From positions 3,068,385 through 3,132,384 of the forward strand of contig OY282377.1 in NCBI GenBank assembly GCA_958295785.1: a DNA stretch of 64,000 bases. The letters run 5' to 3'. Positions 1 to 64,000 of the stretch are shown here, one piece after another. A program made the position numbers and the translations under genes. The stretch's first letter is position 1; each line of letters begins with the position of its first letter. Origin of the DNA: an uncultured Latescibacterota bacterium (GTDB lineage: Bacteria > Latescibacterota > UBA2968). The notes beneath the pieces were generated by a model. That model was not told the origin of the DNA. It saw nothing but the letters and a program-made list of their open reading frames with translations, and made no database searches.

Positions 1-1
1 A

Positions 2-55
2 AGCCCGATTCCCACGCCGTATTATTGGGAAGCCATGGCGGATTATCGTCTATAG
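2..55 (+). CDS. C-terminal end of an unidentified protein (partial)
   Basis: An open frame enters from the left edge and ends with TAG at 53-55. The 17 visible residues (SPIPTPYYWEAMADYRL) look like an ordinary protein end, and the next gene starts 12 bases later with its own ribosome site. The fragment is too short to name the product. It may belong to the same operon as the oxidoreductase that follows. Confidence 0.4.
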   Translation, partial: SPIPTPYYWEAMADYRL

Positions 56-67
56 AAAGGAAACGCG

Positions 68-1273
68 ATGCCCACAGGAAAACCCGTAAATCTCGCCCTC
101 GTCGGATGCGGCGGCATTGCCGGCGCGCATCTGCGGCGATATGAAGAACTCCTCAACCGCGGCGAAGACCGGTTTCGCATTGTCGCCACAGTGGATAGCG
201 ATTTCGACCGCGCGACCGCGTGTGCAGATCAGATCAGCGGCAAAACCGGATGGCGCGTGACGCCCTATCGCGCGGTGGAACATTTGCTCAATTCGGAAAC
301 CGATCTCGACGGCGCGGATATTTGCAGCCCGCACGGCCTCCACCACGTCCTCGCCTGCGAACTGCTCGCGGGCGGCGTGCATATCCTCTGCGAAAAGCCC
401 ATTGGCGTGACCGTGAAAGCCACGCAAAAAATTATCGCCGCGGCCAAACGCCACAACAGAATCGCCGCCAATGCCGAACAGTGCCGCCGCAGCATTGGGC
501 AGCGCACCATTTACTGGGCGTTTCACAGTGGCCTGCTCGGCGATCCCCGGTTGTGGTACGCCATCAAATCGGGCTGGCAAGACCCGTCTGATCATCCCGA
601 CTGGCACTGGCGCGTGGATCGCAAACTCGGGGGGTGCGGGATGGTGATGGACAGCGGCGCGCATTGGGTAGATACCATGCGCTATTGGTTTGGGGAGATC
701 GACAGCGTGTACGCCCGGGTTGAGCAACTCGAAGCACGCCCGCACCAAAAAGATGACCGCCTGGTGAGAGACGCCCGCGAGGATTTTTGGACGAGCATTT
801 TCAATTTTGCAAACGGCGTGATCGGCACCTGGTCGTGGACGATCAGCGCGCCCGGCAAGGGCTTTACCCAACTCACGCTCACCGGGAGCAAGGGCAGCCT
901 TGTCGATAGCGACATTTTCCACCCGGCGGCCTCGCAGGCGCGCGGCGAATGCCAGTTGATCGACGGGACGACCTACGGCATGCCCCAACTGCAAGACATG
1001 TTTCTCGGTACCCTCAGCCCACGCGAAAAGGATCGCCTCTTTCCCTTTGGCGTCACCGATGGCATGGCTATCGAATTGTGGGATTTTATCGACGCCCTGA
1101 GCATTGGGCGCGATGTTGAAATCGACGCGACAGAGGGCCTCAAGAGCAAAGCCGTGAGCGAGGCGATCTACGAATCCGGCAAGAGCGGACAAGTCGTCAA
1201 AGTGGCCGACGTGATCTCGGGAAAGGTCAATGCCTACCAGCGCGATGTGGATCAGATGTGGGGATTGGATTGA
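68..1273 (+). CDS. Gfo/Idh/MocA family oxidoreductase
   Basis: This is a predicted cytoplasmic NAD(P)-dependent sugar or inositol dehydrogenase of 401 residues, a usual length for the family. The N-terminal Rossmann fold shows the dinucleotide motif GCGGIAGAH at residues 13-21. The family lysine lies in CEKP at 108-111. The conserved D-G-H segment (MVMDSGAHWVD) follows near residue 195 and belongs to the C-terminal substrate-binding domain. AAAGGAAA ends 5 bases before the ATG. Substrate cannot be told from sequence; relatives act on sugars, inositols or biliverdin-like compounds, and expanded families of this type are common in Latescibacteria-like genomes. Confidence 0.9.
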   Translation: MPTGKPVNLALVGCGGIAGAHLRRYEELLNRGEDRFRIVATVDSDFDRATACADQISGKTGWRVTPYRAVEHLLNSETDLDGADICSPHGLHHVLACELLAGGVHILCEKPIGVTVKATQKIIAAAKRHNRIAANAEQCRRSIGQRTIYWAFHSGLLGDPRLWYAIKSGWQDPSDHPDWHWRVDRKLGGCGMVMDSGAHWVDTMRYWFGEIDSVYARVEQLEARPHQKDDRLVRDAREDFWTSIFNFANGVIGTWSWTISAPGKGFTQLTLTGSKGSLVDSDIFHPAASQARGECQLIDGTTYGMPQLQDMFLGTLSPREKDRLFPFGVTDGMAIELWDFIDALSIGRDVEIDATEGLKSKAVSEAIYESGKSGQVVKVADVISGKVNAYQRDVDQMWGLD

Positions 1274-1361
1274 GCGGATGAAAAATTCAAGTGAAAGAGG
1301 TGAAAAGCAGTGGTCAGTGGTCAGTGGTCAACACTCATCAGTCCGCCCGGCCCCATCAACC

Positions 1362-1387
1362 GTAGGGACAGGCCCCCGTGCCTGTCC
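1362..1387. repeat. Palindromic REP-like repeat, copy 1
   Basis: GTAGGGACAGG / CCTGTCC arms around a CCCCGTG core. The same design recurs at 1485, 2161, 17687, 36753 and 57770, always between genes or across a gene end. Confidence 0.7.
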
Positions 1388-1484
1388 TCCCACCTAGCGA
1401 CGAGGTGCAACCGGGACAGGCCACCAACCCCTAAAGCGGATCAGGATTTGCAGGATTGAAAGATTTTCAGGATGCAAGGTAATC

Positions 1485-1511
1485 GTAGGGGCGACGCCCC
1501 CGTGCTCGCCC
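1485..1511. repeat. Palindromic REP-like repeat, copy 2
   Basis: GTAGGGGCGA...GCTCGCCC with the same CCCCCGTG core as the copy at 1362. Confidence 0.7.
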
Positions 1512-1583
1512 AAAGATACAAGGCGGAGTATCCACGAAGGGCGCGAAGGGACACGAAGGGTCAAGAAGAACACGGGCATAGTA

Positions 1584-2054
1584 ATACCAAATTGAATATC
1601 TGTTGTCCTTATGTGATGCGCTATGTTGCCAGCAAATGATTCCCTTGACCTTACGCAGTCATTCAGAGAAGCCATTGCAACAAGGCCATCCCAAAAGACC
1701 ATCAGACAAAGCCATCACGCACAGCGCGCAAGGCCATCTCGCAACCCACATCCATTTTGCAACCCACCTTGCAGGCCAGCGCATGTCGTGCTGTTACAAA
1801 AGTGCTTTGCGCTGTGCCAGCCCCTCGGCGTTTGAGAGCGGCATTTTTTGCTTCCTTTTTTTGCTGTTAAAAAAAAGTCGGTCGCCGCACGCCGTAGGCA
1901 CAGGCGTAGCCAACGCATCGGAGGCAACCCACAAGGAGACAGAACCAAACGCTTGAGACAAGCAACGCATGATCTCTACGGAACGTCTGTTCCCCATTCC
2001 TCATTCCTCCCTGATGGGAGGCAGGATACGGACAAATAAAAATCAATTTGGTAT
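1584..2054 (+). repeat. Long dispersed repeat (MITE-like), copy A, full length
   Basis: The 471-bp element begins ATACCAAATTGA and ends TCAATTTGGTAT, a 12-bp perfect terminal inverted repeat. Related copies in the opposite orientation lie at 13273-13723, 27278-27650 and 29854-30237. Shared inner blocks include GCCAGCGCATGTCGT near 1777 and GAGACAAGCAACGCATGAT near 1952. It holds only short overlapping frames that do not resemble a transposase, so it is probably a non-autonomous mobile element or a structured-RNA-type repeat. The bases beside the ends do not give a clear target duplication longer than TA. Confidence 0.75.
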
Positions 2055-2160
2055 AAGCAGGGATGGACATAGATAAGGATGGAAAACAGCAGGGCCGCGA
2101 TCAAGTGATCGTGGCCCTATTTTTGGGGCCAAATACTGGCCTTTCTCCGTTTGTATTTTC

Positions 2161-2186
2161 GGGCAGGCACAGGGGCCTGCCCCTAC
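2161..2186. repeat. Palindromic REP-like repeat, copy 3
   Basis: GGGCAGGCACAGGGG followed by CCTGCCCCTAC, the inverted orientation of the copies at 1362 and 1485. Confidence 0.7.
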
Positions 2187-2190
2187 ATCG

Positions 2191-2230
2191 GTGTTCATCG
2201 GTGTTCATCGGTGTTCATCGGTGTTCATCG
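2191..2230. repeat. 10-bp tandem repeat, four units
   Basis: GTGTTCATCG is repeated four times without a mismatch. The TGA stop codon of the leftward VOC gene falls inside the last unit, so unit-number change could alter the downstream context but not most of that protein. Confidence 0.85.
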
Positions 2231-2662
2231 GTGGTTGCTTTTCGCCTCTCCCATCTCCCCTTTTGCGTCTTGCGTCCCATGCTTGGCGAGTTCGATGAGG
2301 TTGCCATCGGGGTCGTGGACGAAGACGTAGCGCGTGCCGTCGTGTGGGCGCACGCCCGGGCCCGATGCAACGCGCACGCGCTCTCGGTCGAGCGAGGTGA
2401 TCACGCGGTCAAAATTGGCGACTTCAAAGGCGATGTGCCGGCGCGATGGTCGGGGGTGTTCTTCGGCTGCGATCAAGTGAATTTCGAGATCGCCACAGCG
2501 ATACCACGCGCCTGCAAAATCGTAATCTGGCCGAGGGATGGGTTGCAATCCCAAGAACTTTTCGTAAAACGCAGATGCGCGTTCCAAGTCGCCCGTCACC
2601 AATGTGATGTGGCTGACGTGTACAATGCCCAGGCCAGATGGTGCTGTCGTGCCGTTGGACAC
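2225..2662 (-). CDS. VOC (glyoxalase/bleomycin resistance-like) protein
   Basis: This 145-residue protein has one vicinal-oxygen-chelate domain, a metal-dependent fold used by glyoxalases, dioxygenases and resistance proteins. The expected metal ligands are visible: His18 in HVSHITL, a His in RRHIAFE near residue 77, and Glu in DGNLIEL near 128. The start is GTG, with GGAGAA 8 bases upstream inside the end of the sigma factor gene; the two genes are 4 bases apart and probably co-transcribed. The charged tail after residue 130 is not part of the fold and its stop codon lies in a 10-bp tandem repeat. The substrate is unknown. Confidence 0.8.
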   Translation of the reverse strand: MSNGTTAPSGLGIVHVSHITLVTGDLERASAFYEKFLGLQPIPRPDYDFAGAWYRCGDLEIHLIAAEEHPRPSRRHIAFEVANFDRVITSLDRERVRVASGPGVRPHDGTRYVFVHDPDGNLIELAKHGTQDAKGEMGEAKSNHR

Positions 2663-2666
2663 CGGA

Positions 2667-3548
2667 TCAATTCTCCGTCAGAAGGGTTCTGATTTTCCGC
2701 ATGCGCGCGGGGTGCTTGAGGGCCGAGAGGGCTTTGTCGCGGATTTGGCGCACGCGCTCTTTGGTCAGGTTGAGAATATTGCCGATTTGTTCGAGCGTCA
2801 TGGTCTCGCCGCTGTTGATGCCAAAATAGAGGCGCAAGACCCGGGCATCGCGCGGTGCCAGGGTGTTGAGGGCCGTGTGGATTTCGTCGGCCATAGAATT
2901 TTCCATCAGGACATCTTCGGGCGTTTCCTGATTTTGGTCTGCCAACAGTTCCAGCAAGTTGGTATCCGGGCTGTCGTCAATGGGCTTGTCATAAGAAATG
3001 TGCCACCGCGAGGCATTGAGCAGGTCTTGCACTTGCCCGGGTTGCATGTCGGCGCGGGCCGCAATTTCATCGACCAGCGGTTCGCGCCCCAATGTCTGTT
3101 TGAGGTCCGCCGAGATGCGCTCCAATTTGCTCAGGTGTTTGATCTTGTTCACCGGCAGGCGCACCATGCGGGCTTTTTCTGCCAATGCCGACAAGATGCC
3201 CTGCCGAATCCACCACACGGCATAGGTGGTAAATTTGACGCCGACGGTTTCGTCGTAGCGGGTTGCCGCGCGCACGAGCCCCATGTTGCCTTCGGCGATG
3301 AGGTCTTCCAAGGGCAGGCCGCGCCCCTGGTATTCTTTGGCGATGGTAATGACGAATCGCAAATTGGATTCGATCATTTTGTTCAGGCTTTGGCGATCCC
3401 CTGTGCGGATGCGCTTGGCCAGGGCGACTTCTTCTTGTGGCGTGAGCAATTCGTTGTACGCGATGTCTTTGAGATAGAGTTCAAGTGCAGAACTTTTGCT
3501 GCCGTTTGTTCTCGGTGCGGTTTTGTAACTCATGAGTGCAGCAGGCAT
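2667..3548 (-). CDS. rpoD: RNA polymerase sigma factor, RpoD/SigA group
   Basis: A 293-residue sigma-70 family factor, the short form usual in Bacteroidetes-like lineages (no region 1.1). Region 1.2 is near residues 21-50, and region 2 near 52-122 includes DLIAEGNMGLVRAATRYD and TYAVWWIRQGI. Region 3 follows, and region 4 ends with the helix-turn-helix TLEQIGNILNLTKERVRQIR. The frame stays open 91 codons further upstream to 3821, but the ATG at 3548 is preceded by GGGGGAA at good spacing and gives the normal family length, so it was chosen. It may be the primary sigma factor or a close group 2 paralogue; the window cannot decide. Confidence 0.9.
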   Translation of the reverse strand: MPAALMSYKTAPRTNGSKSSALELYLKDIAYNELLTPQEEVALAKRIRTGDRQSLNKMIESNLRFVITIAKEYQGRGLPLEDLIAEGNMGLVRAATRYDETVGVKFTTYAVWWIRQGILSALAEKARMVRLPVNKIKHLSKLERISADLKQTLGREPLVDEIAARADMQPGQVQDLLNASRWHISYDKPIDDSPDTNLLELLADQNQETPEDVLMENSMADEIHTALNTLAPRDARVLRLYFGINSGETMTLEQIGNILNLTKERVRQIRDKALSALKHPARMRKIRTLLTEN

Positions 3549-3838
3549 ATATTTCCCCCGTGACTTGGAAATCGACGCTCGGTCGCGTGTCCAGTGTTCC
3601 AGATCAATTCGCCAAAGGTCCGCAATCCGAGACGCAGACGCGATGACACTGTCCGACTTTGGATGAAAAAATCGGTCGTTGCCAAAATAGATGGCCCCGC
3701 GGTCATGGGGAAACCCAGGGCATAGATGTGTGACAACATGGGATAAGGGGAGTGTTGCTTGGGGAGTAATTTGGAGGAAGGAATCGAGCGCGAACCGCAG
3801 GGGAGCGGTGTTTTCGATCAAACCAGAATGTGTGGGGC
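3549..3838. other. Upstream region of the sigma gene, open in the same frame
   Basis: No separate gene is seen. The sigma reading frame has no stop codon up to 3821, but the 91 extra residues do not resemble any sigma region. This is probably the 5' leader of the sigma transcript. Confidence 0.4.
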
Positions 3839-3857
3839 AAGTATTGAGGAAATACTT
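3839..3857. promoter_or_regulatory. Inverted repeat AAGTATT-N5-AATACTT
   Basis: A perfect 7-bp inverted repeat just downstream (on the minus strand) of the candidate sigma promoter. It could be an operator or a leader hairpin. Confidence 0.35.
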
Positions 3858-3868
3858 GGGCAGACAAG

Positions 3869-3897
3869 ATAGGGGATTAAACTTTGGAACGCAACAA
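3869..3897 (-). promoter_or_regulatory. Candidate sigma-70 type promoter for the sigma factor gene
   Basis: Read on the minus strand, TTGCGT is followed after 17 bases by TATCTT. It lies about 320 bases upstream of the chosen sigma start, between two inverted repeats. Confidence 0.3.
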
Positions 3898-3902
3898 TAA
3901 TT

Positions 3903-3918
3903 TGCCCAATATTGGGCA
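3903..3918. promoter_or_regulatory. 16-bp perfect palindrome, candidate operator
   Basis: TGCCCAATATTGGGCA is a perfect palindrome placed a few bases upstream of the candidate -35 box of the sigma gene and just outside the duplicated region that begins at 3941. The position suits a repressor or activator site. No regulator gene is nearby. Confidence 0.4.
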
Positions 3919-4026
3919 CTTTAAGTCTATAGTTTTCAATTTTTTGAGATCTTTAGGCTGTGCGAAAACGCCGGGTCCATCGTTCAGATTGAGCAACTCA
4001 GCTCCTGACGTTACGCAGTGATCCCA

Positions 4027-4063
4027 TATCTTGTGATACAATTAAAATTTTATACACAAGATA
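4027..4063. terminator. Stem-loop downstream of the protease gene
   Basis: TATCTTGTG and CACAAGATA form a 9-bp inverted repeat about 90-130 bases after the protease stop; an overlapping ACACAA-GATA-TTGTGT hairpin is also present. It could end or protect the transcript. There is no clear U run. The same structure is present in unit 2 near 8398-8434. Confidence 0.3.
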
Positions 4064-4154
4064 TTGTGTCGGAAGGAAGCATTTTTTGCAAAAGGCGTAA
4101 CCCGTTACTTTTTGCACCCTCTGATTTTGATAGCGGATCGCTTTTTTGATCCTT

Positions 4155-7055
4155 TCAAGGCTGCCCATAATCCTGGGCAAAAATCAAAAAATCGCCAAAA
4201 CCGATCCGGCCATCGCCATCCAAATCGTATCGCACATCGTAGTTTGCATGCCCGGATGCGTAGCCGTAATGAGATGCGAAAAGGAGGAAATCCTGAAACC
4301 CCACGTTGCCATTGCCGTTGAAGTCGGCCCGCAATCCGCGCTGGCGCGAAAATGTCAAGACCAGTGGATCGGCAAACACCTCAAATTGTCCTGCCCGCCG
4401 GATGCGCGCCTGCCGCAGGCGGATTTGCCCCGTGTAAAAAGCATCTGAGGCGCGAAAGCGGATGGTGCCGAGCCACGCGGAGGGCTGCGCGATTTTGCTG
4501 CCAAATGACGCGGCCATCACTTCTATCGCCGAAGCACTGTTGGGCGGGGAATAAGGCCCTGGCGAATGCCCATTTGGAATCCCGTTTCCAATATCAAACC
4601 CCTCGTAAGCCAACGCGGGCGCGTCAAAATTGAACAATGCGCGAAAACCGATTGCATCTTTGACCTGCTGTCCGTGAATTTGCACGGCAATTACGCCATC
4701 GGCAGGCAGGGCGTACACGCCGTTATTTTCTGTGCCCCCTGTTACGAGCGACAGCGCGAACCGGGTGGTTTGAGGCCGGTACCCCGTTCCGGAAACGCGA
4801 ATGCTGACCGCAGGCGTTTGCGGGTCATTGCTGTATATGGTCGCGTTGCCCGATAGGTCGCCCGTTCGGTTTGGCTCAAAACGCAGGGTAAAAAAGCCGT
4901 TTTGTTTGGCGGGAATGGTCAATTGTTTCGGGATGGCCCCCACTTGATCATCGCTGGTGATAATGTCGGTGATGGACAGGGCGGCGTCTCCAAAATTTGT
5001 GACCGTGACTGTCATCGACTTTGACGTGCCAATCTCAACGCGCCCAAAATCGCGCAGAGAAGAATCGACCGAGAGTTGCGGAGCGGGCACAACGGGTTGT
5101 TGAACGCCTCGTGCGCGCAACGTCACCGTACGATCCGGCAAATTGCTCAAAATGGTCATCGCGCCGGATTTATCGCCCAGGCTCTGCGGCGAAAAGGTGA
5201 CGGAAATTTGCCCGCTGCGCCCCGGCGCGACGGTATATGAAGAGTGCGAAAGATCGTAATCGCGGGATGGCAAGAGGATATTTGTTATGACCAAGGACGC
5301 CTGCCCGGGGTTGACAATCCCCAGTTCGAGGGTTTGGGATTGTCCCAACAAGACCGCGCCAAAATCGAGTTCCGTGCGCGAAAGATTCATGATGGGCATG
5401 CCAAAAAGTGGCAATAACTCCAAGCGCCCGGCGCCATAGACATTATCGGGCCCCCGATCTCCCATATCAACCGCAGATCGCATCAGCGCGTCTTTCAACC
5501 GCCGCGCATTGTAATGCACGGGATCGGAAGATTTTACGAGTGCGGCGGCCCCCGCGACATGGGGCGCAGCCGCCGATGTGCCGTAATAGCCCGGAGGGCC
5601 ATAGCTCACCGTGCTCACCCCCGTAGGTGCGACCAAGTCGGGTTTGATTCGCCTGTCAAACGTCGGACCTTGGGAACTATACGATTCAATCGGCCCTGTC
5701 GTATAATTGCGATGCCCCAACGCCCCCACAGTCAGCGCGCCACGCGCATCCCCAGGCGAAGACAATGACCCCGCAATGGATATAGGCCCGTCGAGATCGT
5801 GGGATGGACTGATCAATTTGAAAAGGGTCACTTTGGCGTCTTCTGCCCGCCAAACCGCCAAGCCGTAATTCCCCGGTTCTCGAATGGTGTAAGCGAGCAA
5901 CTCAAAAGGAGGCGAGTAAGACTGTTTGGTATCTGCACGTTCGATAATTTCAGTGCTGCCATCCGTTGCGATTTTTACGAGCAACAGATCGTAGTCGTGA
6001 GATGTGAGCGGCCATTCATTCCACGTCAATACTGCTTTTACTTCGTCTCCTACTCGGACATTTTTTAAGCTGACGATTTCATCGTCTCCCTCGAAGTTGT
6101 GATACCCGTCGCCATCCGGGTCGCTCAACTGTGCAGAGATTTTTCTTTTTGCCTCATTCCCCGCTGCATTCACCCACAAAACATTGTTCTGAAACGCATC
6201 ATCGACAATTTCACACGCGCGACCCGTTCCATCGCCAAAACCTCTCGCAAAATCCCACCCCAAAGATACGGTGACGATATCGAGACCCTCCTGAATTGCC
6301 GCGTCCTTGGCGTTTTCCAAACTGACCATATCCGCTACCTTGTACAGATGAATTTCAGCATCCGGGGCAATGTCGTGGACGATTTCGGCGCAGGCCGATC
6401 CGTGTACCATTGCACTTTCGGAAAGACTGCCTCGTTCAAAAATCCCCCCGCCCGTAAAATCCCGAGAAAACACTTGGGGCAATTCGCCCCGATTTTGCAA
6501 GGAGGGCACGCCGACAAAACCGATGTCAATGACCCCGACTTTTACCCCGCGCCCGGTAAAACCCCTGCGCGAGTAAACCGATGCTTTGACGCGCGCCACG
6601 CCCTCGCTGACAACGAGCGGGCGCGGCTTGATGGGCAAACGCACAAACTGCACGCCCGCCACATGGGTCAACCTCTCAAGCGCGGATATGGGCGAGGACA
6701 CTGCGACCAAATGCCGAGATTGGGCGACAATGCTGACGCCCAAATTGGATAACGCGCCAAAATCGATACTTTCTGAAAGTTGCCCATCTCGCGGCTCCAA
6801 TACGACTGTGATATTTTCGCCATCGATATCTGCCGCGCCGTATTGTCTTGCCGTCGCCTTGGCCAGTGCCCGTTTTTGCGCCGCCCAGTTCTTTTGAATC
6901 CGAGCCAGCACGCCCTCCAACTTCGGGGGGTGATCGACCTTTTCATACTCGATTTGAGTCGCCTGCACGGAAGCGGTTAAACTCAGTGCAACAGCAAAAA
7001 AAAGCAGGACGAGCACCGAGAGAACACCGCGCGGAGATTTCAGAGAACGAATCAT
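4155..7055 (-). CDS. Secreted subtilisin-like (S8) serine protease with ASH, cohesin-like and dockerin-like regions, copy 1
   Basis: A 966-residue exported protease. A signal peptide covers about residues 1-32. The S8 catalytic residues are visible: Asp177 in VIDIGF, His219 in VHGSACAE, oxyanion Asn300 in AAGN and Ser494 in GTSAAAPH. Between Asn and Ser lies a beta-type insert (about 303-415, with DYDLLLV) resembling a PPC-like domain. Then follow two Ig/ASH-like domains (about 560-650 and 660-758, each starting DFG), a cohesin-like region (about 765-900) and two EF-hand or dockerin-like repeats (DFNGNGNVGFQDFLLFA at 911, DLDGDGRIGFGDFLIFA at 944). It starts 3 bases after the preceding gene, with AAAGGA as ribosome site, so the two are one operon. 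It probably acts at or outside the outer membrane; the substrate is unknown. Confidence 0.9.
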   Translation of the reverse strand: MIRSLKSPRGVLSVLVLLFFAVALSLTASVQATQIEYEKVDHPPKLEGVLARIQKNWAAQKRALAKATARQYGAADIDGENITVVLEPRDGQLSESIDFGALSNLGVSIVAQSRHLVAVSSPISALERLTHVAGVQFVRLPIKPRPLVVSEGVARVKASVYSRRGFTGRGVKVGVIDIGFVGVPSLQNRGELPQVFSRDFTGGGIFERGSLSESAMVHGSACAEIVHDIAPDAEIHLYKVADMVSLENAKDAAIQEGLDIVTVSLGWDFARGFGDGTGRACEIVDDAFQNNVLWVNAAGNEAKRKISAQLSDPDGDGYHNFEGDDEIVSLKNVRVGDEVKAVLTWNEWPLTSHDYDLLLVKIATDGSTEIIERADTKQSYSPPFELLAYTIREPGNYGLAVWRAEDAKVTLFKLISPSHDLDGPISIAGSLSSPGDARGALTVGALGHRNYTTGPIESYSSQGPTFDRRIKPDLVAPTGVSTVSYGPPGYYGTSAAAPHVAGAAALVKSSDPVHYNARRLKDALMRSAVDMGDRGPDNVYGAGRLELLPLFGMPIMNLSRTELDFGAVLLGQSQTLELGIVNPGQASLVITNILLPSRDYDLSHSSYTVAPGRSGQISVTFSPQSLGDKSGAMTILSNLPDRTVTLRARGVQQPVVPAPQLSVDSSLRDFGRVEIGTSKSMTVTVTNFGDAALSITDIITSDDQVGAIPKQLTIPAKQNGFFTLRFEPNRTGDLSGNATIYSNDPQTPAVSIRVSGTGYRPQTTRFALSLVTGGTENNGVYALPADGVIAVQIHGQQVKDAIGFRALFNFDAPALAYEGFDIGNGIPNGHSPGPYSPPNSASAIEVMAASFGSKIAQPSAWLGTIRFRASDAFYTGQIRLRQARIRRAGQFEVFADPLVLTFSRQRGLRADFNGNGNVGFQDFLLFASHYGYASGHANYDVRYDLDGDGRIGFGDFLIFAQDYGQP

Positions 7056-7058
7056 CGC

Positions 7059-8237
7059 TCACTGTCCTTTGCCAAAATTTTCCGAAAAGATAAGGAAATC
7101 ATCGCCATCGACATCGCCATCATTGTCCAGATCGCCCTTTAAGGAGGTGGTCGAACCCGTGGTGGATTGGGCAGGGTTGCTCGCCCAAGTCGTGATACCC
7201 TGTGGGGACAGCGTGCGGACAAGGCCATCGCCGCTTGTCGTCGCTCCCATTTCTACGAGCATCCTCTCCCGGTTATCCTGTATCCCCACATAGCCATTTT
7301 CGTCCCCGCCGACGATCCAAACGCCGAGGGTGCCATAGCGATTGCTCACCCTGATCAATCCATCATGTTTTGTATTTGAACCCGCCGTAATGAGTTCTGT
7401 GCCCGTTTCGGAGTTGAGTTTCAATACGCCTCGTCCCTCGCCATTCCATCCCAAATAAGCAATCTCCTGATCGGCGTTGTTCGACAGCCGCAGATTGCCA
7501 GCGGTCTCATCTGCATACATGGACACCAAGGCTTTTCCCGATGCGTTACTCAGACTCAAAATCCCGTGATCCCGAGTACTTGCACCCAGATACGCCAAAT
7601 TTTCATTTTCATTTTCTTTTTTGTTGATGCGTATCCCGGGGGTTTCATACGCATATACACTGATCAAACGCACGCCATTTTTGTTTCTTATATTGATAAG
7701 TCCATCTCCCGTCTCAGTAGCCGATCCCAAGCTAATGAGGTTCGTTTCTTCTTTTGACTTGATCAACATCAATCCATCGCCATTTTCAGCTGCCGATCCA
7801 ATATAGACCAGTCTCCTGCCTTCCGCAGAATTGAGCAGAAATCTGCCGCCCAAGGTACTGGCCCCCAATTCGACGACCGCTTGTCCGGCACTGTTCACAA
7901 TCTGCAATCCCGTCGTGCGAATCGGCCCCTGCGTTTGCGCCACTGCTTTTCCCGATCTCTGCGCGTCCGGATGCCTTGTAGCGGGCATGCCTTGGGTTGG
8001 CGCGTCGGGAATTTCAAAACGGGCTTTGGGCGTCGCCACAGGCGCGAGGAATGAGCCGATCCTAAATGGCGAAATGCCCTCTGTTGAGGCAACCGTGATC
8101 ATTGCCACCAACAGGAGACACAACAGGATATTGAAATTGCGGTAGCGCGCAACGCGCGTTTCCAACAGGATATTGAAATTGCGGTAGCGCGCAACGCGCG
8201 TTTCCAATTTGCACAAACGCTCTTCAAGTGGATTCAT
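7059..8237 (-). CDS. Membrane-anchored repeat protein with dockerin-like tail, copy 1
   Basis: This 392-residue protein has no family name that I recognise. A short basic/coiled N-terminus is followed by one membrane segment (about 31-52, LLCLLLVAMITVAS), a polar linker to about 110, then roughly 230 residues of about 24-residue repeats. Their recurring pattern is L-x-S/YLG-x5-GDGL-x-I-x-N-x-x-G, probably a beta-solenoid. The tail (DLDNDGDVDGDDFLIFSENFG) is the same EF-hand/dockerin-like repeat as in the protease encoded next. AGGAGA precedes the ATG at 8237. A 42-bp tandem duplication repeats LETRVARYRNFNIL before the membrane segment. A surface ligand-binding or partner role for the protease is inference. 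Confidence 0.75.
   Translation of the reverse strand: MNPLEERLCKLETRVARYRNFNILLETRVARYRNFNILLCLLLVAMITVASTEGISPFRIGSFLAPVATPKARFEIPDAPTQGMPATRHPDAQRSGKAVAQTQGPIRTTGLQIVNSAGQAVVELGASTLGGRFLLNSAEGRRLVYIGSAAENGDGLMLIKSKEETNLISLGSATETGDGLINIRNKNGVRLISVYAYETPGIRINKKENENENLAYLGASTRDHGILSLSNASGKALVSMYADETAGNLRLSNNADQEIAYLGWNGEGRGVLKLNSETGTELITAGSNTKHDGLIRVSNRYGTLGVWIVGGDENGYVGIQDNRERMLVEMGATTSGDGLVRTLSPQGITTWASNPAQSTTGSTTSLKGDLDNDGDVDGDDFLIFSENFGKGQ
8122..8205. repeat. 42-bp tandem duplication inside copy 1 of the repeat-protein gene
   Basis: Units 8122-8163 and 8164-8205 are identical; the equivalent gene in unit 2 has one unit. The insertion adds 14 residues in frame before the membrane helix. 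Confidence 0.95.
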
Positions 8238-10185
8238 GATTCTGTCTCCTGATGTGAGGTAGAGGACGGGCGGACACGTCCGACGCCCCTGCGATTTATC
8301 CATTACTCGCCTTTTTGAGATCTTTAGGCTGTGCGAAAACGCCGGGTCCATCGTTCAGATTGAGCAACTTAGCTCCTGACGTCACGCCGTGATCCCATAT
8401 CTTGTGATACAATTAAAATTTTATACACAAGATATTGTGTCGGAAGGAAGCATTTTTTGCAAAAGGCGTAACCCGTTACTTTTTGCACCCTCTGATTTTG
8501 ATAGCGGATCGCTTTTTTGATCCTTTCAAGGCTACCCATAATCCTGGGCAAAAATCAAAAAATCGCCAAAACCGATCCGGCCATCGCCATCCAAATCGTA
8601 TCGCACATCGTAGTTTGCATGCCCGGATGCGTAGCCGTAATGAGATGCGAAAAGGAGGAAATCCTGAAACCCCACGTTGCCATTGCCGTTGAAGTCGGCC
8701 CGCAATCCGCGCTGGCGCGAAAATGTCAAGACCAGTGGATCGGCAAACACCTCAAATTGTCCTGCCCGCCGGATGCGCGCCTGCCGCAGGCGGATTTGCC
8801 CCGTGTAAAAAGCATCTGAGGCGCGAAAGCGGATGGTGCCGAGCCACGCGGAGGGCTGCGCGATTTTGCTGCCAAATGACGCGGCCATCACTTCTATCGC
8901 CGAAGCACTGTTGGGCGGGGAATAAGGCCCTGGCGAATGCCCATTTGGAATCCCGTTTCCAATATCAAACCCCTCGTAAGCCAACGCGGGCGCGTCAAAA
9001 TTGAACAATGCGCGAAAACCGATTGCATCTTTGACCTGCTGTCCGTGAATTTGCACGGCAATTACGCCATCGGCAGGCAGGGCGTACACGCCGTTATTTT
9101 CTGTGCCCCCTGTTACGAGCGACAGCGCGAACCGGGTGGTTTGAGGCCGGTACCCCGTTCCGGAAACGCGAATGCTGACCGCAGGCGTTTGCGGGTCATT
9201 GCTGTATATGGTCGCGTTGCCCGATAGGTCGCCCGTTCGGTTTGGCTCAAAACGCAGGGTAAAAAAGCCGTTTTGTTTGGCGGGAATGGTCAATTGTTTC
9301 GGGATGGCCCCCACTTGATCATCGCTGGTGATAATGTCGGTGATGGACAGGGCGGCGTCTCCAAAATTTGTGACCGTGACTGTCATCGACTTTGACGTGC
9401 CAATCTCAACGCGCCCAAAATCGCGCAGAGAAGAATCGACCGAGAGTTGCGGAGCGGGCACAACGGGTTGTTGAACGCCTCGTGCGCGCAACGTCACCGT
9501 ACGATCCGGCAAATTGCTCAAAATGGTCATCGCGCCGGATTTATCGCCCAGGCTCTGCGGCGAAAAGGTGACGGAAATTTGCCCGCTGCGCCCCGGCGCG
9601 ACGGTATATGAAGAGTGCGAAAGATCGTAATCGCGGGATGGCAAGAGGATATTTGTTATGACCAAGGACGCCTGCCCGGGGTTGACAATCCCCAGTTCGA
9701 GGGTTTGGGATTGTCCCAACAAGACCGCGCCAAAATCGAGTTCCGTGCGCGAAAGATTCATGATGGGCATGCCAAAAAGTGGCAATAACTCCAAGCGCCC
9801 GGCGCCATAGACATTATCGGGCCCCCGATCTCCCATATCAACCGCAGATCGCATCAGCGCGTCTTTCAACCGCCGCGCATTGTAATGCACGGGATCGGAA
9901 GATTTTACGAGTGCGGCGGCCCCCGCGACATGGGGCGCAGCCGCCGATGTGCCGTAATAGCCCGGAGGGCCATAGCTCACCGTGCTCACCCCCGTAGGTG
10001 CGACCAAGTCGGGTTTGATTCGCCTGTCAAACGTCGGACCTTGGGAACTATACGATTCAATCGGCCCTGTCGTATAATTGCGATGCCCCAACGCCCCCAC
10101 AGTCAGCGCGCCACGCGCATCCCCCGGTATGCCCACTGACCCGCGAGATACAGAGCTATCGAGTTCGTGATTTTCGCTGGTCAAT

Positions 10186-10193
10186 TTGAAAAG
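10186..10193. repeat. 8-bp target-site duplication, left
   Basis: TTGAAAAG here and at 10837-10844 flank the inserted element; copy 1 has the sequence once. Eight bases is the usual duplication of the IS1595 family. Confidence 0.9.
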
Positions 10194-10836
10194 GGGAATT
10201 ATATACTTGACAACCTAAATCATCTTGTTAAAGTAATCACGGGTTTTTGGTGTTGAATGCAAGCGCCCTCTGATTTTCGGCACGCCTGCCCCTAACATCT
10301 GGCGTTTCAAAACGTTTTCCTTCGAGTCTTTCAGGAACGGATAACATTTGCATGCGTGGATAAGATTTCCCGTTGACTTCCATATCGCCCGCCTGTGCCA
10401 TAAAGTTTGTTCATGCAACCCCCTCACTGGCTATAAGTTGCTTGTAAGTCAACCGTGCGCCCATCGCCATATTCAACATCTCATCAACACGACTTAAGGT
10501 ATCAACCTTTTTTCGATTGATGCGAATTAGGCAACATCTTGATTTTTGACGCGCCAAACATCGTTCCGTAAATCATATGAAAATTACGCCCACAATCCGA
10601 GCACCTATACGCCAAATCAGAACGACGATAGATTTTTCCCATACTACCACAATGCGGACAAGACTCGCCATCCTTAAAGCGTATCTTTTCAAGGTGCAAA
10701 ATACACGCTTCAGGCGTGGCAAACTTCTGTGTGAACGCGACGAAACTAAGCTGCTTTGCCATCATACACCCCCTTGTTCATTCGTAACTTGGATAAATAT
10801 AACAAGAAAGGTTAGGGTTTCAAGTATATAATTCCC
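10194..10836 (-). mobile_element. Internally deleted IS1595-family element (MITE-like), 643 bp
   Basis: The ends GGGAATTATATACTTGA and TCAAGTATATAATTCCC form a 17-bp perfect inverted repeat, and an 8-bp duplication TTGAAAAG flanks the element. Inside, the minus strand keeps the start of an ISXO2/IS1595 transposase with its zinc-ribbon (CPHCGS, YRCSDCG). Further on is a short stretch (ARLTYKQLIAS) resembling the end of such a transposase. The DDE core is gone, so the element cannot move by itself. Confidence 0.88.
10502..10765 (-). pseudogene. Truncated IS1595/ISXO2-like transposase N-terminus
   Basis: An 87-codon remnant. After an N-terminal helix (MAKQLSFVAFTQKFATPEA) come two CxxC pairs (CPHCG and CSDCG) of the zinc-ribbon typical of IS1595 transposases. 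The motif that should continue into the DDE nuclease fold breaks off after about residue 73. Confidence 0.75.
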
Positions 10837-12077
10837 TTGAAAAGGGTCACTTTGGCGTCTTCTGCCCGCCAAACCGCCAAGCCGTAATTCCCCGGTTCTC
10901 GAATGGTATAAACAAGCCTTTCGAAGGGTACTGACCTGTATTGTTTGGTATCTGCACGCTCGATAATTTCAGTACTGCCATCCGTTGCGATTTTTACGAG
11001 CAACAGATCGTAGTCGTGAGACGTGATCGGCCATTCATTCCACGTCAACCACACTTCGACTTCATCGCCTGCACGAACATTTTGCAAGCTGACGACTTCA
11101 TCGTCTCCATCAAAGTTGTGGTACCCGTCGGCATCCGGGTCGCTTAACTGTGCAGATACTTGGCTTTGGCTGTAATTCCCCGCTGCATTCACCCACAAAA
11201 CATTGTTCTGAAACGCATCATCGACAATTTCACACGCGCGACCCGTTCCATCGCCAAAACCCGATCCCCATCTCCAGCCCAAAGATACGGTGACAATATC
11301 GAGGCCCTCCTGAATTGCCGCGTCCTTGGCGTTTTCCAAACTGACTATATCCGCTACCTTGTACAGATGAATTTCAGCATCCGGGGCAATGTCGTGGACG
11401 ATTTCGGCGCAGGCCGATCCGTGTACCATTGCACTTTCGGAAAGACTGCCTCGTTCAAAAATCCCCCCGCCCGTAAAATCCCGAGAAAACACTTGGGGCA
11501 ATTCGCCCCGATTTTGCAAGGAGGGCACGCCGACAAAACCGATGTCAATGACCCCGACTTTTACCCCGCGCCCGGTAAAACCCCTGCGCGAGTAAACCGA
11601 TGCTTTGACGCGCGCCACGCCCTCGCTGACAACGAGCGGGCGCGGCTTGATGGGCAAACGCACAAACTGCACGCCCGCCACATGGGTCAACCTCTCAAGC
11701 GCGGATATGGGCGAGGACACTGCGACCAAATGCCGAGATTGGGCGACAATGCTGACGCCCAAATTGGATAACGCGCCAAAATCGATACTTTCTGAAAGTT
11801 GCCCATCTCGCGGCTCCAATACGACTGTGATATTTTCGCCATCGATATCTGCCGCGCCGTATTGTCTTGCCGTCGCCTTGGCCAGTGCCCGTTTTTGCGC
11901 CGCCCAGTTCTTTTGAATCCGAGCCAGCACGCCCTCCAACTTCGGGGGGTGATCGACCTTTTCATACTCGATTTGAGTCGCCTGCACGGAAGCGGTTAAA
12001 CTCAGTGCAACAGCAAAAAAAAGCAGGACGAGCACCGAGAGAACACCGCGCGGAGATTTCAGAGAACGAATCATCGC

Positions 12078-13205
12078 TCACTGTCCTTTGCCAAAATTTT
12101 CCGAAAAGATAAGGAAATCATCGCCATCAACATCGCCATCATTGTCCAGATCGCCCCTTAAGGAAGTGGTCGAACCCGTGGTGGATTGGGCAAAGTAGCT
12201 CGCCCAAGTCGTGATACCCTGTGGGGACAGCGTGCGGACAAGGCCATCGCCGCTTGTCGTCGCTCCCATTTCTACGAGCATCCTCTCCCGGTTATCCTGT
12301 ATCCCCACATAGCCATTTTCGTCCCCGCCGACGATCCAAACGCCGAGGGTGCCATAGCGATTGCTCACCCTGATCAATCCATTATCGTGTGTATTTGAAC
12401 CCGCCGTAATGAGTTCTGTGCCCGTTTCGGAGTTGAGTTTCAATACGCCTCGTCCCTCGCTCTCCCATCCCAAATAAGCAATCTCCTGATCGGCGTTATT
12501 GAATAAACTCACATTGCCAGCGGTCTCATCTGTCCCCAGGTACGCCAAGCGTTTTCCCGATGCGTTACGCAGATTCAAAAGCCCATTGCCCCGGGTACTG
12601 GCCCCAAGATACGCCAAATTTTCATTTTTGTTGATGTATATCCCGGGTCTTTCATCCGCATACAAACTAATCAAACGCACGCCATTTTTGTTTTTGATAC
12701 CTATCCACCCATCTCCTGTCTCATTATCCGATCCCAAGCTAACGAGGTTCTTTTCTTCTGTTGAATTGATGAGCAAGAGTCCATTGCCATTTGAAGCACT
12801 ACTTCCAATGTAGACCAGTTCCCTACCTTCCGGAGAATTGACAAAAATAAGGCCACCGCCCACGGTACTGGGCCACAATTCGACGACCGCTTGCCCGGCA
12901 CTGTTCACAATCTGCAATCCCGTCGTGCGAATCACATCTTGCGTCTGTGCCGTTGCTTTTCCCGATCTCTGCGCGCCCGGATGCCTTGTAGCGGGCATGC
13001 CTTCGGTTGGCGCGTTGGGAATTTCAAAACGGGCTTTGGGCGTCGCCACAGGCGCGAGGAATGAGCCGATCCTAAATGGCGAAATGCCCTCTGTTGAGGC
13101 AACCGTGATCATTGCCACCAACAGGAGACACAACAGGATATTGAAATTGCGGTAGCGCGCAACGCGCGTTTCCAATTTGCACAAACGCTCTTCAAGTGGA
13201 TTCAT
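12078..13205 (-). CDS. Membrane-anchored repeat protein with dockerin-like tail, copy 2
   Basis: A 375-residue paralogue of the gene at 7059-8237, with the same start, AGGAGA ribosome site, single membrane segment, roughly 24-residue repeats and dockerin-like end (DLDNDGDVDGDDFLIFSENFG). The first 100 and last 120 residues are nearly identical to copy 1. The central repeats differ at many positions (for example ELWPSTVGGGLIFVN against ELGASTLGGRFLLN). It lacks the 14-residue duplication of copy 1. It remains intact although the protease downstream is broken. The function is unknown. Confidence 0.75.
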   Translation of the reverse strand: MNPLEERLCKLETRVARYRNFNILLCLLLVAMITVASTEGISPFRIGSFLAPVATPKARFEIPNAPTEGMPATRHPGAQRSGKATAQTQDVIRTTGLQIVNSAGQAVVELWPSTVGGGLIFVNSPEGRELVYIGSSASNGNGLLLINSTEEKNLVSLGSDNETGDGWIGIKNKNGVRLISLYADERPGIYINKNENLAYLGASTRGNGLLNLRNASGKRLAYLGTDETAGNVSLFNNADQEIAYLGWESEGRGVLKLNSETGTELITAGSNTHDNGLIRVSNRYGTLGVWIVGGDENGYVGIQDNRERMLVEMGATTSGDGLVRTLSPQGITTWASYFAQSTTGSTTSLRGDLDNDGDVDGDDFLIFSENFGKGQ

Positions 13206-13272
13206 GATTCTGTCTCCTGATGTGAGGTAGAGGACGGGCGGACACGTCCGACGCCCCTGCGATTTATCCATT

Positions 13273-13723
13273 ATACCAAATTGATTTTTATTTGTCCGTA
13301 TCCTGCCTTCATCAGGGATGAATGAGGAACAGACATTTAGTAGAGATCATGCGTTGCCTTTGATGCCTTCGGCGTCAAACGCTCAAATTATTCGCGTTTT
13401 CATACTTTTTTTCAACAGCAAAAAAAAGTAGGCGAGCGGGGTACAACTGCCCCAGCAGTTCAAAAATGCCGCTCTCATGCGCCGAGGGACTGGCACAGCG
13501 CAAATCGCTTTGTGGGTCGCACGACATGCGCTGGCCTGCAAGGTTGGCTACATAATCGCTGTTGGTTGCGAGACGGCCTTGTGCGCTGTGCGTGATGGCT
13601 TTGTCTGATGGTCTTTTGTGATCGCATTTTTGCAATGGCTTCTTTGAATGCCTGGGTAAGGTCAAGGGGATCGCTTGCTGGCAACATAGCGCATCTCATC
13701 AGGCCAATAGAAAACCAATGTGG
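13273..13723 (-). repeat. Long dispersed repeat, copy B
   Basis: Reverse-orientation relative of the element at 1584-2054. The left end TATACCAAATTGATTTTT is intact and abuts the end of duplication unit 2. The right end (AAAACCAATGTGGC) is degenerate. Short overlapping frames inside are not supported as genes. Confidence 0.7.
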
Positions 13724-13802
13724 CTTCTCGCTTCTTGTATCTTACGGACAGGCACAGGGCCCCGTCATGCTCGTTTTTGTTTTTTGTGGCGAAACGCGCT
13801 TC

Positions 13803-15896
13803 TCACCACATTACCCGAAATTGTGCTGTTGAGATTGCGCGTTTTAGATTGTGCAGGTCTTCGACCACCACGCGCAGGGCTTTGGGGCCTGGCATGGTTT
13901 TGTCTAGGGCCAAGGCCAAAAACAACGCCTCCCAGTCGCGGGTGCCGCGCTGTTCGTAAGACACGGCTGTCGCCCAATCTCCTCGTTCTGCGTCGCTGGC
14001 ATCGCTTAATGCGCGCACCTGAAAGGTGAGTTTGTAATGGGTCGCGCCAAAATTGTCGCGTTGCAAATTGTAAATCTCGAAATACACCACTGCGCGCCCG
14101 TTGTTTTCGTATTGCCGCAAGGGATTGGACAGCACGAGAAAGCGATTGCGTCCAAAGGGGCGGTCTTCTCGCTCCACCACGCGCCGCGCCAGCAGCAAAT
14201 CGCTGACCTCCAACCGGTCATTTGCAAAGTGCCGCACATCGAGCGTATCTCGAAACGCGCCCACGGATTTTTTGGCGCGATCCTCCACTTCCGCAGCCAA
14301 ATAATAACGCCCGGCTTTCAGGTTGAGCCGATCACCGGTCAACAAATAGCCCGTGCGAACCGCGTCGTATTTCACCAGCGGCAGGCGATGCACCCGCGCG
14401 ATCTCTCGGCGCAACGTATCCCATTCGGCATCGAAGAGGAACAGGCCCTGGCGCAAATTGACGCCCTTGAGGCCCGCGCGGAGGTCTTCGATCTCGACCT
14501 CTTCGGCATCGAGCGCGTAATACACTTCGACCCGCACGCTGTCATTTTCCCCGCGAAATTGCGCCACTTGATGCGGCACATTGTAGCGCTGCGCCCAGTA
14601 CGGGTCTCGAAAATGATCGGGGTTGCGCGCGACAAAGGACTTAAAACCCAATGGATTCACGCCGGAATCCAACCAGCCGAAGCGGAAATTCCAGTGATCG
14701 CGCGTGTCCGTATTTTCAAAAATGATCGTAAAGCCATCGTATCGCCACAACTCCTTGCGATGCTCGAAATTGTGCGACATCGTCTGCCACCGCGCCCGTC
14801 GGGCCAGATAATCCTGCATGTAGCCGGGCAAATCCACACCCGTGTGAAATTCCGCTGGCCTTGCCACCAGCGCGATGGGATGGCCGTAGCGGATATAGAC
14901 TTGGCCTTTGTCCGTGGTCCATCCGGGAATGCCTTTGAGGGGATCGCCAAATCGCAAATTTGAGTACGCCACGCGCCGGCAGTGTTCGAGCAATCGCTCG
15001 TTGTATTCGGTCAAAAACAACGGGTCTCGGCCCGTCCAGAACTTGCGGATGGCCGCGCGGTCTGGCGCGGTCGAATCCGGATCGGCCAGCAAAAACACCC
15101 CCATCATAAACCGCTGCTCTGCGGCCTGCATGCGCGCAAGCCCATTGGCATAAGCGGCATAAGCGCGTTGCAACCGATCTTTGGCTTGATAGCCCAATCC
15201 GAGAAAAAAATGGGCGTGGGCATTGTCGGGATGCCGTTGCAGATAATTTTCAAACAGGGGAATCAACTCATGGGGCATTCGGCCTTCGTAATAAACCAAG
15301 CCCAAGAGGTGATGCGATGCCCAATGGCCGGGGTCTTTGTCAATGGCGCGGGTCAAATATCCAATGGCCGCATCGCGCGCCTCAATGCCGTAGTGTTCCA
15401 AACTCAGGGTTCTGACCCTTCTTCTGGGCCTATAGGGATCAGAACTGTAATTCACGATTTTGCGCTCGGCATTGAGATACCGCGTCATATTCCACATCTC
15501 AAAGCGCGCCGCCCAATACAGAGGCCCCACATTGTCGGGATCGCGCGCAATGCCCCGTTTGGCATAGACTATCGCGGTTGTTCGCCGCCCAATGCGCCAG
15601 TAATACTCGGCCAGCGAGGTCAAAATATCCCCGTTATTCGGCTGTTGCTGCACGGCTTTTTTTAACCACCGCTCGGCCGTGTGTACATACCCTTTGCCCC
15701 GCACCATGTACAACGCGCCCAAGGCGTGGGCCGCGCGTGCAGAGGTATCGCGTTGGGCAGCCGCTTTTAAGAGCAACACGCGCTCGTCAAATGCCCGCGC
15801 TGTATCGGATGCCGCCGCGAGCAAAGAATCGACATTTGCCCACGCCCCACTCGTCGGCGAGACGAACGCGATGATCAACAGCATTCGCAATGTCAT
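13803..15896 (-). CDS. TPR protein with GWxTD domain, exported
   Basis: A 697-residue protein with a signal peptide (about 1-20, ending GAWA), TPR-like helical repeats to about residue 260, then the GWxTD domain. The motif is visible as GWTTDKGQVYIRYGHP near residue 324, followed by beta-rich sequence to the end. GWxTD proteins are known from FCB-group bacteria and have no firm biochemical role; a periplasmic or envelope location is likely. GGGAGA lies 8 bases before the ATG. A longer paralogue sits at 42914-46099 with a similar C-terminal half. The gene stands alone between the repeat copy B and the DUF418 gene. Confidence 0.85.
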   Translation of the reverse strand: MTLRMLLIIAFVSPTSGAWANVDSLLAAASDTARAFDERVLLLKAAAQRDTSARAAHALGALYMVRGKGYVHTAERWLKKAVQQQPNNGDILTSLAEYYWRIGRRTTAIVYAKRGIARDPDNVGPLYWAARFEMWNMTRYLNAERKIVNYSSDPYRPRRRVRTLSLEHYGIEARDAAIGYLTRAIDKDPGHWASHHLLGLVYYEGRMPHELIPLFENYLQRHPDNAHAHFFLGLGYQAKDRLQRAYAAYANGLARMQAAEQRFMMGVFLLADPDSTAPDRAAIRKFWTGRDPLFLTEYNERLLEHCRRVAYSNLRFGDPLKGIPGWTTDKGQVYIRYGHPIALVARPAEFHTGVDLPGYMQDYLARRARWQTMSHNFEHRKELWRYDGFTIIFENTDTRDHWNFRFGWLDSGVNPLGFKSFVARNPDHFRDPYWAQRYNVPHQVAQFRGENDSVRVEVYYALDAEEVEIEDLRAGLKGVNLRQGLFLFDAEWDTLRREIARVHRLPLVKYDAVRTGYLLTGDRLNLKAGRYYLAAEVEDRAKKSVGAFRDTLDVRHFANDRLEVSDLLLARRVVEREDRPFGRNRFLVLSNPLRQYENNGRAVVYFEIYNLQRDNFGATHYKLTFQVRALSDASDAERGDWATAVSYEQRGTRDWEALFLALALDKTMPGPKALRVVVEDLHNLKRAISTAQFRVMW

Positions 15897-15933
15897 GTCA
15901 TTTCTCCCAAGGCGTGTATGATGCGTTGCATTT

Positions 15934-17019
15934 CTACGCTGTCAACCGTCTCATGGCCCACTCGAGTGGGCCGCGGCCGAAGTGCTGTCGCCATTTGTCT
16001 GAATAGGCGACAGCCAACGCGAAAAATACAACCGCGCTCGTCACGGCAAATTCGAGACTCTGATTCTCCAGACGCCCGAAAATATCCAAAATGCTCATCC
16101 CCAGTACAACGTGTGCGACGTAGAGCGTCAGCGAAAGCTGGCCCGTCGCCACCAACGCGCGATGGAGTCTGAGATGCACAAATCGCGGCGAAAGCATGAC
16201 ACACATTGCGATAACGGCAAAGGCCGTGCCGCCCGCGGCCAGCATATACAGCGGCACGGGTGGGAGCATTTCAGTTCCAAAAACAGCGCGTATCGCTTCT
16301 ACAGAATCGGCGGATGCACGCGCTGTCAGCGTCTCTATCAGCACCGCGGATAGAAATTCGGCAAATAGCGCGACCCCGGCACCCATTAGAAATACGCGCT
16401 TGCTCACCGACGAGTCAGACATATCCCGCCTGCCCAGCCACATGCCCGCCAATAAAAAAGCAGTCCAGGGAATGACGGGATGAAGGCCGTTGAAAAACAG
16501 GTTGCGGAGCATGCCCAAAGGCGTCCAGAGTCCTTCGTACTCCAGCGTGGTAAAATCCCATTCTGCCTCGTAGTTGAACCCCAGGATCAGCACGGAGAAG
16601 GCGATGACAAATGCGGCAGCCAACCCCCAAAGCCACCGACCGGACGCCGATAGGGCAAGCGCGCCGATAGTGATGTAGATGCCGTAAAAGTGCAGGATGT
16701 CGCCCAAGTAAATGGGGAGGTACAGCATGCCGACCACGAACAGGAAGGCGGCGCGCTTCCACAGGGTTTTGCGGGCGTTGAACAGGGCTTCGGAATCGCC
16801 GGACTGCCGCTCGCGGCGAGATGCCAGCGATAGGCCAACGCCTGCCAACACGACAAAGACGGCAGCGGCGCGACCTTCGAACAGTCCCGTCGCAAAGGCG
16901 AGCCAGCCGGGGCCGCTCCCGTCGGCTGTCATGACGACCTTGTAGTTGACCAGCGTCATGCCAAAGATGGCAAAAGCACGGGCCACATCGTAGCCGAATA
17001 TGCGTTCTCCCGCTTGCAT
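15934..17019 (-). CDS. DUF418-type polytopic membrane protein
   Basis: About 361 residues with some ten hydrophobic segments. The N-terminus (DVARAFAIFGMTLVNYK) resembles the heparan-glucosaminide acetyltransferase-like family, and the end (RGPLEWAMRRLT) is the FGPLEW-type signature of DUF418. It is an inner-membrane protein, perhaps an acyl-transfer or envelope-modification enzyme; the substrate is unknown. The ATG at 17019 was preferred to the TTG at 17025 because GAGAG then has proper spacing. Confidence 0.82.
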   Translation of the reverse strand: MQAGERIFGYDVARAFAIFGMTLVNYKVVMTADGSGPGWLAFATGLFEGRAAAVFVVLAGVGLSLASRRERQSGDSEALFNARKTLWKRAAFLFVVGMLYLPIYLGDILHFYGIYITIGALALSASGRWLWGLAAAFVIAFSVLILGFNYEAEWDFTTLEYEGLWTPLGMLRNLFFNGLHPVIPWTAFLLAGMWLGRRDMSDSSVSKRVFLMGAGVALFAEFLSAVLIETLTARASADSVEAIRAVFGTEMLPPVPLYMLAAGGTAFAVIAMCVMLSPRFVHLRLHRALVATGQLSLTLYVAHVVLGMSILDIFGRLENQSLEFAVTSAVVFFALAVAYSDKWRQHFGRGPLEWAMRRLTA

Positions 17020-17040
17020 TTGCAATCTCTCAAGAAAAAA

Positions 17041-17113
17041 TGCCCCTGGCAGGACTCGAACCTGCGACCAACGGATTAGGAATCCGCTACTCTATCCTCT
17101 GAGCTACAGGGGC
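17041..17113 (-). tRNA. tRNA-Arg (anticodon CCU)
   Basis: Read on the minus strand: acceptor arms GCCCCTG and CAGGGGC, a D arm beginning GCTCAGA, an anticodon loop TTCCTAA giving CCU (codon AGG), and a T arm with GGTTCGAGTCC. The 73-nt gene has discriminator A and no encoded CCA. Confidence 0.95.
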
Positions 17114-17139
17114 GTGTATCGTTCTTTCTCCAATAGGTA

Positions 17140-17652
17140 TCAATACCGGATCAGCGCGTGAATGGGCCAATCGCCGAGTTTTTCGCGCCCGTGCAAAAAG
17201 GTCAATTCAATGACAAAAGAGAGACCGGCAATTTCTCCTTTGAGCGCGGAGACGAGTTGACAGGCAGCGGCCATTGTGCCGCCCGTGGCGAGCAAATCGT
17301 CGACCAGCGCGATCTTTTGTCCTTCGGCAATGGCATCGGTGTGGATTTCCATGCTGTCTGTGCCGTATTCCAATTCGTATTCCGCAGAAATTGTCGCTGA
17401 TGGCAATTTGCCGGGTTTGCGAATGGGCACAAATCCCGCGCCGAGTTCGAGCGCGAGGGCCGCGCCAAAAATAAACCCGCGCGCCTCAATGCCGACGACC
17501 AAATCCACGGGCGCGGCGCGATAGGGACAGGCGAGTTGCTCTATCGCCACGCGAAAAGCCGCGCGATCCGCGATCAGAGGCGCGATGTCTTTGAACACAA
17601 TGCCCGGTTTTGGAAAATCGGGCACATCTCGAATAAATGCCGTTAAATCCAC
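17140..17652 (-). CDS. apt: Adenine phosphoribosyltransferase
   Basis: This 170-residue cytoplasmic enzyme should salvage adenine with PRPP to AMP. The PRPP loop ALVDDLLATGGTMAAA is near residues 114-129, and the N-terminal FPKPGIVFKDIAPLI and GIEARGFIFGAALA are typical of Apt. The start is GTG, with AGGAGG 7 bases before it. The length is normal for the family. It lies downstream of the FAD/Fe-S oxidoreductase on the same strand. Confidence 0.95.
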   Translation of the reverse strand: MDLTAFIRDVPDFPKPGIVFKDIAPLIADRAAFRVAIEQLACPYRAAPVDLVVGIEARGFIFGAALALELGAGFVPIRKPGKLPSATISAEYELEYGTDSMEIHTDAIAEGQKIALVDDLLATGGTMAAACQLVSALKGEIAGLSFVIELTFLHGREKLGDWPIHALIRY

Positions 17653-17686
17653 GATTTCCTCCTATCTATCGCCTGGCCCTTGTTTC

Positions 17687-17712
17687 GGACAGGCACGGGG
17701 GCCTGTCCCTAC
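17687..17712. repeat. Palindromic REP-like repeat, copy 4
   Basis: GGACAGGCACGGGGG followed by CCTGTCCCTAC. The TAG stop of the oxidoreductase gene (17709-17711 on the minus strand) is inside this repeat. Confidence 0.7.
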
Positions 17713-20564
17713 GCATTATCTATCGCGTCGGCGAGCACCTCGGCGGGGTGGCGAGCCTCGCGCCCGGTGGCGTGGGCGATCTGCTGCCTGCACGACAAAC
17801 CCGCAGCGGCAATTTCGGTTGTCTCATCGGCGTTGCGAATCACTTCGAGCAAGCGCGGCTCACCCACTTTGAGCGACACGTCGTAGTGCTCGGCCTCATA
17901 GCCAAACGAACCGGCCATGCCGCAACACCCCGATTGGATGGACGTGACGCGAAAGCCCTCGGGCAATCCCAATGCGGCTTCGGACGCGCCCATGCCCCAC
18001 AGGGCTTTTTGGTGGCAGTGCCCGTGCAGCAAGATGTCTTTTTTTTGATCGGTAAATGGCACGGAAAATTCGCCCCGGTCGGAAAATTGCTGCACAAACG
18101 CTTCAAATGTATAGACATTGTCCGCCACGGCGCGCGCGTGCGGATCGCCGATCAAATCGACGTATTCATCTTTGAGCATCGAAACGCACGACGGTTCAAA
18201 GCCCACGATGGGATAGCCCTGCTCGGTATAGCGGTACAAATTTTCGATATTGAACCGGGCGTTTTCTTTTACGCGGTCGATATAACCGTTCGAAAGCATC
18301 GGACGGCCACAACAGCGTTTCACGGCCAAAATGACCTCGTAACCCGCGGCTTCAAACAAGGCCGTGCCCGCCTTGCCGATGTCGGGATAATTGTAGGTGG
18401 TGTACGTATCGGAAAAAAACACGACGCGCTTGTTCCGCACGGGCGCGCGGCGACGGGCGAACCAGTGGGTAAATGTCTGCCTCGCAAATGGCGGCAATGA
18501 CCGCGCGGGGGCGATTCCCAACCGCTTCATCATCCATTTTGAAACCCGCGTATTGCCCAACCCATTGGCCAGGGGCGCGGCGACGCAGCCGAGTTTGCCC
18601 ATCATTTCCACATTGCCAAATAAGCGCGCGCGCAAAGGCCGCCCGTGTTTGGCGTAGTAATGGGCCTTAAACTCGTACTTGATCTTCGCCATATCCACAT
18701 TGGACGGGCACTCGGCTTTGCACGCCTTGCATTCCAAACACAGGGCGAGCACGTCGGCGATGCGATGATCGGTCAGCCCGCCTTCCCACCGCCCGGAAAT
18801 GGCTGCGCGAAGCGCGTTTGCCCGCCCCCGAGTCGAGTGTTCCTCTTCGAGTGTCGCCATATAGGACGGGCACATGGTGCCTGTGAGTTTTTTGCGACAC
18901 GCGCCCACGCCATTGCACATTTCAACGGCGCGGTGAAATCCCCCATCCGCGGAAAAATCGAAATGGGTCTCGATCTCATCGGCGCGATAGGCCGCGCCAT
19001 AGCGCGAATTTTCCGTCATCATGGGCGCGTCGACAATTTTGCCGGGGTTCATCAGCCCCTTGGGATCAAAGGCGCGCTTGACCCCTCGAAAAGCATTGTA
19101 GAGCACCGGGCCAAAAAACGCTTCGTTCCAACAACTCCGCACCAAGCCATCGCCGTGTTCACCGCTTATCGCGCCGCCGTATTTCATCACCAAATCGCGC
19201 ACGGCTTCGGCGATGAAGCGCATTTTGGCGATCTCGGCGGCATCTTTGAGGTCGACCATCGGGCGAATGTGCAACAAGCCCACGCTGGCATGGGCGTAAT
19301 ACCCGGCCCGCGTGTTGAGCGTTGTCATCAAGTCGCCAAAATCGGCGACATAATCGGGCAATCGCTCGGGCGGCACTGCGGCATCTTCGACAAAGGCAAT
19401 GGGCTTGGAATCGCCCTTGACGCCCATCAGCAAGCCGAGGCCCGCTTTGCGGACATTCCAAACATCGGCTTGCTCGGCCTCGGAAATGGCTCGAGAAAAA
19501 GTATGCGCGAGATTCAGATTGCCCAACAGGGTTTCGAGTTCATCCAATTTGCCGAGCAGTTCGCCTTCCGAATCGCCGTAGTATTCCACGGCCAGCACGG
19601 CTGCGGGATCGCCTTGCACCCACGAGCGCGTGCGAGACAGTTCCACCGATCCCTTGGTCTGCTCTAAAATCATCTCGTCGATCAATTCGACAGCCGCGGG
19701 TTGCGTTGCCAAAATCGGCGCGACAGCCTGCATAGACGCGATCAGATCGCCAAATTGCACAATGCCGAGCACCTTTGCCCGAGGCAGGGGAATCACCTTG
19801 AGCTTCGCGCCGACCACCGTCGCCAACGTACCTTCAGAACCGATGACCATGTGCGCGAGACTGAAGGGCTGCTTTTTGATAAATTCATCGAGATTGTACC
19901 CGCCGACCCGGCGCAAAATTTTGGGGTATCGCCGCTCGATCTCTTCCGCGTTTTCCCGCGCCAAGCGAATCACTTCCCGATACGCTTGGCCTTCGAGATC
20001 TCGTTGCTCACACTTTTGTTTTACCGCGGGCTCGTCCAACGCGCCCGCGGTGGTCCGCGTGCCATCGGACAAGATCAGATCGAGTTCCAAGACGTGATCG
20101 ATGGTCTTGCCGTAAATGACCGAATGCGTGCCCGCAGAATTGTTGCCCACCATCCCGCCGATAGTCGCGCGGCTGCTGGTGGCGACATCGGGCGCGAATT
20201 GCAGACCATGGGGCTTGAGAAAGGCGTTGAGTTCGTCGAGGATCACCCCGGGCTCGACTTTGACCCATCCCTCTTCGGCATTGAAGTCGAGAATGCGGGT
20301 CATGTATTTCGACATGTCCATCACCACACCGCGGCCCACCACCGCGCCCGCAAGCCCAGTCCCGCCGCCTCGGGGAATGACGGCCACCCCGTGCTGCGCC
20401 GCGAGGCGGATCACCTTCAAAACATCCCGCTCGTGCTTGGGCAACACGACGCCCACAGGCTCTATTTGATACATGCTCGCGTCCGTGCTATACAAAATGC
20501 GCGACATTTTATCGAACCGCACCTCGCCCTCGATTTGCTGCATCAACATCCCCGCAAAATTCAT
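17709..20564 (-). CDS. FAD-linked oxidase fused to Fe-S/CCG heterodisulfide-type domain (GlcD-GlcF / YdiJ-like)
   Basis: This 951-residue protein joins a PCMH-type FAD domain (PRGGGTGLAGA near residue 64) and oxidase C-domain to an Fe-S region and a cysteine-rich tail. The Fe-S region shows CNGVGACRKKLTGTMCPSY near 549 and CLECKACKAECPS near 600. The tail has two CCG motifs (CCGRPM near 753, SGCCGMAG near 880). The layout matches YdiJ-like or glycolate/D-lactate/2-hydroxyacid dehydrogenases that feed electrons into the membrane chain. The ATG at 20564 has AGGAAGG six bases before it, so it was preferred to the TTG at 20570. The exact 2-hydroxyacid is not evident. Confidence 0.9.
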   Translation of the reverse strand: MNFAGMLMQQIEGEVRFDKMSRILYSTDASMYQIEPVGVVLPKHERDVLKVIRLAAQHGVAVIPRGGGTGLAGAVVGRGVVMDMSKYMTRILDFNAEEGWVKVEPGVILDELNAFLKPHGLQFAPDVATSSRATIGGMVGNNSAGTHSVIYGKTIDHVLELDLILSDGTRTTAGALDEPAVKQKCEQRDLEGQAYREVIRLARENAEEIERRYPKILRRVGGYNLDEFIKKQPFSLAHMVIGSEGTLATVVGAKLKVIPLPRAKVLGIVQFGDLIASMQAVAPILATQPAAVELIDEMILEQTKGSVELSRTRSWVQGDPAAVLAVEYYGDSEGELLGKLDELETLLGNLNLAHTFSRAISEAEQADVWNVRKAGLGLLMGVKGDSKPIAFVEDAAVPPERLPDYVADFGDLMTTLNTRAGYYAHASVGLLHIRPMVDLKDAAEIAKMRFIAEAVRDLVMKYGGAISGEHGDGLVRSCWNEAFFGPVLYNAFRGVKRAFDPKGLMNPGKIVDAPMMTENSRYGAAYRADEIETHFDFSADGGFHRAVEMCNGVGACRKKLTGTMCPSYMATLEEEHSTRGRANALRAAISGRWEGGLTDHRIADVLALCLECKACKAECPSNVDMAKIKYEFKAHYYAKHGRPLRARLFGNVEMMGKLGCVAAPLANGLGNTRVSKWMMKRLGIAPARSLPPFARQTFTHWFARRRAPVRNKRVVFFSDTYTTYNYPDIGKAGTALFEAAGYEVILAVKRCCGRPMLSNGYIDRVKENARFNIENLYRYTEQGYPIVGFEPSCVSMLKDEYVDLIGDPHARAVADNVYTFEAFVQQFSDRGEFSVPFTDQKKDILLHGHCHQKALWGMGASEAALGLPEGFRVTSIQSGCCGMAGSFGYEAEHYDVSLKVGEPRLLEVIRNADETTEIAAAGLSCRQQIAHATGREARHPAEVLADAIDNA

Positions 20565-20570
20565 GGGCAA

Positions 20571-20914
20571 CCTTCCTCTCTTAATGACTTAAATATTGTT
20601 TGCAGAACGCATCGATCACGGCTCAAGCCTTTGGATTCCCGCGATAAAGAGTTCCTCCTCATCAATTCTCAAATCTTACCTTGACAATCTGCGATACAGA
20701 AATTAAATATACATCTCGTCGCGTGATGGGTCAAGATATGGAAATGACGCGCTGAAGGCATAGCGATAACCCATCGTGAAATCAGCATATCCCACATGCC
20801 GTTGAGGCCCGTGTGGGACCGCGTTAAATGATATGTTTTTTCACTGTGAAAACAACCCTTAATACCAACGACCATCTTTACCAAGCGGTCAAGCCAAAAG
20901 CAAAGGAGTTTTTT
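20571..20914. other. Divergent intergenic region
   Basis: The spacer lies between the leftward oxidoreductase and the rightward aminotransferase. It holds a candidate rightward promoter at 20681-20709 and otherwise AT-rich DNA without a credible gene. Confidence 0.6.
20681..20709 (+). promoter_or_regulatory. Candidate sigma-70 promoter for the aminotransferase gene
   Basis: TTGACA and TAAATA are separated by exactly 17 bases. The start codon at 20915 would leave a leader of about 200 bases. Confidence 0.4.
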
Positions 20915-22147
20915 ATGGCAGAAACACTCGCAATAGACGGCGGCGTTGCCGTGCGCGATACAGAAGTGTCGCCGTGGCCCACATGGCCGGCCAATACAGA
21001 ACGGGAATGGGAGGAGGAAATCGCGCCCATCCTCAAAGAAGTCTATCTCGAACAAACCGAGGGGTTGCCCGCGCCTGTGGGGCATCGCTTTGGACAGGCA
21101 TTTGCAGCCTATTGCGATGCGGCTTTCGGCGTGATGATGCCGAGTGGCACCACATCCATTGCGGCGGCATTGTCCGCGGCCCTCGACCTCGATGGTCTCG
21201 TCGATGGCGGCGAAGTCATCATTCCCAACTACACGTTTATCGCCACGGCGAGCGCGCCTCTGTCTGTGCGGTGCTCGCTCGCGCTGGTCGATATCGATCC
21301 GATGAGTTTTACCATGGCGCCCGAAGCGGTTGAAGATGCCATTACCGATCAAACCGTCGCGCTCCTTCCCGTTCACCTAGGAGGGCACCCGGCCGATATG
21401 GATGCCCTCAATGACATTGCCCAACGGCACGACCTCAAAGTCATTGAAGACAGCGCGCAGGCACACGGCGCCGAGCACAAAGGGCGCAAAGTGGGGTCGC
21501 TGGGGCATGTGGGCGCGTTCAGCTTTCAATCGAGCAAAAACCTGACCTCGGGCGAAGGCGGATGCCTCCTCACCAATGACCGCGATATCCGAGATCGCGC
21601 CTGGGCCTTCCGCGACGTGGGGCGGCGCCCGGGCGGCGAGCGATGGGAATATCCCCGCTTGGGTTGGAATTATCGCACGTCTGAGTATTTGGCCGGCATT
21701 TTGTTAAAACGCCTGCCCAAACTCGAAACCCAAATTGATTTGCGAAACAAAAATGCGGCCTACCTCGCCAAGGGCCTGGATGAAATTGGGGGATTGCACC
21801 CCCCGCGCTGGCGTCCATGGGTCACGCAACACGGCTATCACCTGTATATGACGCGCTACGACAGCGCGGCATTTGGCGGAAAAACCCGCGACGCGTTTGT
21901 CGCGGCCCTGCGCGCCGAGGGCATTCCCTGCACGCCGGGCTATCAGCGGCCTTTAACCGATGAGGGCGGTCTCAAGACCGTGATGGAACGCCATCCACAC
22001 CTGATTCGCCGTTTGCCATGCCCCCATGTGGAAGCCACATGTGCATCTAGCGTCTGGTTGTTGCAAAACATGTTGCTGGGCCAACGGGAAGATATGGACG
22101 ATGTTTTGGCCGCTGTTGCCAAAATTAAACGCGCTTTCACAACTTGA
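20915..22147 (+). CDS. DegT/DnrJ/EryC1/StrS family aminotransferase
   Basis: A 410-residue PLP-dependent enzyme of the sugar aminotransferase/AHBA-synthase type. The region EDSAQAHGAEHKGRKVGS is followed by GAFSFQSSKNLTSGEGG, where the Lys of SSKN should bind PLP. AAAGGAG stands 6 bases before the ATG at 20915, so the upstream in-frame codons are not used. Family members aminate keto-sugars or cyclitols in surface-sugar or secondary metabolism. No other sugar-nucleotide gene is adjacent, so the substrate stays open. Confidence 0.92.
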   Translation: MAETLAIDGGVAVRDTEVSPWPTWPANTEREWEEEIAPILKEVYLEQTEGLPAPVGHRFGQAFAAYCDAAFGVMMPSGTTSIAAALSAALDLDGLVDGGEVIIPNYTFIATASAPLSVRCSLALVDIDPMSFTMAPEAVEDAITDQTVALLPVHLGGHPADMDALNDIAQRHDLKVIEDSAQAHGAEHKGRKVGSLGHVGAFSFQSSKNLTSGEGGCLLTNDRDIRDRAWAFRDVGRRPGGERWEYPRLGWNYRTSEYLAGILLKRLPKLETQIDLRNKNAAYLAKGLDEIGGLHPPRWRPWVTQHGYHLYMTRYDSAAFGGKTRDAFVAALRAEGIPCTPGYQRPLTDEGGLKTVMERHPHLIRRLPCPHVEATCASSVWLLQNMLLGQREDMDDVLAAVAKIKRAFTT

Positions 22148-22162
22148 GAAAGGCATCCATCC

Positions 22163-23086
22163 ATGAATGCACTTGAAAAGGGCTTGTGGGCGAGCCAGCG
22201 GATCATGGGCGCGGTTTTTTTGGTCGCGGGGTTGACCAAGATCTGGGATCCTGTGCTCTTTTTTTGGGAGGCTATGCCGCATATCCAGTTTTTCACCGGG
22301 TCGGCAAACTGGGAGCATATCGCCACTTGGGCACTGCTGTTGGGCCCGCTGGAGTGCGCGGTGGGCTTGGCGCTCTTGGTTGATTGGAAGCCGCGTCTCG
22401 CCTTGCCGGTGGGCGTGGTGTTGATGGCGTTTTTTATTTTTCTTGTTGCCCTGGCTTGGCATCGGGGCACTGCGGAGAATTGCGGGTGTTTTGGCACGCT
22501 GGTCAAGCGCTCGCCCGGTGAGGCCCTCATAGAAGACATCGCCATGTTGGGGCTGTTGCTCTTTTCGTGGTGGGGGTTGCGGCGGCGAAAGGCGGTGCAA
22601 CGGGCATGGCATCGGCGGGTGGTCTTGATCGGCGGCTTGGTATCCCTCATCGCGCTGGGGTTCCGCTATCTGCCCGAGCGCGACCGCCTGACCGAGTCGG
22701 ATTTGCAAGTGGGTCTCGAGTTGCCCGACATCGCCTTGTCAAATGCGGATATCAATCTCGCCGAAGGGGCCCATTTGGTGGTCTTGTTTAGCCCAAAGTG
22801 CGGGCATTGCCAGCGGGCCGTGCCCGAGATCAATACATGGATCGCGGATCCAGATGTGCCCCAACTCATTGCTTTGAGTTGGTTCCCCGCGAACAGTCCG
22901 ATGATCAGATGGTTCAAAAAGCAGTTCCAACCGCGCTTTGCTATCGCCGCCATTTCCACTGTCGATTTCCGGCGCCTAACCTGGGGGCACGGCTTTCCAC
23001 GGCTGGCGTATATTGAGGACGGGGTGATCAAACAAGTGTGGGATCACGGGGTTTTTCCCCCGCTGGCAACGTTGAAGCAGTTGTAG
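22163..23086 (+). CDS. MauE/DoxX-like membrane protein fused to thioredoxin-like domain
   Basis: A 307-residue protein. The first 140 residues form four membrane helices with the CGCFG motif (107-111) typical of MauE-type redox membrane proteins. A further helix lies near 153-168. The C-terminal half is thioredoxin-like, with Cys213-Gly-His-Cys216 in FSPKCGHC. It should move reducing equivalents or form disulfides across the inner membrane. It follows the aminotransferase by 15 bases with AAAGG as ribosome site. The DUF255/DsbD protein encoded shortly after may be its partner. Confidence 0.85.
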   Translation: MNALEKGLWASQRIMGAVFLVAGLTKIWDPVLFFWEAMPHIQFFTGSANWEHIATWALLLGPLECAVGLALLVDWKPRLALPVGVVLMAFFIFLVALAWHRGTAENCGCFGTLVKRSPGEALIEDIAMLGLLLFSWWGLRRRKAVQRAWHRRVVLIGGLVSLIALGFRYLPERDRLTESDLQVGLELPDIALSNADINLAEGAHLVVLFSPKCGHCQRAVPEINTWIADPDVPQLIALSWFPANSPMIRWFKKQFQPRFAIAAISTVDFRRLTWGHGFPRLAYIEDGVIKQVWDHGVFPPLATLKQL

Positions 23087-23120
23087 GATGATGACTTGAG
23101 GAATTGGAAAAGTTGAAAAG

Positions 23121-23489
23121 ATGAGAATGAGAATTGCCATAGATTCAATAGCGGATAAGGGCAATCCAGAAAAGGAACGCCTCTTCCTTCGGGTGCGTGC
23201 AGACGCGGATGTAGGGGACTACATTTTAATTCAAACCGGATTCCAACAAGATGGCGTGACGATTGATACGCACAACACCTATTGGTTTCCGTACAAAAAA
23301 GTAGAAGCGGGCGACTTCGTGGTGATCTACACCAGAAAAGGTCGTGAGAATCAGCGGGCACTGGAAGACGGTAAAAACGTGCATTTCTTTTATTGGGGAC
23401 TTTCCGGACCAATATGGGCGACAAAAGACCGCGCCCCGGTGCTCCTGTGCGCGCCCGAATGGATCAGCAAAGAACCCCAGGACCTTTGA
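23121..23489 (+). CDS. Small uncharacterised beta-rich protein
   Basis: A 122-residue protein that I cannot name. It has no signal peptide or membrane segment. Regular hydrophobic strands ([44 protein letters not shown]) suggest a compact beta-sandwich, and the [17 protein letters not shown] and FYWGL parts look like a widespread small family without known function. It starts 34 bases after the MauE-thioredoxin gene, so co-transcription is likely. Confidence 0.6.
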
Positions 23490-23571
23490 CCCGCACGCCG
23501 AACAGAACCACTCGCCGCAGCAAAACAATCCCTTCCACAAAAAGCACTGGAAGTCGTTCCGGGCTTTTCCC

Positions 23572-25887
23572 ATGTCATCCCCAAAAAAATACCTCCTGCT
23601 CATCCCCATCATCGCGCTCGCCATTGCGGTGGGTTATTGGTGGGGTATTTCTGCTTTCAAAGAGCCAGTCGCGCCGGTTCCCGAATCCGCGCATCAAAAC
23701 CGCCTCGGCGAAGAACTCAGCCCGTATTTGCGCCTCCACGCCCACAATCCGGTCGATTGGTATCCCTGGGGCGAAGAGGCATTGGCACAGGCGCGGCGAG
23801 AGGACAAGCCGATCTTTTTGTCGGTCGGCTATTCGAGTTGCTATTGGTGCCATGTGATGGAACGGCGGGTCTTTTCCGATCCGGCTATCGCCCAACTGAT
23901 GAATCAATTTTTTGTCAACATCAAAGTTGACCGCGAAGAGCGACCCGACATCGACGAGATTTACATGACCGCGACCCAACTCATCACCGGGCGCGGGGGA
24001 TGGCCGAACTCCGTTTTTCTCACCCCAGACCTCAAACCGTTTTACGCGGGCACGTACTTTCCGCCCGAAGACGCGCCCGGGCGCCCGGGCTTTCCGCGCG
24101 TGATTCAAGCCTTGCATGTGGCGTGGCAGGAAAACCGCCAGGCACTTGAAAAACAGGCCGATCAGATATCCCAATCTATCGCCCGCATGCACACCGCGCA
24201 CTCGAGTTCCGAGCATGGAGAAGCCGACCTGATCGCCCAGGCCCTCGACCACATTGAAACGCGATTTGACCCCCGCAATGGCGGCTTGGGCACCGCGCCG
24301 AAGTTTCCGCCCGATCACGCGCTCGGCCTGTTGCTGACGGCCTATCGACGCGATGCCCAGCCAAAATATCTCGCAATGGCGACGCAAACCCTCAGCCACA
24401 TGGCGCGCGGGGGCATTCGCGATCACTTGGCCGGGGGCTTTCATCGCTATGCGACCGATGCGCGTTGGCGCGTGCCGCACTTCGAGAAAATGCTCTACAA
24501 CCAAGCCCTCCTCGTCCACAACTTTCTCCGCGCCTACCAAATCACAGGAGAAATGGCCTACCGCATGGCAGCAGAAGAGATCCTCGACTTTGTGTCAAAC
24601 GACATGACAGATCCCAAAGGCGGGTTTTACACTGCCCTCGACGCGGAGACCGACGCCGAAGAAGGCGCGTATTACACCTGGACAGAGACGGACATTCGCC
24701 AGATTCTGAAAACAGACGCGGACTTCTTCCTCGCGTGTTACGCACTCGCGCCCATGCCCGAAGGGGAGGCAGGCGTTCTGTACAAAGCCGAGACAGACAG
24801 CGCGTTGGCGGCGCGTCATCAAATTGACGTTGCGACCCTGCACGCGCGCCTATCCCCGCTCAAAGAAAAACTCCTGAATGCCCGCGCCCAACGCCCGCGC
24901 CCCCTCCTCGACGACAAAATTATCACCGCTTGGAACGGCCTCATGATGGGCGCGTATGCCCGCGCTTACGAAGTCCTCGCCCGTCCGGGCGACCTCATCG
25001 CGGCCCAAAAAGCCGCTGATTTTATCCGCGACAACCTCCGCGATTCGCGGGGCGACTTGTACCGCATCTCTCGCGGTGGACAGCGCAAAGGGCAAGCCTA
25101 TCATGAAGATTACGCCTTTGTGATCGATGGGTTGCTCCACCTCTATCGCACAACGCATGCGGGGCACTATCTCCGAGACGCCCTATCGCTTGCAGAACGC
25201 ATGCACACCGCGTTTTGGGATACGCAAAATGGCGGATATTTTCTCGTGCGGGATCAACAGGAGATGATCGTACGCACCAAAAGCCCTTACGACAGCGCGT
25301 TGCCCTCGGGCAATGCCGTTGCCCTGCACGTCCTGTGGCAACTCCACGCCCTCACGCAAAATCCCATCTACGCCCAACGCGCCCGCGCCCTCACGCAGTG
25401 CTTCGCCCCCCTCGCCGAGAAAAGCCCGGGTGCGTTCCTGCACTTTATCCACGGCGCGATGATGGCCGCGCCCATCCATCCCATTGCAACGCGCTCGCGG
25501 GATGATCTCGTCACGGCCTCGGTCACAATCTCGTCTTCTGACGACAACACCTTCGCCGCGAACGCGCGCTTGCACATTGCGCCGGGCTGGCATATTCAAG
25601 CGGCCCATCCCACCGATGAGCACCTGATTCCCACGCGCATCACCCTGGACGCAGACAGTGCCAAAATCACCCAAATCGCCTATCCGCCGCCCAAAGACTT
25701 GCACTTTCCCTTTGCAGATCATGCCATCGCGGTTTATACCGACAGCCTCGACATTCCCCTCACTCTATCCTTCAAAACCCAGCCGCACACCCTCGCGTTG
25801 CTGCTCACCTATCAAGCCTGCGACAGCACGCGCTGCCTTCCCCCACAGACGCAGCGGATAGCGTTGAATAGACGAATGGACGAATAG
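23572..25887 (+). CDS. DUF255 thioredoxin-like protein (YyaL/SSP411 type) with DsbD N-terminal-like C-domain
   Basis: This 771-residue protein begins with a signal anchor (about 7-26). It continues with the DUF255 thioredoxin fold (Cys90-Tyr-Trp-Cys93 in [14 protein letters not shown]), an (alpha/alpha)-barrel with GMLYN-type and [17 protein letters not shown] motifs, and ends with about 130 residues resembling the DsbD periplasmic domain ([13 protein letters not shown]). DUF255 proteins alone are common; the DsbD-like addition and anchor place it in the periplasm. The ATG at 23572 was chosen because it precedes the anchor; the upstream in-frame codons overlap the preceding gene. The ribosome site is weak. 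Confidence 0.85.
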
Positions 25888-26215
25888 AGTACTATAAACG
25901 CTTCGCAAGATGGCGCCAACGCACCCGACAACGCACGCCGTAGCCGAGACGTTAACCGTTCATGCTTTATTCCGAAAAGAAAGCCCAAGTTCGCTGCGAA
26001 CTCGGGCTTGTGTTTTGTGGAGAATTTCCTTGCTACCTAATTTTTCTGAATTTCAGGTTGTCGCAGTGTCCGATTAATTTTTGAAATGAACCTTTCGTCG
26101 GGACGCTATGCCAAATCACAACTTTTGTCGATAGGGTTGACAAAATCCATTTACGCATGATTTCCTCTTTCATCGAGAGGTTTCAAAGTTGAGAAATCAA
26201 TGATCTATTGCCACG
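25888..26215. other. Gene-free spacer between convergent genes
   Basis: Apart from the hairpin at 25981-26009, I see no gene or repeat here. The rightward redox genes and the leftward FGE-like gene converge on it. Confidence 0.6.
25981..26009 (+). terminator. Hairpin terminator after the DUF255 gene
   Basis: AAGCCCAAGTTCG and CGAACTCGGGCTT form a 13-bp stem with one mismatch and a CTG loop, followed by GTGTTTTGTG. It lies between convergent genes and could serve both strands. Confidence 0.6.
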
Positions 26216-27154
26216 CTATTCGAGATGGGGATTTGGTACCACGGACATCGTCCGTGCGACCCGAAATCCAATGTAGGCCCTTCGCCAGCCAGACCTGATT
26301 TTCTGGCGTGACGCAGAACGAAAATACCGCGTGTAGTAGTCGTGCCACGCGCCTCCGCGCGTGACGCGCTGCGTGCAATCGCCTTGTTGCCACGCACGAC
26401 CATCGGCAGGCGCATCGTTGTAATTGGGATTCCAGCAGTCCGCTGTCCACTCCTGCACATTTCCGATCATATCGTACAAACCAAAGGGATTCGGGCGAAA
26501 CGACCCGACGGGTACTGTCGCGTTTTGTCCATTTTTCGCACAGCTAAAGTTGCTTTGCCCGATATTCGCATAGGTGCAGATCACGCTGCTTTCCGGGTGA
26601 TGGTCGTCCCCCCAATAATTCGATGTGGGCGTTCCGGCCCGCGCGGCATATTCCCACTCGGCCTCGCTCAACAGGCGATACGATTTTCCCGTCTTGCGAC
26701 TGAGCCAGTAGATATAGTTTTGCGCTTCGTTCCAGTTCACGTTGATCACCGGACGATTGCCTTTGCCCCACTTTTCGTCATAGGGTTCATAGTCGTTGCA
26801 GCCGCCTTCTGCCACACAAGCGTTCCACTGCGCGAACGTCACTTCATAGCGACCCACGGCAATGTACTGTCCAATGGTCACCGGATGAGAGGGCATCTCC
26901 TCTCGTCCTGGGTTGGTGTCCATCCCACGTCTGACAGACCCCATAAGAAAAGAGCCGGCGGGCAGAACGACCATCTCTGGGCAATTTGAACAGTCGCGAA
27001 AAACACCGCCGACAGACCTGATTTTCCGCCTTCTCTGTGGAAGGACGACCACATCCTCTGAGCCAGGCAGTTGCGTCCATGCGGTCTCCGCTGTGACCGA
27101 CACGCCCATCAACAGGATAGCACCCCAAATGAAGACTCGAAGTTTTTTCGACAT
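26216..27154 (-). CDS. Exported formylglycine-generating-enzyme (SUMF1) family protein
   Basis: A 312-residue protein with a signal peptide (about 1-27, LRVFIWGAILLMGVSVTAETAWA-like) and one FGE-sulfatase domain. Domain motifs in order are MVVLPAGSFLMGS, GRYEVTFAQWNAC, RPVINVNWNEAQNYIYWLS, RLLSEAEWEYAARAG, NPFGLYDMIGNVQEWTADC and TRGGAW...FRSASR ending IGFRVAR. Many family members are not sulfatase activators but bind or modify other partners, and no sulfatase gene is nearby. GGAGA precedes the ATG at 27154, so upstream in-frame codons are excluded. Confidence 0.88.
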   Translation of the reverse strand: MSKKLRVFIWGAILLMGVSVTAETAWTQLPGSEDVVVLPQRRRKIRSVGGVFRDCSNCPEMVVLPAGSFLMGSVRRGMDTNPGREEMPSHPVTIGQYIAVGRYEVTFAQWNACVAEGGCNDYEPYDEKWGKGNRPVINVNWNEAQNYIYWLSRKTGKSYRLLSEAEWEYAARAGTPTSNYWGDDHHPESSVICTYANIGQSNFSCAKNGQNATVPVGSFRPNPFGLYDMIGNVQEWTADCWNPNYNDAPADGRAWQQGDCTQRVTRGGAWHDYYTRYFRSASRQKIRSGWRRAYIGFRVARTMSVVPNPHLE

Positions 27155-27277
27155 GAATTTCTCCACGTTGTATGCAGACTGGTCAGTTTTATGCACATTT
27201 GCAGTCATCTTGAATCTCCTAAAAAATAAAGTTGCAGTGCAGTCTGAAGTCGGAGTCTGCACGATGAAAGTCATTCC

Positions 27278-27650
27278 ATCAGGGATGAATGAGGAATGGG
27301 GAACAGACTTACGTACGAATCATACGTTGCTTGTCTCAAGCGTTTGGTTCTGCCTCCGCGTGGGTTGCCTTTGATGCCTTCGGCGACTTCCTTTTTTTCA
27401 ACAGCAAAAAAAAGGAAGCGAGCGGGGTACAACTGCCCCAGCAGTTCAAAAATGCCGCTCTCAAACGCCGAGAGGCTTGCACAGCGCAAATCGCTTTTGT
27501 AACAGGACGACATGCGCTGGCCTGCAAGGTGGGTTGCCCAATGAACGTGGGTTGCGAGATGGCCTTGCGCGCTGTGCGCGATGGTTTTATCCGATGGTCT
27601 TTTGGGATGGCATTTTTTTATGGCTTATTTGACGTACTGCGTAACGTCAG
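27278..27650 (-). repeat. Long dispersed repeat, copy C (ends eroded)
   Basis: Related to 1584-2054 in reverse orientation: shared blocks run from CATCAGGGATGAATGAGGAATGGG to ACTGCGTAACGTCA. Neither 12-bp terminus is intact. It fills most of the space between the FGE-like gene and the dioxygenase gene, both on the minus strand. Confidence 0.65.
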
Positions 27651-27713
27651 TTCACAGAAAAAAGGCACCTGCTTGGATGCTCAATTCGCGTTGCAACTAT
27701 TTATGCCGGACTT

Positions 27714-28529
27714 TCACACCGTATTGTTTTCCAGCGAATACGCACGGTTTCCCTCGGCGCCACCGCCGATAGCCCAGGTGCCTCGGAACAGGGATTGGCG
27801 TTTGGGCGGCATGGTTGCGATGGTCTCGTGGCTCAAATTGAGCCGATGCCACTGCGCCCAAAGCGAATTGTAGCAGTTAAAAACCGCGCACCGAGGATTG
27901 GAGGTTTGGGTCCAGTCATTCGCCGCGTGGACGAGGCTTTCGGTGAATATGACCACCGAACCGGCCGGGCAACTGTAATCGTCCATTGCCGCGCGCATGC
28001 TCGCCTCCCACGGCGATTCGCTGATATTGGGCCGAAATGGATCGGGGCCTCCGTAGTTGAAATGCGCCTTGTGCGACCCGCTCAGAAAAGACGTGCCTCC
28101 ATTTCCGGCTTCTACGTCCTCGAGTTCCCACACCACGCGGGTCAGGCCAGAGAATATTTTTTCGCCCGCAACCTGATAGCGCATGGCGTTTGCCTGTTGG
28201 GGCGGACGCACCACATGCGGCATGCCATTGTCGCGCCGTTCAGATGTGCGCCAACCGGGCCGCCGCACAGTGGTAAAAGACCCTTCGCACCGGAAACTGT
28301 AACAATCATCCCGCACAACAGGAGCTTCCGACAAAATCTCGGTAAGGATGCCCGCGATGGCCGGATGGTCGAGCAAGTTTTGAAGCGCGCCGCAATAGCT
28401 CTGCCTGGCCCCGGCGTACACCTCGGCCTTCATCTCGTCAATTTCCGCCTGTGACAATACGGCCGGCAACAAAATCCACCCGCGCAGGTCAAAGAAAAAC
28501 TTCTGCTCGGGGGTCATCAATTCTGACAT
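27714..28529 (-). CDS. Phytanoyl-CoA dioxygenase (PhyH) family protein
   Basis: A 271-residue cupin-fold protein of the Fe(II)/2-oxoglutarate dioxygenase superfamily. Recognisable parts are SGLTRVVWELEDVEAGNGGTSFLSGSHKAHF and PAGSVVIFTESLVHAANDW. These resemble the expanded PhyH group of Latescibacteria/Poribacteria-like genomes. A clear HxD iron motif is not obvious in the expected region (near NGMPHVVRPPQQ), so activity is uncertain. AAGGAGG lies just before the ATG. The substrate is unknown. Confidence 0.85.
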   Translation of the reverse strand: MSELMTPEQKFFFDLRGWILLPAVLSQAEIDEMKAEVYAGARQSYCGALQNLLDHPAIAGILTEILSEAPVVRDDCYSFRCEGSFTTVRRPGWRTSERRDNGMPHVVRPPQQANAMRYQVAGEKIFSGLTRVVWELEDVEAGNGGTSFLSGSHKAHFNYGGPDPFRPNISESPWEASMRAAMDDYSCPAGSVVIFTESLVHAANDWTQTSNPRCAVFNCYNSLWAQWHRLNLSHETIATMPPKRQSLFRGTWAIGGGAEGNRAYSLENNTV

Positions 28530-28551
28530 TGTTCCTCCTTTGTGCCAATGG

Positions 28552-28794
28552 TTAGCTTATCCACCCCAAAGCCTTGGCGATTGCAACCAAAAATGTGGCA
28601 ATGCCAAGCGCGAATCCCGCTGTCCAGCGCATGCTGACCTTCAAATCTTGATACGCTTTTAGGGACTCTAATCGCAACAGTTCGATATCTCGTTTCAAGT
28701 CTCTGTGGTTGTCGTCAACTTTATTTTCGATGCGAACGAGATTCTTGTCAATCCGCTTGATCACCTCTTCGCGTTGGGCAACGTTCCGAGTCAT
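28552..28794 (-). CDS. Small coiled-coil protein with C-terminal membrane helix
   Basis: An 80-residue protein preceded by a strong AAGGAGG site. Residues 5-50 are charged heptad-like helix (REEVIKRIDKNLVRIENK...), and 57-77 form one membrane segment (FALGIATFLVAIAKALGW). It resembles small hemolysin XhlA-like or tail-anchored coiled-coil proteins. It is encoded between the ArsS-like and PhyH genes on the same strand, with 22 bases to the dioxygenase start. The function is unknown. Confidence 0.7.
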   Translation of the reverse strand: MTRNVAQREEVIKRIDKNLVRIENKVDDNHRDLKRDIELLRLESLKAYQDLKVSMRWTAGFALGIATFLVAIAKALGWIS

Positions 28795-28830
28795 TTTTCA
28801 CCTCCTTCCCGGTGGATGGTTAAAGTCCAT

Positions 28831-29829
28831 TTACGCGAGCTCGCCGCCGCAACTGCTGCCCGCGCCGGCTGTGCAACCGAAACAGTGATCGCCCACGCGC
28901 ACGTCGCGCCCGATCAAGTCGTCAGGGGTCAACTCCCAGAGTTTGACTTCGCGCCCAAATGCATGCATATCGAGCATCTGGTTAAAATCGCAATCGTAAA
29001 TCTCGCCTCGCCATCCGACGCTGATCAGGGAGCGACACATCAAATTGTCAATCGTGTGGGGGTTAAAATTGTCCCGCAAAGTCCGCACATAGCTGTCGTA
29101 AATGCCCCTGCGCTTGAGAAAATCCCCAAATCGGCTGATGGGCATGTTGGTGATGGTGTAGAGCTTGTTAAACTCGATGTCGTAGCGCGCGCTCAATTCC
29201 CCTTTGTAATCGGCTTCGAGTTCGGCCTGCGGCGGCGGCAAGGACGCGTCGACCGGATTGTACACCAGATGGAGTTCCAAGCCCGTGCCCTGCTGTCCAT
29301 ATCCAATGCCGTTGAGAATCTGCAACGCCCTGATGCTTTTGGTGAACGCGCCGCGCCCGCGCTGTTCATCGACATTTTCCTCCAGATAACACGGCAGGGA
29401 ACACACCAATTCGATTTCGTGCGTGCGGTAAAATTCCGGCAGGTCTTCTTGCCCGGGTTCAAAAATCACGGTCAGATTGCAGCGCACCATCACGCGGCGG
29501 CCCTGTTCGCGGATGCGCTCGACAAAAGCGCGAAAATCCGGATTCAACTCCGGCGCGCCCCCAGTGAGGTCAACCGTCTGCACATCGGACTGTTCGAGAA
29601 AGGACACAATGCGGTCGATGGTCTCACGGGTCATGATCTCGGTGCGCGTGGGGCTGGCATCCACATGGCAGTGGCGGCACGCTTGGTTGCACAATTTGCC
29701 GACATTGACCTGCAAAATATCCAATCGGTTGCGCGCGAGTTCGAGGTGCTCAGCGCGGAGTTTGCCCGCAAAATCGGTCTTTTGATCGTCGCGTGCAATT
29801 TGCATCAAATCCATTGTTGCCAAAGCCAT
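28831..29829 (-). CDS. arsS: Radical SAM protein, ArsS (arsenosugar biosynthesis) type
   Basis: This 332-residue enzyme binds a 4Fe-4S cluster through Cys47, Cys51 and Cys54 (CNQACRHC), then shows the radical SAM glycine stretch DLTGGAPEL. Its C-terminal domain has further cysteines (MCRSLISVGWRGEIYDCDFNQM; HCFGCTAGAGSSCGGE), the layout of ArsS/DUF3641 proteins. ArsS joins the SAM deoxyadenosyl group to methylated arsenic in arsenosugar synthesis. The usual partner ArsM is not in the window, so this role is by homology only. AGGAGAAA lies before the ATG. Confidence 0.85.
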   Translation of the reverse strand: MALATMDLMQIARDDQKTDFAGKLRAEHLELARNRLDILQVNVGKLCNQACRHCHVDASPTRTEIMTRETIDRIVSFLEQSDVQTVDLTGGAPELNPDFRAFVERIREQGRRVMVRCNLTVIFEPGQEDLPEFYRTHEIELVCSLPCYLEENVDEQRGRGAFTKSIRALQILNGIGYGQQGTGLELHLVYNPVDASLPPPQAELEADYKGELSARYDIEFNKLYTITNMPISRFGDFLKRRGIYDSYVRTLRDNFNPHTIDNLMCRSLISVGWRGEIYDCDFNQMLDMHAFGREVKLWELTPDDLIGRDVRVGDHCFGCTAGAGSSCGGELA

Positions 29830-29853
29830 GTTTTTCTCCTAAATGATCTTGAC

Positions 29854-30237
29854 CTTACGTACAAATCAGCACATGCGTTGCTTGTCTCAAGCATTTGGCC
29901 TTACAGCATCGTTTGTTGCCTTTGATGCCTTCGGCGACTTCCTTTTTTTTGACAGCAAAAAAAAGGAAGCAAAAAATGCCGCTCTCATGCGCCGAGGGGT
30001 GCTCTGCACAGCGCAAATCGCTTTTGTAATAGGACGACATGCGTTGGCCTGCAAGGTTGGCTACATAATCGCTGTGGGTTGCGAGACGGCCTTGCGCGCT
30101 GTGCGTGATGGTTTTGTCTGATGGTCTTTTGGGATGGCCTTGTTGCAATGGCTTCTTTGAATGACTGCGTAACGTCAAGGGAATCTTGCTGGCAACATAG
30201 CGCATCACATCAGGGTAACAGAAAATCAATTTAGTAT
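29854..30237 (-). repeat. Long dispersed repeat, copy D (one intact end)
   Basis: Related to 1584-2054 in reverse orientation. The right end ATCAATTTAGTAT is kept with one change; the left end is lost. The stop codon of the isomerase gene (30231-30233) lies inside the right end. Confidence 0.7.
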
Positions 30238-31940
30238 GACATACTGCGTAACGTCAAAGGCAACTCGCCGATTGCCGACTGCAAACGATGGATACCCGCC
30301 ATTGGGTCTGTCTTAAAATGGATGCGAATAGCCCGCCTGTTGCGGCGCGAAAGCGCGTGGGCATCGCCCAGGGCTTGGGCGTCTTTGAGCACGCCAAACG
30401 AGAACACCCGTCCCGGAATCGGCACATCCGCCGCATCCTCGCTGGTCAGTTGTACGACCACCACATTGTTTCGCCCGCCTTTGTGCAACTGCCCGGTGGA
30501 ATGCAGGAAGCGCGGCCCAAATCCCAAGGTGGTCGCCACCCGATAGACATTGCGAATCCGATGTCGCAAGCCCTGCAACTGCGCGACAATCTCTTCATTC
30601 ATATCGAGATACGCGCAGAGGGCGACGTAATCGCCCGGTGCAACGCGGTTGAGAAATTGGGCGACACAAGCACGGTCGAGATCGTCCATCCCCGCATCGG
30701 CGTAAACCGCGACCTCACGGTCGCAAAACAACGGCGTTTGCACGGGCAACGCGCCCTCTTTTTCATAGGTCTGCGTCAATTGCGCGGTAAAATTTTTGCT
30801 CTCCTGCACATTGGGTTGATCAAAGGGATTGATCTCCAAAATCGCACCCGCGACCGCTGTTGCGTATTCCCATCGGAAAAATTCCGCGCCCAGTTCATAA
30901 TGATCGGCCACGTCGAGTTGAATTGCGGGAAAACGCGCCGCGTGCAAATTTTCGATCCCCGCATCCTGTTCGGGACATGCATCGCCCAACAGGCGAATAT
31001 AGACAAAGACCCGATCTTCGCCATACACATCGGGCGCGGCGACTTCTTCCAAATCAATCGGTATCAACCCTCGGCCATTTTTGCCCGTGCTCTCGGCCAA
31101 AAGCTGTTCTAGCCACGCGCCGAAATGCCGCAGTTTGGGAGACGTGACAAGCGTCACTTTATCCCGGCCGGCTTTTGCCAACTCGCCCAGCATGAGGCCC
31201 AACGACAAGCCGGGGTTTTGGGCATCCGATGATTTGCAGCGCGTGCCCATTGCGACTGCGCGTTCCAAAAACCGCTGGACATCTATGCCGATCAAGGCCG
31301 CGGGCAACATGCCAAACTGAGAGAGGGCGGAAAACCTGCCGCCGATCTCTGCGACCCCGTGAAAAACCGCGAGAAAATCCCGTTCTTTGGCGAGCACTTC
31401 CAGCGCGGAACCCGGATCCGTAATCGCGACAAAATGCCGTCCCGCCGCATCGCCAACCGCTTCCCGCATCTTTGCCCAAAAGAACTCGCAAAATGCGTGG
31501 GATTCGGTCGTCGTGCCGGATTTGCTCGCCACAACGCACAGGGTCGTCTCCATACGGACCGCATCGGCAAACCGCTGCACTTGCGCGGGAACAGTGGAAT
31601 CCAACACATGCAACGCGGGCCATCCTTTGCGGCGACCAAACGTCATCGCCAGCACTTCGGGGCACAAACTGCAACCGCCCATGCCCAAGAGCAAAACATC
31701 CGTCAGGCCCCTGTCGCGCACCTGCCGGGCAAACGCGCGGAGGCCCGCCACCTGATCGCGCATTTCAGACGCGATAGTGAGCCACCCCAACCCATGGGCC
31801 TCGTCTGCGCCCGACCAAAGCGAGGCATCGCCGCGCCATAACCGCGCGGTATTGTCCTGTTGCGACCACGCCCGCAATGCGCGGTCAACTGTGGTTTGAA
31901 ACGCGCCCAAAGACGCATGCATGTCTGAAATTTTGCACAT
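30231..31940 (-). CDS. pgi: Phosphoglucose isomerase (TalPgi-type C-half, stand-alone)
   Basis: This 569-residue SIS-fold protein resembles the isomerase half of bifunctional transaldolase/phosphoglucose isomerases rather than the classical enzyme. Motifs include LLLGMGGCSLCPEVLAMTFG, LHVLDSTVPAQV, VVASKSGTTTESHAF, and STGQLHKGG near the end. It should interconvert glucose-6-phosphate and fructose-6-phosphate. Two ATGs (31940, 31922) are possible; neither has a good ribosome site. The last eight residues (LTLRSMSY) and the TAA are encoded by repeat-associated DNA, so the natural C-terminus was altered by the repeat. Confidence 0.85.
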   Translation of the reverse strand: MCKISDMHASLGAFQTTVDRALRAWSQQDNTARLWRGDASLWSGADEAHGLGWLTIASEMRDQVAGLRAFARQVRDRGLTDVLLLGMGGCSLCPEVLAMTFGRRKGWPALHVLDSTVPAQVQRFADAVRMETTLCVVASKSGTTTESHAFCEFFWAKMREAVGDAAGRHFVAITDPGSALEVLAKERDFLAVFHGVAEIGGRFSALSQFGMLPAALIGIDVQRFLERAVAMGTRCKSSDAQNPGLSLGLMLGELAKAGRDKVTLVTSPKLRHFGAWLEQLLAESTGKNGRGLIPIDLEEVAAPDVYGEDRVFVYIRLLGDACPEQDAGIENLHAARFPAIQLDVADHYELGAEFFRWEYATAVAGAILEINPFDQPNVQESKNFTAQLTQTYEKEGALPVQTPLFCDREVAVYADAGMDDLDRACVAQFLNRVAPGDYVALCAYLDMNEEIVAQLQGLRHRIRNVYRVATTLGFGPRFLHSTGQLHKGGRNNVVVVQLTSEDAADVPIPGRVFSFGVLKDAQALGDAHALSRRNRRAIRIHFKTDPMAGIHRLQSAIGELPLTLRSMSY

Positions 31941-31950
31941 AAGCGCATTC

Positions 31951-32023
31951 TGTCATTCTGAACTTAGCGGAGTGGAGGAGGTGTTGGGCGCAGGAGATTC
32001 GTTGTGCCCGCCTCAGCATGACA
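31951..32023. repeat. TGTCATTCTGA...TCAGCATGACA inverted repeat
   Basis: The two 11-base arms differ at one position and enclose about 51 bases. It lies between the DUF547 gene and the isomerase gene. The design is that of a common intergenic repeat of the TGTCATTCTGAGC type. Confidence 0.55.
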
Positions 32024-32026
32024 TTT

Positions 32027-32803
32027 TTATTTTTGCTCGTTCAAAGACCAATCGTACTCCAAGAACAGCACCTGAACATCCGGGTGAGTTTGCAAATACG
32101 CGGCATCGTCTTCGTCGAGAAACAGGCAAATATAATCCAACAGGGTCTCTCCCGCATTTTCCGCCTTCAGATATGCGGTAAAATCATCGGCAAACCAATT
32201 AAAAATCGCCGACAAGCTCACAATGCCCGCCTGCCTATTGATCTGCACATGGGTCGCGTTGCGAACCATATCGCGCATGGCCGCGTGGAGTTGCGCGTGC
32301 AATTCGCTGGGCATAAACGCCCTGTTCTGCAAGCGCGGGCAACTGATCGCCGCGCAATTGATCGCCGCGTGGATGCGCGGGTCGGCAAATTGTTTGCGGA
32401 TAATCTCGTGTTCGATATAATCTAGCGTGAGCCTGCGCGCGCCAATGACAAACGAATGTATTTTGAAAAAGCCGTAAAACGGCGCGATGTCCGTCACAGA
32501 TGCAATGGGATAGGCTTTTGCGACTCCGGACAGCACGCATGCGTTGTACGCATTGATCCAAAAGGCGAGGCTGTCTGCGCGGGTGGGGAAAAGCGCGGGA
32601 TGCGTGTCCGGGCTGACCCGCGTGATCTGTTCGATAAAAAGGCGCAAGTCCGCATCGGTCTTTGCGGCCTCGTAATTGACCCATCCCCCTGCGCTGACGA
32701 CGCGCCCGAGCGAGCGGTTGAGCGGTGCATAATCGAAAGATTCGGCGCCGCTTTGCTGGATAAATCCCGCGAAAATGAGGCCGATGGCGCAAAGTCGCCA
32801 CAT
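32027..32803 (-). CDS. Exported DUF547 domain protein
   Basis: A 258-residue protein with a signal peptide (about 1-20, MWRLCAIGLIFAGFIQQSGA). DUF547 features are VNYEAAKTDADLRLFIEQI, LAFWINAYNACVLSGVAKAYPI, and the Cys-containing INCAAISCPRL, which suggests a papain-like or transglutaminase-like fold. The family has no assigned activity. GGGGAG precedes the ATG at 32803, which also removes a poorly composed upstream extension. The gene starts 15 bases after the GH88-like gene stops. Confidence 0.85.
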   Translation of the reverse strand: MWRLCAIGLIFAGFIQQSGAESFDYAPLNRSLGRVVSAGGWVNYEAAKTDADLRLFIEQITRVSPDTHPALFPTRADSLAFWINAYNACVLSGVAKAYPIASVTDIAPFYGFFKIHSFVIGARRLTLDYIEHEIIRKQFADPRIHAAINCAAISCPRLQNRAFMPSELHAQLHAAMRDMVRNATHVQINRQAGIVSLSAIFNWFADDFTAYLKAENAGETLLDYICLFLDEDDAAYLQTHPDVQVLFLEYDWSLNEQK

Positions 32804-32817
32804 GTTGAACTCCCCTT

Positions 32818-34176
32818 TTACGGATCGAAAAACGTCAGATACGGCTTGTTGTCGATTTCTCGCTGGAGCAAAACCGCCAATTCCATCGCGTGGTAATCGC
32901 CCCACATCGACGCCTCGCCGCACGCGACCCGCTGCCCCTCTGGCACGTGGTCCCACGCATTGGGATTGTGATAAATCGAATGGAGGATGAGGCCCTGATG
33001 GGCTTCGTCTTCGGACAGATAGGGCGCGTCAAAAAGCGTTCGCGCCACTGTTAATGCGGCTTGGCGATAGCGCGCATCGCCTATATAAACGCCCAAGCGG
33101 TAAAGCCCTTGCGCCGCAATGGCCGCGGCAGAACTGTCCACGGGTTCATGTGCATTGTACGGATCGGATACGCGATTGCCATAATTTTCCATCAGCGCGA
33201 GGCCGGGCGCGCCCGAATCCCAAAATGGAATGCCATCTGCCGTCGTGATCGCGTCGATGTAATAATCCGCTGTGGCGCGGGCCGCCTTGAGCATCCAAGC
33301 TGTCACCGCATCTCGTCCGCCGTAGAGATCGAGTGCGTCATCTGACAGGTGGGCCACGTATTCCAAAAGTTCGGCATAGCCGGTCAAAATCCACGCCAAG
33401 CCCCGCGTCCATGTGGAAAACGGCGAATAGCCCTGTTGCGTGCTCGGACAGCGGTAATTGCCGTCGTTGAGATTGAAAATCGACTCGTGTACCACCTTGC
33501 CGCGCACATCGTAGCGGTCGCGTCCCTCGCCGTAATACACGTTGAATCGCGCGGTTGTCTCGGCGTGGTGGAGCAGGCGTTGGAGCAGGGAAATCGCGCG
33601 GTCATTTTCCCCCATCAAGACGTGGTCGAGATCGTGCGCCAAAGCCAATGCGCGGCACGATCTGATGGTGTCTGAAAACAGGGAATGCGGCCCGTTGAAC
33701 GAATAGATGTAGCCCTTGCCATCGCCGATAGTCGTCCAGCGCGCGGCCTGAACCGCGCCCGAGGCTTTGAGGGCCAAGTCGTAAAAGTGCCGCTCCCACT
33801 CGTTTTCGGGAAGCGCGCCTTCTCGCATCAACCGGCGCAAATTGCCATAGGTGGAGACATTGTTAAACCCGTGATCGTGTACGCCAACATGCGTCACATG
33901 AGACGCCATGCGCTCGACCGTGCCCACGCGCCCAATTTGCAACAGGTCGTCCTCGCCCGTGATCTCATAGCCCAAAATCGCGCATCCAAATTGAAATCCC
34001 TGCGTCCATTCGGTCCACCCCCGCGTGGTGTATTTGCCACCCACCGTAAAGACCGGCGTTCCGCGATTCGGATCCCATGTCGCATCGATGCTGCGGATTT
34101 TCCGAGCGGCCAGCGCGAAAAAGCGATTCAACTCGTTTTTCAAATCGCCGAGCCGAATATCGGCATTCACTTTCAT
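32818..34176 (-). CDS. GH88/105-like unsaturated glycoside hydrolase
   Basis: This 452-residue protein of (alpha/alpha)6-barrel type resembles unsaturated glucuronyl hydrolases. Recognisable parts are WTQGFQFGCAILGYEITGE, THVGVHDHGFNNVSTYG, YSPFSTWTRGLAWILTGYAE and PFWDSGAPG...PVDSSAAAIAAQGL. Such enzymes release 4,5-unsaturated uronic acids made by polysaccharide lyases, here perhaps from algal or sponge glycans. No signal peptide is seen, so it is probably cytoplasmic. GGAGG lies 6 bases before the ATG. No lyase gene is in the window. Confidence 0.82.
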   Translation of the reverse strand: MKVNADIRLGDLKNELNRFFALAARKIRSIDATWDPNRGTPVFTVGGKYTTRGWTEWTQGFQFGCAILGYEITGEDDLLQIGRVGTVERMASHVTHVGVHDHGFNNVSTYGNLRRLMREGALPENEWERHFYDLALKASGAVQAARWTTIGDGKGYIYSFNGPHSLFSDTIRSCRALALAHDLDHVLMGENDRAISLLQRLLHHAETTARFNVYYGEGRDRYDVRGKVVHESIFNLNDGNYRCPSTQQGYSPFSTWTRGLAWILTGYAELLEYVAHLSDDALDLYGGRDAVTAWMLKAARATADYYIDAITTADGIPFWDSGAPGLALMENYGNRVSDPYNAHEPVDSSAAAIAAQGLYRLGVYIGDARYRQAALTVARTLFDAPYLSEDEAHQGLILHSIYHNPNAWDHVPEGQRVACGEASMWGDYHAMELAVLLQREIDNKPYLTFFDP

Positions 34177-34216
34177 TCTGCCTCCATGTAGTCAGTTGTC
34201 GGCAAAACAAACTCTT

Positions 34217-35308
34217 TAGGACTTACGCATGCTGAGTTAAAAAAGGGTGCAATTCCGTAAAATTTATCACTTTGAGGAGGTATCAATGCGCCACCCGACG
34301 CGTTTGGATTACTGTCAGTATCTGCTTAGCAGTCCCCTCAACGATACCCTGACCCATTTCGCCGACCATAGCGAAGGGTTCAGTCATGATAGGATCAACC
34401 GCTATCTCGCCGGTGCGCGTATCCCCCCCCGCTTGGTGTGGGAACACGTCAAAGACCACATCGCGTTGACGCCTGAAGGCGATGTGATCTTTGATGACAC
34501 GGTTTTAGACAAGCGACACGCGCGCAAGATCGCGTGAGTGCGCCGTCAATATAGCGGCAACGCCCAAGGCGTCATCAATGGCATCGGGGTGGTCACATGT
34601 GTCTATGTCAATCCGCAACAGGATCGGTTCTGGTTGATTGACTATCGGATTTATGACCCGCAAGGCGATGGCAAAACCAAATTGGATCATCTCAAGGACA
34701 TGCTCTCTGGGTTGGTCTATCAGAAGCGCCTTCCTTTTACCGGGGTCTTGATGGACAGTTGGTATGCGACTAAAACGGTCATGCGACACAGAGAGCAGAT
34801 GCAAAAAACCTATTCTTGTCCCCTCAAGACGAACCGGCGCGTGGACGATTCGGCAGGCACAACCCCCTACCAGCGCGTAGATAGCTTAACTTGGACGAAA
34901 GCGCAACGCAAACAAGGCAAGCCCATTAAAATCAGAGGGTTTCCCAAAGACCACAAAGTGAAATTATTCCGGGTGGCGTCTGCTGCCAGACGCACGGCGT
35001 ATGTCGTGACCAACGACCATGCTCAAAACGATTCTTCAGGGGTACAACAGGTGTGTCACCAAAGATGGAAAATTGAGCCCTTTCACCGCGAAGTCAAACA
35101 AGTGACCGGGCTTGAAAAGGGTCCATGTCGGTTGGCACGCATGGTACGAAATCATATTGGGTGTGCGATGTTAGTTTGGATAAGACTCGAGCAGGTGGCC
35201 TATCAAACAGGACAAACCATTTATCAAGTCAAATACCGGGGGGTGGCTGACTTCTTGAGACAACAACTCAAAGCACCTCATATTCCAATGGTGATTGCGT
35301 AAGTCCTA
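34217..35308 (+). mobile_element. 1092-bp insertion sequence (IS701/IS4-like), copy 1
   Basis: The ends TAGGACTTACGCA and TGCGTAAGTCCTA are a 13-bp perfect inverted repeat. CTCTT flanks both sides (34212-34216 and 35309-35313) as a 5-bp target duplication. An inverted second copy of identical length lies at 46239-47330. The family name is by protein resemblance to cyanobacterial DDE transposases usually filed under IS701; the 5-bp duplication is not typical of that family. Confidence 0.92.
34286..35302 (+). pseudogene. DDE transposase with in-frame TGA, copy 1
   Basis: One frame of 338 codons runs from the ATG at 34286 (GAGGAGG 5 bases upstream) to the right end, broken by TGA at 34535-34537. 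The first acidic residue is in VIFDDTVLDK before the stop. The second (GVLMDSWYATK) and third (RWKIEPFHREVKQ) come after it. A GTG follows the TGA directly, so reinitiation is conceivable, but one polypeptide would need readthrough. The other copy has the same TGA. Either an ancestral defect was spread by an active relative in trans, or the stop is recoded. Confidence 0.8.
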
Positions 35309-35317
35309 CTCTTCTTT

Positions 35318-35620
35318 CTACCCGCGATTGACCGCTTTGGCAAAATCGACATCCGCACGGGTGACGGCATTTTCGCTGTGCGTTGTCACCGAAACCGCGA
35401 GGGTTTTTGTTCGGCTGTTGAGGCCGATATCGGAATGGTGGTTGTTTTCGTCCATAATCTCTGTCAGCCTGCGGACAAAAGCCATCGTTGGCACAAATTT
35501 TTCAAAATGCCAAACGCGCTGCAATTCCTTTGTATCTGCGAGATATTCCCAGCCTTCGAGCGCGGCGACTTCTGCGCGAATCTCGTCTTCGGTCAGTGCG
35601 GTTTTGTCTTCAATAGCCAT
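35318..35620 (-). CDS. phhB: 4a-hydroxytetrahydrobiopterin dehydratase
   Basis: This 100-residue protein is a pterin-4a-carbinolamine dehydratase, which recycles the pterin cofactor of aromatic amino acid hydroxylases. The typical central HHSDIGLNSRTKTLAVSVTTH, with its paired histidines, is present, and the length is normal. AGGAGGT precedes the ATG at 35620. The gene ends close to the right end of the insertion sequence. No hydroxylase gene is nearby, so a moonlighting or molybdopterin-linked role next to mobA is possible. Confidence 0.92.
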   Translation of the reverse strand: MAIEDKTALTEDEIRAEVAALEGWEYLADTKELQRVWHFEKFVPTMAFVRRLTEIMDENNHHSDIGLNSRTKTLAVSVTTHSENAVTRADVDFAKAVNRG

Positions 35621-35692
35621 CGGATACCTCCTGTGATGAGAAATGGATTGCGTGCGGCAATGTACGAAAAAAAAGAAAAGCAACAACAGCAG

Positions 35693-36313
35693 TCATGGCG
35701 CGTGCAAATTCGCCAATGCAAGTGCGCGTTGATAGCGTTGCGGCGTGTTGACGTTCATCAGAAATCGCAGTTCTGGGTCAACTTGCACGAGCGCGTCTTT
35801 TTTTATTATGTGAACGCGGCACGCATCTGCCAATGCCAAAAGCCGCCGCTCGCCTTTTTCGAGCAGCGCGTGGGCCTTTTTCCATATTGCCGTGCGATAA
35901 AGCGCGCACAAAGGGTAAAGTTGATCATCCACGCACGGCATCGCGATCTCGGCCTCTGCTGTCCTGTGCGATTTGAGGCAGTGGATCAATTCCGCGCTGA
36001 TAAATGGCATATCGCAACCCGTCGCCAGTGCCCATTCAGAAACATCTGCGACATGCTGCAACCCGGCCATGAGGCCCATCAACGGCCCCTGATTCGGCAC
36101 GGGATCACAAACAGACGACACATTGGGGATGGATGGCAAGTTTTGACGCGGCGCACGCACAATCACGATGGGACAAACAGCCTCCCTCAGATTTGCAACA
36201 CTTCTCATAAGCAGGGTTTCGCCGCCAAAGGGCAAGCCAAACTTGGGTTTGCCCATGCGCCTGCTTTCGCCACCTGTCAGGATGATGCCAGCACAGTCCA
36301 TCAGCGCGACCAT
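35693..36313 (-). CDS. mobA: Molybdenum cofactor guanylyltransferase-like (MobA) protein
   Basis: A 206-residue nucleotidyltransferase. The N-terminal GIILTGGESRRMGKPK is the MobA signature that binds GTP, followed by NQGPLMGLMAGLQ and the metal motif ATGCDMPFIS. It should add GMP to molybdopterin to form the guanine dinucleotide cofactor. No strong ribosome site is seen for either possible ATG (36313 or 36301). The small gene at 36350-36538 lies just upstream on the same strand. Confidence 0.9.
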   Translation of the reverse strand: MVALMDCAGIILTGGESRRMGKPKFGLPFGGETLLMRSVANLREAVCPIVIVRAPRQNLPSIPNVSSVCDPVPNQGPLMGLMAGLQHVADVSEWALATGCDMPFISAELIHCLKSHRTAEAEIAMPCVDDQLYPLCALYRTAIWKKAHALLEKGERRLLALADACRVHIIKKDALVQVDPELRFLMNVNTPQRYQRALALANLHAP

Positions 36314-36349
36314 TCAAAAAAAGGACGCTCTCACACGCCCTTCTCAAAG

Positions 36350-36538
36350 TCATTCAATGCCGAGGCGCTCGGCCTCTTCAGATGTGTAATATCTGATGCC
36401 TTTGGCCTCTAATTCCTCTCTCGCCTTTTGGCCCTGTTCGCCACCCTGTCGCACCAGCGTCAGTAAGCGCTTTGTTTCTTCGAGGTTTTTATTTATGTAA
36501 CTGGATTTCAAAACACCACCGCCTTTGGTTTGTCGCAT
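36350..36538 (-). CDS. Small charged helical protein, function unknown
   Basis: A 62-residue frame rich in Glu, Lys and Arg (NLEETKRLLTLVRQGGEQGQKAREELEAKG), which predicts an amphipathic helix, and ending SEEAERLGIE. No family is recognised. The ATG at 36538 lacks a good ribosome site; a TTG about ten codons later has AAAGGCGG upstream and may be the real start. It reads toward mobA with a 36-base gap. Confidence 0.5.
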   Translation of the reverse strand: MRQTKGGGVLKSSYINKNLEETKRLLTLVRQGGEQGQKAREELEAKGIRYYTSEEAERLGIE

Positions 36539-36651
36539 TCCGTGCGAAATGTATCCCTATATTGTGACTCCCAATATATACAAAGAGGCTTTTGATTGCA
36601 ATGCCTACCCGCTTGGCTTAAGCCAGCGAGTTTTGTATATTAAAATAGCTA

Positions 36652-36715
36652 TCAGCGGTCAGCAAAACAAGCGGTTAGGCCATACATCGCTTTGAGCGGA
36701 TGGGCTGACCGCTGA
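36652..36715. repeat. 12-bp inverted repeat TCAGCGGTCAGC / GCTGACCGCTGA
   Basis: Perfect arms at 36652-36663 and 36704-36715 enclose 40 bases between divergent genes. It is followed by CTTTTGGG and may be a terminator-like or dispersed repeat. A related GGTCAGTGGTCA string occurs at 1309-1331. Confidence 0.5.
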
Positions 36716-36752
36716 CTTTTGGGCGGGCATAGGGGCTGCGTTTCATCTATTC

Positions 36753-36779
36753 GGGCGGGCACGGGGGCACCGCCCCTAC
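36753..36779. repeat. Palindromic REP-like repeat, copy 5
   Basis: GGGCGGGCACGGGGGC followed by ACCGCCCCTAC. A partial copy (GGGCGGGCATAGGGGC) lies 32 bases before it at 36721. Confidence 0.7.
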
Positions 36780-36817
36780 GTTTCTATCCTCGCATCTGGA
36801 GTGGACCGGGGGCTTGT

Positions 36818-37288
36818 ATGCCAAAAGAAATCGAGCGAAAATTTTGCGTGCGAAAGATGCCGAATCTGGCGGCATGCGCGGGCGTGGAAATCGCACAAGG
36901 CTATCTCGCGGTGGGCGGCACAGAGGTTCGGGTGCGGCGCAAGGGCGATCAGTTTTATCAGACCGTGAAAATGGGCACGGGCGTGAAACGCACCGAAGTC
37001 GAGATGGCGTTGAGCCGCGCGCAGTTCGATCTCCTCTGGCCTTTGACAGCGGGCAGGCGCGTAAAAAAAGTGCGGTATGAGTTGACCGAAGGAAAATGGA
37101 CGATTGAGTTGGATGTGTATCGCGGTCGCCTGAAGGGCCTCGTGGTGGCCGAGGTCGAGTTTGCAAGCGTGGCCGAAAGTGCGCGCTTTGTCCCGCCGCC
37201 GTGGTTTGGGCGGGATGTGACGGATGATGATCGCTACAAAAATGCAAACCTCGCCCAGAGGGGACTGCCCGATGATCGCACGCAGTAA
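36818..37288 (+). CDS. CYTH domain protein
   Basis: This 156-residue protein is a triphosphate-tunnel (CYTH) domain. EIERKF at residues 4-9 is the family signature, followed by strands with paired charged residues (EVRVRRKGDQFYQTVKMG, KRTEVEM, VAEVEF) that would line the tunnel. Such domains hydrolyse tripolyphosphate, ATP or thiamine triphosphate, or bind polyphosphate. The ATG follows a GGGGG stretch. The gene overlaps the CHAD gene by 17 bases, so the two are translationally coupled. Confidence 0.9.
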   Translation: MPKEIERKFCVRKMPNLAACAGVEIAQGYLAVGGTEVRVRRKGDQFYQTVKMGTGVKRTEVEMALSRAQFDLLWPLTAGRRVKKVRYELTEGKWTIELDVYRGRLKGLVVAEVEFASVAESARFVPPPWFGRDVTDDDRYKNANLAQRGLPDDRTQ

Positions 37289-38804
37289 AACATATTGCTT
37301 AACCGAGGCACACGGCCGGGAATGGGTCGAGCAACTCGCGCCCAATCGCGTGGTGGCTTTGTCTGGGGAAGAGAAGACCGTGCGGTATTTCGACACATTT
37401 GACTGGCGGTTGTATCGCAAGGGCCTCGCGCTGATGCAAGTGGGGCGCGATGCGTATTTGCAGCGCGTTTCCGATGGCGAAATACGCGGCCAGACCGAGA
37501 TCTCGCCGGAAGGCCGTTTTTGGTGGACGCTCCTCAAAGGCGCGGTGCGCGATAGATTGCGAGACGCACTCTCGGTGCGGGCGTTGTTGCTTCGCGCAAA
37601 GGTGCGGCAAAAGGCGTGCGCGTTTGGCGTTTTGAACGCCGATGAAAAGACCGTCGTTCGCCTGTTTCTCACCCATATCGCGCCCGATGGGATGACGGAA
37701 AACGGACAATCGCTTGCCACATTGACGCTGCGAGAGGTGCGGGGCTACGAGCGCGAGTTTGAGGCGTTGCGCCGCTGTGTCGAAAAATTGGATGTCGCCC
37801 TTGTGTCCGATGGCGCGTTTGAGCGCGTGATGCACGTAGCCGGATGCGTGCCGAGGGATTACTCTTCAAAGCTCAAACTCACCTTGAACCCCGAAGCGAC
37901 CGGGCGCGCGGCCATAAGTGACATTTTGAAATGCCTGCACGCCGCGATGCGCCAAAACGAGGCGGGCATTCGCGCGGATTGGGATACGGAGTTTTTGCAC
38001 GATTTTCGGGTGGCGATTCGGCGCACGCGGTCCGCGCTGAGTCAGATCAAAGGCGTTTTGCCCAAAGATGCGGTGGCCCACTTCAAAGACGAATTTCGGC
38101 AGTTGGGCAGAGCGACCAATCGGTTGCGCGATTTGGATGTTTATTTGCTCGAAGAGAAAACCTATCGGGCGATGTTGCCCCCCGCGTTGCAACCCGGTTT
38201 GGACGCCGTGTTTTCGCGCTTAAAAAGAGAACGCGAGCGCGCTTTGCACGACATGGTGCAAGTTCTCAACTCGCCCGAATACCATGCCCTGATGGATTCC
38301 TGGGCCGCGTTTTTGCATGGCGAACAGGCGGGTGATGCGCCGGCAGCCGACGCGCCTGCGGTCGCTCTTGCGCGGGGGTTTATCTGGAAGCATTTTAAGC
38401 GGGTGCTCAAACGCGGCCGCGCCATTGCAGCCGATACGCCCGACGAGGCCCTGCACGATTTGCGAATCGACTGCAAAAAATTGCGGTATCTGTTGGAATT
38501 TTTTGCCTCGTTTTTTCCCAAAAACAAGATGGACGAGTTGATCGGGCACTTGAAGAAATTGCAGGATAACTTGGGCGCGTTTAACGATTTATCCGTGCAA
38601 CAGTGGGAATTGATGGCCGATTTGAACGCGGCGTTGCCTCGCGGTCAATGCGAGGATCGCTCGCTTTGCGCGGCGGCCATTGGCGGACTTGTGGCGCAGT
38701 TGCACGCCCAACAGCGCGTTGTTCGGCGCGAATTTGCCCATGCGTTCGCCGCGTATAAAAAAAAGAAAAATGTTCGGCTCTATCGCGACTTGTTTGGAAA
38801 ATAG
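37272..38804 (+). CDS. CYTH-like/CHAD domain protein
   Basis: A 510-residue protein. Roughly the first 190 residues look like a second, CYTH-related tunnel fold (EEKTVRYFDT, LMQVGRDAYLQRVSDG, TLREVRGYEREFEALR). The rest is a CHAD helical domain with conserved histidines and basic residues (FLHDFRVAIRRTRSAL, LRDLDVYLLEE, EALHDLRIDCKKLRYLLEFF). CHAD domains bind polyphosphate, and some sit on polyphosphate granules. GAGGGG precedes the ATG at 37272 inside the CYTH gene. A ParA-like gene follows after 2 bases. Confidence 0.88.
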   Translation: MIARSKTYCLTEAHGREWVEQLAPNRVVALSGEEKTVRYFDTFDWRLYRKGLALMQVGRDAYLQRVSDGEIRGQTEISPEGRFWWTLLKGAVRDRLRDALSVRALLLRAKVRQKACAFGVLNADEKTVVRLFLTHIAPDGMTENGQSLATLTLREVRGYEREFEALRRCVEKLDVALVSDGAFERVMHVAGCVPRDYSSKLKLTLNPEATGRAAISDILKCLHAAMRQNEAGIRADWDTEFLHDFRVAIRRTRSALSQIKGVLPKDAVAHFKDEFRQLGRATNRLRDLDVYLLEEKTYRAMLPPALQPGLDAVFSRLKRERERALHDMVQVLNSPEYHALMDSWAAFLHGEQAGDAPAADAPAVALARGFIWKHFKRVLKRGRAIAADTPDEALHDLRIDCKKLRYLLEFFASFFPKNKMDELIGHLKKLQDNLGAFNDLSVQQWELMADLNAALPRGQCEDRSLCAAAIGGLVAQLHAQQRVVRREFAHAFAAYKKKKNVRLYRDLFGK

Positions 38805-38806
38805 GT

Positions 38807-39553
38807 ATGAGTATCTGGGCACTGTACAGCATGAAAGGCGGCGTGGGAAAGACCGCTGCCGCGGTGAATCTGGCCTATGAAGCGGTTCAATCAGGCGCGA
38901 CAGTGTTGCTGTGCGATTTAGATCCGCAAGGCGCGGCGGCCTTTTATTTTCGCATTCGCGCAAAGAAGAAGTTCGGGCGCAAGCGTTTTTTGAAGGGCGG
39001 CAAGCACGTCACGCAAAATATCCGGGGCACGGATTTTGAGGGATTGGACCTGTTGCCATCGGCGATGTCGTTCCGCAATCTGGATTTGGGATTGGACGAC
39101 AGGGCGAAAAACAAAAACCACCTCAAGCGTTTGTTGGCCCCGATGCGGAAAGACTACGATCACATTTTTTTGGATTGTCCGCCCAACCTCACGCTTTTGG
39201 CCGAGCACGTTTTCAGAGCGGCCGATTATGTGGTCGTACCGTGTATTCCCACGACCTTGTCGATGTTGACCCATCAAAAATTGCTGGATTTTTTTTCAAA
39301 AAACCGATTGAAGCGCGAGAAATTGGCGGCGTTTTTTTCAATGGTTGAACAGCGCAAAACCATGCACCGCGAGATGATCGCGCAAGCGAGTGAGCGCGGC
39401 GCGAGATTTTTGACCGCGCAAATTCCCTATACGACAGATGTGGAACGGATGGGCTGGACGCGCCAACCCGTGGCGTGCGTTCGCCCGCGTTCAAAAGGCG
39501 CGCAAGCGTATCGGGCACTGTGGGCAGAATTGCAAACGCTTTTGGCGGAATAA
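38807..39553 (+). CDS. ParA/MinD-type ATPase
   Basis: This 248-residue deviant Walker-A ATPase has KGGVGKTA near residue 10, DLDPQGAA (switch I region) near 38 and FLDCPPNLTLL (Walker B) near 122. Chromosome-partition ParAs are paired with ParB; none is present. The gene follows the CHAD gene by 2 bases, so a role in placing or partitioning polyphosphate granules or a CHAD-coated body is an attractive inference. A strong terminator follows. Confidence 0.88.
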   Translation: MSIWALYSMKGGVGKTAAAVNLAYEAVQSGATVLLCDLDPQGAAAFYFRIRAKKKFGRKRFLKGGKHVTQNIRGTDFEGLDLLPSAMSFRNLDLGLDDRAKNKNHLKRLLAPMRKDYDHIFLDCPPNLTLLAEHVFRAADYVVVPCIPTTLSMLTHQKLLDFFSKNRLKREKLAAFFSMVEQRKTMHREMIAQASERGARFLTAQIPYTTDVERMGWTRQPVACVRPRSKGAQAYRALWAELQTLLAE

Positions 39554-39571
39554 GCGATCCGCCCAAAACAA

Positions 39572-39602
39572 AACCCCCCGGCAAAGACTTGTCGGGGGGT
39601 TG
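39572..39602 (-). terminator. Rho-independent terminator between parA-like and tonB genes
   Basis: A GC-rich stem (AACCCCCCG with CGGGGGGTT) is followed on the minus strand by TTTTGTTTT, fitting the leftward tonB transcript. It also lies just after the rightward ParA gene and may stop both. Confidence 0.85.
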
Positions 39603-39661
39603 ATATTTGTGGGCACAGTACGCGTCAAAACGCACAGACACTGCCTACAACAAGGGGGAAC

Positions 39662-40345
39662 TCACTGCTCCAAGCGGAAGCGGATGGGCATAACGAGATA
39701 GACTTTGACGGGTCTGTCGTTTTGACGCGCGGGCGTGAAGCGGTATTGATAAACGGCCTTGAGGGCGGCTTTTTGAAAAATTTCTTTGCCCCGAACGGCC
39801 GTGGCTTCCGCGATGCTTCCGTCTTTGTCGATCAGCACTTTTATGACGACCGTACCCTCAATGCCCGCCTTGAGCGCGACTTGGGGATATTCGAGTGCCA
39901 CCCGCCCGATGAGCTTGGGCTTTTCTTCCACCATCATATAGTCGAGAATTTCCTCTTCTTCCACTTTGATGGCCGTCTGTGTAGGCGGCGGAGGCACGTC
40001 AATTGAGACGTGGTCAAAGTCGAGGTCCGTGGTCTCGATGGTGACGTCGTCGGGCACGTCTTCGCTTTCGGTTGCAATGGGCACTGCCGGACGCGCAGGC
40101 GGAGGTGGACGGTGAATTTGACGGGTTTCCGGAATATCCAAGGTTTCGATGATGATGGTCTTGCGCTCCACTTTGCGCGGGCTGGCTTTGAAGGTGGGAA
40201 ATGCGATCCCAATGCCCACATGCAAGATGAACGCGACTCCCATGCAAATGCGAAAGGTGCGCTTGTAAGTGCGTTTGAGATCGCACGCCGGATTTTTCGT
40301 GCGCGGGGTCTCAGGCGTAATCCACTGATCGGGTTTCTTTTCCAT
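39662..40345 (-). CDS. tonB: Energy transducer TonB family protein
   Basis: This 227-residue protein has one N-terminal membrane helix (about 34-50, CMGVAFILHVGIGIAF), a proline-rich linker (RPPPPARPAVP, DVPPPPTQ) and a C-terminal TonB domain. That domain includes YPQVALKAGIEGTVVIKVLIDKDG and KAVYQYRFTPARQNDRPV. It would couple the proton motive force to outer-membrane receptors. No ExbBD genes are in the window. The ribosome site (GAGAA) is weak. Confidence 0.9.
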   Translation of the reverse strand: MEKKPDQWITPETPRTKNPACDLKRTYKRTFRICMGVAFILHVGIGIAFPTFKASPRKVERKTIIIETLDIPETRQIHRPPPPARPAVPIATESEDVPDDVTIETTDLDFDHVSIDVPPPPTQTAIKVEEEEILDYMMVEEKPKLIGRVALEYPQVALKAGIEGTVVIKVLIDKDGSIAEATAVRGKEIFQKAALKAVYQYRFTPARQNDRPVKVYLVMPIRFRLEQ

Positions 40346-40520
40346 GATTTTTCTCGCATGTGTAAAGTATGGTGGGGCCGGTGTGTGTATCTAACTATAC
40401 ATCGCTCCGCGTGGAATGGCAAGATATTTTCGCCCGCTCCTGTTCGACAAACCGCTTGTGTGTTCGGGTTCGATGGCAATATATTGAAGCCCGTTGACAT
40501 GCGGATTTTCTTTTAAAAAT

Positions 40521-42128
40521 ATGAAAAATCGCTTCTCATATCTTTGGGCCACGCTCCTGCGTTGTCGGCTGCGCCCGTGCCGCGCAATCCGTTTCATCTG
40601 CGTCTATCTGCGGGCACTTTTCGCCTCTCGGGCGATATGCGTATGCACAGCAGGCATGTTGGTCGGATGCTACAATCCCAAACGCGATTTGAGCATTGAC
40701 CCGCACAATACGCCGATCATCCACATTCTCGATGCCATTTATGACGCGCCCACGGGCATGGCCGTCGTGCAGTGGGAATACCTCGGGCAGAAGCGGGTTG
40801 CGAACTTCGTTCTCCAGCGCGGGGAGGCGTCCGTTTTCAGCGATGTCGCGCGTTCCGTCACGAGTGCCCAAGGCGAATACGCGACTGTGGGGGCGTTTCG
40901 AGATGGAGGCGTGATCGCGGGCGAGGCCATGCAATACCGCGTGGTGGCCGAATACAGCGCGGGGGGACTGGCGCGCACTGATGTCGTCAAAGTGCCCATC
41001 CCGGGCGCGGGCTTGCGCGAGATCAGGCGCGATCCCGTCGCGCTTGCCGTGCAAGTGGTGTGGCAAGCGGGCGATGGGATAACCCATTACGAGGTCGTGC
41101 GGACGCCCACAGGCGGCGATAGCGAAACGATCTTCATCGCGCAAGACCCGCAGCAGACATCCTTTTGGGATCGGTCAGTTGCGGACAATCGGCCATATCA
41201 TTACGCCATCCGGTCGCACCTGTCAACGGGTGTGCAACTGATGAGCCGCAGCGTGCGCGTGCAATTTTATCGCGAGGGCGGGCGGCATCTCGTCGAGCCC
41301 CTGCGCGGCGATGGGGAGCGGATGCGACTCGCGGCGACCGATCTCGATGGCGAAGCCGATATGCTCGCGCTCATCGGGCGTGCGGACCGGATTTCCCTGT
41401 TCCGCCTTCGGCATACCCTCAATACCGGCCTGTCCGCTATCGTATCGCGGGGCCTCGTGGGGATTTCTTTTGTCCAATTGGACGACCTCGTGCCGCTATC
41501 GCTGGATTTGGTCGGGCTTCCCCTGTCGGGAACTCGGAGCGTTTTTCCCCGCGTGTATGTCGGCGGTCTCGCGTCGGATGGGCGCGTGATGGTTGTGGGC
41601 ATTGACCTTTCAAATAACACCACAGTTTGGCATATACCCGACCGATGGATGAGTCGATCTTCGCATGCGCGCTTGGCACGGGACGAACAACAGCGGATTT
41701 ACGTTGCGACCGATGGGCAACTGCGCGTCTATTCCGCGGCCGGGGATCGCTTGGGCGCGTTCGATTTCAAACCGGGCGACCCCGTGGATATCGCGGTTCA
41801 AAATGGCGCGATCTGGGCCGCGTGGGCCAATCGGGTTCAGCGCGGGGTCTTGCACTTTTCCGATGAGGTGCTCGCGGATATCGCCTGGGAAGAGGTGTCG
41901 CTTGGATCGCAGAGCGAACCCATCGCGTTAACGCTCAATGCCGCGGGGCAGGCTTTTGTGCTAAATCGCGCTGCATTGCAGGTGTTTCGCGCCGATGGCA
42001 CAGCCCTCATATCTTGCGAACTGCCTGCGGGCGTCTCTGCCGCGGGCGATGTGGCTATCGGCGGAACGGCTCGCGGTCTCGTCCATCTTTCAACTGAAAA
42101 TGGGGAGGTCATAACCTATGTGCCATAG
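40521..42128 (+). CDS. Putative lipoprotein with fibronectin-III-like and beta-propeller-like parts
   Basis: About 535 residues. The N-terminus is unusually long and Arg/Cys-rich before a hydrophobic stretch ending LVGC, which fits a lipobox. Two fibronectin-III-like domains seem to follow (WEYLGQKRVANFVLQRGE; GITHYEVVRTPTGGDSETIFIAQD...YHYAIRSHL). After residue 240 come short repeats of the type found in beta-propellers (RIYVATDGQLRVYSAAGDRLGAFDF). It overlaps the next gene by 11 bases, and a GWxTD protein follows that. An envelope role is likely. The exact start is uncertain because no ribosome site is seen. Confidence 0.6.
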   Translation: MKNRFSYLWATLLRCRLRPCRAIRFICVYLRALFASRAICVCTAGMLVGCYNPKRDLSIDPHNTPIIHILDAIYDAPTGMAVVQWEYLGQKRVANFVLQRGEASVFSDVARSVTSAQGEYATVGAFRDGGVIAGEAMQYRVVAEYSAGGLARTDVVKVPIPGAGLREIRRDPVALAVQVVWQAGDGITHYEVVRTPTGGDSETIFIAQDPQQTSFWDRSVADNRPYHYAIRSHLSTGVQLMSRSVRVQFYREGGRHLVEPLRGDGERMRLAATDLDGEADMLALIGRADRISLFRLRHTLNTGLSAIVSRGLVGISFVQLDDLVPLSLDLVGLPLSGTRSVFPRVYVGGLASDGRVMVVGIDLSNNTTVWHIPDRWMSRSSHARLARDEQQRIYVATDGQLRVYSAAGDRLGAFDFKPGDPVDIAVQNGAIWAAWANRVQRGVLHFSDEVLADIAWEEVSLGSQSEPIALTLNAAGQAFVLNRAALQVFRADGTALISCELPAGVSAAGDVAIGGTARGLVHLSTENGEVITYVP

Positions 42129-42897
42129 ACTGATCGTTTGCTTATGCCTGCTTGCCCCTGCGTTTTCGCACGCGGGCGATGTGCCGCAAGAGGTGGTCGA
42201 AAAAGCGCGGGTTGCCTATCGCACAGGCGATTACGATAGCGCGTATCGAACCCTTTCCCATTTCCCTGGCTTGTTGGGCGTGGTGCCCTTGCTCGACCGC
42301 CCAAAACAGCGCGGGCGGGCAGAGATATTTTTTTCACTGGGGCGCATTCACATGGCGTCTGGCGACACGGCGCGCGCGCGATTGGCACTCGTGGAGGCAT
42401 TTCGCATCTATCCACAGGCCAACCGCGGGATTGTGAATCTCGATGAGGACCGCGCCCTTGCAGACACGCGGGCCATGATCGCGGGCATGCGCCGCAAAGC
42501 GCGGCAACAAGCCCTGGGGAAAACCACGTTTTGGGGCGCTGCGGGTCGGTCCCTGCTCTTGCCGGGTTGGGGGCAGATGTACCGCGGGCACAAAAAACGG
42601 GGGTATGGGTTTATGGGCACCTCTGCCGCGCTCGCAGCGGTCTGGTTTGTGACCGATAGATCCTATCGCAGTGCGTACGAGACCTATCGCAACACCCGCC
42701 TCAATGATTTGAGCTTGGATCAGCGCGGCGCAGATGCGGGCACAGATGCGTTCACCCAGAATTTTGAACGCGCCCAATCCCGCGCCAAACGCGCCAATCT
42801 CGCACTCGGCCTGCTCGCGGTGGTGTGGGTGTCGGGGGTATTGGATCACTTGATCATCGGCCCGGCGCAGGTTTCCTTTTCCGTTCCCCTACCGTGA
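42118..42897 (+). CDS. Exported TPR/DUF5683-like membrane protein
   Basis: A 259-residue protein with a signal peptide (about 1-19), helical TPR-like sequence to about 130, then SLLLPGWGQMYRGHKKRG and a hydrophobic segment (TSAALAAVWFV), the pattern of DUF5683 proteins in the FCB group. A second membrane helix is near residue 228. GGGGAGG precedes the ATG, which lies inside the end of the lipoprotein gene. It is encoded 16 bases before the large GWxTD protein, so the three probably form one envelope complex. Confidence 0.75.
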   Translation: MCHRLIVCLCLLAPAFSHAGDVPQEVVEKARVAYRTGDYDSAYRTLSHFPGLLGVVPLLDRPKQRGRAEIFFSLGRIHMASGDTARARLALVEAFRIYPQANRGIVNLDEDRALADTRAMIAGMRRKARQQALGKTTFWGAAGRSLLLPGWGQMYRGHKKRGYGFMGTSAALAAVWFVTDRSYRSAYETYRNTRLNDLSLDQRGADAGTDAFTQNFERAQSRAKRANLALGLLAVVWVSGVLDHLIIGPAQVSFSVPLP

Positions 42898-42913
42898 GGG
42901 AGATGCCGCAAAT

Positions 42914-45900
42914 ATGACTTTGATCCGCCCTTGCTTATTCGCCCTCGCGTTTTTCCCCTCTGTTGTTTTTTCCCAGTCGCCGCCGGTCAGGTTGGCTGTC
43001 GCGCCCTTTTATTCCCCTTCCAACGGCGATTACGGTCTCTATATCGCCAACCGCATGGCTTGTGCCCTGCACCGCCGCGCAAATGTGCCCGCGTTGGGCC
43101 GGGCGCGCTTTGTCATGATAGAAACCGATACCCTTACCACCGCGATGCAAAAGGCGATAGCCCAATCGGAAAATCGCCTGTCCCCCGCGCTGCGCGAAGC
43201 CTTGAGAAAGCGCGTCCCGACCGCGTATCTCTTGGCCGGGTCAGTCGCGTTCACGGGCATCTATCAGATCGACCTCAAACTCATCGACCTCCAAACCGGC
43301 GCGATTGTCTATCAGGGCGAAGTGCGGGACAATCCGGCGTGGGTGTGGACGCGGGCACATCGTTCCGTCGGGGAAATCCCCACGGATGAAGTCATGGCCC
43401 TGCTCGGGTTTGCCGAAGCGGAAACGCCTGTGCATCCATCAGATGCGGACCAGTTGCCCCGAGACATTCTGCTACAACCGCTTTCGACTGCGGATCATCT
43501 CGCCCTTGCCGCGGATTGCGAATCCCGCCTGCAACGCGCCATTGCACGCGACGGCCTGTTTTCATTGGTGCCGGGCGCCTTGGAGGACGCACGGGGCCGC
43601 GTGCGGTTTGCGCGCATGGGCCGCTCGTTGCGTCGGCAAGCCGCGGAAACGACGCTGGCAGACGCCATTTTGACCGGCAGTTTGTTCACCTTGGGCAAGG
43701 ATGGCGCGACGGACAATATCGGCGTGGTGTTGCGTTTGATAGACGTGGAGACCGGGCAAATTCTGTGGATGGGCGCGGCGAGCGGGCGGCGCGTGTGGCG
43801 ATGGGACAGGATGGCGGATATCGTGTCCGGCCTCATCGGGCGTCTCGCCGAAGACCTGGCGCGATACGGCGCGGGTGCCGCGGAAACCCAGATCGCCGCG
43901 TTGCGCGAGCGGGCAAAGGACGGGCAGTCGTGGCACGCCTTGGGGCAGGCGTTTCTCGAGCGCGGCTTGTTGCAACAAGCCGAAGAGGCGTTTGACAAAG
44001 CCATGACTTTTCAGGATGCACAAGCGCGGGCACACGCGGGCAAGGGCCAGGTGTTGCTCAGGCGCGGGGGGCATTTTGACGACGGGGTGAAAGCACTGCG
44101 GGCCGCGATGCGCGCCGAGCCCGATTATTTGCACGCCTACGCGATTTTGGCGCAGGCATTTCTCGACCGGGGCATGGTCGATGGCGTGGGGATTGCGCGA
44201 GACGCGATTCGGCGCGATTCGACTTATCACCCGCCCTACCGCGTGTTGGGCGATTGGTATGCGGGCCGCGAAGACCATCGACAGGCGATGGCGTTTTACA
44301 AGACGTATTTGACGCTCCGTCCCGATGACGATGACGCGGCGGTTCGGCTGGGCAGGAGCCTGTTGCGCTTGCACAATTACCGGGACGTCGACCGGGTCAT
44401 CGCGCCCATTGCCCGCGCAAAACCCGAGGCATCCGACCTGTTGCCCATCGTGGCGATCAAGGCCATGCGCGTGAAAAATTACGCGGAAGCCACGCGGTTG
44501 TTCGAGCGATTCCTCGCGCAAGTTGACGCGCCCGCCCGCCGGCTTTACGAGGATATTTGGCCCCTGTTGCCAGACGGGGAAAAAGGGGCGTATCGCGCCC
44601 TTGGCGATTTGGAACGGGAAAAGTATCGCGTGCGTTTCTGGCGATCCAAAAATCCGAATTTGTCCAACCCATACAACGAGCGGCAACTCGCGCACTACGA
44701 GCGCGTGTGGATTGCGCGCTGGGAATTTGGGCGCGAAAACCATCCTTGGGACAGGCGCGGCGAGGTCTATATCCGCTATGGTGAACCCGATTACCGCGCC
44801 CGATCCGGATGGGTGCCTGCATTGCCGTCAACCCGCGTGCAAGAAGTCAAGGAAAAGGTGTATCGAGAATTGTATCGCACCCCGCACAATGGCGAACTGA
44901 TCGGCCCGGTCTTTCCCATTCGCAGCGACCGCGGGTTTTCCACACTGCGCGATCTACCCGATCAAAATGCCGAGCGAGACGGGTCGCGCGTGGAAGAGCT
45001 CCTCGCCGATGAGACTCCCGACGAGGCTTACGCGCCCGTGACCATGCAGCGCGACCGCAGCATCGTGCCGTGGGAATCCTGGGTTTATACCGATGTGGAT
45101 GGGGGCATGGTCATTGATTTTACGCGCGAATTGGGCGGGGTTTCCGGGTTCGATTTCGCGCCCATTCCGCCGATTCCCCCCACTATGCTCAAAGACAATA
45201 TCCGCCTTGCCGAACACGCCCCGGCCATCCGCTATCAAAACGCCATCGTGAACCGGCCCGACGAATTTCGCAGCGCGCCGCGTTTGGCACTGGGCACTTT
45301 TTATTGCGATTGGGCGGATTTTCGCGGGGGTGCGGGCAAAACCCGCGTGGATGTCGCATACGGCATTCCGCTCAAAACCTTGCTCGTGGTGACAGATGGG
45401 CAACGGCCGCAAGTGGTGTTCAATCGCGCGGTCGCGCTGGCCGATTCGGCCTATCGCATGGTCTATCGGCAGGCGCGAAAAGTGCAGTTGGCAGTGGATA
45501 CATCCGATGTCGCCACCCGAGAAGTCGTGGATATCGCGCGCCAAGACGTACCCGCAGGCAGGTATCACCTCACCGTGACCGTCACCGATGCCCTAACGGG
45601 CCGGCAGGCCGTGCTCAAGCGCGATGTGACCATTGATGACTACGGCGGCGAGCAACTTCAACTCAGCGATCTCCTGCTCGTCAAAAGCCTGTCGGATACG
45701 CTGCGCGATGTGCGGTTTCGCCGAGGGAATTGGCAGGTCGTCCCCAACCCGCGCCGCGTGGTTCACGCGCCCAATCCCCTGGGATTTTACTGCGAAGTCT
45801 ATCATCTGACAAAAGACGAGTTCGGGCAGACCCGCTATCGCGTGACGACCGCAGTCAAGTCCGTAGCAACCCAACGCCGTCCCTCAGGTGCCGCTGAACG

Positions 45901-46099
45901 CGCCGAGGTCGCGCTGTCTTACGAACAAGTGGGCAACAGCACTTGGGAACGCCTGCCCCTCGAAGTCGATTTGGAACACGCACAGCCCGGACAAAACCGC
46001 CTCTTTGTGATCATCGAAGATCTCGTCGCGAGAACGCGGGTGGCAAAAGACACTTTTTTTCAGTATATTCGCAGGGAAACCACAGATGAACGCAGATGA
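42914..46099 (+). CDS. Large exported TPR protein with GWxTD-like C-terminal region
   Basis: A 1061-residue protein with a signal peptide (about 1-20). Residues 24-330 carry two CsgG/TolB-like repeats (VRLAVAPFYSPSNGDYG; YLLAGSVAFTGIYQIDLKLIDLQTG), and TPRs run from about 335 to 520. The C-terminal half aligns by eye with the GWxTD protein at 13803-15896 (RGEVYIRYGEPDYR; LSDLLLVKSLSD; GFYCEVYHLTKDEFGQTRYRV). The motif itself is changed here to HPWDRRGEV. It is the third gene of a lipoprotein-TPR-GWxTD operon. The role is unknown; an outer-membrane-associated assembly is inferred. Confidence 0.8.
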   Translation: MTLIRPCLFALAFFPSVVFSQSPPVRLAVAPFYSPSNGDYGLYIANRMACALHRRANVPALGRARFVMIETDTLTTAMQKAIAQSENRLSPALREALRKRVPTAYLLAGSVAFTGIYQIDLKLIDLQTGAIVYQGEVRDNPAWVWTRAHRSVGEIPTDEVMALLGFAEAETPVHPSDADQLPRDILLQPLSTADHLALAADCESRLQRAIARDGLFSLVPGALEDARGRVRFARMGRSLRRQAAETTLADAILTGSLFTLGKDGATDNIGVVLRLIDVETGQILWMGAASGRRVWRWDRMADIVSGLIGRLAEDLARYGAGAAETQIAALRERAKDGQSWHALGQAFLERGLLQQAEEAFDKAMTFQDAQARAHAGKGQVLLRRGGHFDDGVKALRAAMRAEPDYLHAYAILAQAFLDRGMVDGVGIARDAIRRDSTYHPPYRVLGDWYAGREDHRQAMAFYKTYLTLRPDDDDAAVRLGRSLLRLHNYRDVDRVIAPIARAKPEASDLLPIVAIKAMRVKNYAEATRLFERFLAQVDAPARRLYEDIWPLLPDGEKGAYRALGDLEREKYRVRFWRSKNPNLSNPYNERQLAHYERVWIARWEFGRENHPWDRRGEVYIRYGEPDYRARSGWVPALPSTRVQEVKEKVYRELYRTPHNGELIGPVFPIRSDRGFSTLRDLPDQNAERDGSRVEELLADETPDEAYAPVTMQRDRSIVPWESWVYTDVDGGMVIDFTRELGGVSGFDFAPIPPIPPTMLKDNIRLAEHAPAIRYQNAIVNRPDEFRSAPRLALGTFYCDWADFRGGAGKTRVDVAYGIPLKTLLVVTDGQRPQVVFNRAVALADSAYRMVYRQARKVQLAVDTSDVATREVVDIARQDVPAGRYHLTVTVTDALTGRQAVLKRDVTIDDYGGEQLQLSDLLLVKSLSDTLRDVRFRRGNWQVVPNPRRVVHAPNPLGFYCEVYHLTKDEFGQTRYRVTTAVKSVATQRRPSGAAERAEVALSYEQVGNSTWERLPLEVDLEHAQPGQNRLFVIIEDLVARTRVAKDTFFQYIRRETTDERR

Positions 46100-46238
46100 G
46101 AAGGCGGATCGCGCGGCGCAGCCCACAACGGAGCGAAGCGAGTGTGAAAGGCAAAAAGCAGGGACGCGCCCCCTGTGCCCTCAAATATCCAAGACGCGAA
46201 AAGTAAAAACGCGGGTATGGATGGATTTTTCAAGCCAA

Positions 46239-47330
46239 TAGGACTTACGCAATCACCATTGGAATATGAGGTGCTTTGAGTTGTTGTCTCAAGAAGTCAG
46301 CCAGCCCCCGGTATTTGACTTGATAAATGGTTTGTCCTGTTTGATAGGCCACCTGCTCGAGTCTTATCCAAACGAACATCGCACACCCAATATGATTTCG
46401 TACAATGCGTGCCAACCGGCATTGACACTTTTCAAGCCCGGTCACCTGTTTGACTTCGCGGTGAAATGGCTCAATTTTCCATCTTTGGTGACACACCTGT
46501 TGTACCACTGAAGAATCGTTTTGAGCCTGGTCGTTCGTCACGACATACGCCGTGCGTCTATCAGCAGACGCCACCCGGAATAATTTCACTTTGTGGTCTT
46601 TGGGAAACCCTCTGATTTTAATGGACTTGCCTTGTTTGCGTTGCGCTTTCGTCCAAGTTAAGCTATCTACGCGCTGGTAGGGGGTTGTGCCTGCCGAATC
46701 GTCCACGCGCCGGTTCGTCTTGAGGGGACAATAATAGGTTTTTTGCATCTGCTCTATGTGTCGCATGACCGTTTTAGTCGCATACCAACTGTCCATCAAG
46801 ACCCCGGTAAAAGGAAGGCGCTTCTGATAGACCAACGCAGAGAGCATGTCCTTGAGATGATCCCATTTGGTTTTGCCATCGCCTTGCGGGTCATAAATCC
46901 GATAGTCAATCAGCCAGAACCGATCCTCTTGCGGATTGACATAGACACATGTGACCACCCCAATGCCATTGATGACGCCTTGGGCGTTGCCGCTCTATTG
47001 ACGGCGCACTCACGCGATCTTGCGTGCGTGTCGCTTGTCTAAAACCGTGTCATCAAAGATCACATCGCCTTCAGGCGTCAACGCGATGTGGTCTTTGACG
47101 TGTTCCCACACCAAGCGGGGGGGGATACGATCACCGGCGAGATAGCGGTTGATCATATCATGACTGAACCCTTCGCTATGGTCGGCGAAATGGGTCAGGG
47201 TATCGTTGAGGGGACTGCTAAGCAGATACTGACAGTAATCCAAACGCGTCGGTCGGTCCATTGACACCTCCTCAAAGTGATAAATTTTACGGAATTGCAC
47301 CCTTTTTTAACTCAGCATGCGTAAGTCCTA
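46239..47330 (-). mobile_element. 1092-bp insertion sequence (IS701/IS4-like), copy 2
   Basis: Same length and same 13-bp ends as 34217-35308, in opposite orientation. GCCAA at 46234-46238 and 47331-47335 is the 5-bp target duplication. The two copies bracket 11 kb in inverted orientation, so recombination between them would invert that segment. Confidence 0.93.
46245..47261 (-). pseudogene. DDE transposase with in-frame TGA and TAG, copy 2
   Basis: Same frame as copy 1 from the ATG at 47261, broken by the shared TGA (47010-47012). A second stop, TAG at 46995-46997, replaces the TAT of copy 1. A few amino-acid differences (for example SHDMINRYLAGDR against SHDRINRYLAGAR) show the copies have diverged since the shared TGA arose. 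Confidence 0.85.
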
Positions 47331-47465
47331 GCCAAGTGATTGACAGCGATGCGCGCATTGCTTAAGTTTGTCGCCGAAGTTCGGATGATGGATTCTCTAT
47401 CGCTGGCGGTTCGTCCGTTGGTCAACCGCTGCCCGTGCCACCCCACGCCTACCGGGAGGTTTGCG

Positions 47466-48350
47466 ATGACGACCAAATTGCCGGCGGCGGTCGATCCTTC
47501 GGTCGATCCCCTAATTGAGAACGGCGTTTTTTATCCCGAAACGGACGGTGTACCCTTGCCCGATGGAGAGTTTCAATATCCGCTTTTCCACACGGTCGTG
47601 ATGCCGTTGCGCCACCATTTCCGCAACCGTCCCAATGCCCGGGTCAACGGCAATACCTTCATCTACTACGAGGAGGGCAAGCCCTCCCAGTGGGTTTCGC
47701 CAGATTGCTATGTGGCGTTCGAGGTGGATGTGTCCCTGATTGAATACCACAACACCTATCGGGTTTGGGCTATCGGAAAGCCACCCGATTTTGTGATGGA
47801 GATCGGCTCGAAGAGCACGGCGCGCCGAGACATGACGGCGAAGCGAGATCTGTATGCCAAACTGGGCATTGGCGAATATTGGCGCTACGATGCCACCGAC
47901 GACAGCGCGTTCTACGGCGAGCCATTGATCGGCGAACATCTGGTGGAAGGCGCGTATAAGCGTCTGCCCTTGAGCCCGATTCCCGATGGGGTTTGGGGAC
48001 AAAGCCCAACTTTGGGATTGGATTTGCACTGGGATGCCGGCCGGTTGTGGTTTTACGATTCTTTGACGGGCGAACGCCTGCTCAGTTACGATGACCAAGC
48101 CGAGGCTATCGAAGAGGCCGAGGATGCCTTGCGAGAATCGGAAACCGCCCGCCGATCCACCGTGGTTGCTTTGCAGTCTGCCGTGGTCGCACGTCAGGCC
48201 GCCGAGGCCGCACGACAAAGTGAAGTCACCGCACGTCAGGCCGCCGAGGCCGCTTTGCGGGAATCGGAAGCCGCCCGACAACGCGAGGTGGCCGAGTTGC
48301 ACGAGCAGTTGCGCCGGTTGCGAGCGCGGCAGGGGGATGAAACGGCGTAA
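47466..48350 (+). CDS. Uma2-family PD-(D/E)XK protein with coiled-coil tail
   Basis: A 294-residue protein. The Uma2/DUF820 nuclease-like fold is seen in WVSPDCYVAFEVD and FVMEIGSKSTARRDMTAKRDLYAKLGIGEYWRYD, with the Asp, Glu and Lys of the active site. From about residue 215 the sequence becomes an Ala/Arg/Glu-rich coiled coil with repeats of ARQAAEAA type. The ATG at 47466 follows GGGAGG. These proteins are abundant in cyanobacteria and similar genomes, and their role is unproven. The next gene overlaps by one base. Confidence 0.85.
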   Translation: MTTKLPAAVDPSVDPLIENGVFYPETDGVPLPDGEFQYPLFHTVVMPLRHHFRNRPNARVNGNTFIYYEEGKPSQWVSPDCYVAFEVDVSLIEYHNTYRVWAIGKPPDFVMEIGSKSTARRDMTAKRDLYAKLGIGEYWRYDATDDSAFYGEPLIGEHLVEGAYKRLPLSPIPDGVWGQSPTLGLDLHWDAGRLWFYDSLTGERLLSYDDQAEAIEEAEDALRESETARRSTVVALQSAVVARQAAEAARQSEVTARQAAEAALRESEAARQREVAELHEQLRRLRARQGDETA

Positions 48351-48712
48351 TGGCAAAGGACAGAAAAATGGAAAAGCCAGATTTCAGCGAAGACGACCGC
48401 ATCTTGGCCGGTCTGACCGACGATGCAGACATCGAAGCGTTTGGCAACCTGATGGCACACGCCCACGATCAAGGCGTCAGCGCTGCGGATTTTATCCGGG
48501 AAGAACCGCGGCGCACCTCTCGAGCACGCATTCGCAAGCTCTGTTTGAAAAACCGCAAGCGATCCCTGCAAGTGATGCTGCGATCCATTGTCAAATCCCT
48601 GTGGGATCGCCCGGCGACCGACACCTCAACTGTCGAACCCCTGTATGGCCTTCCCCCACATCTGGACAAACCCCACCGCAATGGGCACGGCGAAAGGAAT
48701 CGGGGTGAATAA
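48350..48712 (+). CDS. Uncharacterised small basic protein
   Basis: A 120-residue protein that I do not recognise. The start ATG shares a base with the stop of the Uma2-like gene (TAATG arrangement), so translation is coupled. It is hydrophilic, acidic in the first third (FSEDDRILAGLTDDADIEAF) and basic later (RRTSRARIRKLCLKNRKR). No membrane segment is present. Confidence 0.5.
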   Translation: MAKDRKMEKPDFSEDDRILAGLTDDADIEAFGNLMAHAHDQGVSAADFIREEPRRTSRARIRKLCLKNRKRSLQVMLRSIVKSLWDRPATDTSTVEPLYGLPPHLDKPHRNGHGERNRGE

Positions 48713-48887
48713 TCCACTGATCCTTCGGGCGCGTATCGCCGAAATAGAAGCCCTGCGAGACGACTTGTTGCCCGGTGCAAAAAGCGGACAGACCGAGGCG
48801 CGGGCACGTGCGGTTGCCCTCCACAAAGCCGCGATGGAAAAACGCGACCACCTGCGGGGGCATCCCCCTCGATTGGGCGATGGGTAA
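48705..48887 (+). CDS. Uncharacterised small helical protein
   Basis: A 60-residue frame starting at GTG with AAAGGA 7 bases upstream, overlapping the previous gene by 8 bases. The sequence (LILRARIAEIEALRDDLLPG, ARAVALHKAAMEKRDHLRG) predicts two charged helices. It may belong with the two genes before it. No family is recognised. Confidence 0.5.
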   Translation: MNNPLILRARIAEIEALRDDLLPGAKSGQTEARARAVALHKAAMEKRDHLRGHPPRLGDG

Positions 48888-48920
48888 ATGGTTGCGACAC
48901 CGTTTTTTGGGGAGCGTATG

Positions 48921-49331
48921 ATGGCGCGAATTTTGGCGATTGACTTTGGCAGGCGGCGCGTTGGCCTCGCCGTATGCGACGAGTTGCAAATCGCAGTGCG
49001 GGGACTGCCCACGCTCGACGTACGCAATTTCAATGACAGCATCGCGCAGGTCGCGCAGGTCGCTGAACAAGAAGAGGTCGCAAAAATGGTCGTTGGCCTG
49101 CCCTTAAACATGGATGGCAGCCGCGGGGAAATGGCGATAGCCGCAGAAAATTTCGCTTCTCAACTCGCCGCTTCGTGCGACCTGCCCGTTTGCATGTTCG
49201 ACGAACGGCTTTCATCCGCAGGTGCCAAACGCACGTTGCGGGCCGTATCCGCAAAAACGCACAAAGGCGCGGTGGATCGCATGGCCGCAGTCTTGATTCT
49301 CGAAACCCATTTGCAACGCGAAGGGAGATAG
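48921..49331 (+). CDS. ruvX: Putative pre-16S rRNA nuclease / Holliday junction resolvase RuvX (YqgF)
   Basis: About 136 residues with the RNase H-like fold of YqgF. The N-terminal ILAIDFGRRRVGLAVCD carries the first acidic residue, MVVGLPLNMDGSRGEMA follows, and FDERLSSAGAKRTLR and DRMAAVLILETHL close the active site. It is thought to mature 16S rRNA 5' ends. GGGGAG is 6 bases before the ATG at 48921; the adjacent ATG at 48918 is an alternative. It is followed closely by mltG, a common arrangement. Confidence 0.92.
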   Translation: MARILAIDFGRRRVGLAVCDELQIAVRGLPTLDVRNFNDSIAQVAQVAEQEEVAKMVVGLPLNMDGSRGEMAIAAENFASQLAASCDLPVCMFDERLSSAGAKRTLRAVSAKTHKGAVDRMAAVLILETHLQREGR

Positions 49332-49337
49332 GCCCTC

Positions 49338-50351
49338 ATGTCAAAATTTGTTTTTGTCCTGCTCGTGGTGCCCATTGTGTGTATTTTGGGTGCTTGCACG
49401 GGGATTTTCTTTTTGAATAGACCAACGGGTGTTGCGGCCCAAAATGTCGAAATTCAAAAGGGCGCGTCCGTTGAACAGATCGCCCGCCAACTCCACCGGG
49501 AACGCCTGATCCGCAGCCCGCACTTATTGCAATTGTTCGCGTATTTCAAGGGAAGCAGTCGCCACTTGATGGCGGGTGTTCATCCCTTTGACGGGGGCAT
49601 GACGACTTATGGGGTTTTGCTCGAACTGGAGCGTTCGCGCGATGTCACCTTGAAGGTGACGATCCCCGAGGGCTTGCGAAAAGAAAAGATCGCGGCGATC
49701 TTGGTGAAAAAATTGGATCTCGACGAACAAAAATTGCTCGCGCTGATGAATGACCCCGCCTTTTGCAAAACGCTTTCCGTGCCGGGCGATGATCTCGAGG
49801 GCTATTTGTTTCCCGAAACCTATCAACTTTTGGCGATCACCTCCGAACAGCGGGTGTTGCGTCGAATCGTCGGGCATTTTCACACTGTTTTTGATGAACG
49901 GCTCAAAAAGCGCGCCCGAGAGATCGAGATGAGCATGCACGAGGTGGTCATACTCGCCTCCATTGTCGAAGGCGAAACCTGTTGGGATAACGAGCGCGAT
50001 ACCATTGCGGCTGTTTATCACAATCGCCTCAAAAAGGGCATGCGCCTGCAAGCCGACCCCACGGTGCAATACGCACTTCCCGATGGCCCTCGGCGCCTGT
50101 TTTACAAAGATTACGACTACGATTCGCCCTATAATACCTATCGCCACGCGGGGTTGCCGCCCGGGCCTATTGGCAGCCCTGGCCGCGCATCTATCGAAGC
50201 CGCGCTCTTTCCCGCGGATGTCGATTATCTCTTTTTTGTCGCAACGGGCAAGGGCGGTCATATTTTTTCCCGCACCTTTGAAGAACACACGGCTGCCAAA
50301 CAAAAGACCACGCCCGCACGGGAAAATTCCTGGCGCGAGGGCGCAGAGTAG
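49338..50351 (+). CDS. mltG: Endolytic transglycosylase MltG
   Basis: A 337-residue inner-membrane protein with one N-terminal helix (about 4-27) and a LysM-like region. The YceG domain shows EGYLFPETYQL, ASIVEGETCWDNERDTIAAVYHNRL with the catalytic Glu, MRLQADPTVQYAL and SPYNTYRHAGLPPGPIGSPG. MltG cuts nascent peptidoglycan and sets strand length. It starts 6 bases after ruvX. Confidence 0.95.
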   Translation: MSKFVFVLLVVPIVCILGACTGIFFLNRPTGVAAQNVEIQKGASVEQIARQLHRERLIRSPHLLQLFAYFKGSSRHLMAGVHPFDGGMTTYGVLLELERSRDVTLKVTIPEGLRKEKIAAILVKKLDLDEQKLLALMNDPAFCKTLSVPGDDLEGYLFPETYQLLAITSEQRVLRRIVGHFHTVFDERLKKRAREIEMSMHEVVILASIVEGETCWDNERDTIAAVYHNRLKKGMRLQADPTVQYALPDGPRRLFYKDYDYDSPYNTYRHAGLPPGPIGSPGRASIEAALFPADVDYLFFVATGKGGHIFSRTFEEHTAAKQKTTPARENSWREGAE

Positions 50352-50377
50352 GATTCCAACGCGCACAGAGTCAAAAC

Positions 50378-52540
50378 ATGACTTCAATTCTCGAAGGACT
50401 AAATGACGCACAGCGCGAAGCCGTACAGGCCGTTGATGGCCCTGTGCTCGTGCTCGCGGGCGCAGGGTCTGGCAAAACGCGCGTTTTGACGCGGCGCATC
50501 GCCTATTTGCTGGGCGAATGCGGCGTTGATTCGCGCCATATCTTGGCGATGACCTTTACCAACAAGGCCGCCGGGGAAATGCGAGAGCGCGTGGAAGACC
50601 TGCTTCAGATCTCGTGCAAAACCATGTGGATCGGCACGTTCCACAGCTTGTGTGCGCGGCTGTTGCGGTCGCATGCCGAGCGGGTGGGGCTGAGATCCAA
50701 CTTCACGATTTACGACGCGACCGATCAACTCGCCCTCCTGCGTCGGGTCATTGCCGATGAGGAACTCTCCGAACGAGAATGGCCTGCGCGGCAAATTCGC
50801 GCGCGGATCAGCAAAGCCAAAAACGCGATGCAGGGCGCAGATGTTTTTGCACAGCGCGCGGGCGCGTTTGACGAACAGATGGTCGCGCGGATTTTTCGCC
50901 ACTATCAGGACGCCCTCAAACAGAACAACGCGGTTGATTTTGACGATTTGTTGATGTTGAGTGTCGAACTGATCCGCGATCACGAGGACATACGCCAGAC
51001 CTATCAGGCGCGGTTTTCACATATTCTCATCGACGAATACCAAGATACCAACCGCCCGCAATATCTCTTTGCGCGCTATCTGGCCGAGGCGCATCAAAAT
51101 ATCTGCGTGGTGGGTGATGACGATCAGAGCATCTATGCGTGGCGCGGCGCGGATATTCGCAATATTCTCGATTTTGAGGCCGATTATCCCAACGCGCTCG
51201 TCGTGCGTCTCGAGCAGAACTACCGTTCCACGCAGGTGATTTTGGATGCGGGCAATGCCGTGATTCGCAACAACGCGGGGCGCAAGGGCAAAGAACTGTG
51301 GACGGATCGCGCAGGGGGCGAGAAAATCCGGTTGAAAAGATGCGCGGATGAAGCGGCAGAAGCCCTGTGGATTGCCGGCGTGGCGCGGGATTTTAGACGG
51401 ACGCATGCCTATCGCAATACGGCCGTGCTCTACCGCACCAATGCCCAATCTCGCGCCATTGAAGAGGGCCTCAGACGCGAGAATATCCCCTATCAAATTG
51501 TGGGCGATGTGCGGTTTTACGAGCGCAGAGAAGTCAAGGATGTGCTCGCCTACCTCAAATTGGTGGTCAACCCGCACGATTCCATCAGTTTTTGGCGCGT
51601 GCTCAACACGCCGAGGCGCGGCATCGGCGCGACATCTGCGGCGCGGCTCGACGATTTTGCCATGCGCGAGGGCATCGCGCCCTATCATGCCCTCGCGCGT
51701 TTGGATGAAGCCGACGCGCTTCCCGCGCGCACGGCCCGCACCATGCGCGGTTTTTACGATCTGATCGAGGGCTTTCGCCGCGACATGGAAACCATGCCCG
51801 CGGATGAACTCGCGGCAAAGCTGGTGGTTGACACCGGGTATTTGCGCGATTTTGAGAAGCTCGTGCGGGAAGAACGCGAATCGCGCAGGGCGCACGTCGA
51901 GGAATTGTTGACGGATATTCAGATTTTTGTCGAGCAATCGGACGATGTTTCCCTCGAGGCGTATTTGCGAAAAGTTTCGCTGGTGACAGACGTGGATCAG
52001 TGGGAAAATGCCGTGGATGCGGTAACGCTGATGACCCTGCACAGCGCGAAGGGCCTGGAATTTCCCATCGTGTTTATCGCCGGCCTCGAAGACGGGCTGT
52101 TTCCAATTTTGAGACCGGGCGCAGAAGGGGATGTGGAAGACGCCTTAGAGGAAGAACGCCGTCTGTTTTACGTGGGCATCACCCGCGCCGAGGAGCGGCT
52201 CTTTTTGTCTTATGCGATGCGGCGGCGGCACTACAGCGGCGCGGTGTCGTGTTCGGCGTCGCGGTTCCTGTCCGAAATTCCCGAAGACCTGCTCGACGCC
52301 GGGTTCAAGATCAGCGAGGCCAGCAACGCGCCGCGCCAAAAATCGAGAGCTCCTCAACGGGTTCGCCCGGGAGAATCGTTTTTAATGGATGTCGGCTCTT
52401 GGGTCGTGCATCCGGCCTGGGGCCGCGGGCAGATTCAAAGCCGCACCGGGTCTGGGCAAACTGCCAAACTCAAAGTGAAATTTAATGGCGGAAGCGTCAA
52501 GACGCTCATGGTCAAATTTGCCAACCTCCAGCCCGGGTAA
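50378..52540 (+). CDS. pcrA: ATP-dependent DNA helicase PcrA/UvrD
   Basis: This 720-residue SF1 helicase is complete. Walker A is LAGAGSGKTR near residues 27-36, Walker B is DEYQDTNRPQY, motif III VVGDDDQSIYAWRGADI, and motif V/VI TLHSAKGLEFPIVF with GITRAEERL. The C-terminus is a Tudor-like PcrA tail (VHPAWGRGQIQSRTGSGQTAKLKVKF). It unwinds DNA in repair and replication restart. The last 50 bases are copied in degenerate form in the direct repeats at 54152-54190 and 55833-55865, which marks the gene end as a likely integration site. Confidence 0.95.
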   Translation: MTSILEGLNDAQREAVQAVDGPVLVLAGAGSGKTRVLTRRIAYLLGECGVDSRHILAMTFTNKAAGEMRERVEDLLQISCKTMWIGTFHSLCARLLRSHAERVGLRSNFTIYDATDQLALLRRVIADEELSEREWPARQIRARISKAKNAMQGADVFAQRAGAFDEQMVARIFRHYQDALKQNNAVDFDDLLMLSVELIRDHEDIRQTYQARFSHILIDEYQDTNRPQYLFARYLAEAHQNICVVGDDDQSIYAWRGADIRNILDFEADYPNALVVRLEQNYRSTQVILDAGNAVIRNNAGRKGKELWTDRAGGEKIRLKRCADEAAEALWIAGVARDFRRTHAYRNTAVLYRTNAQSRAIEEGLRRENIPYQIVGDVRFYERREVKDVLAYLKLVVNPHDSISFWRVLNTPRRGIGATSAARLDDFAMREGIAPYHALARLDEADALPARTARTMRGFYDLIEGFRRDMETMPADELAAKLVVDTGYLRDFEKLVREERESRRAHVEELLTDIQIFVEQSDDVSLEAYLRKVSLVTDVDQWENAVDAVTLMTLHSAKGLEFPIVFIAGLEDGLFPILRPGAEGDVEDALEEERRLFYVGITRAEERLFLSYAMRRRHYSGAVSCSASRFLSEIPEDLLDAGFKISEASNAPRQKSRAPQRVRPGESFLMDVGSWVVHPAWGRGQIQSRTGSGQTAKLKVKFNGGSVKTLMVKFANLQPG

Positions 52541-52567
52541 AATTCACCAACGGGGATTTCCATAAAC

Positions 52568-53500
52568 ATGCAACGCTACCAACTCCGCCTTAGCGGCCTT
52601 AGAGAGAACAAAGGCCATGTCAAAGTGGCGACGCTTCAGTGCTTTCTATATGCCCTCGTCAAGACAGCGGAATGCGCCACCCGTCTGCTGGTCACCGGCG
52701 AAGGCAGCGGGAGGGGGCCGAAACCCAAGTGGCTAAATGCAGTTCTCGATTTCACCATCACTGGACAAAAGCGCGACGCGACCCTTTTTGAAATCGAGGC
52801 ACCCCAACTTGGCGAGACAGCCTACGCACAATTTGCCCAACAGAATTTTTGGCGTGAACAGCCTACCATGCGAGACACCGCCGTAGATCTCGCCGCGCTG
52901 GCGATCCGAGAAGCCCAAACAGCGACCTCCTCTGGCGACCGATTTGACGGTGCCGTTCTCCGTGCGATTCTCAAGTTCCGGCAATCTGCTCAAAACGCGG
53001 ATATCCGCTATCACCTAATCCCGCAGAAACCAGCACGCGGGCAGTTCACACTCGACGCATTAACTTGCGCCCAGATTGAGGAGCGGTTGAAAAACTTTCC
53101 GCCTTCAAGGGCATTTATCGTCAGCGGCAGGATCGCCGAAATCGAACATGGCAACGGTCACTTTCTCCTCGAATTGCGCGAAGAAAAAATATTTGGTCGC
53201 CTACAATTGGAGAGATTCGATGTCGGCGTGTTGCTGTCATTGTGGGACAAGCGCGCAACTATTCAAGGCGTGGTTCACTTCAAGGCCAATGGTCAGCCCC
53301 GGCTAATTAAAGTCCACCGGCTGAGAGCCTATCGAGACGGAGATGTCGTCTTTGAAAAACTGCCTTTTGCCGAGATGCCCAAGTCCCGTGGCTTGACACC
53401 TCGCCAAGAAAAGCAGGCCCGATCTTTTAATCTCCTGAATTTATGCGGCGCGTGGCCCGGCGCCGAACCTGTCGAAGAATTGTTGGCGCAGATAGATTGA
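52568..53500 (+). CDS. Unknown 310-residue protein paired with a PIN nuclease
   Basis: I do not recognise this protein. It has no signal peptide or membrane helix. The first 160 residues look alpha/beta (MQRYQLRLSGLRENKGHVKVATLQCFLYALVKTAE...). The last half is beta-rich and could be an OB or SH3-like part (AFIVSGRIAEIEHGNGHFLLELREE, ATIQGVVHFKANGQPRLIKVHRLRAY). GGGGA lies upstream of the ATG. It ends 11 bases before the PIN gene, so the two probably form a module, with this protein perhaps as a large antitoxin or targeting subunit. Confidence 0.6.
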   Translation: MQRYQLRLSGLRENKGHVKVATLQCFLYALVKTAECATRLLVTGEGSGRGPKPKWLNAVLDFTITGQKRDATLFEIEAPQLGETAYAQFAQQNFWREQPTMRDTAVDLAALAIREAQTATSSGDRFDGAVLRAILKFRQSAQNADIRYHLIPQKPARGQFTLDALTCAQIEERLKNFPPSRAFIVSGRIAEIEHGNGHFLLELREEKIFGRLQLERFDVGVLLSLWDKRATIQGVVHFKANGQPRLIKVHRLRAYRDGDVVFEKLPFAEMPKSRGLTPRQEKQARSFNLLNLCGAWPGAEPVEELLAQID

Positions 53501-53511
53501 GCCTGAATATC

Positions 53512-53991
53512 ATGAGCAACTTTTTGCTGGACACCGGTCTGTTGTTGGGATTCTGCCGATCCGCTCCTTGGGCTCTCCAAGCGCGAACAGTACACGGCCT
53601 TGGAGAACCAGAAGCAACGGTTTTTACTTCTATCGTTTGTCACGGAGAATTGCTTTCACTCGCCGAGAAGTTCGGCTGGGGAAGAGATAGGCGAACTCGC
53701 CTGCGGGAAGTCCTCGCAACAATGCCAGTGATCGACATCAATGACGAATTGATCTTGGAAGCCTACGCGCAAATTGACACTTGGACCCATGGTAAATCCG
53801 TCATATTTCCCGATAGCACACCGCCACCTAAACCAGCGATCCCGATGAAGCAGAACGACCTTTGGATCGCGGTCACAGCACATGTTAGCGGTGCGGTGTT
53901 GCTGTCAACGGACAGAGACTTCGCGCATCTCAACGATGTATGGCTTAAGTTCGTCTATGTCGATCAAACTCAAATGACGACCAATCATTGA
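53512..53991 (+). CDS. PIN-domain ribonuclease (VapC-like)
   Basis: This 159-residue protein shows the four acidic positions of a PIN nuclease: Asp in FLLDTGLLLGF near residue 5, Glu in HGELLSLAEKFGW, Asp in MKQNDLWIAVTAHV and Asp in LLSTDRDFAHL. PIN toxins of VapC type cut tRNA or mRNA. The ATG at 53512 starts the fold at the usual distance; upstream in-frame codons overlap the partner gene. The partner is far larger than a normal VapB. Confidence 0.8.
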   Translation: MSNFLLDTGLLLGFCRSAPWALQARTVHGLGEPEATVFTSIVCHGELLSLAEKFGWGRDRRTRLREVLATMPVIDINDELILEAYAQIDTWTHGKSVIFPDSTPPPKPAIPMKQNDLWIAVTAHVSGAVLLSTDRDFAHLNDVWLKFVYVDQTQMTTNH

Positions 53992-54014
53992 CTGCTATTG
54001 GGCTATCTGGCGGG

Positions 54015-54190
54015 CGGGCGGATTTTTTGATTGGGTTTTGATTTTCGGCGAAAATTGAACGTACTACTTCTAATAATCTATCTAAATATCAAGAGGTTAT
54101 GCAAGTATCCACTTTTTGATTGGGTTTTGATTTTCCGAATGATCAAGACGCCCATAGTGCCGACCTCCAGCCCGGATAAAATCCACCAAC
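54015..54190 (+). repeat. Module-flanking direct repeat R1
   Basis: Highly similar to 55695-55865 (R2) and, for the first 130 bases, to 57812-57940 (R3). Each unit holds TTTTTGATTGGGTTTTGATTTTC twice, about 90 bases apart. The last part (54142-54190: TCAAGACGCCCATAG...CCTCCAGCCCGGATAAAAT..CACCAACG) is a degenerate copy of the pcrA 3' end at about 52506-52551, with a 9-base deletion. Confidence 0.92.
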
Positions 54191-54230
54191 GCAGATGAAG
54201 GCCAGTTATAGACACAGTGGAGATGGACAA

Positions 54231-55694
54231 ATGAACGACACCCGCATCCTCGCGCTGATCGACGATTTGAGGGCGGCGTCCGCTGAGACTGCTTGTGTCG
54301 AGTTTAAGGAAAACAACTTTGCACCCGCAGTGATCGGCAAATACATCTCTGCCCTCGCCAATGCCGCTGCGCTGGCAGAGCGAAATTTTGCCTATTTGAT
54401 CTGGGGAGTACGCGACTGTGATCACGCTGTAACCGGCACGCATTTCGATCCCGATTCAATCAAACACCACAGCCAACCGCTGGAATTTTGGCTGGCGCAA
54501 CGGCTCAACCCAGATGTCGCCTTCACATTTCAGATTGTGGCGCATCCAAAGGGGAGGCTGGTTCTGCTTGAGATTCCCGCCGCAACCACGAGTCCGGTGG
54601 CGTTCGAGCGCACTGCGTATATCCGGATTGGTTCTGCAACGCCGCGCTTGTCCGATTATCCCGACCGTCAGAAAGCACTCTGGAATAAACTCCAGCCATA
54701 CCTCTGGGAAAGCGGCATTGCTGCACAGTTTCTCGGGGAAGATGAAGTGCTCGCCCGCATTGACTACGCGAGTTATTTCGACCTTACCGGACAACCTCTG
54801 CCGGCCAACCGACGAGGTATTTTTGAGCGGCTAAGCCAAGACCAAATTATCGCTCCGGATGTCGGGGGCCGCTGGAATATCACCAATTTGGGCGCGATTC
54901 TGTTTGCCAAATGCCTCGATGATTTCGATTTGAGGATCGCACGCAAGGCGGTGCGCTTTACGGCATATAACGGCACTGGACGCACGGATATGGTCACTCA
55001 CCGGCACGACGAGCCACGGGGTTATGCCGCTGGCTTTGCGGGGCTCGTCGACTATATCGACCGGCTGTTGCCGAGGAACGAACAAATTGGGAAGGCTTTC
55101 CGCACTGAGCACCCGCTGTTCCCGTCAATTGCCATTCGCGAACTTGTCGTCAACGCGCTCATTCACCAAGACATGACGATTACCGGTGCCGGGCCATCTA
55201 TCGAACTCTTTAGCAATCGGTTGGAAATCACCAATCCGGGCAAGCCTTTGATCAGCCCCGACCGGTTTATCGACTCTCCGCCGCGTTCTCGGAACGAAGC
55301 CCTCGCCGCTTTCATGCGGCGCATGAAGCTCTGCGAGGAACAGGGTACAGGTATCGACAAGGTCGTGGCGGCGGTGGAGCTCTATCAACTTCCACCACCG
55401 GATTTTCGCGTACAGGAAGCCGGGATAGAGGCGACCTGTGCGATTCTTTTCGCACCGCGTCGGTTTGCCGATATGACGGTCGAAGAACGTATCCGAGCCT
55501 GCTACCAACACGCTGTGCTGAAATTCTTGAATGGAGAATCCATGAAAAACAGCAGCCTGCGAGAGCGTTTTGGCATCGTTCCGCGCAATGCGGCACAAGT
55601 GTCGCAGGTGATCCGACGAGCACGTGACCGAAAACTTATCAAGGCCGAGGACCCCGCGCATCCGCAATCGGGCTATGTGCCGTTTTGGGCGTGA
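54231..55694 (+). CDS. AlbA_2 (Schlafen-type) DNA-binding / HATPase-like protein
   Basis: A 487-residue protein. The N-terminal AlbA_2 domain has CVEFKENNFAP...ISALANAAALAERNFAYLIWGV, the E-K-N and G-V motifs of Schlafen-like nucleic-acid-binding domains. The middle has a GHKL-like ATP-binding part (IRELVVNALIHQDM, FSNRLEITNPG, EEQGTGIDKV). A winged helix ends the protein. Such RecG-related proteins occur in defence islands and as regulators. The start at 54231 follows GGAGA. The module lies between direct repeats R1 and R2. Confidence 0.85.
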   Translation: MNDTRILALIDDLRAASAETACVEFKENNFAPAVIGKYISALANAAALAERNFAYLIWGVRDCDHAVTGTHFDPDSIKHHSQPLEFWLAQRLNPDVAFTFQIVAHPKGRLVLLEIPAATTSPVAFERTAYIRIGSATPRLSDYPDRQKALWNKLQPYLWESGIAAQFLGEDEVLARIDYASYFDLTGQPLPANRRGIFERLSQDQIIAPDVGGRWNITNLGAILFAKCLDDFDLRIARKAVRFTAYNGTGRTDMVTHRHDEPRGYAAGFAGLVDYIDRLLPRNEQIGKAFRTEHPLFPSIAIRELVVNALIHQDMTITGAGPSIELFSNRLEITNPGKPLISPDRFIDSPPRSRNEALAAFMRRMKLCEEQGTGIDKVVAAVELYQLPPPDFRVQEAGIEATCAILFAPRRFADMTVEERIRACYQHAVLKFLNGESMKNSSLRERFGIVPRNAAQVSQVIRRARDRKLIKAEDPAHPQSGYVPFWA

Positions 55695-55865
55695 GGGCAG
55701 ATTTTTTGATTGGGTTTTGATTTTCGGCGAAAATTGAACGTACTACTTCTAATAATCTATCTAAATATCAAGAGGTTATGCAAGTATTCACTTTTTGATT
55801 GGGTTTTGATTTTCGGAATGATCAAGACGCCCATAGTGCCGACCTCCAGCCCGGATAAAATCCAC
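55695..55865 (+). repeat. Module-flanking direct repeat R2
   Basis: Differs from R1 at only a few bases and includes the same degenerate pcrA-end copy (about 55823-55865). It starts at the stop codon of the AlbA_2 gene and ends 78 bases before the next start. Confidence 0.92.
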
Positions 55866-55943
55866 GCATACAACTCGCACTATGGGTTAAGTCGTTTTGA
55901 ACTGATCCGCGAACGAAGCGGCCTCGGATCAGAGGGCCAACCG

Positions 55944-57755
55944 ATGAGACTCCTTCACTACCTCGAGATCGAAAACTTCAAGCGTTTCGGCGACAAGCAG
56001 CGCATTGAGTTGGATCATCCCGCAGTCCTCATCGGTCCGAACAACTGCGGCAAAACCACCGCAATCCAAGCGATCTCGCTCTGGTCACAGGCGGTCAAAA
56101 CGTGGTTTGCCAGCAAGGGCCAGGCCCCCCCAAAACAGCGGCCATCCACTTCGCTCAATCGCCTCAACATCGTCTCAGTTCCAGTGGGACGCACCCGCGA
56201 TTTTTGGCATAATATGGCCGTGCGTACCGGCAACCAAAATATCGCGCTGCGGATCACGCTCGGGGTTTTGCACCGGAACGACATCGCGCCGGTCACGATG
56301 TGCTTTCGCAACCAAGGCGACGATTTGGTGTATTGCACACCGGACCCAGAGACCCTTGCACGGCCCGAAATCATCGCGGCAGCGGCGCGGTTCAACGTTG
56401 AGTTGCTCTATCCCATGTCCGGACTCGAAACCGAAGAACCCATCCTACAGCGCGGACGCATTGACGTGCTCATGGGACAGGGACAGACCGCGCAGGTGCT
56501 GCGCAACCTGTGTTTGATCGTATGCGAGAACGCGCCCGCGGATTGGCAACGGATCACCGAGTTGATAAAACGCCTCTTTGCGGTCAAACTCGGTGACCCC
56601 AAGGAAAACGCACGCGGCAGCATTGACCTCCACTACCGACAAGCCGATGTGCGCGAGCCATTGGACATCGCGCTCGCCGGACGCGGGTTACAGCAAATGT
56701 TGCTGATTTTTGCCTACCTGTATTCGCATCGCGGCAGCGTACTCCTCATTGACGAGCCCGACGCCCACCTGGAGATCCTGCGGCAACAACAGGTGTATGT
56801 GTTGCTGCGCGAAATCGCCACGCAAAACGAGTCGCAGGTCGTCATGGTCACGCACTCGGAGGTGATCCTCGAGGAAGCATTGGAGAGCAACCTCACACTG
56901 TTATTGGAAGGAAAGGCCGACAACCTCGCCGCAAAAAGATCGGACATTCGCAACGCCCTCAAGTACTATGGGGCCGACCACTACCTCCGCGCACGGCAAC
57001 GGGGCTATGTGCTCTATGTGGAGGGCCGCACCGATCTCGATATCCTGCGCGCGCTGGCAAGACAGCTGGGGCACGCGGTGGAAAATGCTTGGGACGAGCG
57101 GATTAACGCATTTTATGTGCGAGATAACTTCCCGGGTGTAACTCTCGACTCGGAACTCGAGCGCGTTGCAGGAGGCTTTGGCACGTCGCCGAAGCAACAT
57201 TTCTTTGCATTGCGTGCTATGGTGCCCAAACTCAGAGGACTGGCTATCCTCGACAACGATGCCGGGCAACGGCAAGACTCGGCAGAAGGCGGGCTACAGA
57301 TCGCCTACTGGAGCCGTTACGAGAGCGAAAACTACTTCGTCACGCCCGCGGTCCTAAAAGCTTATGCGATCCATGCTTACCGCGACTTGCCCCTCTTCAA
57401 CCAGTTCCAGAGCGAAATTGATGAAGTCCTCGACGGGCTGATTTTGCAGCGCGTCTTCGCCGGTCACACTGCGGATTTCGCCACCTATCAGGGACTCGTT
57501 GCCGACGCGGCCCGCCTCGTGTGGGAAGCCCGCACCGAGCGGCAAAAGCTCGGCGATTTCGCCGAGGAGTTTTTTCGCCGCCTTGGCCACCGGCTAGGCC
57601 ACCCGATGCTGCTACGCAAGTCAGAGTTGCATCGCCTTGTAAATTTTGTCGATCCGCAGGACATACCCGAAGAAGTCGCACAGAAGCTCGATTTGATCGC
57701 GTCCCTCTTCGCCTCAGTGCGACCGAGTGAGGAAACGCGGCGTGATACCAACTGA
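55944..57755 (+). CDS. OLD-family-like ATPase with TOPRIM nuclease domain
   Basis: This 603-residue protein has an SMC/ABC-type ATPase (Walker A IGPNNCGKTTAI near residue 30; AGRGLQQMLLIFAYLY signature; Walker B SVLLIDEPDAHLE; VVMVTHSEVILEEAL). A TOPRIM-like nuclease follows (Glu in YVEGRTDLDILRAL; DNDAGQ). It resembles overcoming-lysogenization-defect nucleases and the GajA subunit of Gabija. The start at 55944 follows AGAGGG and begins the domain at its normal place, MRLLHYLEIENFKRFG. It forms the third module, between R2 and R3. A matching UvrD-like GajB is not encoded next to it; the nearest helicase is housekeeping pcrA 3.4 kb upstream. Confidence 0.85.
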   Translation: MRLLHYLEIENFKRFGDKQRIELDHPAVLIGPNNCGKTTAIQAISLWSQAVKTWFASKGQAPPKQRPSTSLNRLNIVSVPVGRTRDFWHNMAVRTGNQNIALRITLGVLHRNDIAPVTMCFRNQGDDLVYCTPDPETLARPEIIAAAARFNVELLYPMSGLETEEPILQRGRIDVLMGQGQTAQVLRNLCLIVCENAPADWQRITELIKRLFAVKLGDPKENARGSIDLHYRQADVREPLDIALAGRGLQQMLLIFAYLYSHRGSVLLIDEPDAHLEILRQQQVYVLLREIATQNESQVVMVTHSEVILEEALESNLTLLLEGKADNLAAKRSDIRNALKYYGADHYLRARQRGYVLYVEGRTDLDILRALARQLGHAVENAWDERINAFYVRDNFPGVTLDSELERVAGGFGTSPKQHFFALRAMVPKLRGLAILDNDAGQRQDSAEGGLQIAYWSRYESENYFVTPAVLKAYAIHAYRDLPLFNQFQSEIDEVLDGLILQRVFAGHTADFATYQGLVADAARLVWEARTERQKLGDFAEEFFRRLGHRLGHPMLLRKSELHRLVNFVDPQDIPEEVAQKLDLIASLFASVRPSEETRRDTN

Positions 57756-57769
57756 TCACCGATCCCAAT

Positions 57770-57795
57770 GGGCCGGCACGGGACACCGCCCCTAC
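57770..57795. repeat. Palindromic REP-like repeat, copy 6
   Basis: GGGCCGGCACGGGAC followed by ACCGCCCCTAC, between the nuclease gene and direct repeat R3. Confidence 0.65.
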
Positions 57796-57811
57796 ATCTC
57801 GCCATTTGGCG

Positions 57812-57940
57812 TGCGGGCGGATTTTTTGATTGGGTTTTGATTTTCGGCGAAAATTGAACGTACTATTTCTAAGAATTTATCTAAATATCAAGAGGTTATG
57901 CAAGTATTCACTTTTTGATTGGGTTTTGATTTTCGGAGCG
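57812..57940 (+). repeat. Module-flanking direct repeat R3
   Basis: Shares about 125 bases with R1 and R2, with four or five changes, but lacks their last 45 bases (the pcrA-end copy). It lies 26 bases before gatC and closes the accessory region. Confidence 0.9.
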
Positions 57941-57965
57941 ATCCACTGACCACCGAGCCACCACT

Positions 57966-58253
57966 ATGCCTGTCACAAAAAATGATGTACAAAAAGTCGC
58001 GCAACTCGCGCGGTTGGCGTTTACGCCCGAAGAAGAGGCCCAACTCATCGGCGATTTGAACCGCATGCTCGAATACGTTGCGGCACTCGATCAACTCGAT
58101 ACGACGGGGGTTCCGCCAACCGCGCACGTCCTCCCGCTCGACAATGCGTTTCGGGACGATGTAACGCGCCCCTCGCTGAAACAGGCGGACGCGCTGGGCA
58201 ATGCCCCGCTTTCTGGGCAGGGCCATTTCCGCGTCCCCAAAGTGATCGAGTAA
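57966..58253 (+). CDS. gatC: Aspartyl/glutamyl-tRNA amidotransferase subunit C
   Basis: A 95-residue GatC. VQKVAQLARLAFTPEE at the start and RDDVTRPSL...FRVPKVIE at the end are typical. With GatA and GatB it amidates Glu-tRNA(Gln) or Asp-tRNA(Asn); those genes are not in the window. No clear ribosome site precedes the ATG, and repeat R3 ends 26 bases upstream. Its native promoter region has therefore probably been displaced by the accessory modules. Confidence 0.93.
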   Translation: MPVTKNDVQKVAQLARLAFTPEEEAQLIGDLNRMLEYVAALDQLDTTGVPPTAHVLPLDNAFRDDVTRPSLKQADALGNAPLSGQGHFRVPKVIE

Positions 58254-58357
58254 TGGGTCGGCGGCGGATGAACTTCCCGCCGATTTTCTTCTGAGAAGCT
58301 GTTTTAGCAACGGAGCGGGGAGATGTTCTGCCACCTTTCGCGCTACGGAGGCGCGTT

Positions 58358-60136
58358 GTGAAAAAAGAAAATCGCACACCAAAATACATCGTGGTCGCCG
58401 GAGGCGTGATCAGCGGGGTGGGAAAAGGGCTCGCCACAGCATCTATCGGCAAAATTTTGCAGTATTACGGGTACAAAACGACGGCGATCAAAATCGACCC
58501 CTACTTGAATTACGACGCCGGAACGCTTAGGCCAACCGAACACGGCGAGGTGTGGGTGACAGACGACGGGGGCGAAATCGACCTCGACTTGGGCAACTAC
58601 GAGCGGTTTCTCGGATTGGATTTGCCCCGCACGAACAACCTCACCACCGGGCAAATTTACCACACGGTGATCGAGCGCGAGCGCAGGGGCGAATACCTCG
58701 GGCAGACCGTGCAACCGATTCCGCATATAACCGACGAGATCAAAGACCGGGTTCAGCGCGCGGCGCAGGGGTTTGATATCGCGCTCGTGGAAATCGGCGG
58801 CACCATTGGCGACTACGAAAACATGCCCTTTCTCTTTGCGATCAAGGGGCTAGAGCGAGAAATTGGCGAGGCCAATATCACGTATGTGCTCGTCAGCTAT
58901 TTGCCCGTGCCCGGCCACATCAACGAAATGAAAACCAAGCCCACGCAACACGCGGTCAAATTGCTCAGCGAGCACGGCATGGTGCCCGACTTCATCATCT
59001 GCCGCGCCACGCACCCCATCGACGAGGTGCGAAAACGCAAAATTGAGATCTCGGCCAATATCTCGGCAGATCGCATTATCTCCGCGCCCGATGTCGATGT
59101 GGTCTATCAGGTTCCGATCCATTTTGAAAGCGAGCAGGTGGGCATTAAAATGCTATCACACTTGGGAATTGAATCAAAAAAAGAACCCGATTGGACGCGG
59201 TGGAACGGCCTCGTCAGCCGCATTCGCGAGCCTTCGCAGACGGTCAAAATCGCGATGGTCGGGAAATACGTGGAGATCGGCGATTACGAATTTACCGATT
59301 CGTACATTTCCGTGAACCAATCCCTCGAACACGCAGGCGCCAATTTGGACACGCGCGTGGAGATTTCATGGATCGATTCGGCCAGCTTTGAAACCGGTGG
59401 CAGCGAGGATGTGCTGAGGTGTTTCGACGGTTTGATCGTGCCGGGGGCCTTTGGCGAAGGCGGCGCCGAAGGGGTGATTGAGGCGATTCGCTACGCGCGC
59501 GAAAATGGGGTGCCGTTCTTGGGGCTGTGCTACGGTCTCCAGATGGCCGTTGTCGAATACGCGCGCCATGTGATCGGCTTGAAAGACGCCAATTCAGCCG
59601 AAAATGATCCGGATACGCCCCATGCGGTGATCGACATTCAGATGGGGCAGCGGGAATTTATGGAAGAAAACCAGTTTGGCGGCACCATGCGGTTGGGCGG
59701 GTATGTGGCCGCGCTGCGCCGCGAGAGTGTCGTGCTCGACCTGTACGACCGCACGGGGCGATTGGAAGAAGACGCCTGGCGCATTGAACAATTAAAAAAG
59801 AACCCGGCAGAGGCGTTTCGTCTGGGGGTCATTTTGGACAGCGAGCGCGGCGTAATCGAACGCCATCGCCATCGCTATGAGGTGTCGCCCAAGTTCGTCG
59901 ATCTCTTCGACGAGTACGGCCTGATTTTTTCGGGGTATCACCGCCGAGAGGATGGCACCAAGCTCATGGAATTTATCGAGTTGCCAGACCATCCCTTTTT
60001 TATCGCCACGCAAGCCCATCCCGAATTTAAGTCCCGCCTCGAACAACCCGCCCCGTTGTTTTACGGGTTTGTCGAAGCCGTTGTCGCGCATGCAAAGGCA
60101 CGCATTGAAAAGTCGGTTTCCAAACAAAACGCTTGA
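58358..60136 (+). CDS. pyrG: CTP synthase
   Basis: This 592-residue enzyme converts UTP to CTP with glutamine. The N-terminal synthase part has AGGVISGVGKGLATASIG, KIDPYLNYDAGTLRPTEHGEV and VEIGGTIGDYE. The C-terminal amidotransferase shows the nucleophile in FLGLCYGLQMAVVEYAR and the His-Glu pair in ATQAHPEFKSR. It starts at GTG with GGAGG 7 bases upstream. The stretch after residue 430 is a little longer than in E. coli. It overlaps the proposed lptC start. Confidence 0.97.
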   Translation: MKKENRTPKYIVVAGGVISGVGKGLATASIGKILQYYGYKTTAIKIDPYLNYDAGTLRPTEHGEVWVTDDGGEIDLDLGNYERFLGLDLPRTNNLTTGQIYHTVIERERRGEYLGQTVQPIPHITDEIKDRVQRAAQGFDIALVEIGGTIGDYENMPFLFAIKGLEREIGEANITYVLVSYLPVPGHINEMKTKPTQHAVKLLSEHGMVPDFIICRATHPIDEVRKRKIEISANISADRIISAPDVDVVYQVPIHFESEQVGIKMLSHLGIESKKEPDWTRWNGLVSRIREPSQTVKIAMVGKYVEIGDYEFTDSYISVNQSLEHAGANLDTRVEISWIDSASFETGGSEDVLRCFDGLIVPGAFGEGGAEGVIEAIRYARENGVPFLGLCYGLQMAVVEYARHVIGLKDANSAENDPDTPHAVIDIQMGQREFMEENQFGGTMRLGGYVAALRRESVVLDLYDRTGRLEEDAWRIEQLKKNPAEAFRLGVILDSERGVIERHRHRYEVSPKFVDLFDEYGLIFSGYHRREDGTKLMEFIELPDHPFFIATQAHPEFKSRLEQPAPLFYGFVEAVVAHAKARIEKSVSKQNA

Positions 60137-60641
60137 GGTGCTCTTGTGCGCCCTGTGCGCCTGCGCCCCTGTCGATCCAGAGCAGCAGGTAGCAGACGCA
60201 ACGCCGGCCAAGCGGGAAATGTGGGGCTGGGCCACGCAAGTGACAGAGCGCGGCAAACCCAAAGCGCGGGTGCGGGCGGGCCATTTTCAGCAGGCGACGG
60301 AAAGTGACCCCGCGCGGTTTTCCGACGGCGTGCAGGTCGCGTTTTTCGATTCCCGCGGCGATACGGTTTCCATCCTGCGGGCAGACCGGGGCGAGATCAA
60401 CGCATCGGGCGACGACATGAAAGTCTTTGGGTCTGTCGTGGTGATGGCGCGAGACAGCACGCAGTTGCAAACCGATTCCCTGCGCTGGCAGCGCGATGAA
60501 GACCGCATCACCGGCGATGGGCATGTGACCATTTCCCGGCCCGATGGCACAGAGACCGGGGTCGGTTTTAATGCCGCGTCCGATTTGAAACAGTGGACCC
60601 TCAACTTTGTGCAGACGCAGATCAGGAAAAAAAACCCGTGA
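60090..60641 (+). CDS. lptC: LPS export periplasmic protein LptC-like
   Basis: About 183 residues. A short basic/hydrophobic lead (LKSRFPNKTLEVLLCALCAC) could be a lipoprotein signal. It is followed by one LptC/OstA-type beta-jellyroll: ARFSDGVQVAFFDSRGDTVSILRADRGEI, FGSVVVMARDSTQLQTDSLRWQRDEDRITGDGHVTI. LptC hands lipopolysaccharide from LptBFG to LptA. The start is uncertain: the ATG at 60090 lies inside pyrG, and the GTG at 60138 would leave a very short signal. The next gene overlaps by 4 bases (GTGA), and lptB follows, which supports the name. Confidence 0.75.
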   Translation: MQRHALKSRFPNKTLEVLLCALCACAPVDPEQQVADATPAKREMWGWATQVTERGKPKARVRAGHFQQATESDPARFSDGVQVAFFDSRGDTVSILRADRGEINASGDDMKVFGSVVVMARDSTQLQTDSLRWQRDEDRITGDGHVTISRPDGTETGVGFNAASDLKQWTLNFVQTQIRKKNP

Positions 60642-61960
60642 AAAATATTGGACATCATCTTTTTGCGCGAGCAGAACTCCGGGGCTTTCTCGGAGTTCTG
60701 TTTGTATTGGCCTGCACAAACGCGCAAGCCGATCAGACGCTCAGTGCAGACTGGGTGGAAACATTGCTTTTGGACGATCAGACGCAGCGCAATTACCGCG
60801 GGCAGATTGCATATCGAGACAGTTTGCGCGGCTTGGTCGTCAAAGCCGATTCCGCGCATGTGCGCGTGGAAGACGCCATTTATCATTTTCTTTTTCGCGT
60901 GAGTTACAAAGACACGGCGCGAGAAATTCGCGCAGATACGCTCATCTATGAAGACCGCGCCGGGCGTGCCACGTTCCGAGGGCGCGTTTTTTTTCGCGAT
61001 AGCCAGCGCGAACTCGGCGCGCACAGGGTGCGGTTTTTGCGCGAGGAGGAAATCCTCATTGCCGAGGGCGATGTCGCGCTCCAATTGCCCGAAGATCGGC
61101 GGTTGACCGCATCCACATTGCGCTATGAGTTGACGCGCGAGCGGGGCAATTTGCACGGTCAGACGCAGGTGCGGGTAATAGGCGACAAGGGCGATACCCT
61201 CGAAGCGCGGGCGGATTCCATTGCCTTTGCCAAGCGCGGGGAGGCTCTCTTTTTTTATCGCAACCTCATCTTGCGCCAGGGCGATATGCGCGGAGCGGCC
61301 ACGTGGGGCGCGTACGCGGATTCCGCCATGGCCCTATCTGGAAATCCCGCGATGACATGGGCAGGTGCCGAGCAGCGCGATTCCATTTTTGCACGAGGGG
61401 CAGAGATGCGTCTGGATCTGTCCGGTCAGGCTATCGGCGCGTTGGCTTTGTTCGATAGCACGCGCATCCATGCGTTTGCCGATAGCACATCGCGGTCGCA
61501 AAAGATCCGCGCTGATTCCGCTCGGATCGTCTTTCATGACGATGCGCCGCAGCGCGTTCACGCCTGGGGCAATGTGCGCCTCGACCTGCGCGCACAAGAG
61601 CGGGCCGCGCTGTCTGGCAGCGATCTCAGATTGGCCTATCGGGATGGGAAAGCGGACAGCCTGATTTTGTCCGGGGGGTGTAGCGGTTTTTATGTCGCCC
61701 GAGACAGCTTGTCCAAAAGCCGCTTGGGGGGCAAGCGGTGTTTGCTGTGGTTTGCCGAAGGCGCGTTGTCTCGGATGGCCCTTTTCGGCGAAGCCCATTG
61801 CACGCGCATCGCGCAAGACAGCGACCGCGTGACGGTTTCCGGCGATGATCTCCTCTTGCGCTTTGAGGCTGGTCGCCTGTCCTCTGTTCGCGCTGACGGG
61901 GCCGTGCGCGGGCACTATATTCGCGTTCCCGAAGAATCGAAACCGGAGGCTGTGCCGTGA
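60638..61960 (+). CDS. OstA/LptA-like periplasmic LPS transport protein
   Basis: A 440-residue protein starting at GTG in a GTGA overlap with lptC. It has a signal peptide (about 1-32, ending TNAQA). The OstA-like repeats that follow alternate DSLRGLVVKADSAHV, TAREIRADTLIYEDRAGRATFRG and RRLTASTLRYELTRERGNLHG, as in LptA or the N-domain of LptD. It is more than twice the size of E. coli LptA, which fits the larger OstA-like proteins of FCB-type bacteria. It would bridge the periplasm for lipopolysaccharide. lptB overlaps it by 4 bases. Confidence 0.85.
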   Translation: MKNIGHHLFARAELRGFLGVLFVLACTNAQADQTLSADWVETLLLDDQTQRNYRGQIAYRDSLRGLVVKADSAHVRVEDAIYHFLFRVSYKDTAREIRADTLIYEDRAGRATFRGRVFFRDSQRELGAHRVRFLREEEILIAEGDVALQLPEDRRLTASTLRYELTRERGNLHGQTQVRVIGDKGDTLEARADSIAFAKRGEALFFYRNLILRQGDMRGAATWGAYADSAMALSGNPAMTWAGAEQRDSIFARGAEMRLDLSGQAIGALALFDSTRIHAFADSTSRSQKIRADSARIVFHDDAPQRVHAWGNVRLDLRAQERAALSGSDLRLAYRDGKADSLILSGGCSGFYVARDSLSKSRLGGKRCLLWFAEGALSRMALFGEAHCTRIAQDSDRVTVSGDDLLLRFEAGRLSSVRADGAVRGHYIRVPEESKPEAVP

Positions 61961-62679
61961 ACTTGAGGGCCGAGGGTCTGGTCAAAAAGTACGCGCGTCG
62001 CGTCGTTGTGAATCGGGTCAGCTTGATCGTCAATCCCGGTGAGATCGTCGGCCTTTTGGGGCCCAATGGCGCGGGAAAGACCACTTGTTTTTACCTCATT
62101 GTCGGCGCGATTTCCGCCAATGCCGGGTACATTTTTTTGGGTGATCGCGACATCACCGCGTTGCCTATGTATCGCCGTGCGCGCTTGGGCATTGGATATT
62201 TGGCCCAGGAAACCACGGTTTTTAGAAAAATGACGGTGTTGGACAATGTCCTGTCCGTTCTCGAATACGAAAAAATGAACAAGGCGCAACGGTTGGATCG
62301 CGCCCGCTGTGCCTTGGAAGACTTGGGCGTTGGGCACTTGTCGCATCAGCGCGCAGACAGTTTGTCCGGCGGCGAGACGCGCCGATTGGAAATTGCGCGG
62401 GCACTGGCGCGAGAGCCGCTCTTTATGTTGCTGGACGAACCCTTTGCCGGCATCGATCCGCGCGCGGTCGAAGATATTCAACACATCATCGCCGAGTTGC
62501 AACGCCGACACATCGGGGTGTTGATTACCGATCACAATGTGCGCGAGACCCTGGCCATTACGGATCGATCCTATCTGCTCTCGGAGGGCGAGATTCTCTT
62601 GTCGGGAACGCCTCAAACATTGGCAACGAGCGCGGAAGCGCGGCGAATTTATCTGGGTGACCGGTTTCGGCTCGATTGA
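61957..62679 (+). CDS. lptB: LPS export ABC transporter ATPase LptB
   Basis: This 240-residue ATPase drives lipopolysaccharide export. Walker A GPNGAGKTT, the Q loop YLAQETTVFRKMTV, signature LSGGETRRLE, Walker B MLLDEPFAGIDP and the H-loop ITDHNVRETL are all present and LptB-specific in wording. It starts at GTG in a GTGA overlap with the OstA-like gene. LptF and LptG are not in the window. Confidence 0.96.
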   Translation: MNLRAEGLVKKYARRVVVNRVSLIVNPGEIVGLLGPNGAGKTTCFYLIVGAISANAGYIFLGDRDITALPMYRRARLGIGYLAQETTVFRKMTVLDNVLSVLEYEKMNKAQRLDRARCALEDLGVGHLSHQRADSLSGGETRRLEIARALAREPLFMLLDEPFAGIDPRAVEDIQHIIAELQRRHIGVLITDHNVRETLAITDRSYLLSEGEILLSGTPQTLATSAEARRIYLGDRFRLD

Positions 62680-62954
62680 ATCTCCAAGGGGATGAATCGG
62701 GAAAAGGGGTTTACAACGCCCTCTGTTATTTGTTATTATTTCCTGCGAACGCCGAACAGGAAACGCGAAAGGTCAGAATCCCCGCTACAACTCGGCAGGC
62801 GGTATTCCCAATTTTGGCGGCAGTCGCGCCGATCAGGTCTGTTGTGGCGGCGGAAAGCGACGAGAATCGAAGGATCTGTTGAATCTATCGCATCCGAAAT
62901 CAAGCGTCAGCCTCGAGAGAGCGATGCGTGACGCATAATCTGGAGGAACGAAAT

Positions 62955-63254
62955 ATGTCTGAAATCACGATTTACGCCGCCAAACAACTCAGTGGCTATA
63001 CCTGCGCGCTCGAACCGAGAAGCAAAGCAACGATAGTGGATCAACTGCCCAAAGAGCCGGTTCCAGCCTCGAGCGTGTTTATCTCTTATGGCATCAGCTC
63101 AGATATTGAATTTCAGTATGAGTCAATGTGGAAACATATTGCAGAACTCTTAACGGGCCTTCCGGCAGAAAAGTTGCAGGAACTCGGCAAGGTCGTATTT
63201 GTAGATCCTAGGACAAAGAAACTTCTCTTTGAGCCTTTGGCACAATATGTCTAA
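62955..63254 (+). CDS. Uncharacterised 99-residue protein, partner of nuclease-like gene
   Basis: No family is recognised. GGAGG lies 8 bases before the ATG at 62955. The protein is soluble, with alternating strands and a helix (ATIVDQLPKEPVPASSVFISYGISSDIEFQYESMWKHIAELLTGL). It overlaps the following PD-(D/E)XK gene by 8 bases, so the two are made together. By context it may control or target that nuclease. Confidence 0.6.
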   Translation: MSEITIYAAKQLSGYTCALEPRSKATIVDQLPKEPVPASSVFISYGISSDIEFQYESMWKHIAELLTGLPAEKLQELGKVVFVDPRTKKLLFEPLAQYV

Positions 63255-63726
63255 AAAAGCCAATCTTTATATAGGCAGAGCAGGCCATCTCGCGGTTATG
63301 GCGGAACTGTTGCTCAGAGGATGGAACACGGCCATTCCCGAAGTAGATGTGGGCGACGATATTTTCGTCGTACCCGATAGTGCCGGGGATATGCATCGCG
63401 TGCAGGTGAAAACGGCTGTGGCAAAACCGTTGAAGTCTGGGTATAGCGCGCAATTCAATATTTCGTTCCCGCAACTCGAAACGCAGATAACGCCAGATAT
63501 AATTTACCTTTTTGCAGTCCGACTTCACAGCCGCTGGGACGCTTTTGTCGTGATTGACAGGGAAATCCTAAATGCAGAACACAGTTTGCACGGCATCGGA
63601 AGTGAATACAAGGACAGGCTGACCTTGCGGTTGCGTTTTGCGGGAGCGCGTATCACCTGCGGCGGTCGTGACTTGTCGCAATACAAAAATAACTGGACGT
63701 ATTTTCCCATTATCGATCACCGATGA
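63247..63726 (+). CDS. PD-(D/E)XK endonuclease-like protein
   Basis: This 159-residue protein has the layout of small restriction-type nucleases. There is a helix with Glu (GRAGHLAVMAELLLRGWN), then VDVGDDIFVV with the acidic residue, and RVQVKTAV with the Q-x-K motif. It resembles group I intron endonuclease or Holliday-resolvase-type PD-(D/E)XK domains. The ATG at 63247 lies inside the end of the partner gene. No methyltransferase is nearby. Confidence 0.7.
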   Translation: MSKKANLYIGRAGHLAVMAELLLRGWNTAIPEVDVGDDIFVVPDSAGDMHRVQVKTAVAKPLKSGYSAQFNISFPQLETQITPDIIYLFAVRLHSRWDAFVVIDREILNAEHSLHGIGSEYKDRLTLRLRFAGARITCGGRDLSQYKNNWTYFPIIDHR

Positions 63727-63735
63727 GGAGCGGAG

Positions 63736-64000
63736 ATGAAACCCGTAACGATGGCAAAATTGGAAGCGGGGTTGGACGCGATTCGCCAGTCGCCCACAGA
63801 TGCGGGCGCGTTGGCACTGATCGTGCGCCGCCCGCAGGTTGAGGCGCGAGAAGTTTTGGAAGTTGGAATGCTCGACTTGGACGAAGGACTCGTGGGCGAC
63901 AACTGGAAAGCCCGCGGCAGTTCTCGAACCGCAGATGGGTCGGCCCATCCAGACATGCAACTCAACATCATGAACGCCCGCGTGATCGCCCTGTTGGCAC
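63736..64000 (+). CDS. MOSC-domain protein (partial, runs off the window)
   Basis: The frame opens with ATG at 63736 after GAGGAG and stays open to the edge (88 codons). ALALIVRRPQVEAREVLE, LDLDEGLVGDNWKARG and DMQLNIMNARVIALLA resemble MOSC domains of the short stand-alone type, which handle sulfur or molybdenum cofactor chemistry. The conserved Cys would lie beyond the window. Confidence 0.65.
   Translation, partial: MKPVTMAKLEAGLDAIRQSPTDAGALALIVRRPQVEAREVLEVGMLDLDEGLVGDNWKARGSSRTADGSAHPDMQLNIMNARVIALLA

Follow-up and report, generated by a model that had tools for sequence, protein, structure and literature searches.

Why is a gene for a ParA-type ATPase without a ParB partner located in a tightly packed gene group for polyphosphate (polyP)-related proteins? 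This question was raised by a locus in a stretch of 64,000 nucleotides, referred to here as the window, from the complete, 5.66-Mb genome of an uncultured Latescibacterota bacterium, which carries the genes on its single chromosome. Three genes on the forward strand encode a CYTH, or triphosphate-tunnel, protein (36818 to 37288), a CHAD protein with a degenerate, CYTH-like domain at the N terminus followed by a CHAD domain of the long form (37272 to 38804), and a single-domain ParA-type ATPase of 248 amino acids (38807 to 39553). Pfam matches and coordinates confirmed these three coupled genes between 36818 and 39553 as described in a first-pass annotation, including the 17-base overlap of CYTH and CHAD, which is valid for the ATG at 37272, and the 2-base gap between CHAD and ParA. 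An alternative in-frame ATG for CHAD at 37224 would lead to a 65-base overlap with CYTH, and since some relatives possess only the equivalent of the start at 37272, this downstream start is more likely. A terminator-like hairpin, as judged by a consensus scan only, follows ParA on the forward strand (39572 to 39601, a 13-bp stem with 8 G-C pairs and a 4-base loop), and the next gene, TonB_C (39662 to 40345), is convergent to ParA, which gives the trio the appearance of a self-contained transcription unit. An open reading frame for a DDE transposase (Pfam DDE_Tnp_1) was found at 34538 to 35302, approximately 1.5 kb before the start of the operon.

The product of the first gene starts with the ATG at 36818 and the sequence MPKEIERKF, and it matched Pfam CYTH with 24.3 bits, which is above the cutoff. 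Profile matches to the structures of NE1496 from Nitrosomonas europaea were much stronger (3typ, E = 2.2e-39; 2fbl, E = 8e-39). This enzyme, NeuTTM, is a specific tripolyphosphatase with a Tyr28/Lys52 dyad (PMC3440374). The EIERK motif, which agrees with EXEXK, as well as Y29 and K51, which correspond to the dyad, are all invariant in the alignment, and the window CYTH protein is therefore predicted to be a tripolyphosphatase. With an E value of about 1e-38 and the catalytic motifs retained, it resembles NeuTTM closely, but its gene stands together with CHAD-ParA.

The second protein matched Pfam CHAD with E = 1.8e-64. Its AlphaFold2 model (pLDDT of 91) showed the two domains, and the best matches in the PDB were the structures 6qv7 and 6qva of the CHAD protein from C. 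tepidum (CtCHAD), the latter being the polyP complex, with a TM-score of 0.95 by target. Binding of polyP by CtCHAD has been demonstrated by mutation of His253, Arg256, Arg260, Arg296, Arg418, and Lys441 (PMC6537752). The equivalent residues of the window protein, H259, R262, R266, R302, R421, and K444 when numbered from the ATG at 37224, were kept in all 32 aligned CHAD sequences. A CHAD fold combined with conserved His, Arg, and Lys contacts to polyP is the signature of phosins (PMC6537752), so that the window protein is, as far as fold and alignment can tell, predicted to be of the polyP-binding type. Its CHAD domain is about 40% identical to that of CtCHAD and both are of the long form; the differences are the degenerate CYTH-like domain and the nearly constant ParA neighbor. 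The N-terminal part of the model resembled TTM enzymes, albeit without a Pfam CYTH match in this protein and without a conserved EXEXK motif in the 32 aligned sequences, the first strand in the window protein being SKTYCL. The protein shares the two-domain TTM plus CHAD layout with YgiF from Escherichia coli (5a60 match), but differs from it by the long form of the CHAD domain and by the missing catalytic motif, the latter speaking against an assignment as a YgiF-type TTM-CHAD enzyme.

The third protein is a member of the ParA/MinD ATPases (Pfam AAA_31, E = 1.2e-33) with the deviant Walker A motif KGGVGKT, including the signature lysine K10, and the Walker A' and B aspartates; K10, K15, T16, D39, and D123 were invariant in 26 aligned sequences. 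The AlphaFold2 model (pLDDT of 92) displayed the ParA/Soj fold with the highest similarity to 8ray (Z of 31.9) and to Soj (6iub, Z of 31.3 over 245 residues), followed by McdA (6non/6nop, Z of about 28), MinD (27), and BcsQ (26), to which a weak profile similarity also existed. For the comparison with Soj, the positions of two arginine residues were used which we take to be DNA-binding: one arginine is retained as R183, and the second position is changed and not conserved. The CHAD-linked ParAs formed one clade (SH-aLRT of 100) in a tree with a limited set of outgroups, Soj-like, other ParA, and Mrp-like proteins, all from Latescibacterota. Members of a profile built from 26 of these proteins scored at least 345 bits, and every other ParA in five genomes reached at most 142 bits. 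By these sequence comparisons, the linked ParAs are a distinct ParA clade.

The only protein with a ParB_N domain in the complete genome is encoded at C1:335412, adjacent to a different, canonical ParA (C1:334559). The initial description of the window ParA as an ATPase without ParB was correct, and neither an adjacent nor a matching ParB, as in ParABS systems, was found.

Evaluation of the gene arrangement across genomes needs to consider that the scan of the genome collection was keyed on two CHAD peptide patterns only. It yielded 80 loci: ParA followed CHAD in 70 of them, two of these being damaged, and in one more that was cut by the contig end; 2 loci ended too early and 7 lacked ParA, giving ParA directly downstream of CHAD in 71 of 78 informative loci, many with a 4-base overlap. 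The records are labeled to about ten phyla, among them Pseudomonadota, Thermodesulfobacteriota, Chloroflexota, Latescibacterota, Acidobacteriota, Calditrichota, Verrucomicrobiota, Rhodothermota, and Deinococcota, with some doubtful labels of metagenome-assembled genomes (MAGs). The MAG records L094, L100, L102, and L103, for instance, are titled Gemmatimonadota, which is probably wrong, since they seem to correspond to genomes placed in the genus or order of the window genome (Latescibacterota). In the window genome and 40 relatives, a ParA orthologue with at least 53% identity was present in 15 of the 41 genomes, in each of which it followed CHAD immediately, and a search of 64 Latescibacterota genomes with the subfamily profile returned the same 15. 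Recurrence in all 15 genomes of the phylum with this ParA and in about ten phyla indicates an arrangement that is more than chance, and the correlation of the CHAD distances with the ParA distances (r = 0.91) that both genes were inherited together.

When the family of the window genome was compared with the other family of the order, the flanking genes were unmatched and the CHAD-ParA pair stayed. The CYTH gene was not found in these relatives of the other family, and a separate CYTH gene was present in only 27 of the 80 CHAD loci, upstream or downstream depending on the lineage. The stable unit is CHAD-ParA and not the trio, so that from the proposed three-gene system the pair stood the comparison across genomes, and the CYTH gene did not; confinement of the ParA-CHAD adjacency to the window genome, which would have spoken against the first-pass annotation, was not observed. 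No CHAD-ParA fusion occurred among the long open frames of the genomes G377 and G053. ParA appeared to be decaying in two loci, as a 102-residue remnant between CHAD and SixA (L146:6665-6970) and as an internally interrupted gene (L103:6693-7433, genome G017).

In the Gammaproteobacteria, 57 of 369 genomes carried the ParA family with 58 matches, 43 of which were directly downstream of CHAD and all 43 on the same strand. The other 15 were located away from CHAD, one directly after PPK1 and the others as orphans, and six of the genomes with a nonadjacent ParA had no CHAD match. CHAD occurred in 51 of the 57 genomes with the ParA family and in 75 of the remaining 312 (P = 3e-21), and PPK1 in 52 of 57 versus 166 of 312 (P = 1e-8), both values being uncorrected for shared ancestry.

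Genes of polyP metabolism were neighbors in many of the 80 loci, PPK1 in 16, SixA in 18, PPX in 9, and PPK2 in 7. In L098, L110, and L146, PPK1 and CHAD shared a 4-base overlap, and in L100, L102, and L103, PPK1 followed ParA; a gene of the PPX family ended 14 to 59 bases before CHAD in L105, L107, L108, and L109. The gammaproteobacterial loci included the runs CHAD-ParA-PPK2 (L228) and CHAD-ParA-PhoU-like-Pho4 transporter (L234). PPK1 of the window genome is encoded elsewhere, away from the window genes. Most loci were without an adjacent PPK gene, which leaves CHAD as the constant partner of ParA. Together with the conserved polyP-binding residues, these neighbors bear out the suspected connection of the operon to polyP, and the link of CHAD-ParA to polyP is very strong.

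Another group of neighbors was composed of DNA-binding-type proteins. In the Acidobacteriota-type loci, genes for helix-hairpin-helix (HhH) proteins rich in lysine are located directly upstream of CHAD (L135:4485-4850; L120:4422-4886; L141:4317-4994), ending 13 to 34 bases before it, and in L131:318-2321 the HhH and Lys-rich domains are fused to CHAD, with ParA following in a 4-base overlap. L141 is devoid of ParA and has PPK1 and PPX nearby. Five Methylococcaceae-type loci contained a gene for a small, H1-like Lys/Ala-rich protein 200 to 410 bases upstream of CHAD-ParA (L150:4426-4674; L151:4397-4597; L153:4458-4682; L162:4423-4647; L167:586-816). In total, 9 of 10 Lys-rich open reading frames in the 80 loci either were fused to CHAD or lay no more than 500 bases upstream of it, with P of about 4e-14 in a simple binomial calculation over 1.5 Mb of strand sequence that treats related loci as independent, which they are not. 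A small ribbon-helix-helix (RHH) protein with a Lys-rich tail preceded CHAD in Ruegeria, Nioella, Paracoccus, and one Chromatiales locus, and on Paracoccus plasmids it was part of the run RHH-CHAD-ParA-CYTH-NUDIX (L222:3299-6651 in NZ_CP067170.1; L223:3288-7249 in NZ_CP157012.1). The stretches scanned around the window genes did not contain any partner of the Lys-rich, HhH, or RHH type. Precedents are AlgP, an H1-like protein that spaces polyP granules in Pseudomonas aeruginosa (PMC9239181), and PhaH, which tethers PHB granules by its HhH domain (PMC13052382). The ligand of the Lys-rich tails might be polyP instead of DNA. Pairing of the polyP-binding CHAD with modules of the DNA-binding type has occurred repeatedly, ParA being the constant module, and the recurrence of such proteins in other lineages supports a nucleoid-linked role.

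A probable explanation for these data is a system with CHAD-ParA at its core, by which polyP granules coated with CHAD are anchored to the nucleoid and spaced on it. The CHAD protein would coat or cross-link polyP through its conserved basic pore, and ParA in the ATP form would be bound to the nucleoid and contact the CHAD coat, either directly or via a small DNA-binding adaptor. Cycling of ParA on hydrolysis may then hold the granules on the nucleoid, space them along it, and allow their inheritance with it, as performed by McdA with carboxysomes. Tripolyphosphate that arises as an end product when granules are turned over is probably removed by the separate CYTH enzyme. That ParA binds DNA and contacts CHAD, and that granules are moved and spaced, are steps that we infer. 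With slightly less assurance, although still leaning toward it, we assume a dedicated ParA-family ATPase for polyP granules in about ten phyla, with CHAD-marked cargo, ATP-driven positioning, and lineage-specific H1-like, HhH, or RHH adaptors.

The McdA/McdB system is comparable in that the gene for a ParA-family ATPase of the same fold is linked to cargo genes across species, here to CHAD, without a ParB. The putative cargo differs, being polyP granules, and the window ParA is only 18% to 19% identical to the McdA structures. Known partners of ParA/MinD proteins typically carry a positively charged, disordered N terminus (PMC10241942). Unlike McdB, the CHAD proteins do not possess such a terminus: the first 20 residues contain 0 to 6 lysine or arginine residues, mostly balanced by aspartate or glutamate, and the fold of the window model begins already at residue 5. 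This composition rules out CHAD as a canonical ParA partner by way of a basic N-terminal tail, and a tail of the known kind was found only in the RHH protein of the Rhodobacterales. The contact between ParA and CHAD and the binding of DNA by ParA are the weakest steps of the positioning reading, and the absent tail, the lost second Soj arginine, the 15 gammaproteobacterial ParAs away from CHAD, the lack of a Lys-rich, HhH, or RHH partner in the stretches scanned around the window genes, and the possible binding of polyP by the Lys-rich tails are points against it. The positioning interpretation of the first-pass annotation is partly supported.

Alternatively, ParA may be a nucleotide switch, similar to BcsQ in cellulose export, that acts on polyP synthesis or breakdown, on PPK1, PPX, or the loading of CHAD, and has no role in positioning. 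The missing canonical tail and the profile similarity to BcsQ would agree with such a switch, as would PPK1 or PPX within the same gene run in many loci and a subfamily ParA directly after PPK1 without an adjacent CHAD (L211:2671-5689). It is nevertheless unlikely because structure and sequence of the window ParA are nearer to Soj/ParA than to BcsQ (Z of 31 versus about 26), CHAD has recurrent neighbors of the DNA-binding type in other lineages, and CHAD, not PPK, is the constant neighbor of ParA. Rather improbable is a static tether between polyP and DNA, or a layer preventing granule fusion, formed by ParA and the HhH, H1-like, or RHH proteins without gradients or movement. AlgP (PMC9239181), the HhH-CHAD fusion, and the H1-like proteins in the Methylococcaceae speak for this, but a purely static tether does not need the Walker A, A', and B residues, which were invariant in 26 of 26 sequences. 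AlgP also spaces granules evenly, with an H1-like Lys/Ala-rich DNA-binding tail as in the neighbors of the Methylococcaceae CHAD, but is no ATPase, whereas the window system possesses ParA and no H1-like neighbor.

Partition of a plasmid or another mobile element by ParA, with CHAD as a passenger, is very improbable. Its basis would be the Paracoccus gene set on large plasmids, with an upstream RHH protein of weak profile similarity to ParG, and a few members of the ParA family on other plasmids. The window pair is on a chromosome, no ParB is encoded beside ParA, the single ParB of the genome has its own ParA, the adjacency to CHAD is held across phyla while the flanks change, and the genes around CHAD-ParA are those of polyP metabolism. 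Plasmid partition as the main role was rejected because ParB is lacking, the genes are chromosomal, and the neighbors belong to polyP metabolism.

The adjacency of ParA and CHAD is already known from Acidithiobacillus, where a folD-ppk-parA-CHAD cluster is conserved within the genus and ParA was read as a plasmid or chromosome partition protein, with no granule role drawn (PMC10892726, PMC6416229). In gene order, this cluster resembles the CHAD-ParA loci, since parA is again the neighbor of ppk and of a gene for a CYTH-CHAD protein. A literature search, with most subscription papers and preprints outside its scope, returned no proposal of a ParA-driven placement of polyP granules. The cargoes named for the seven ParA/MinD ATPases of Halothiobacillus in the considered part of that study (PMC10241942) do not include polyP, and a review from 2025 treats the use of energy in polyP placement as open (PMC13052382). 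If the positioning reading is true, a whole clade of ParAs without an assigned cargo gains one. The CHAD-ParA pair is a candidate for the placement and inheritance of polyP granules in culturable hosts, which include Paracoccus aestuarii DSM 19484, P. marcusii, Ruegeria species, Methylomonas lenta, and Desulfoprunum benzoelyticum. In P. marcusii, a second CYTH gene is located just downstream of the RHH-CHAD-ParA-CYTH-NUDIX cassette.
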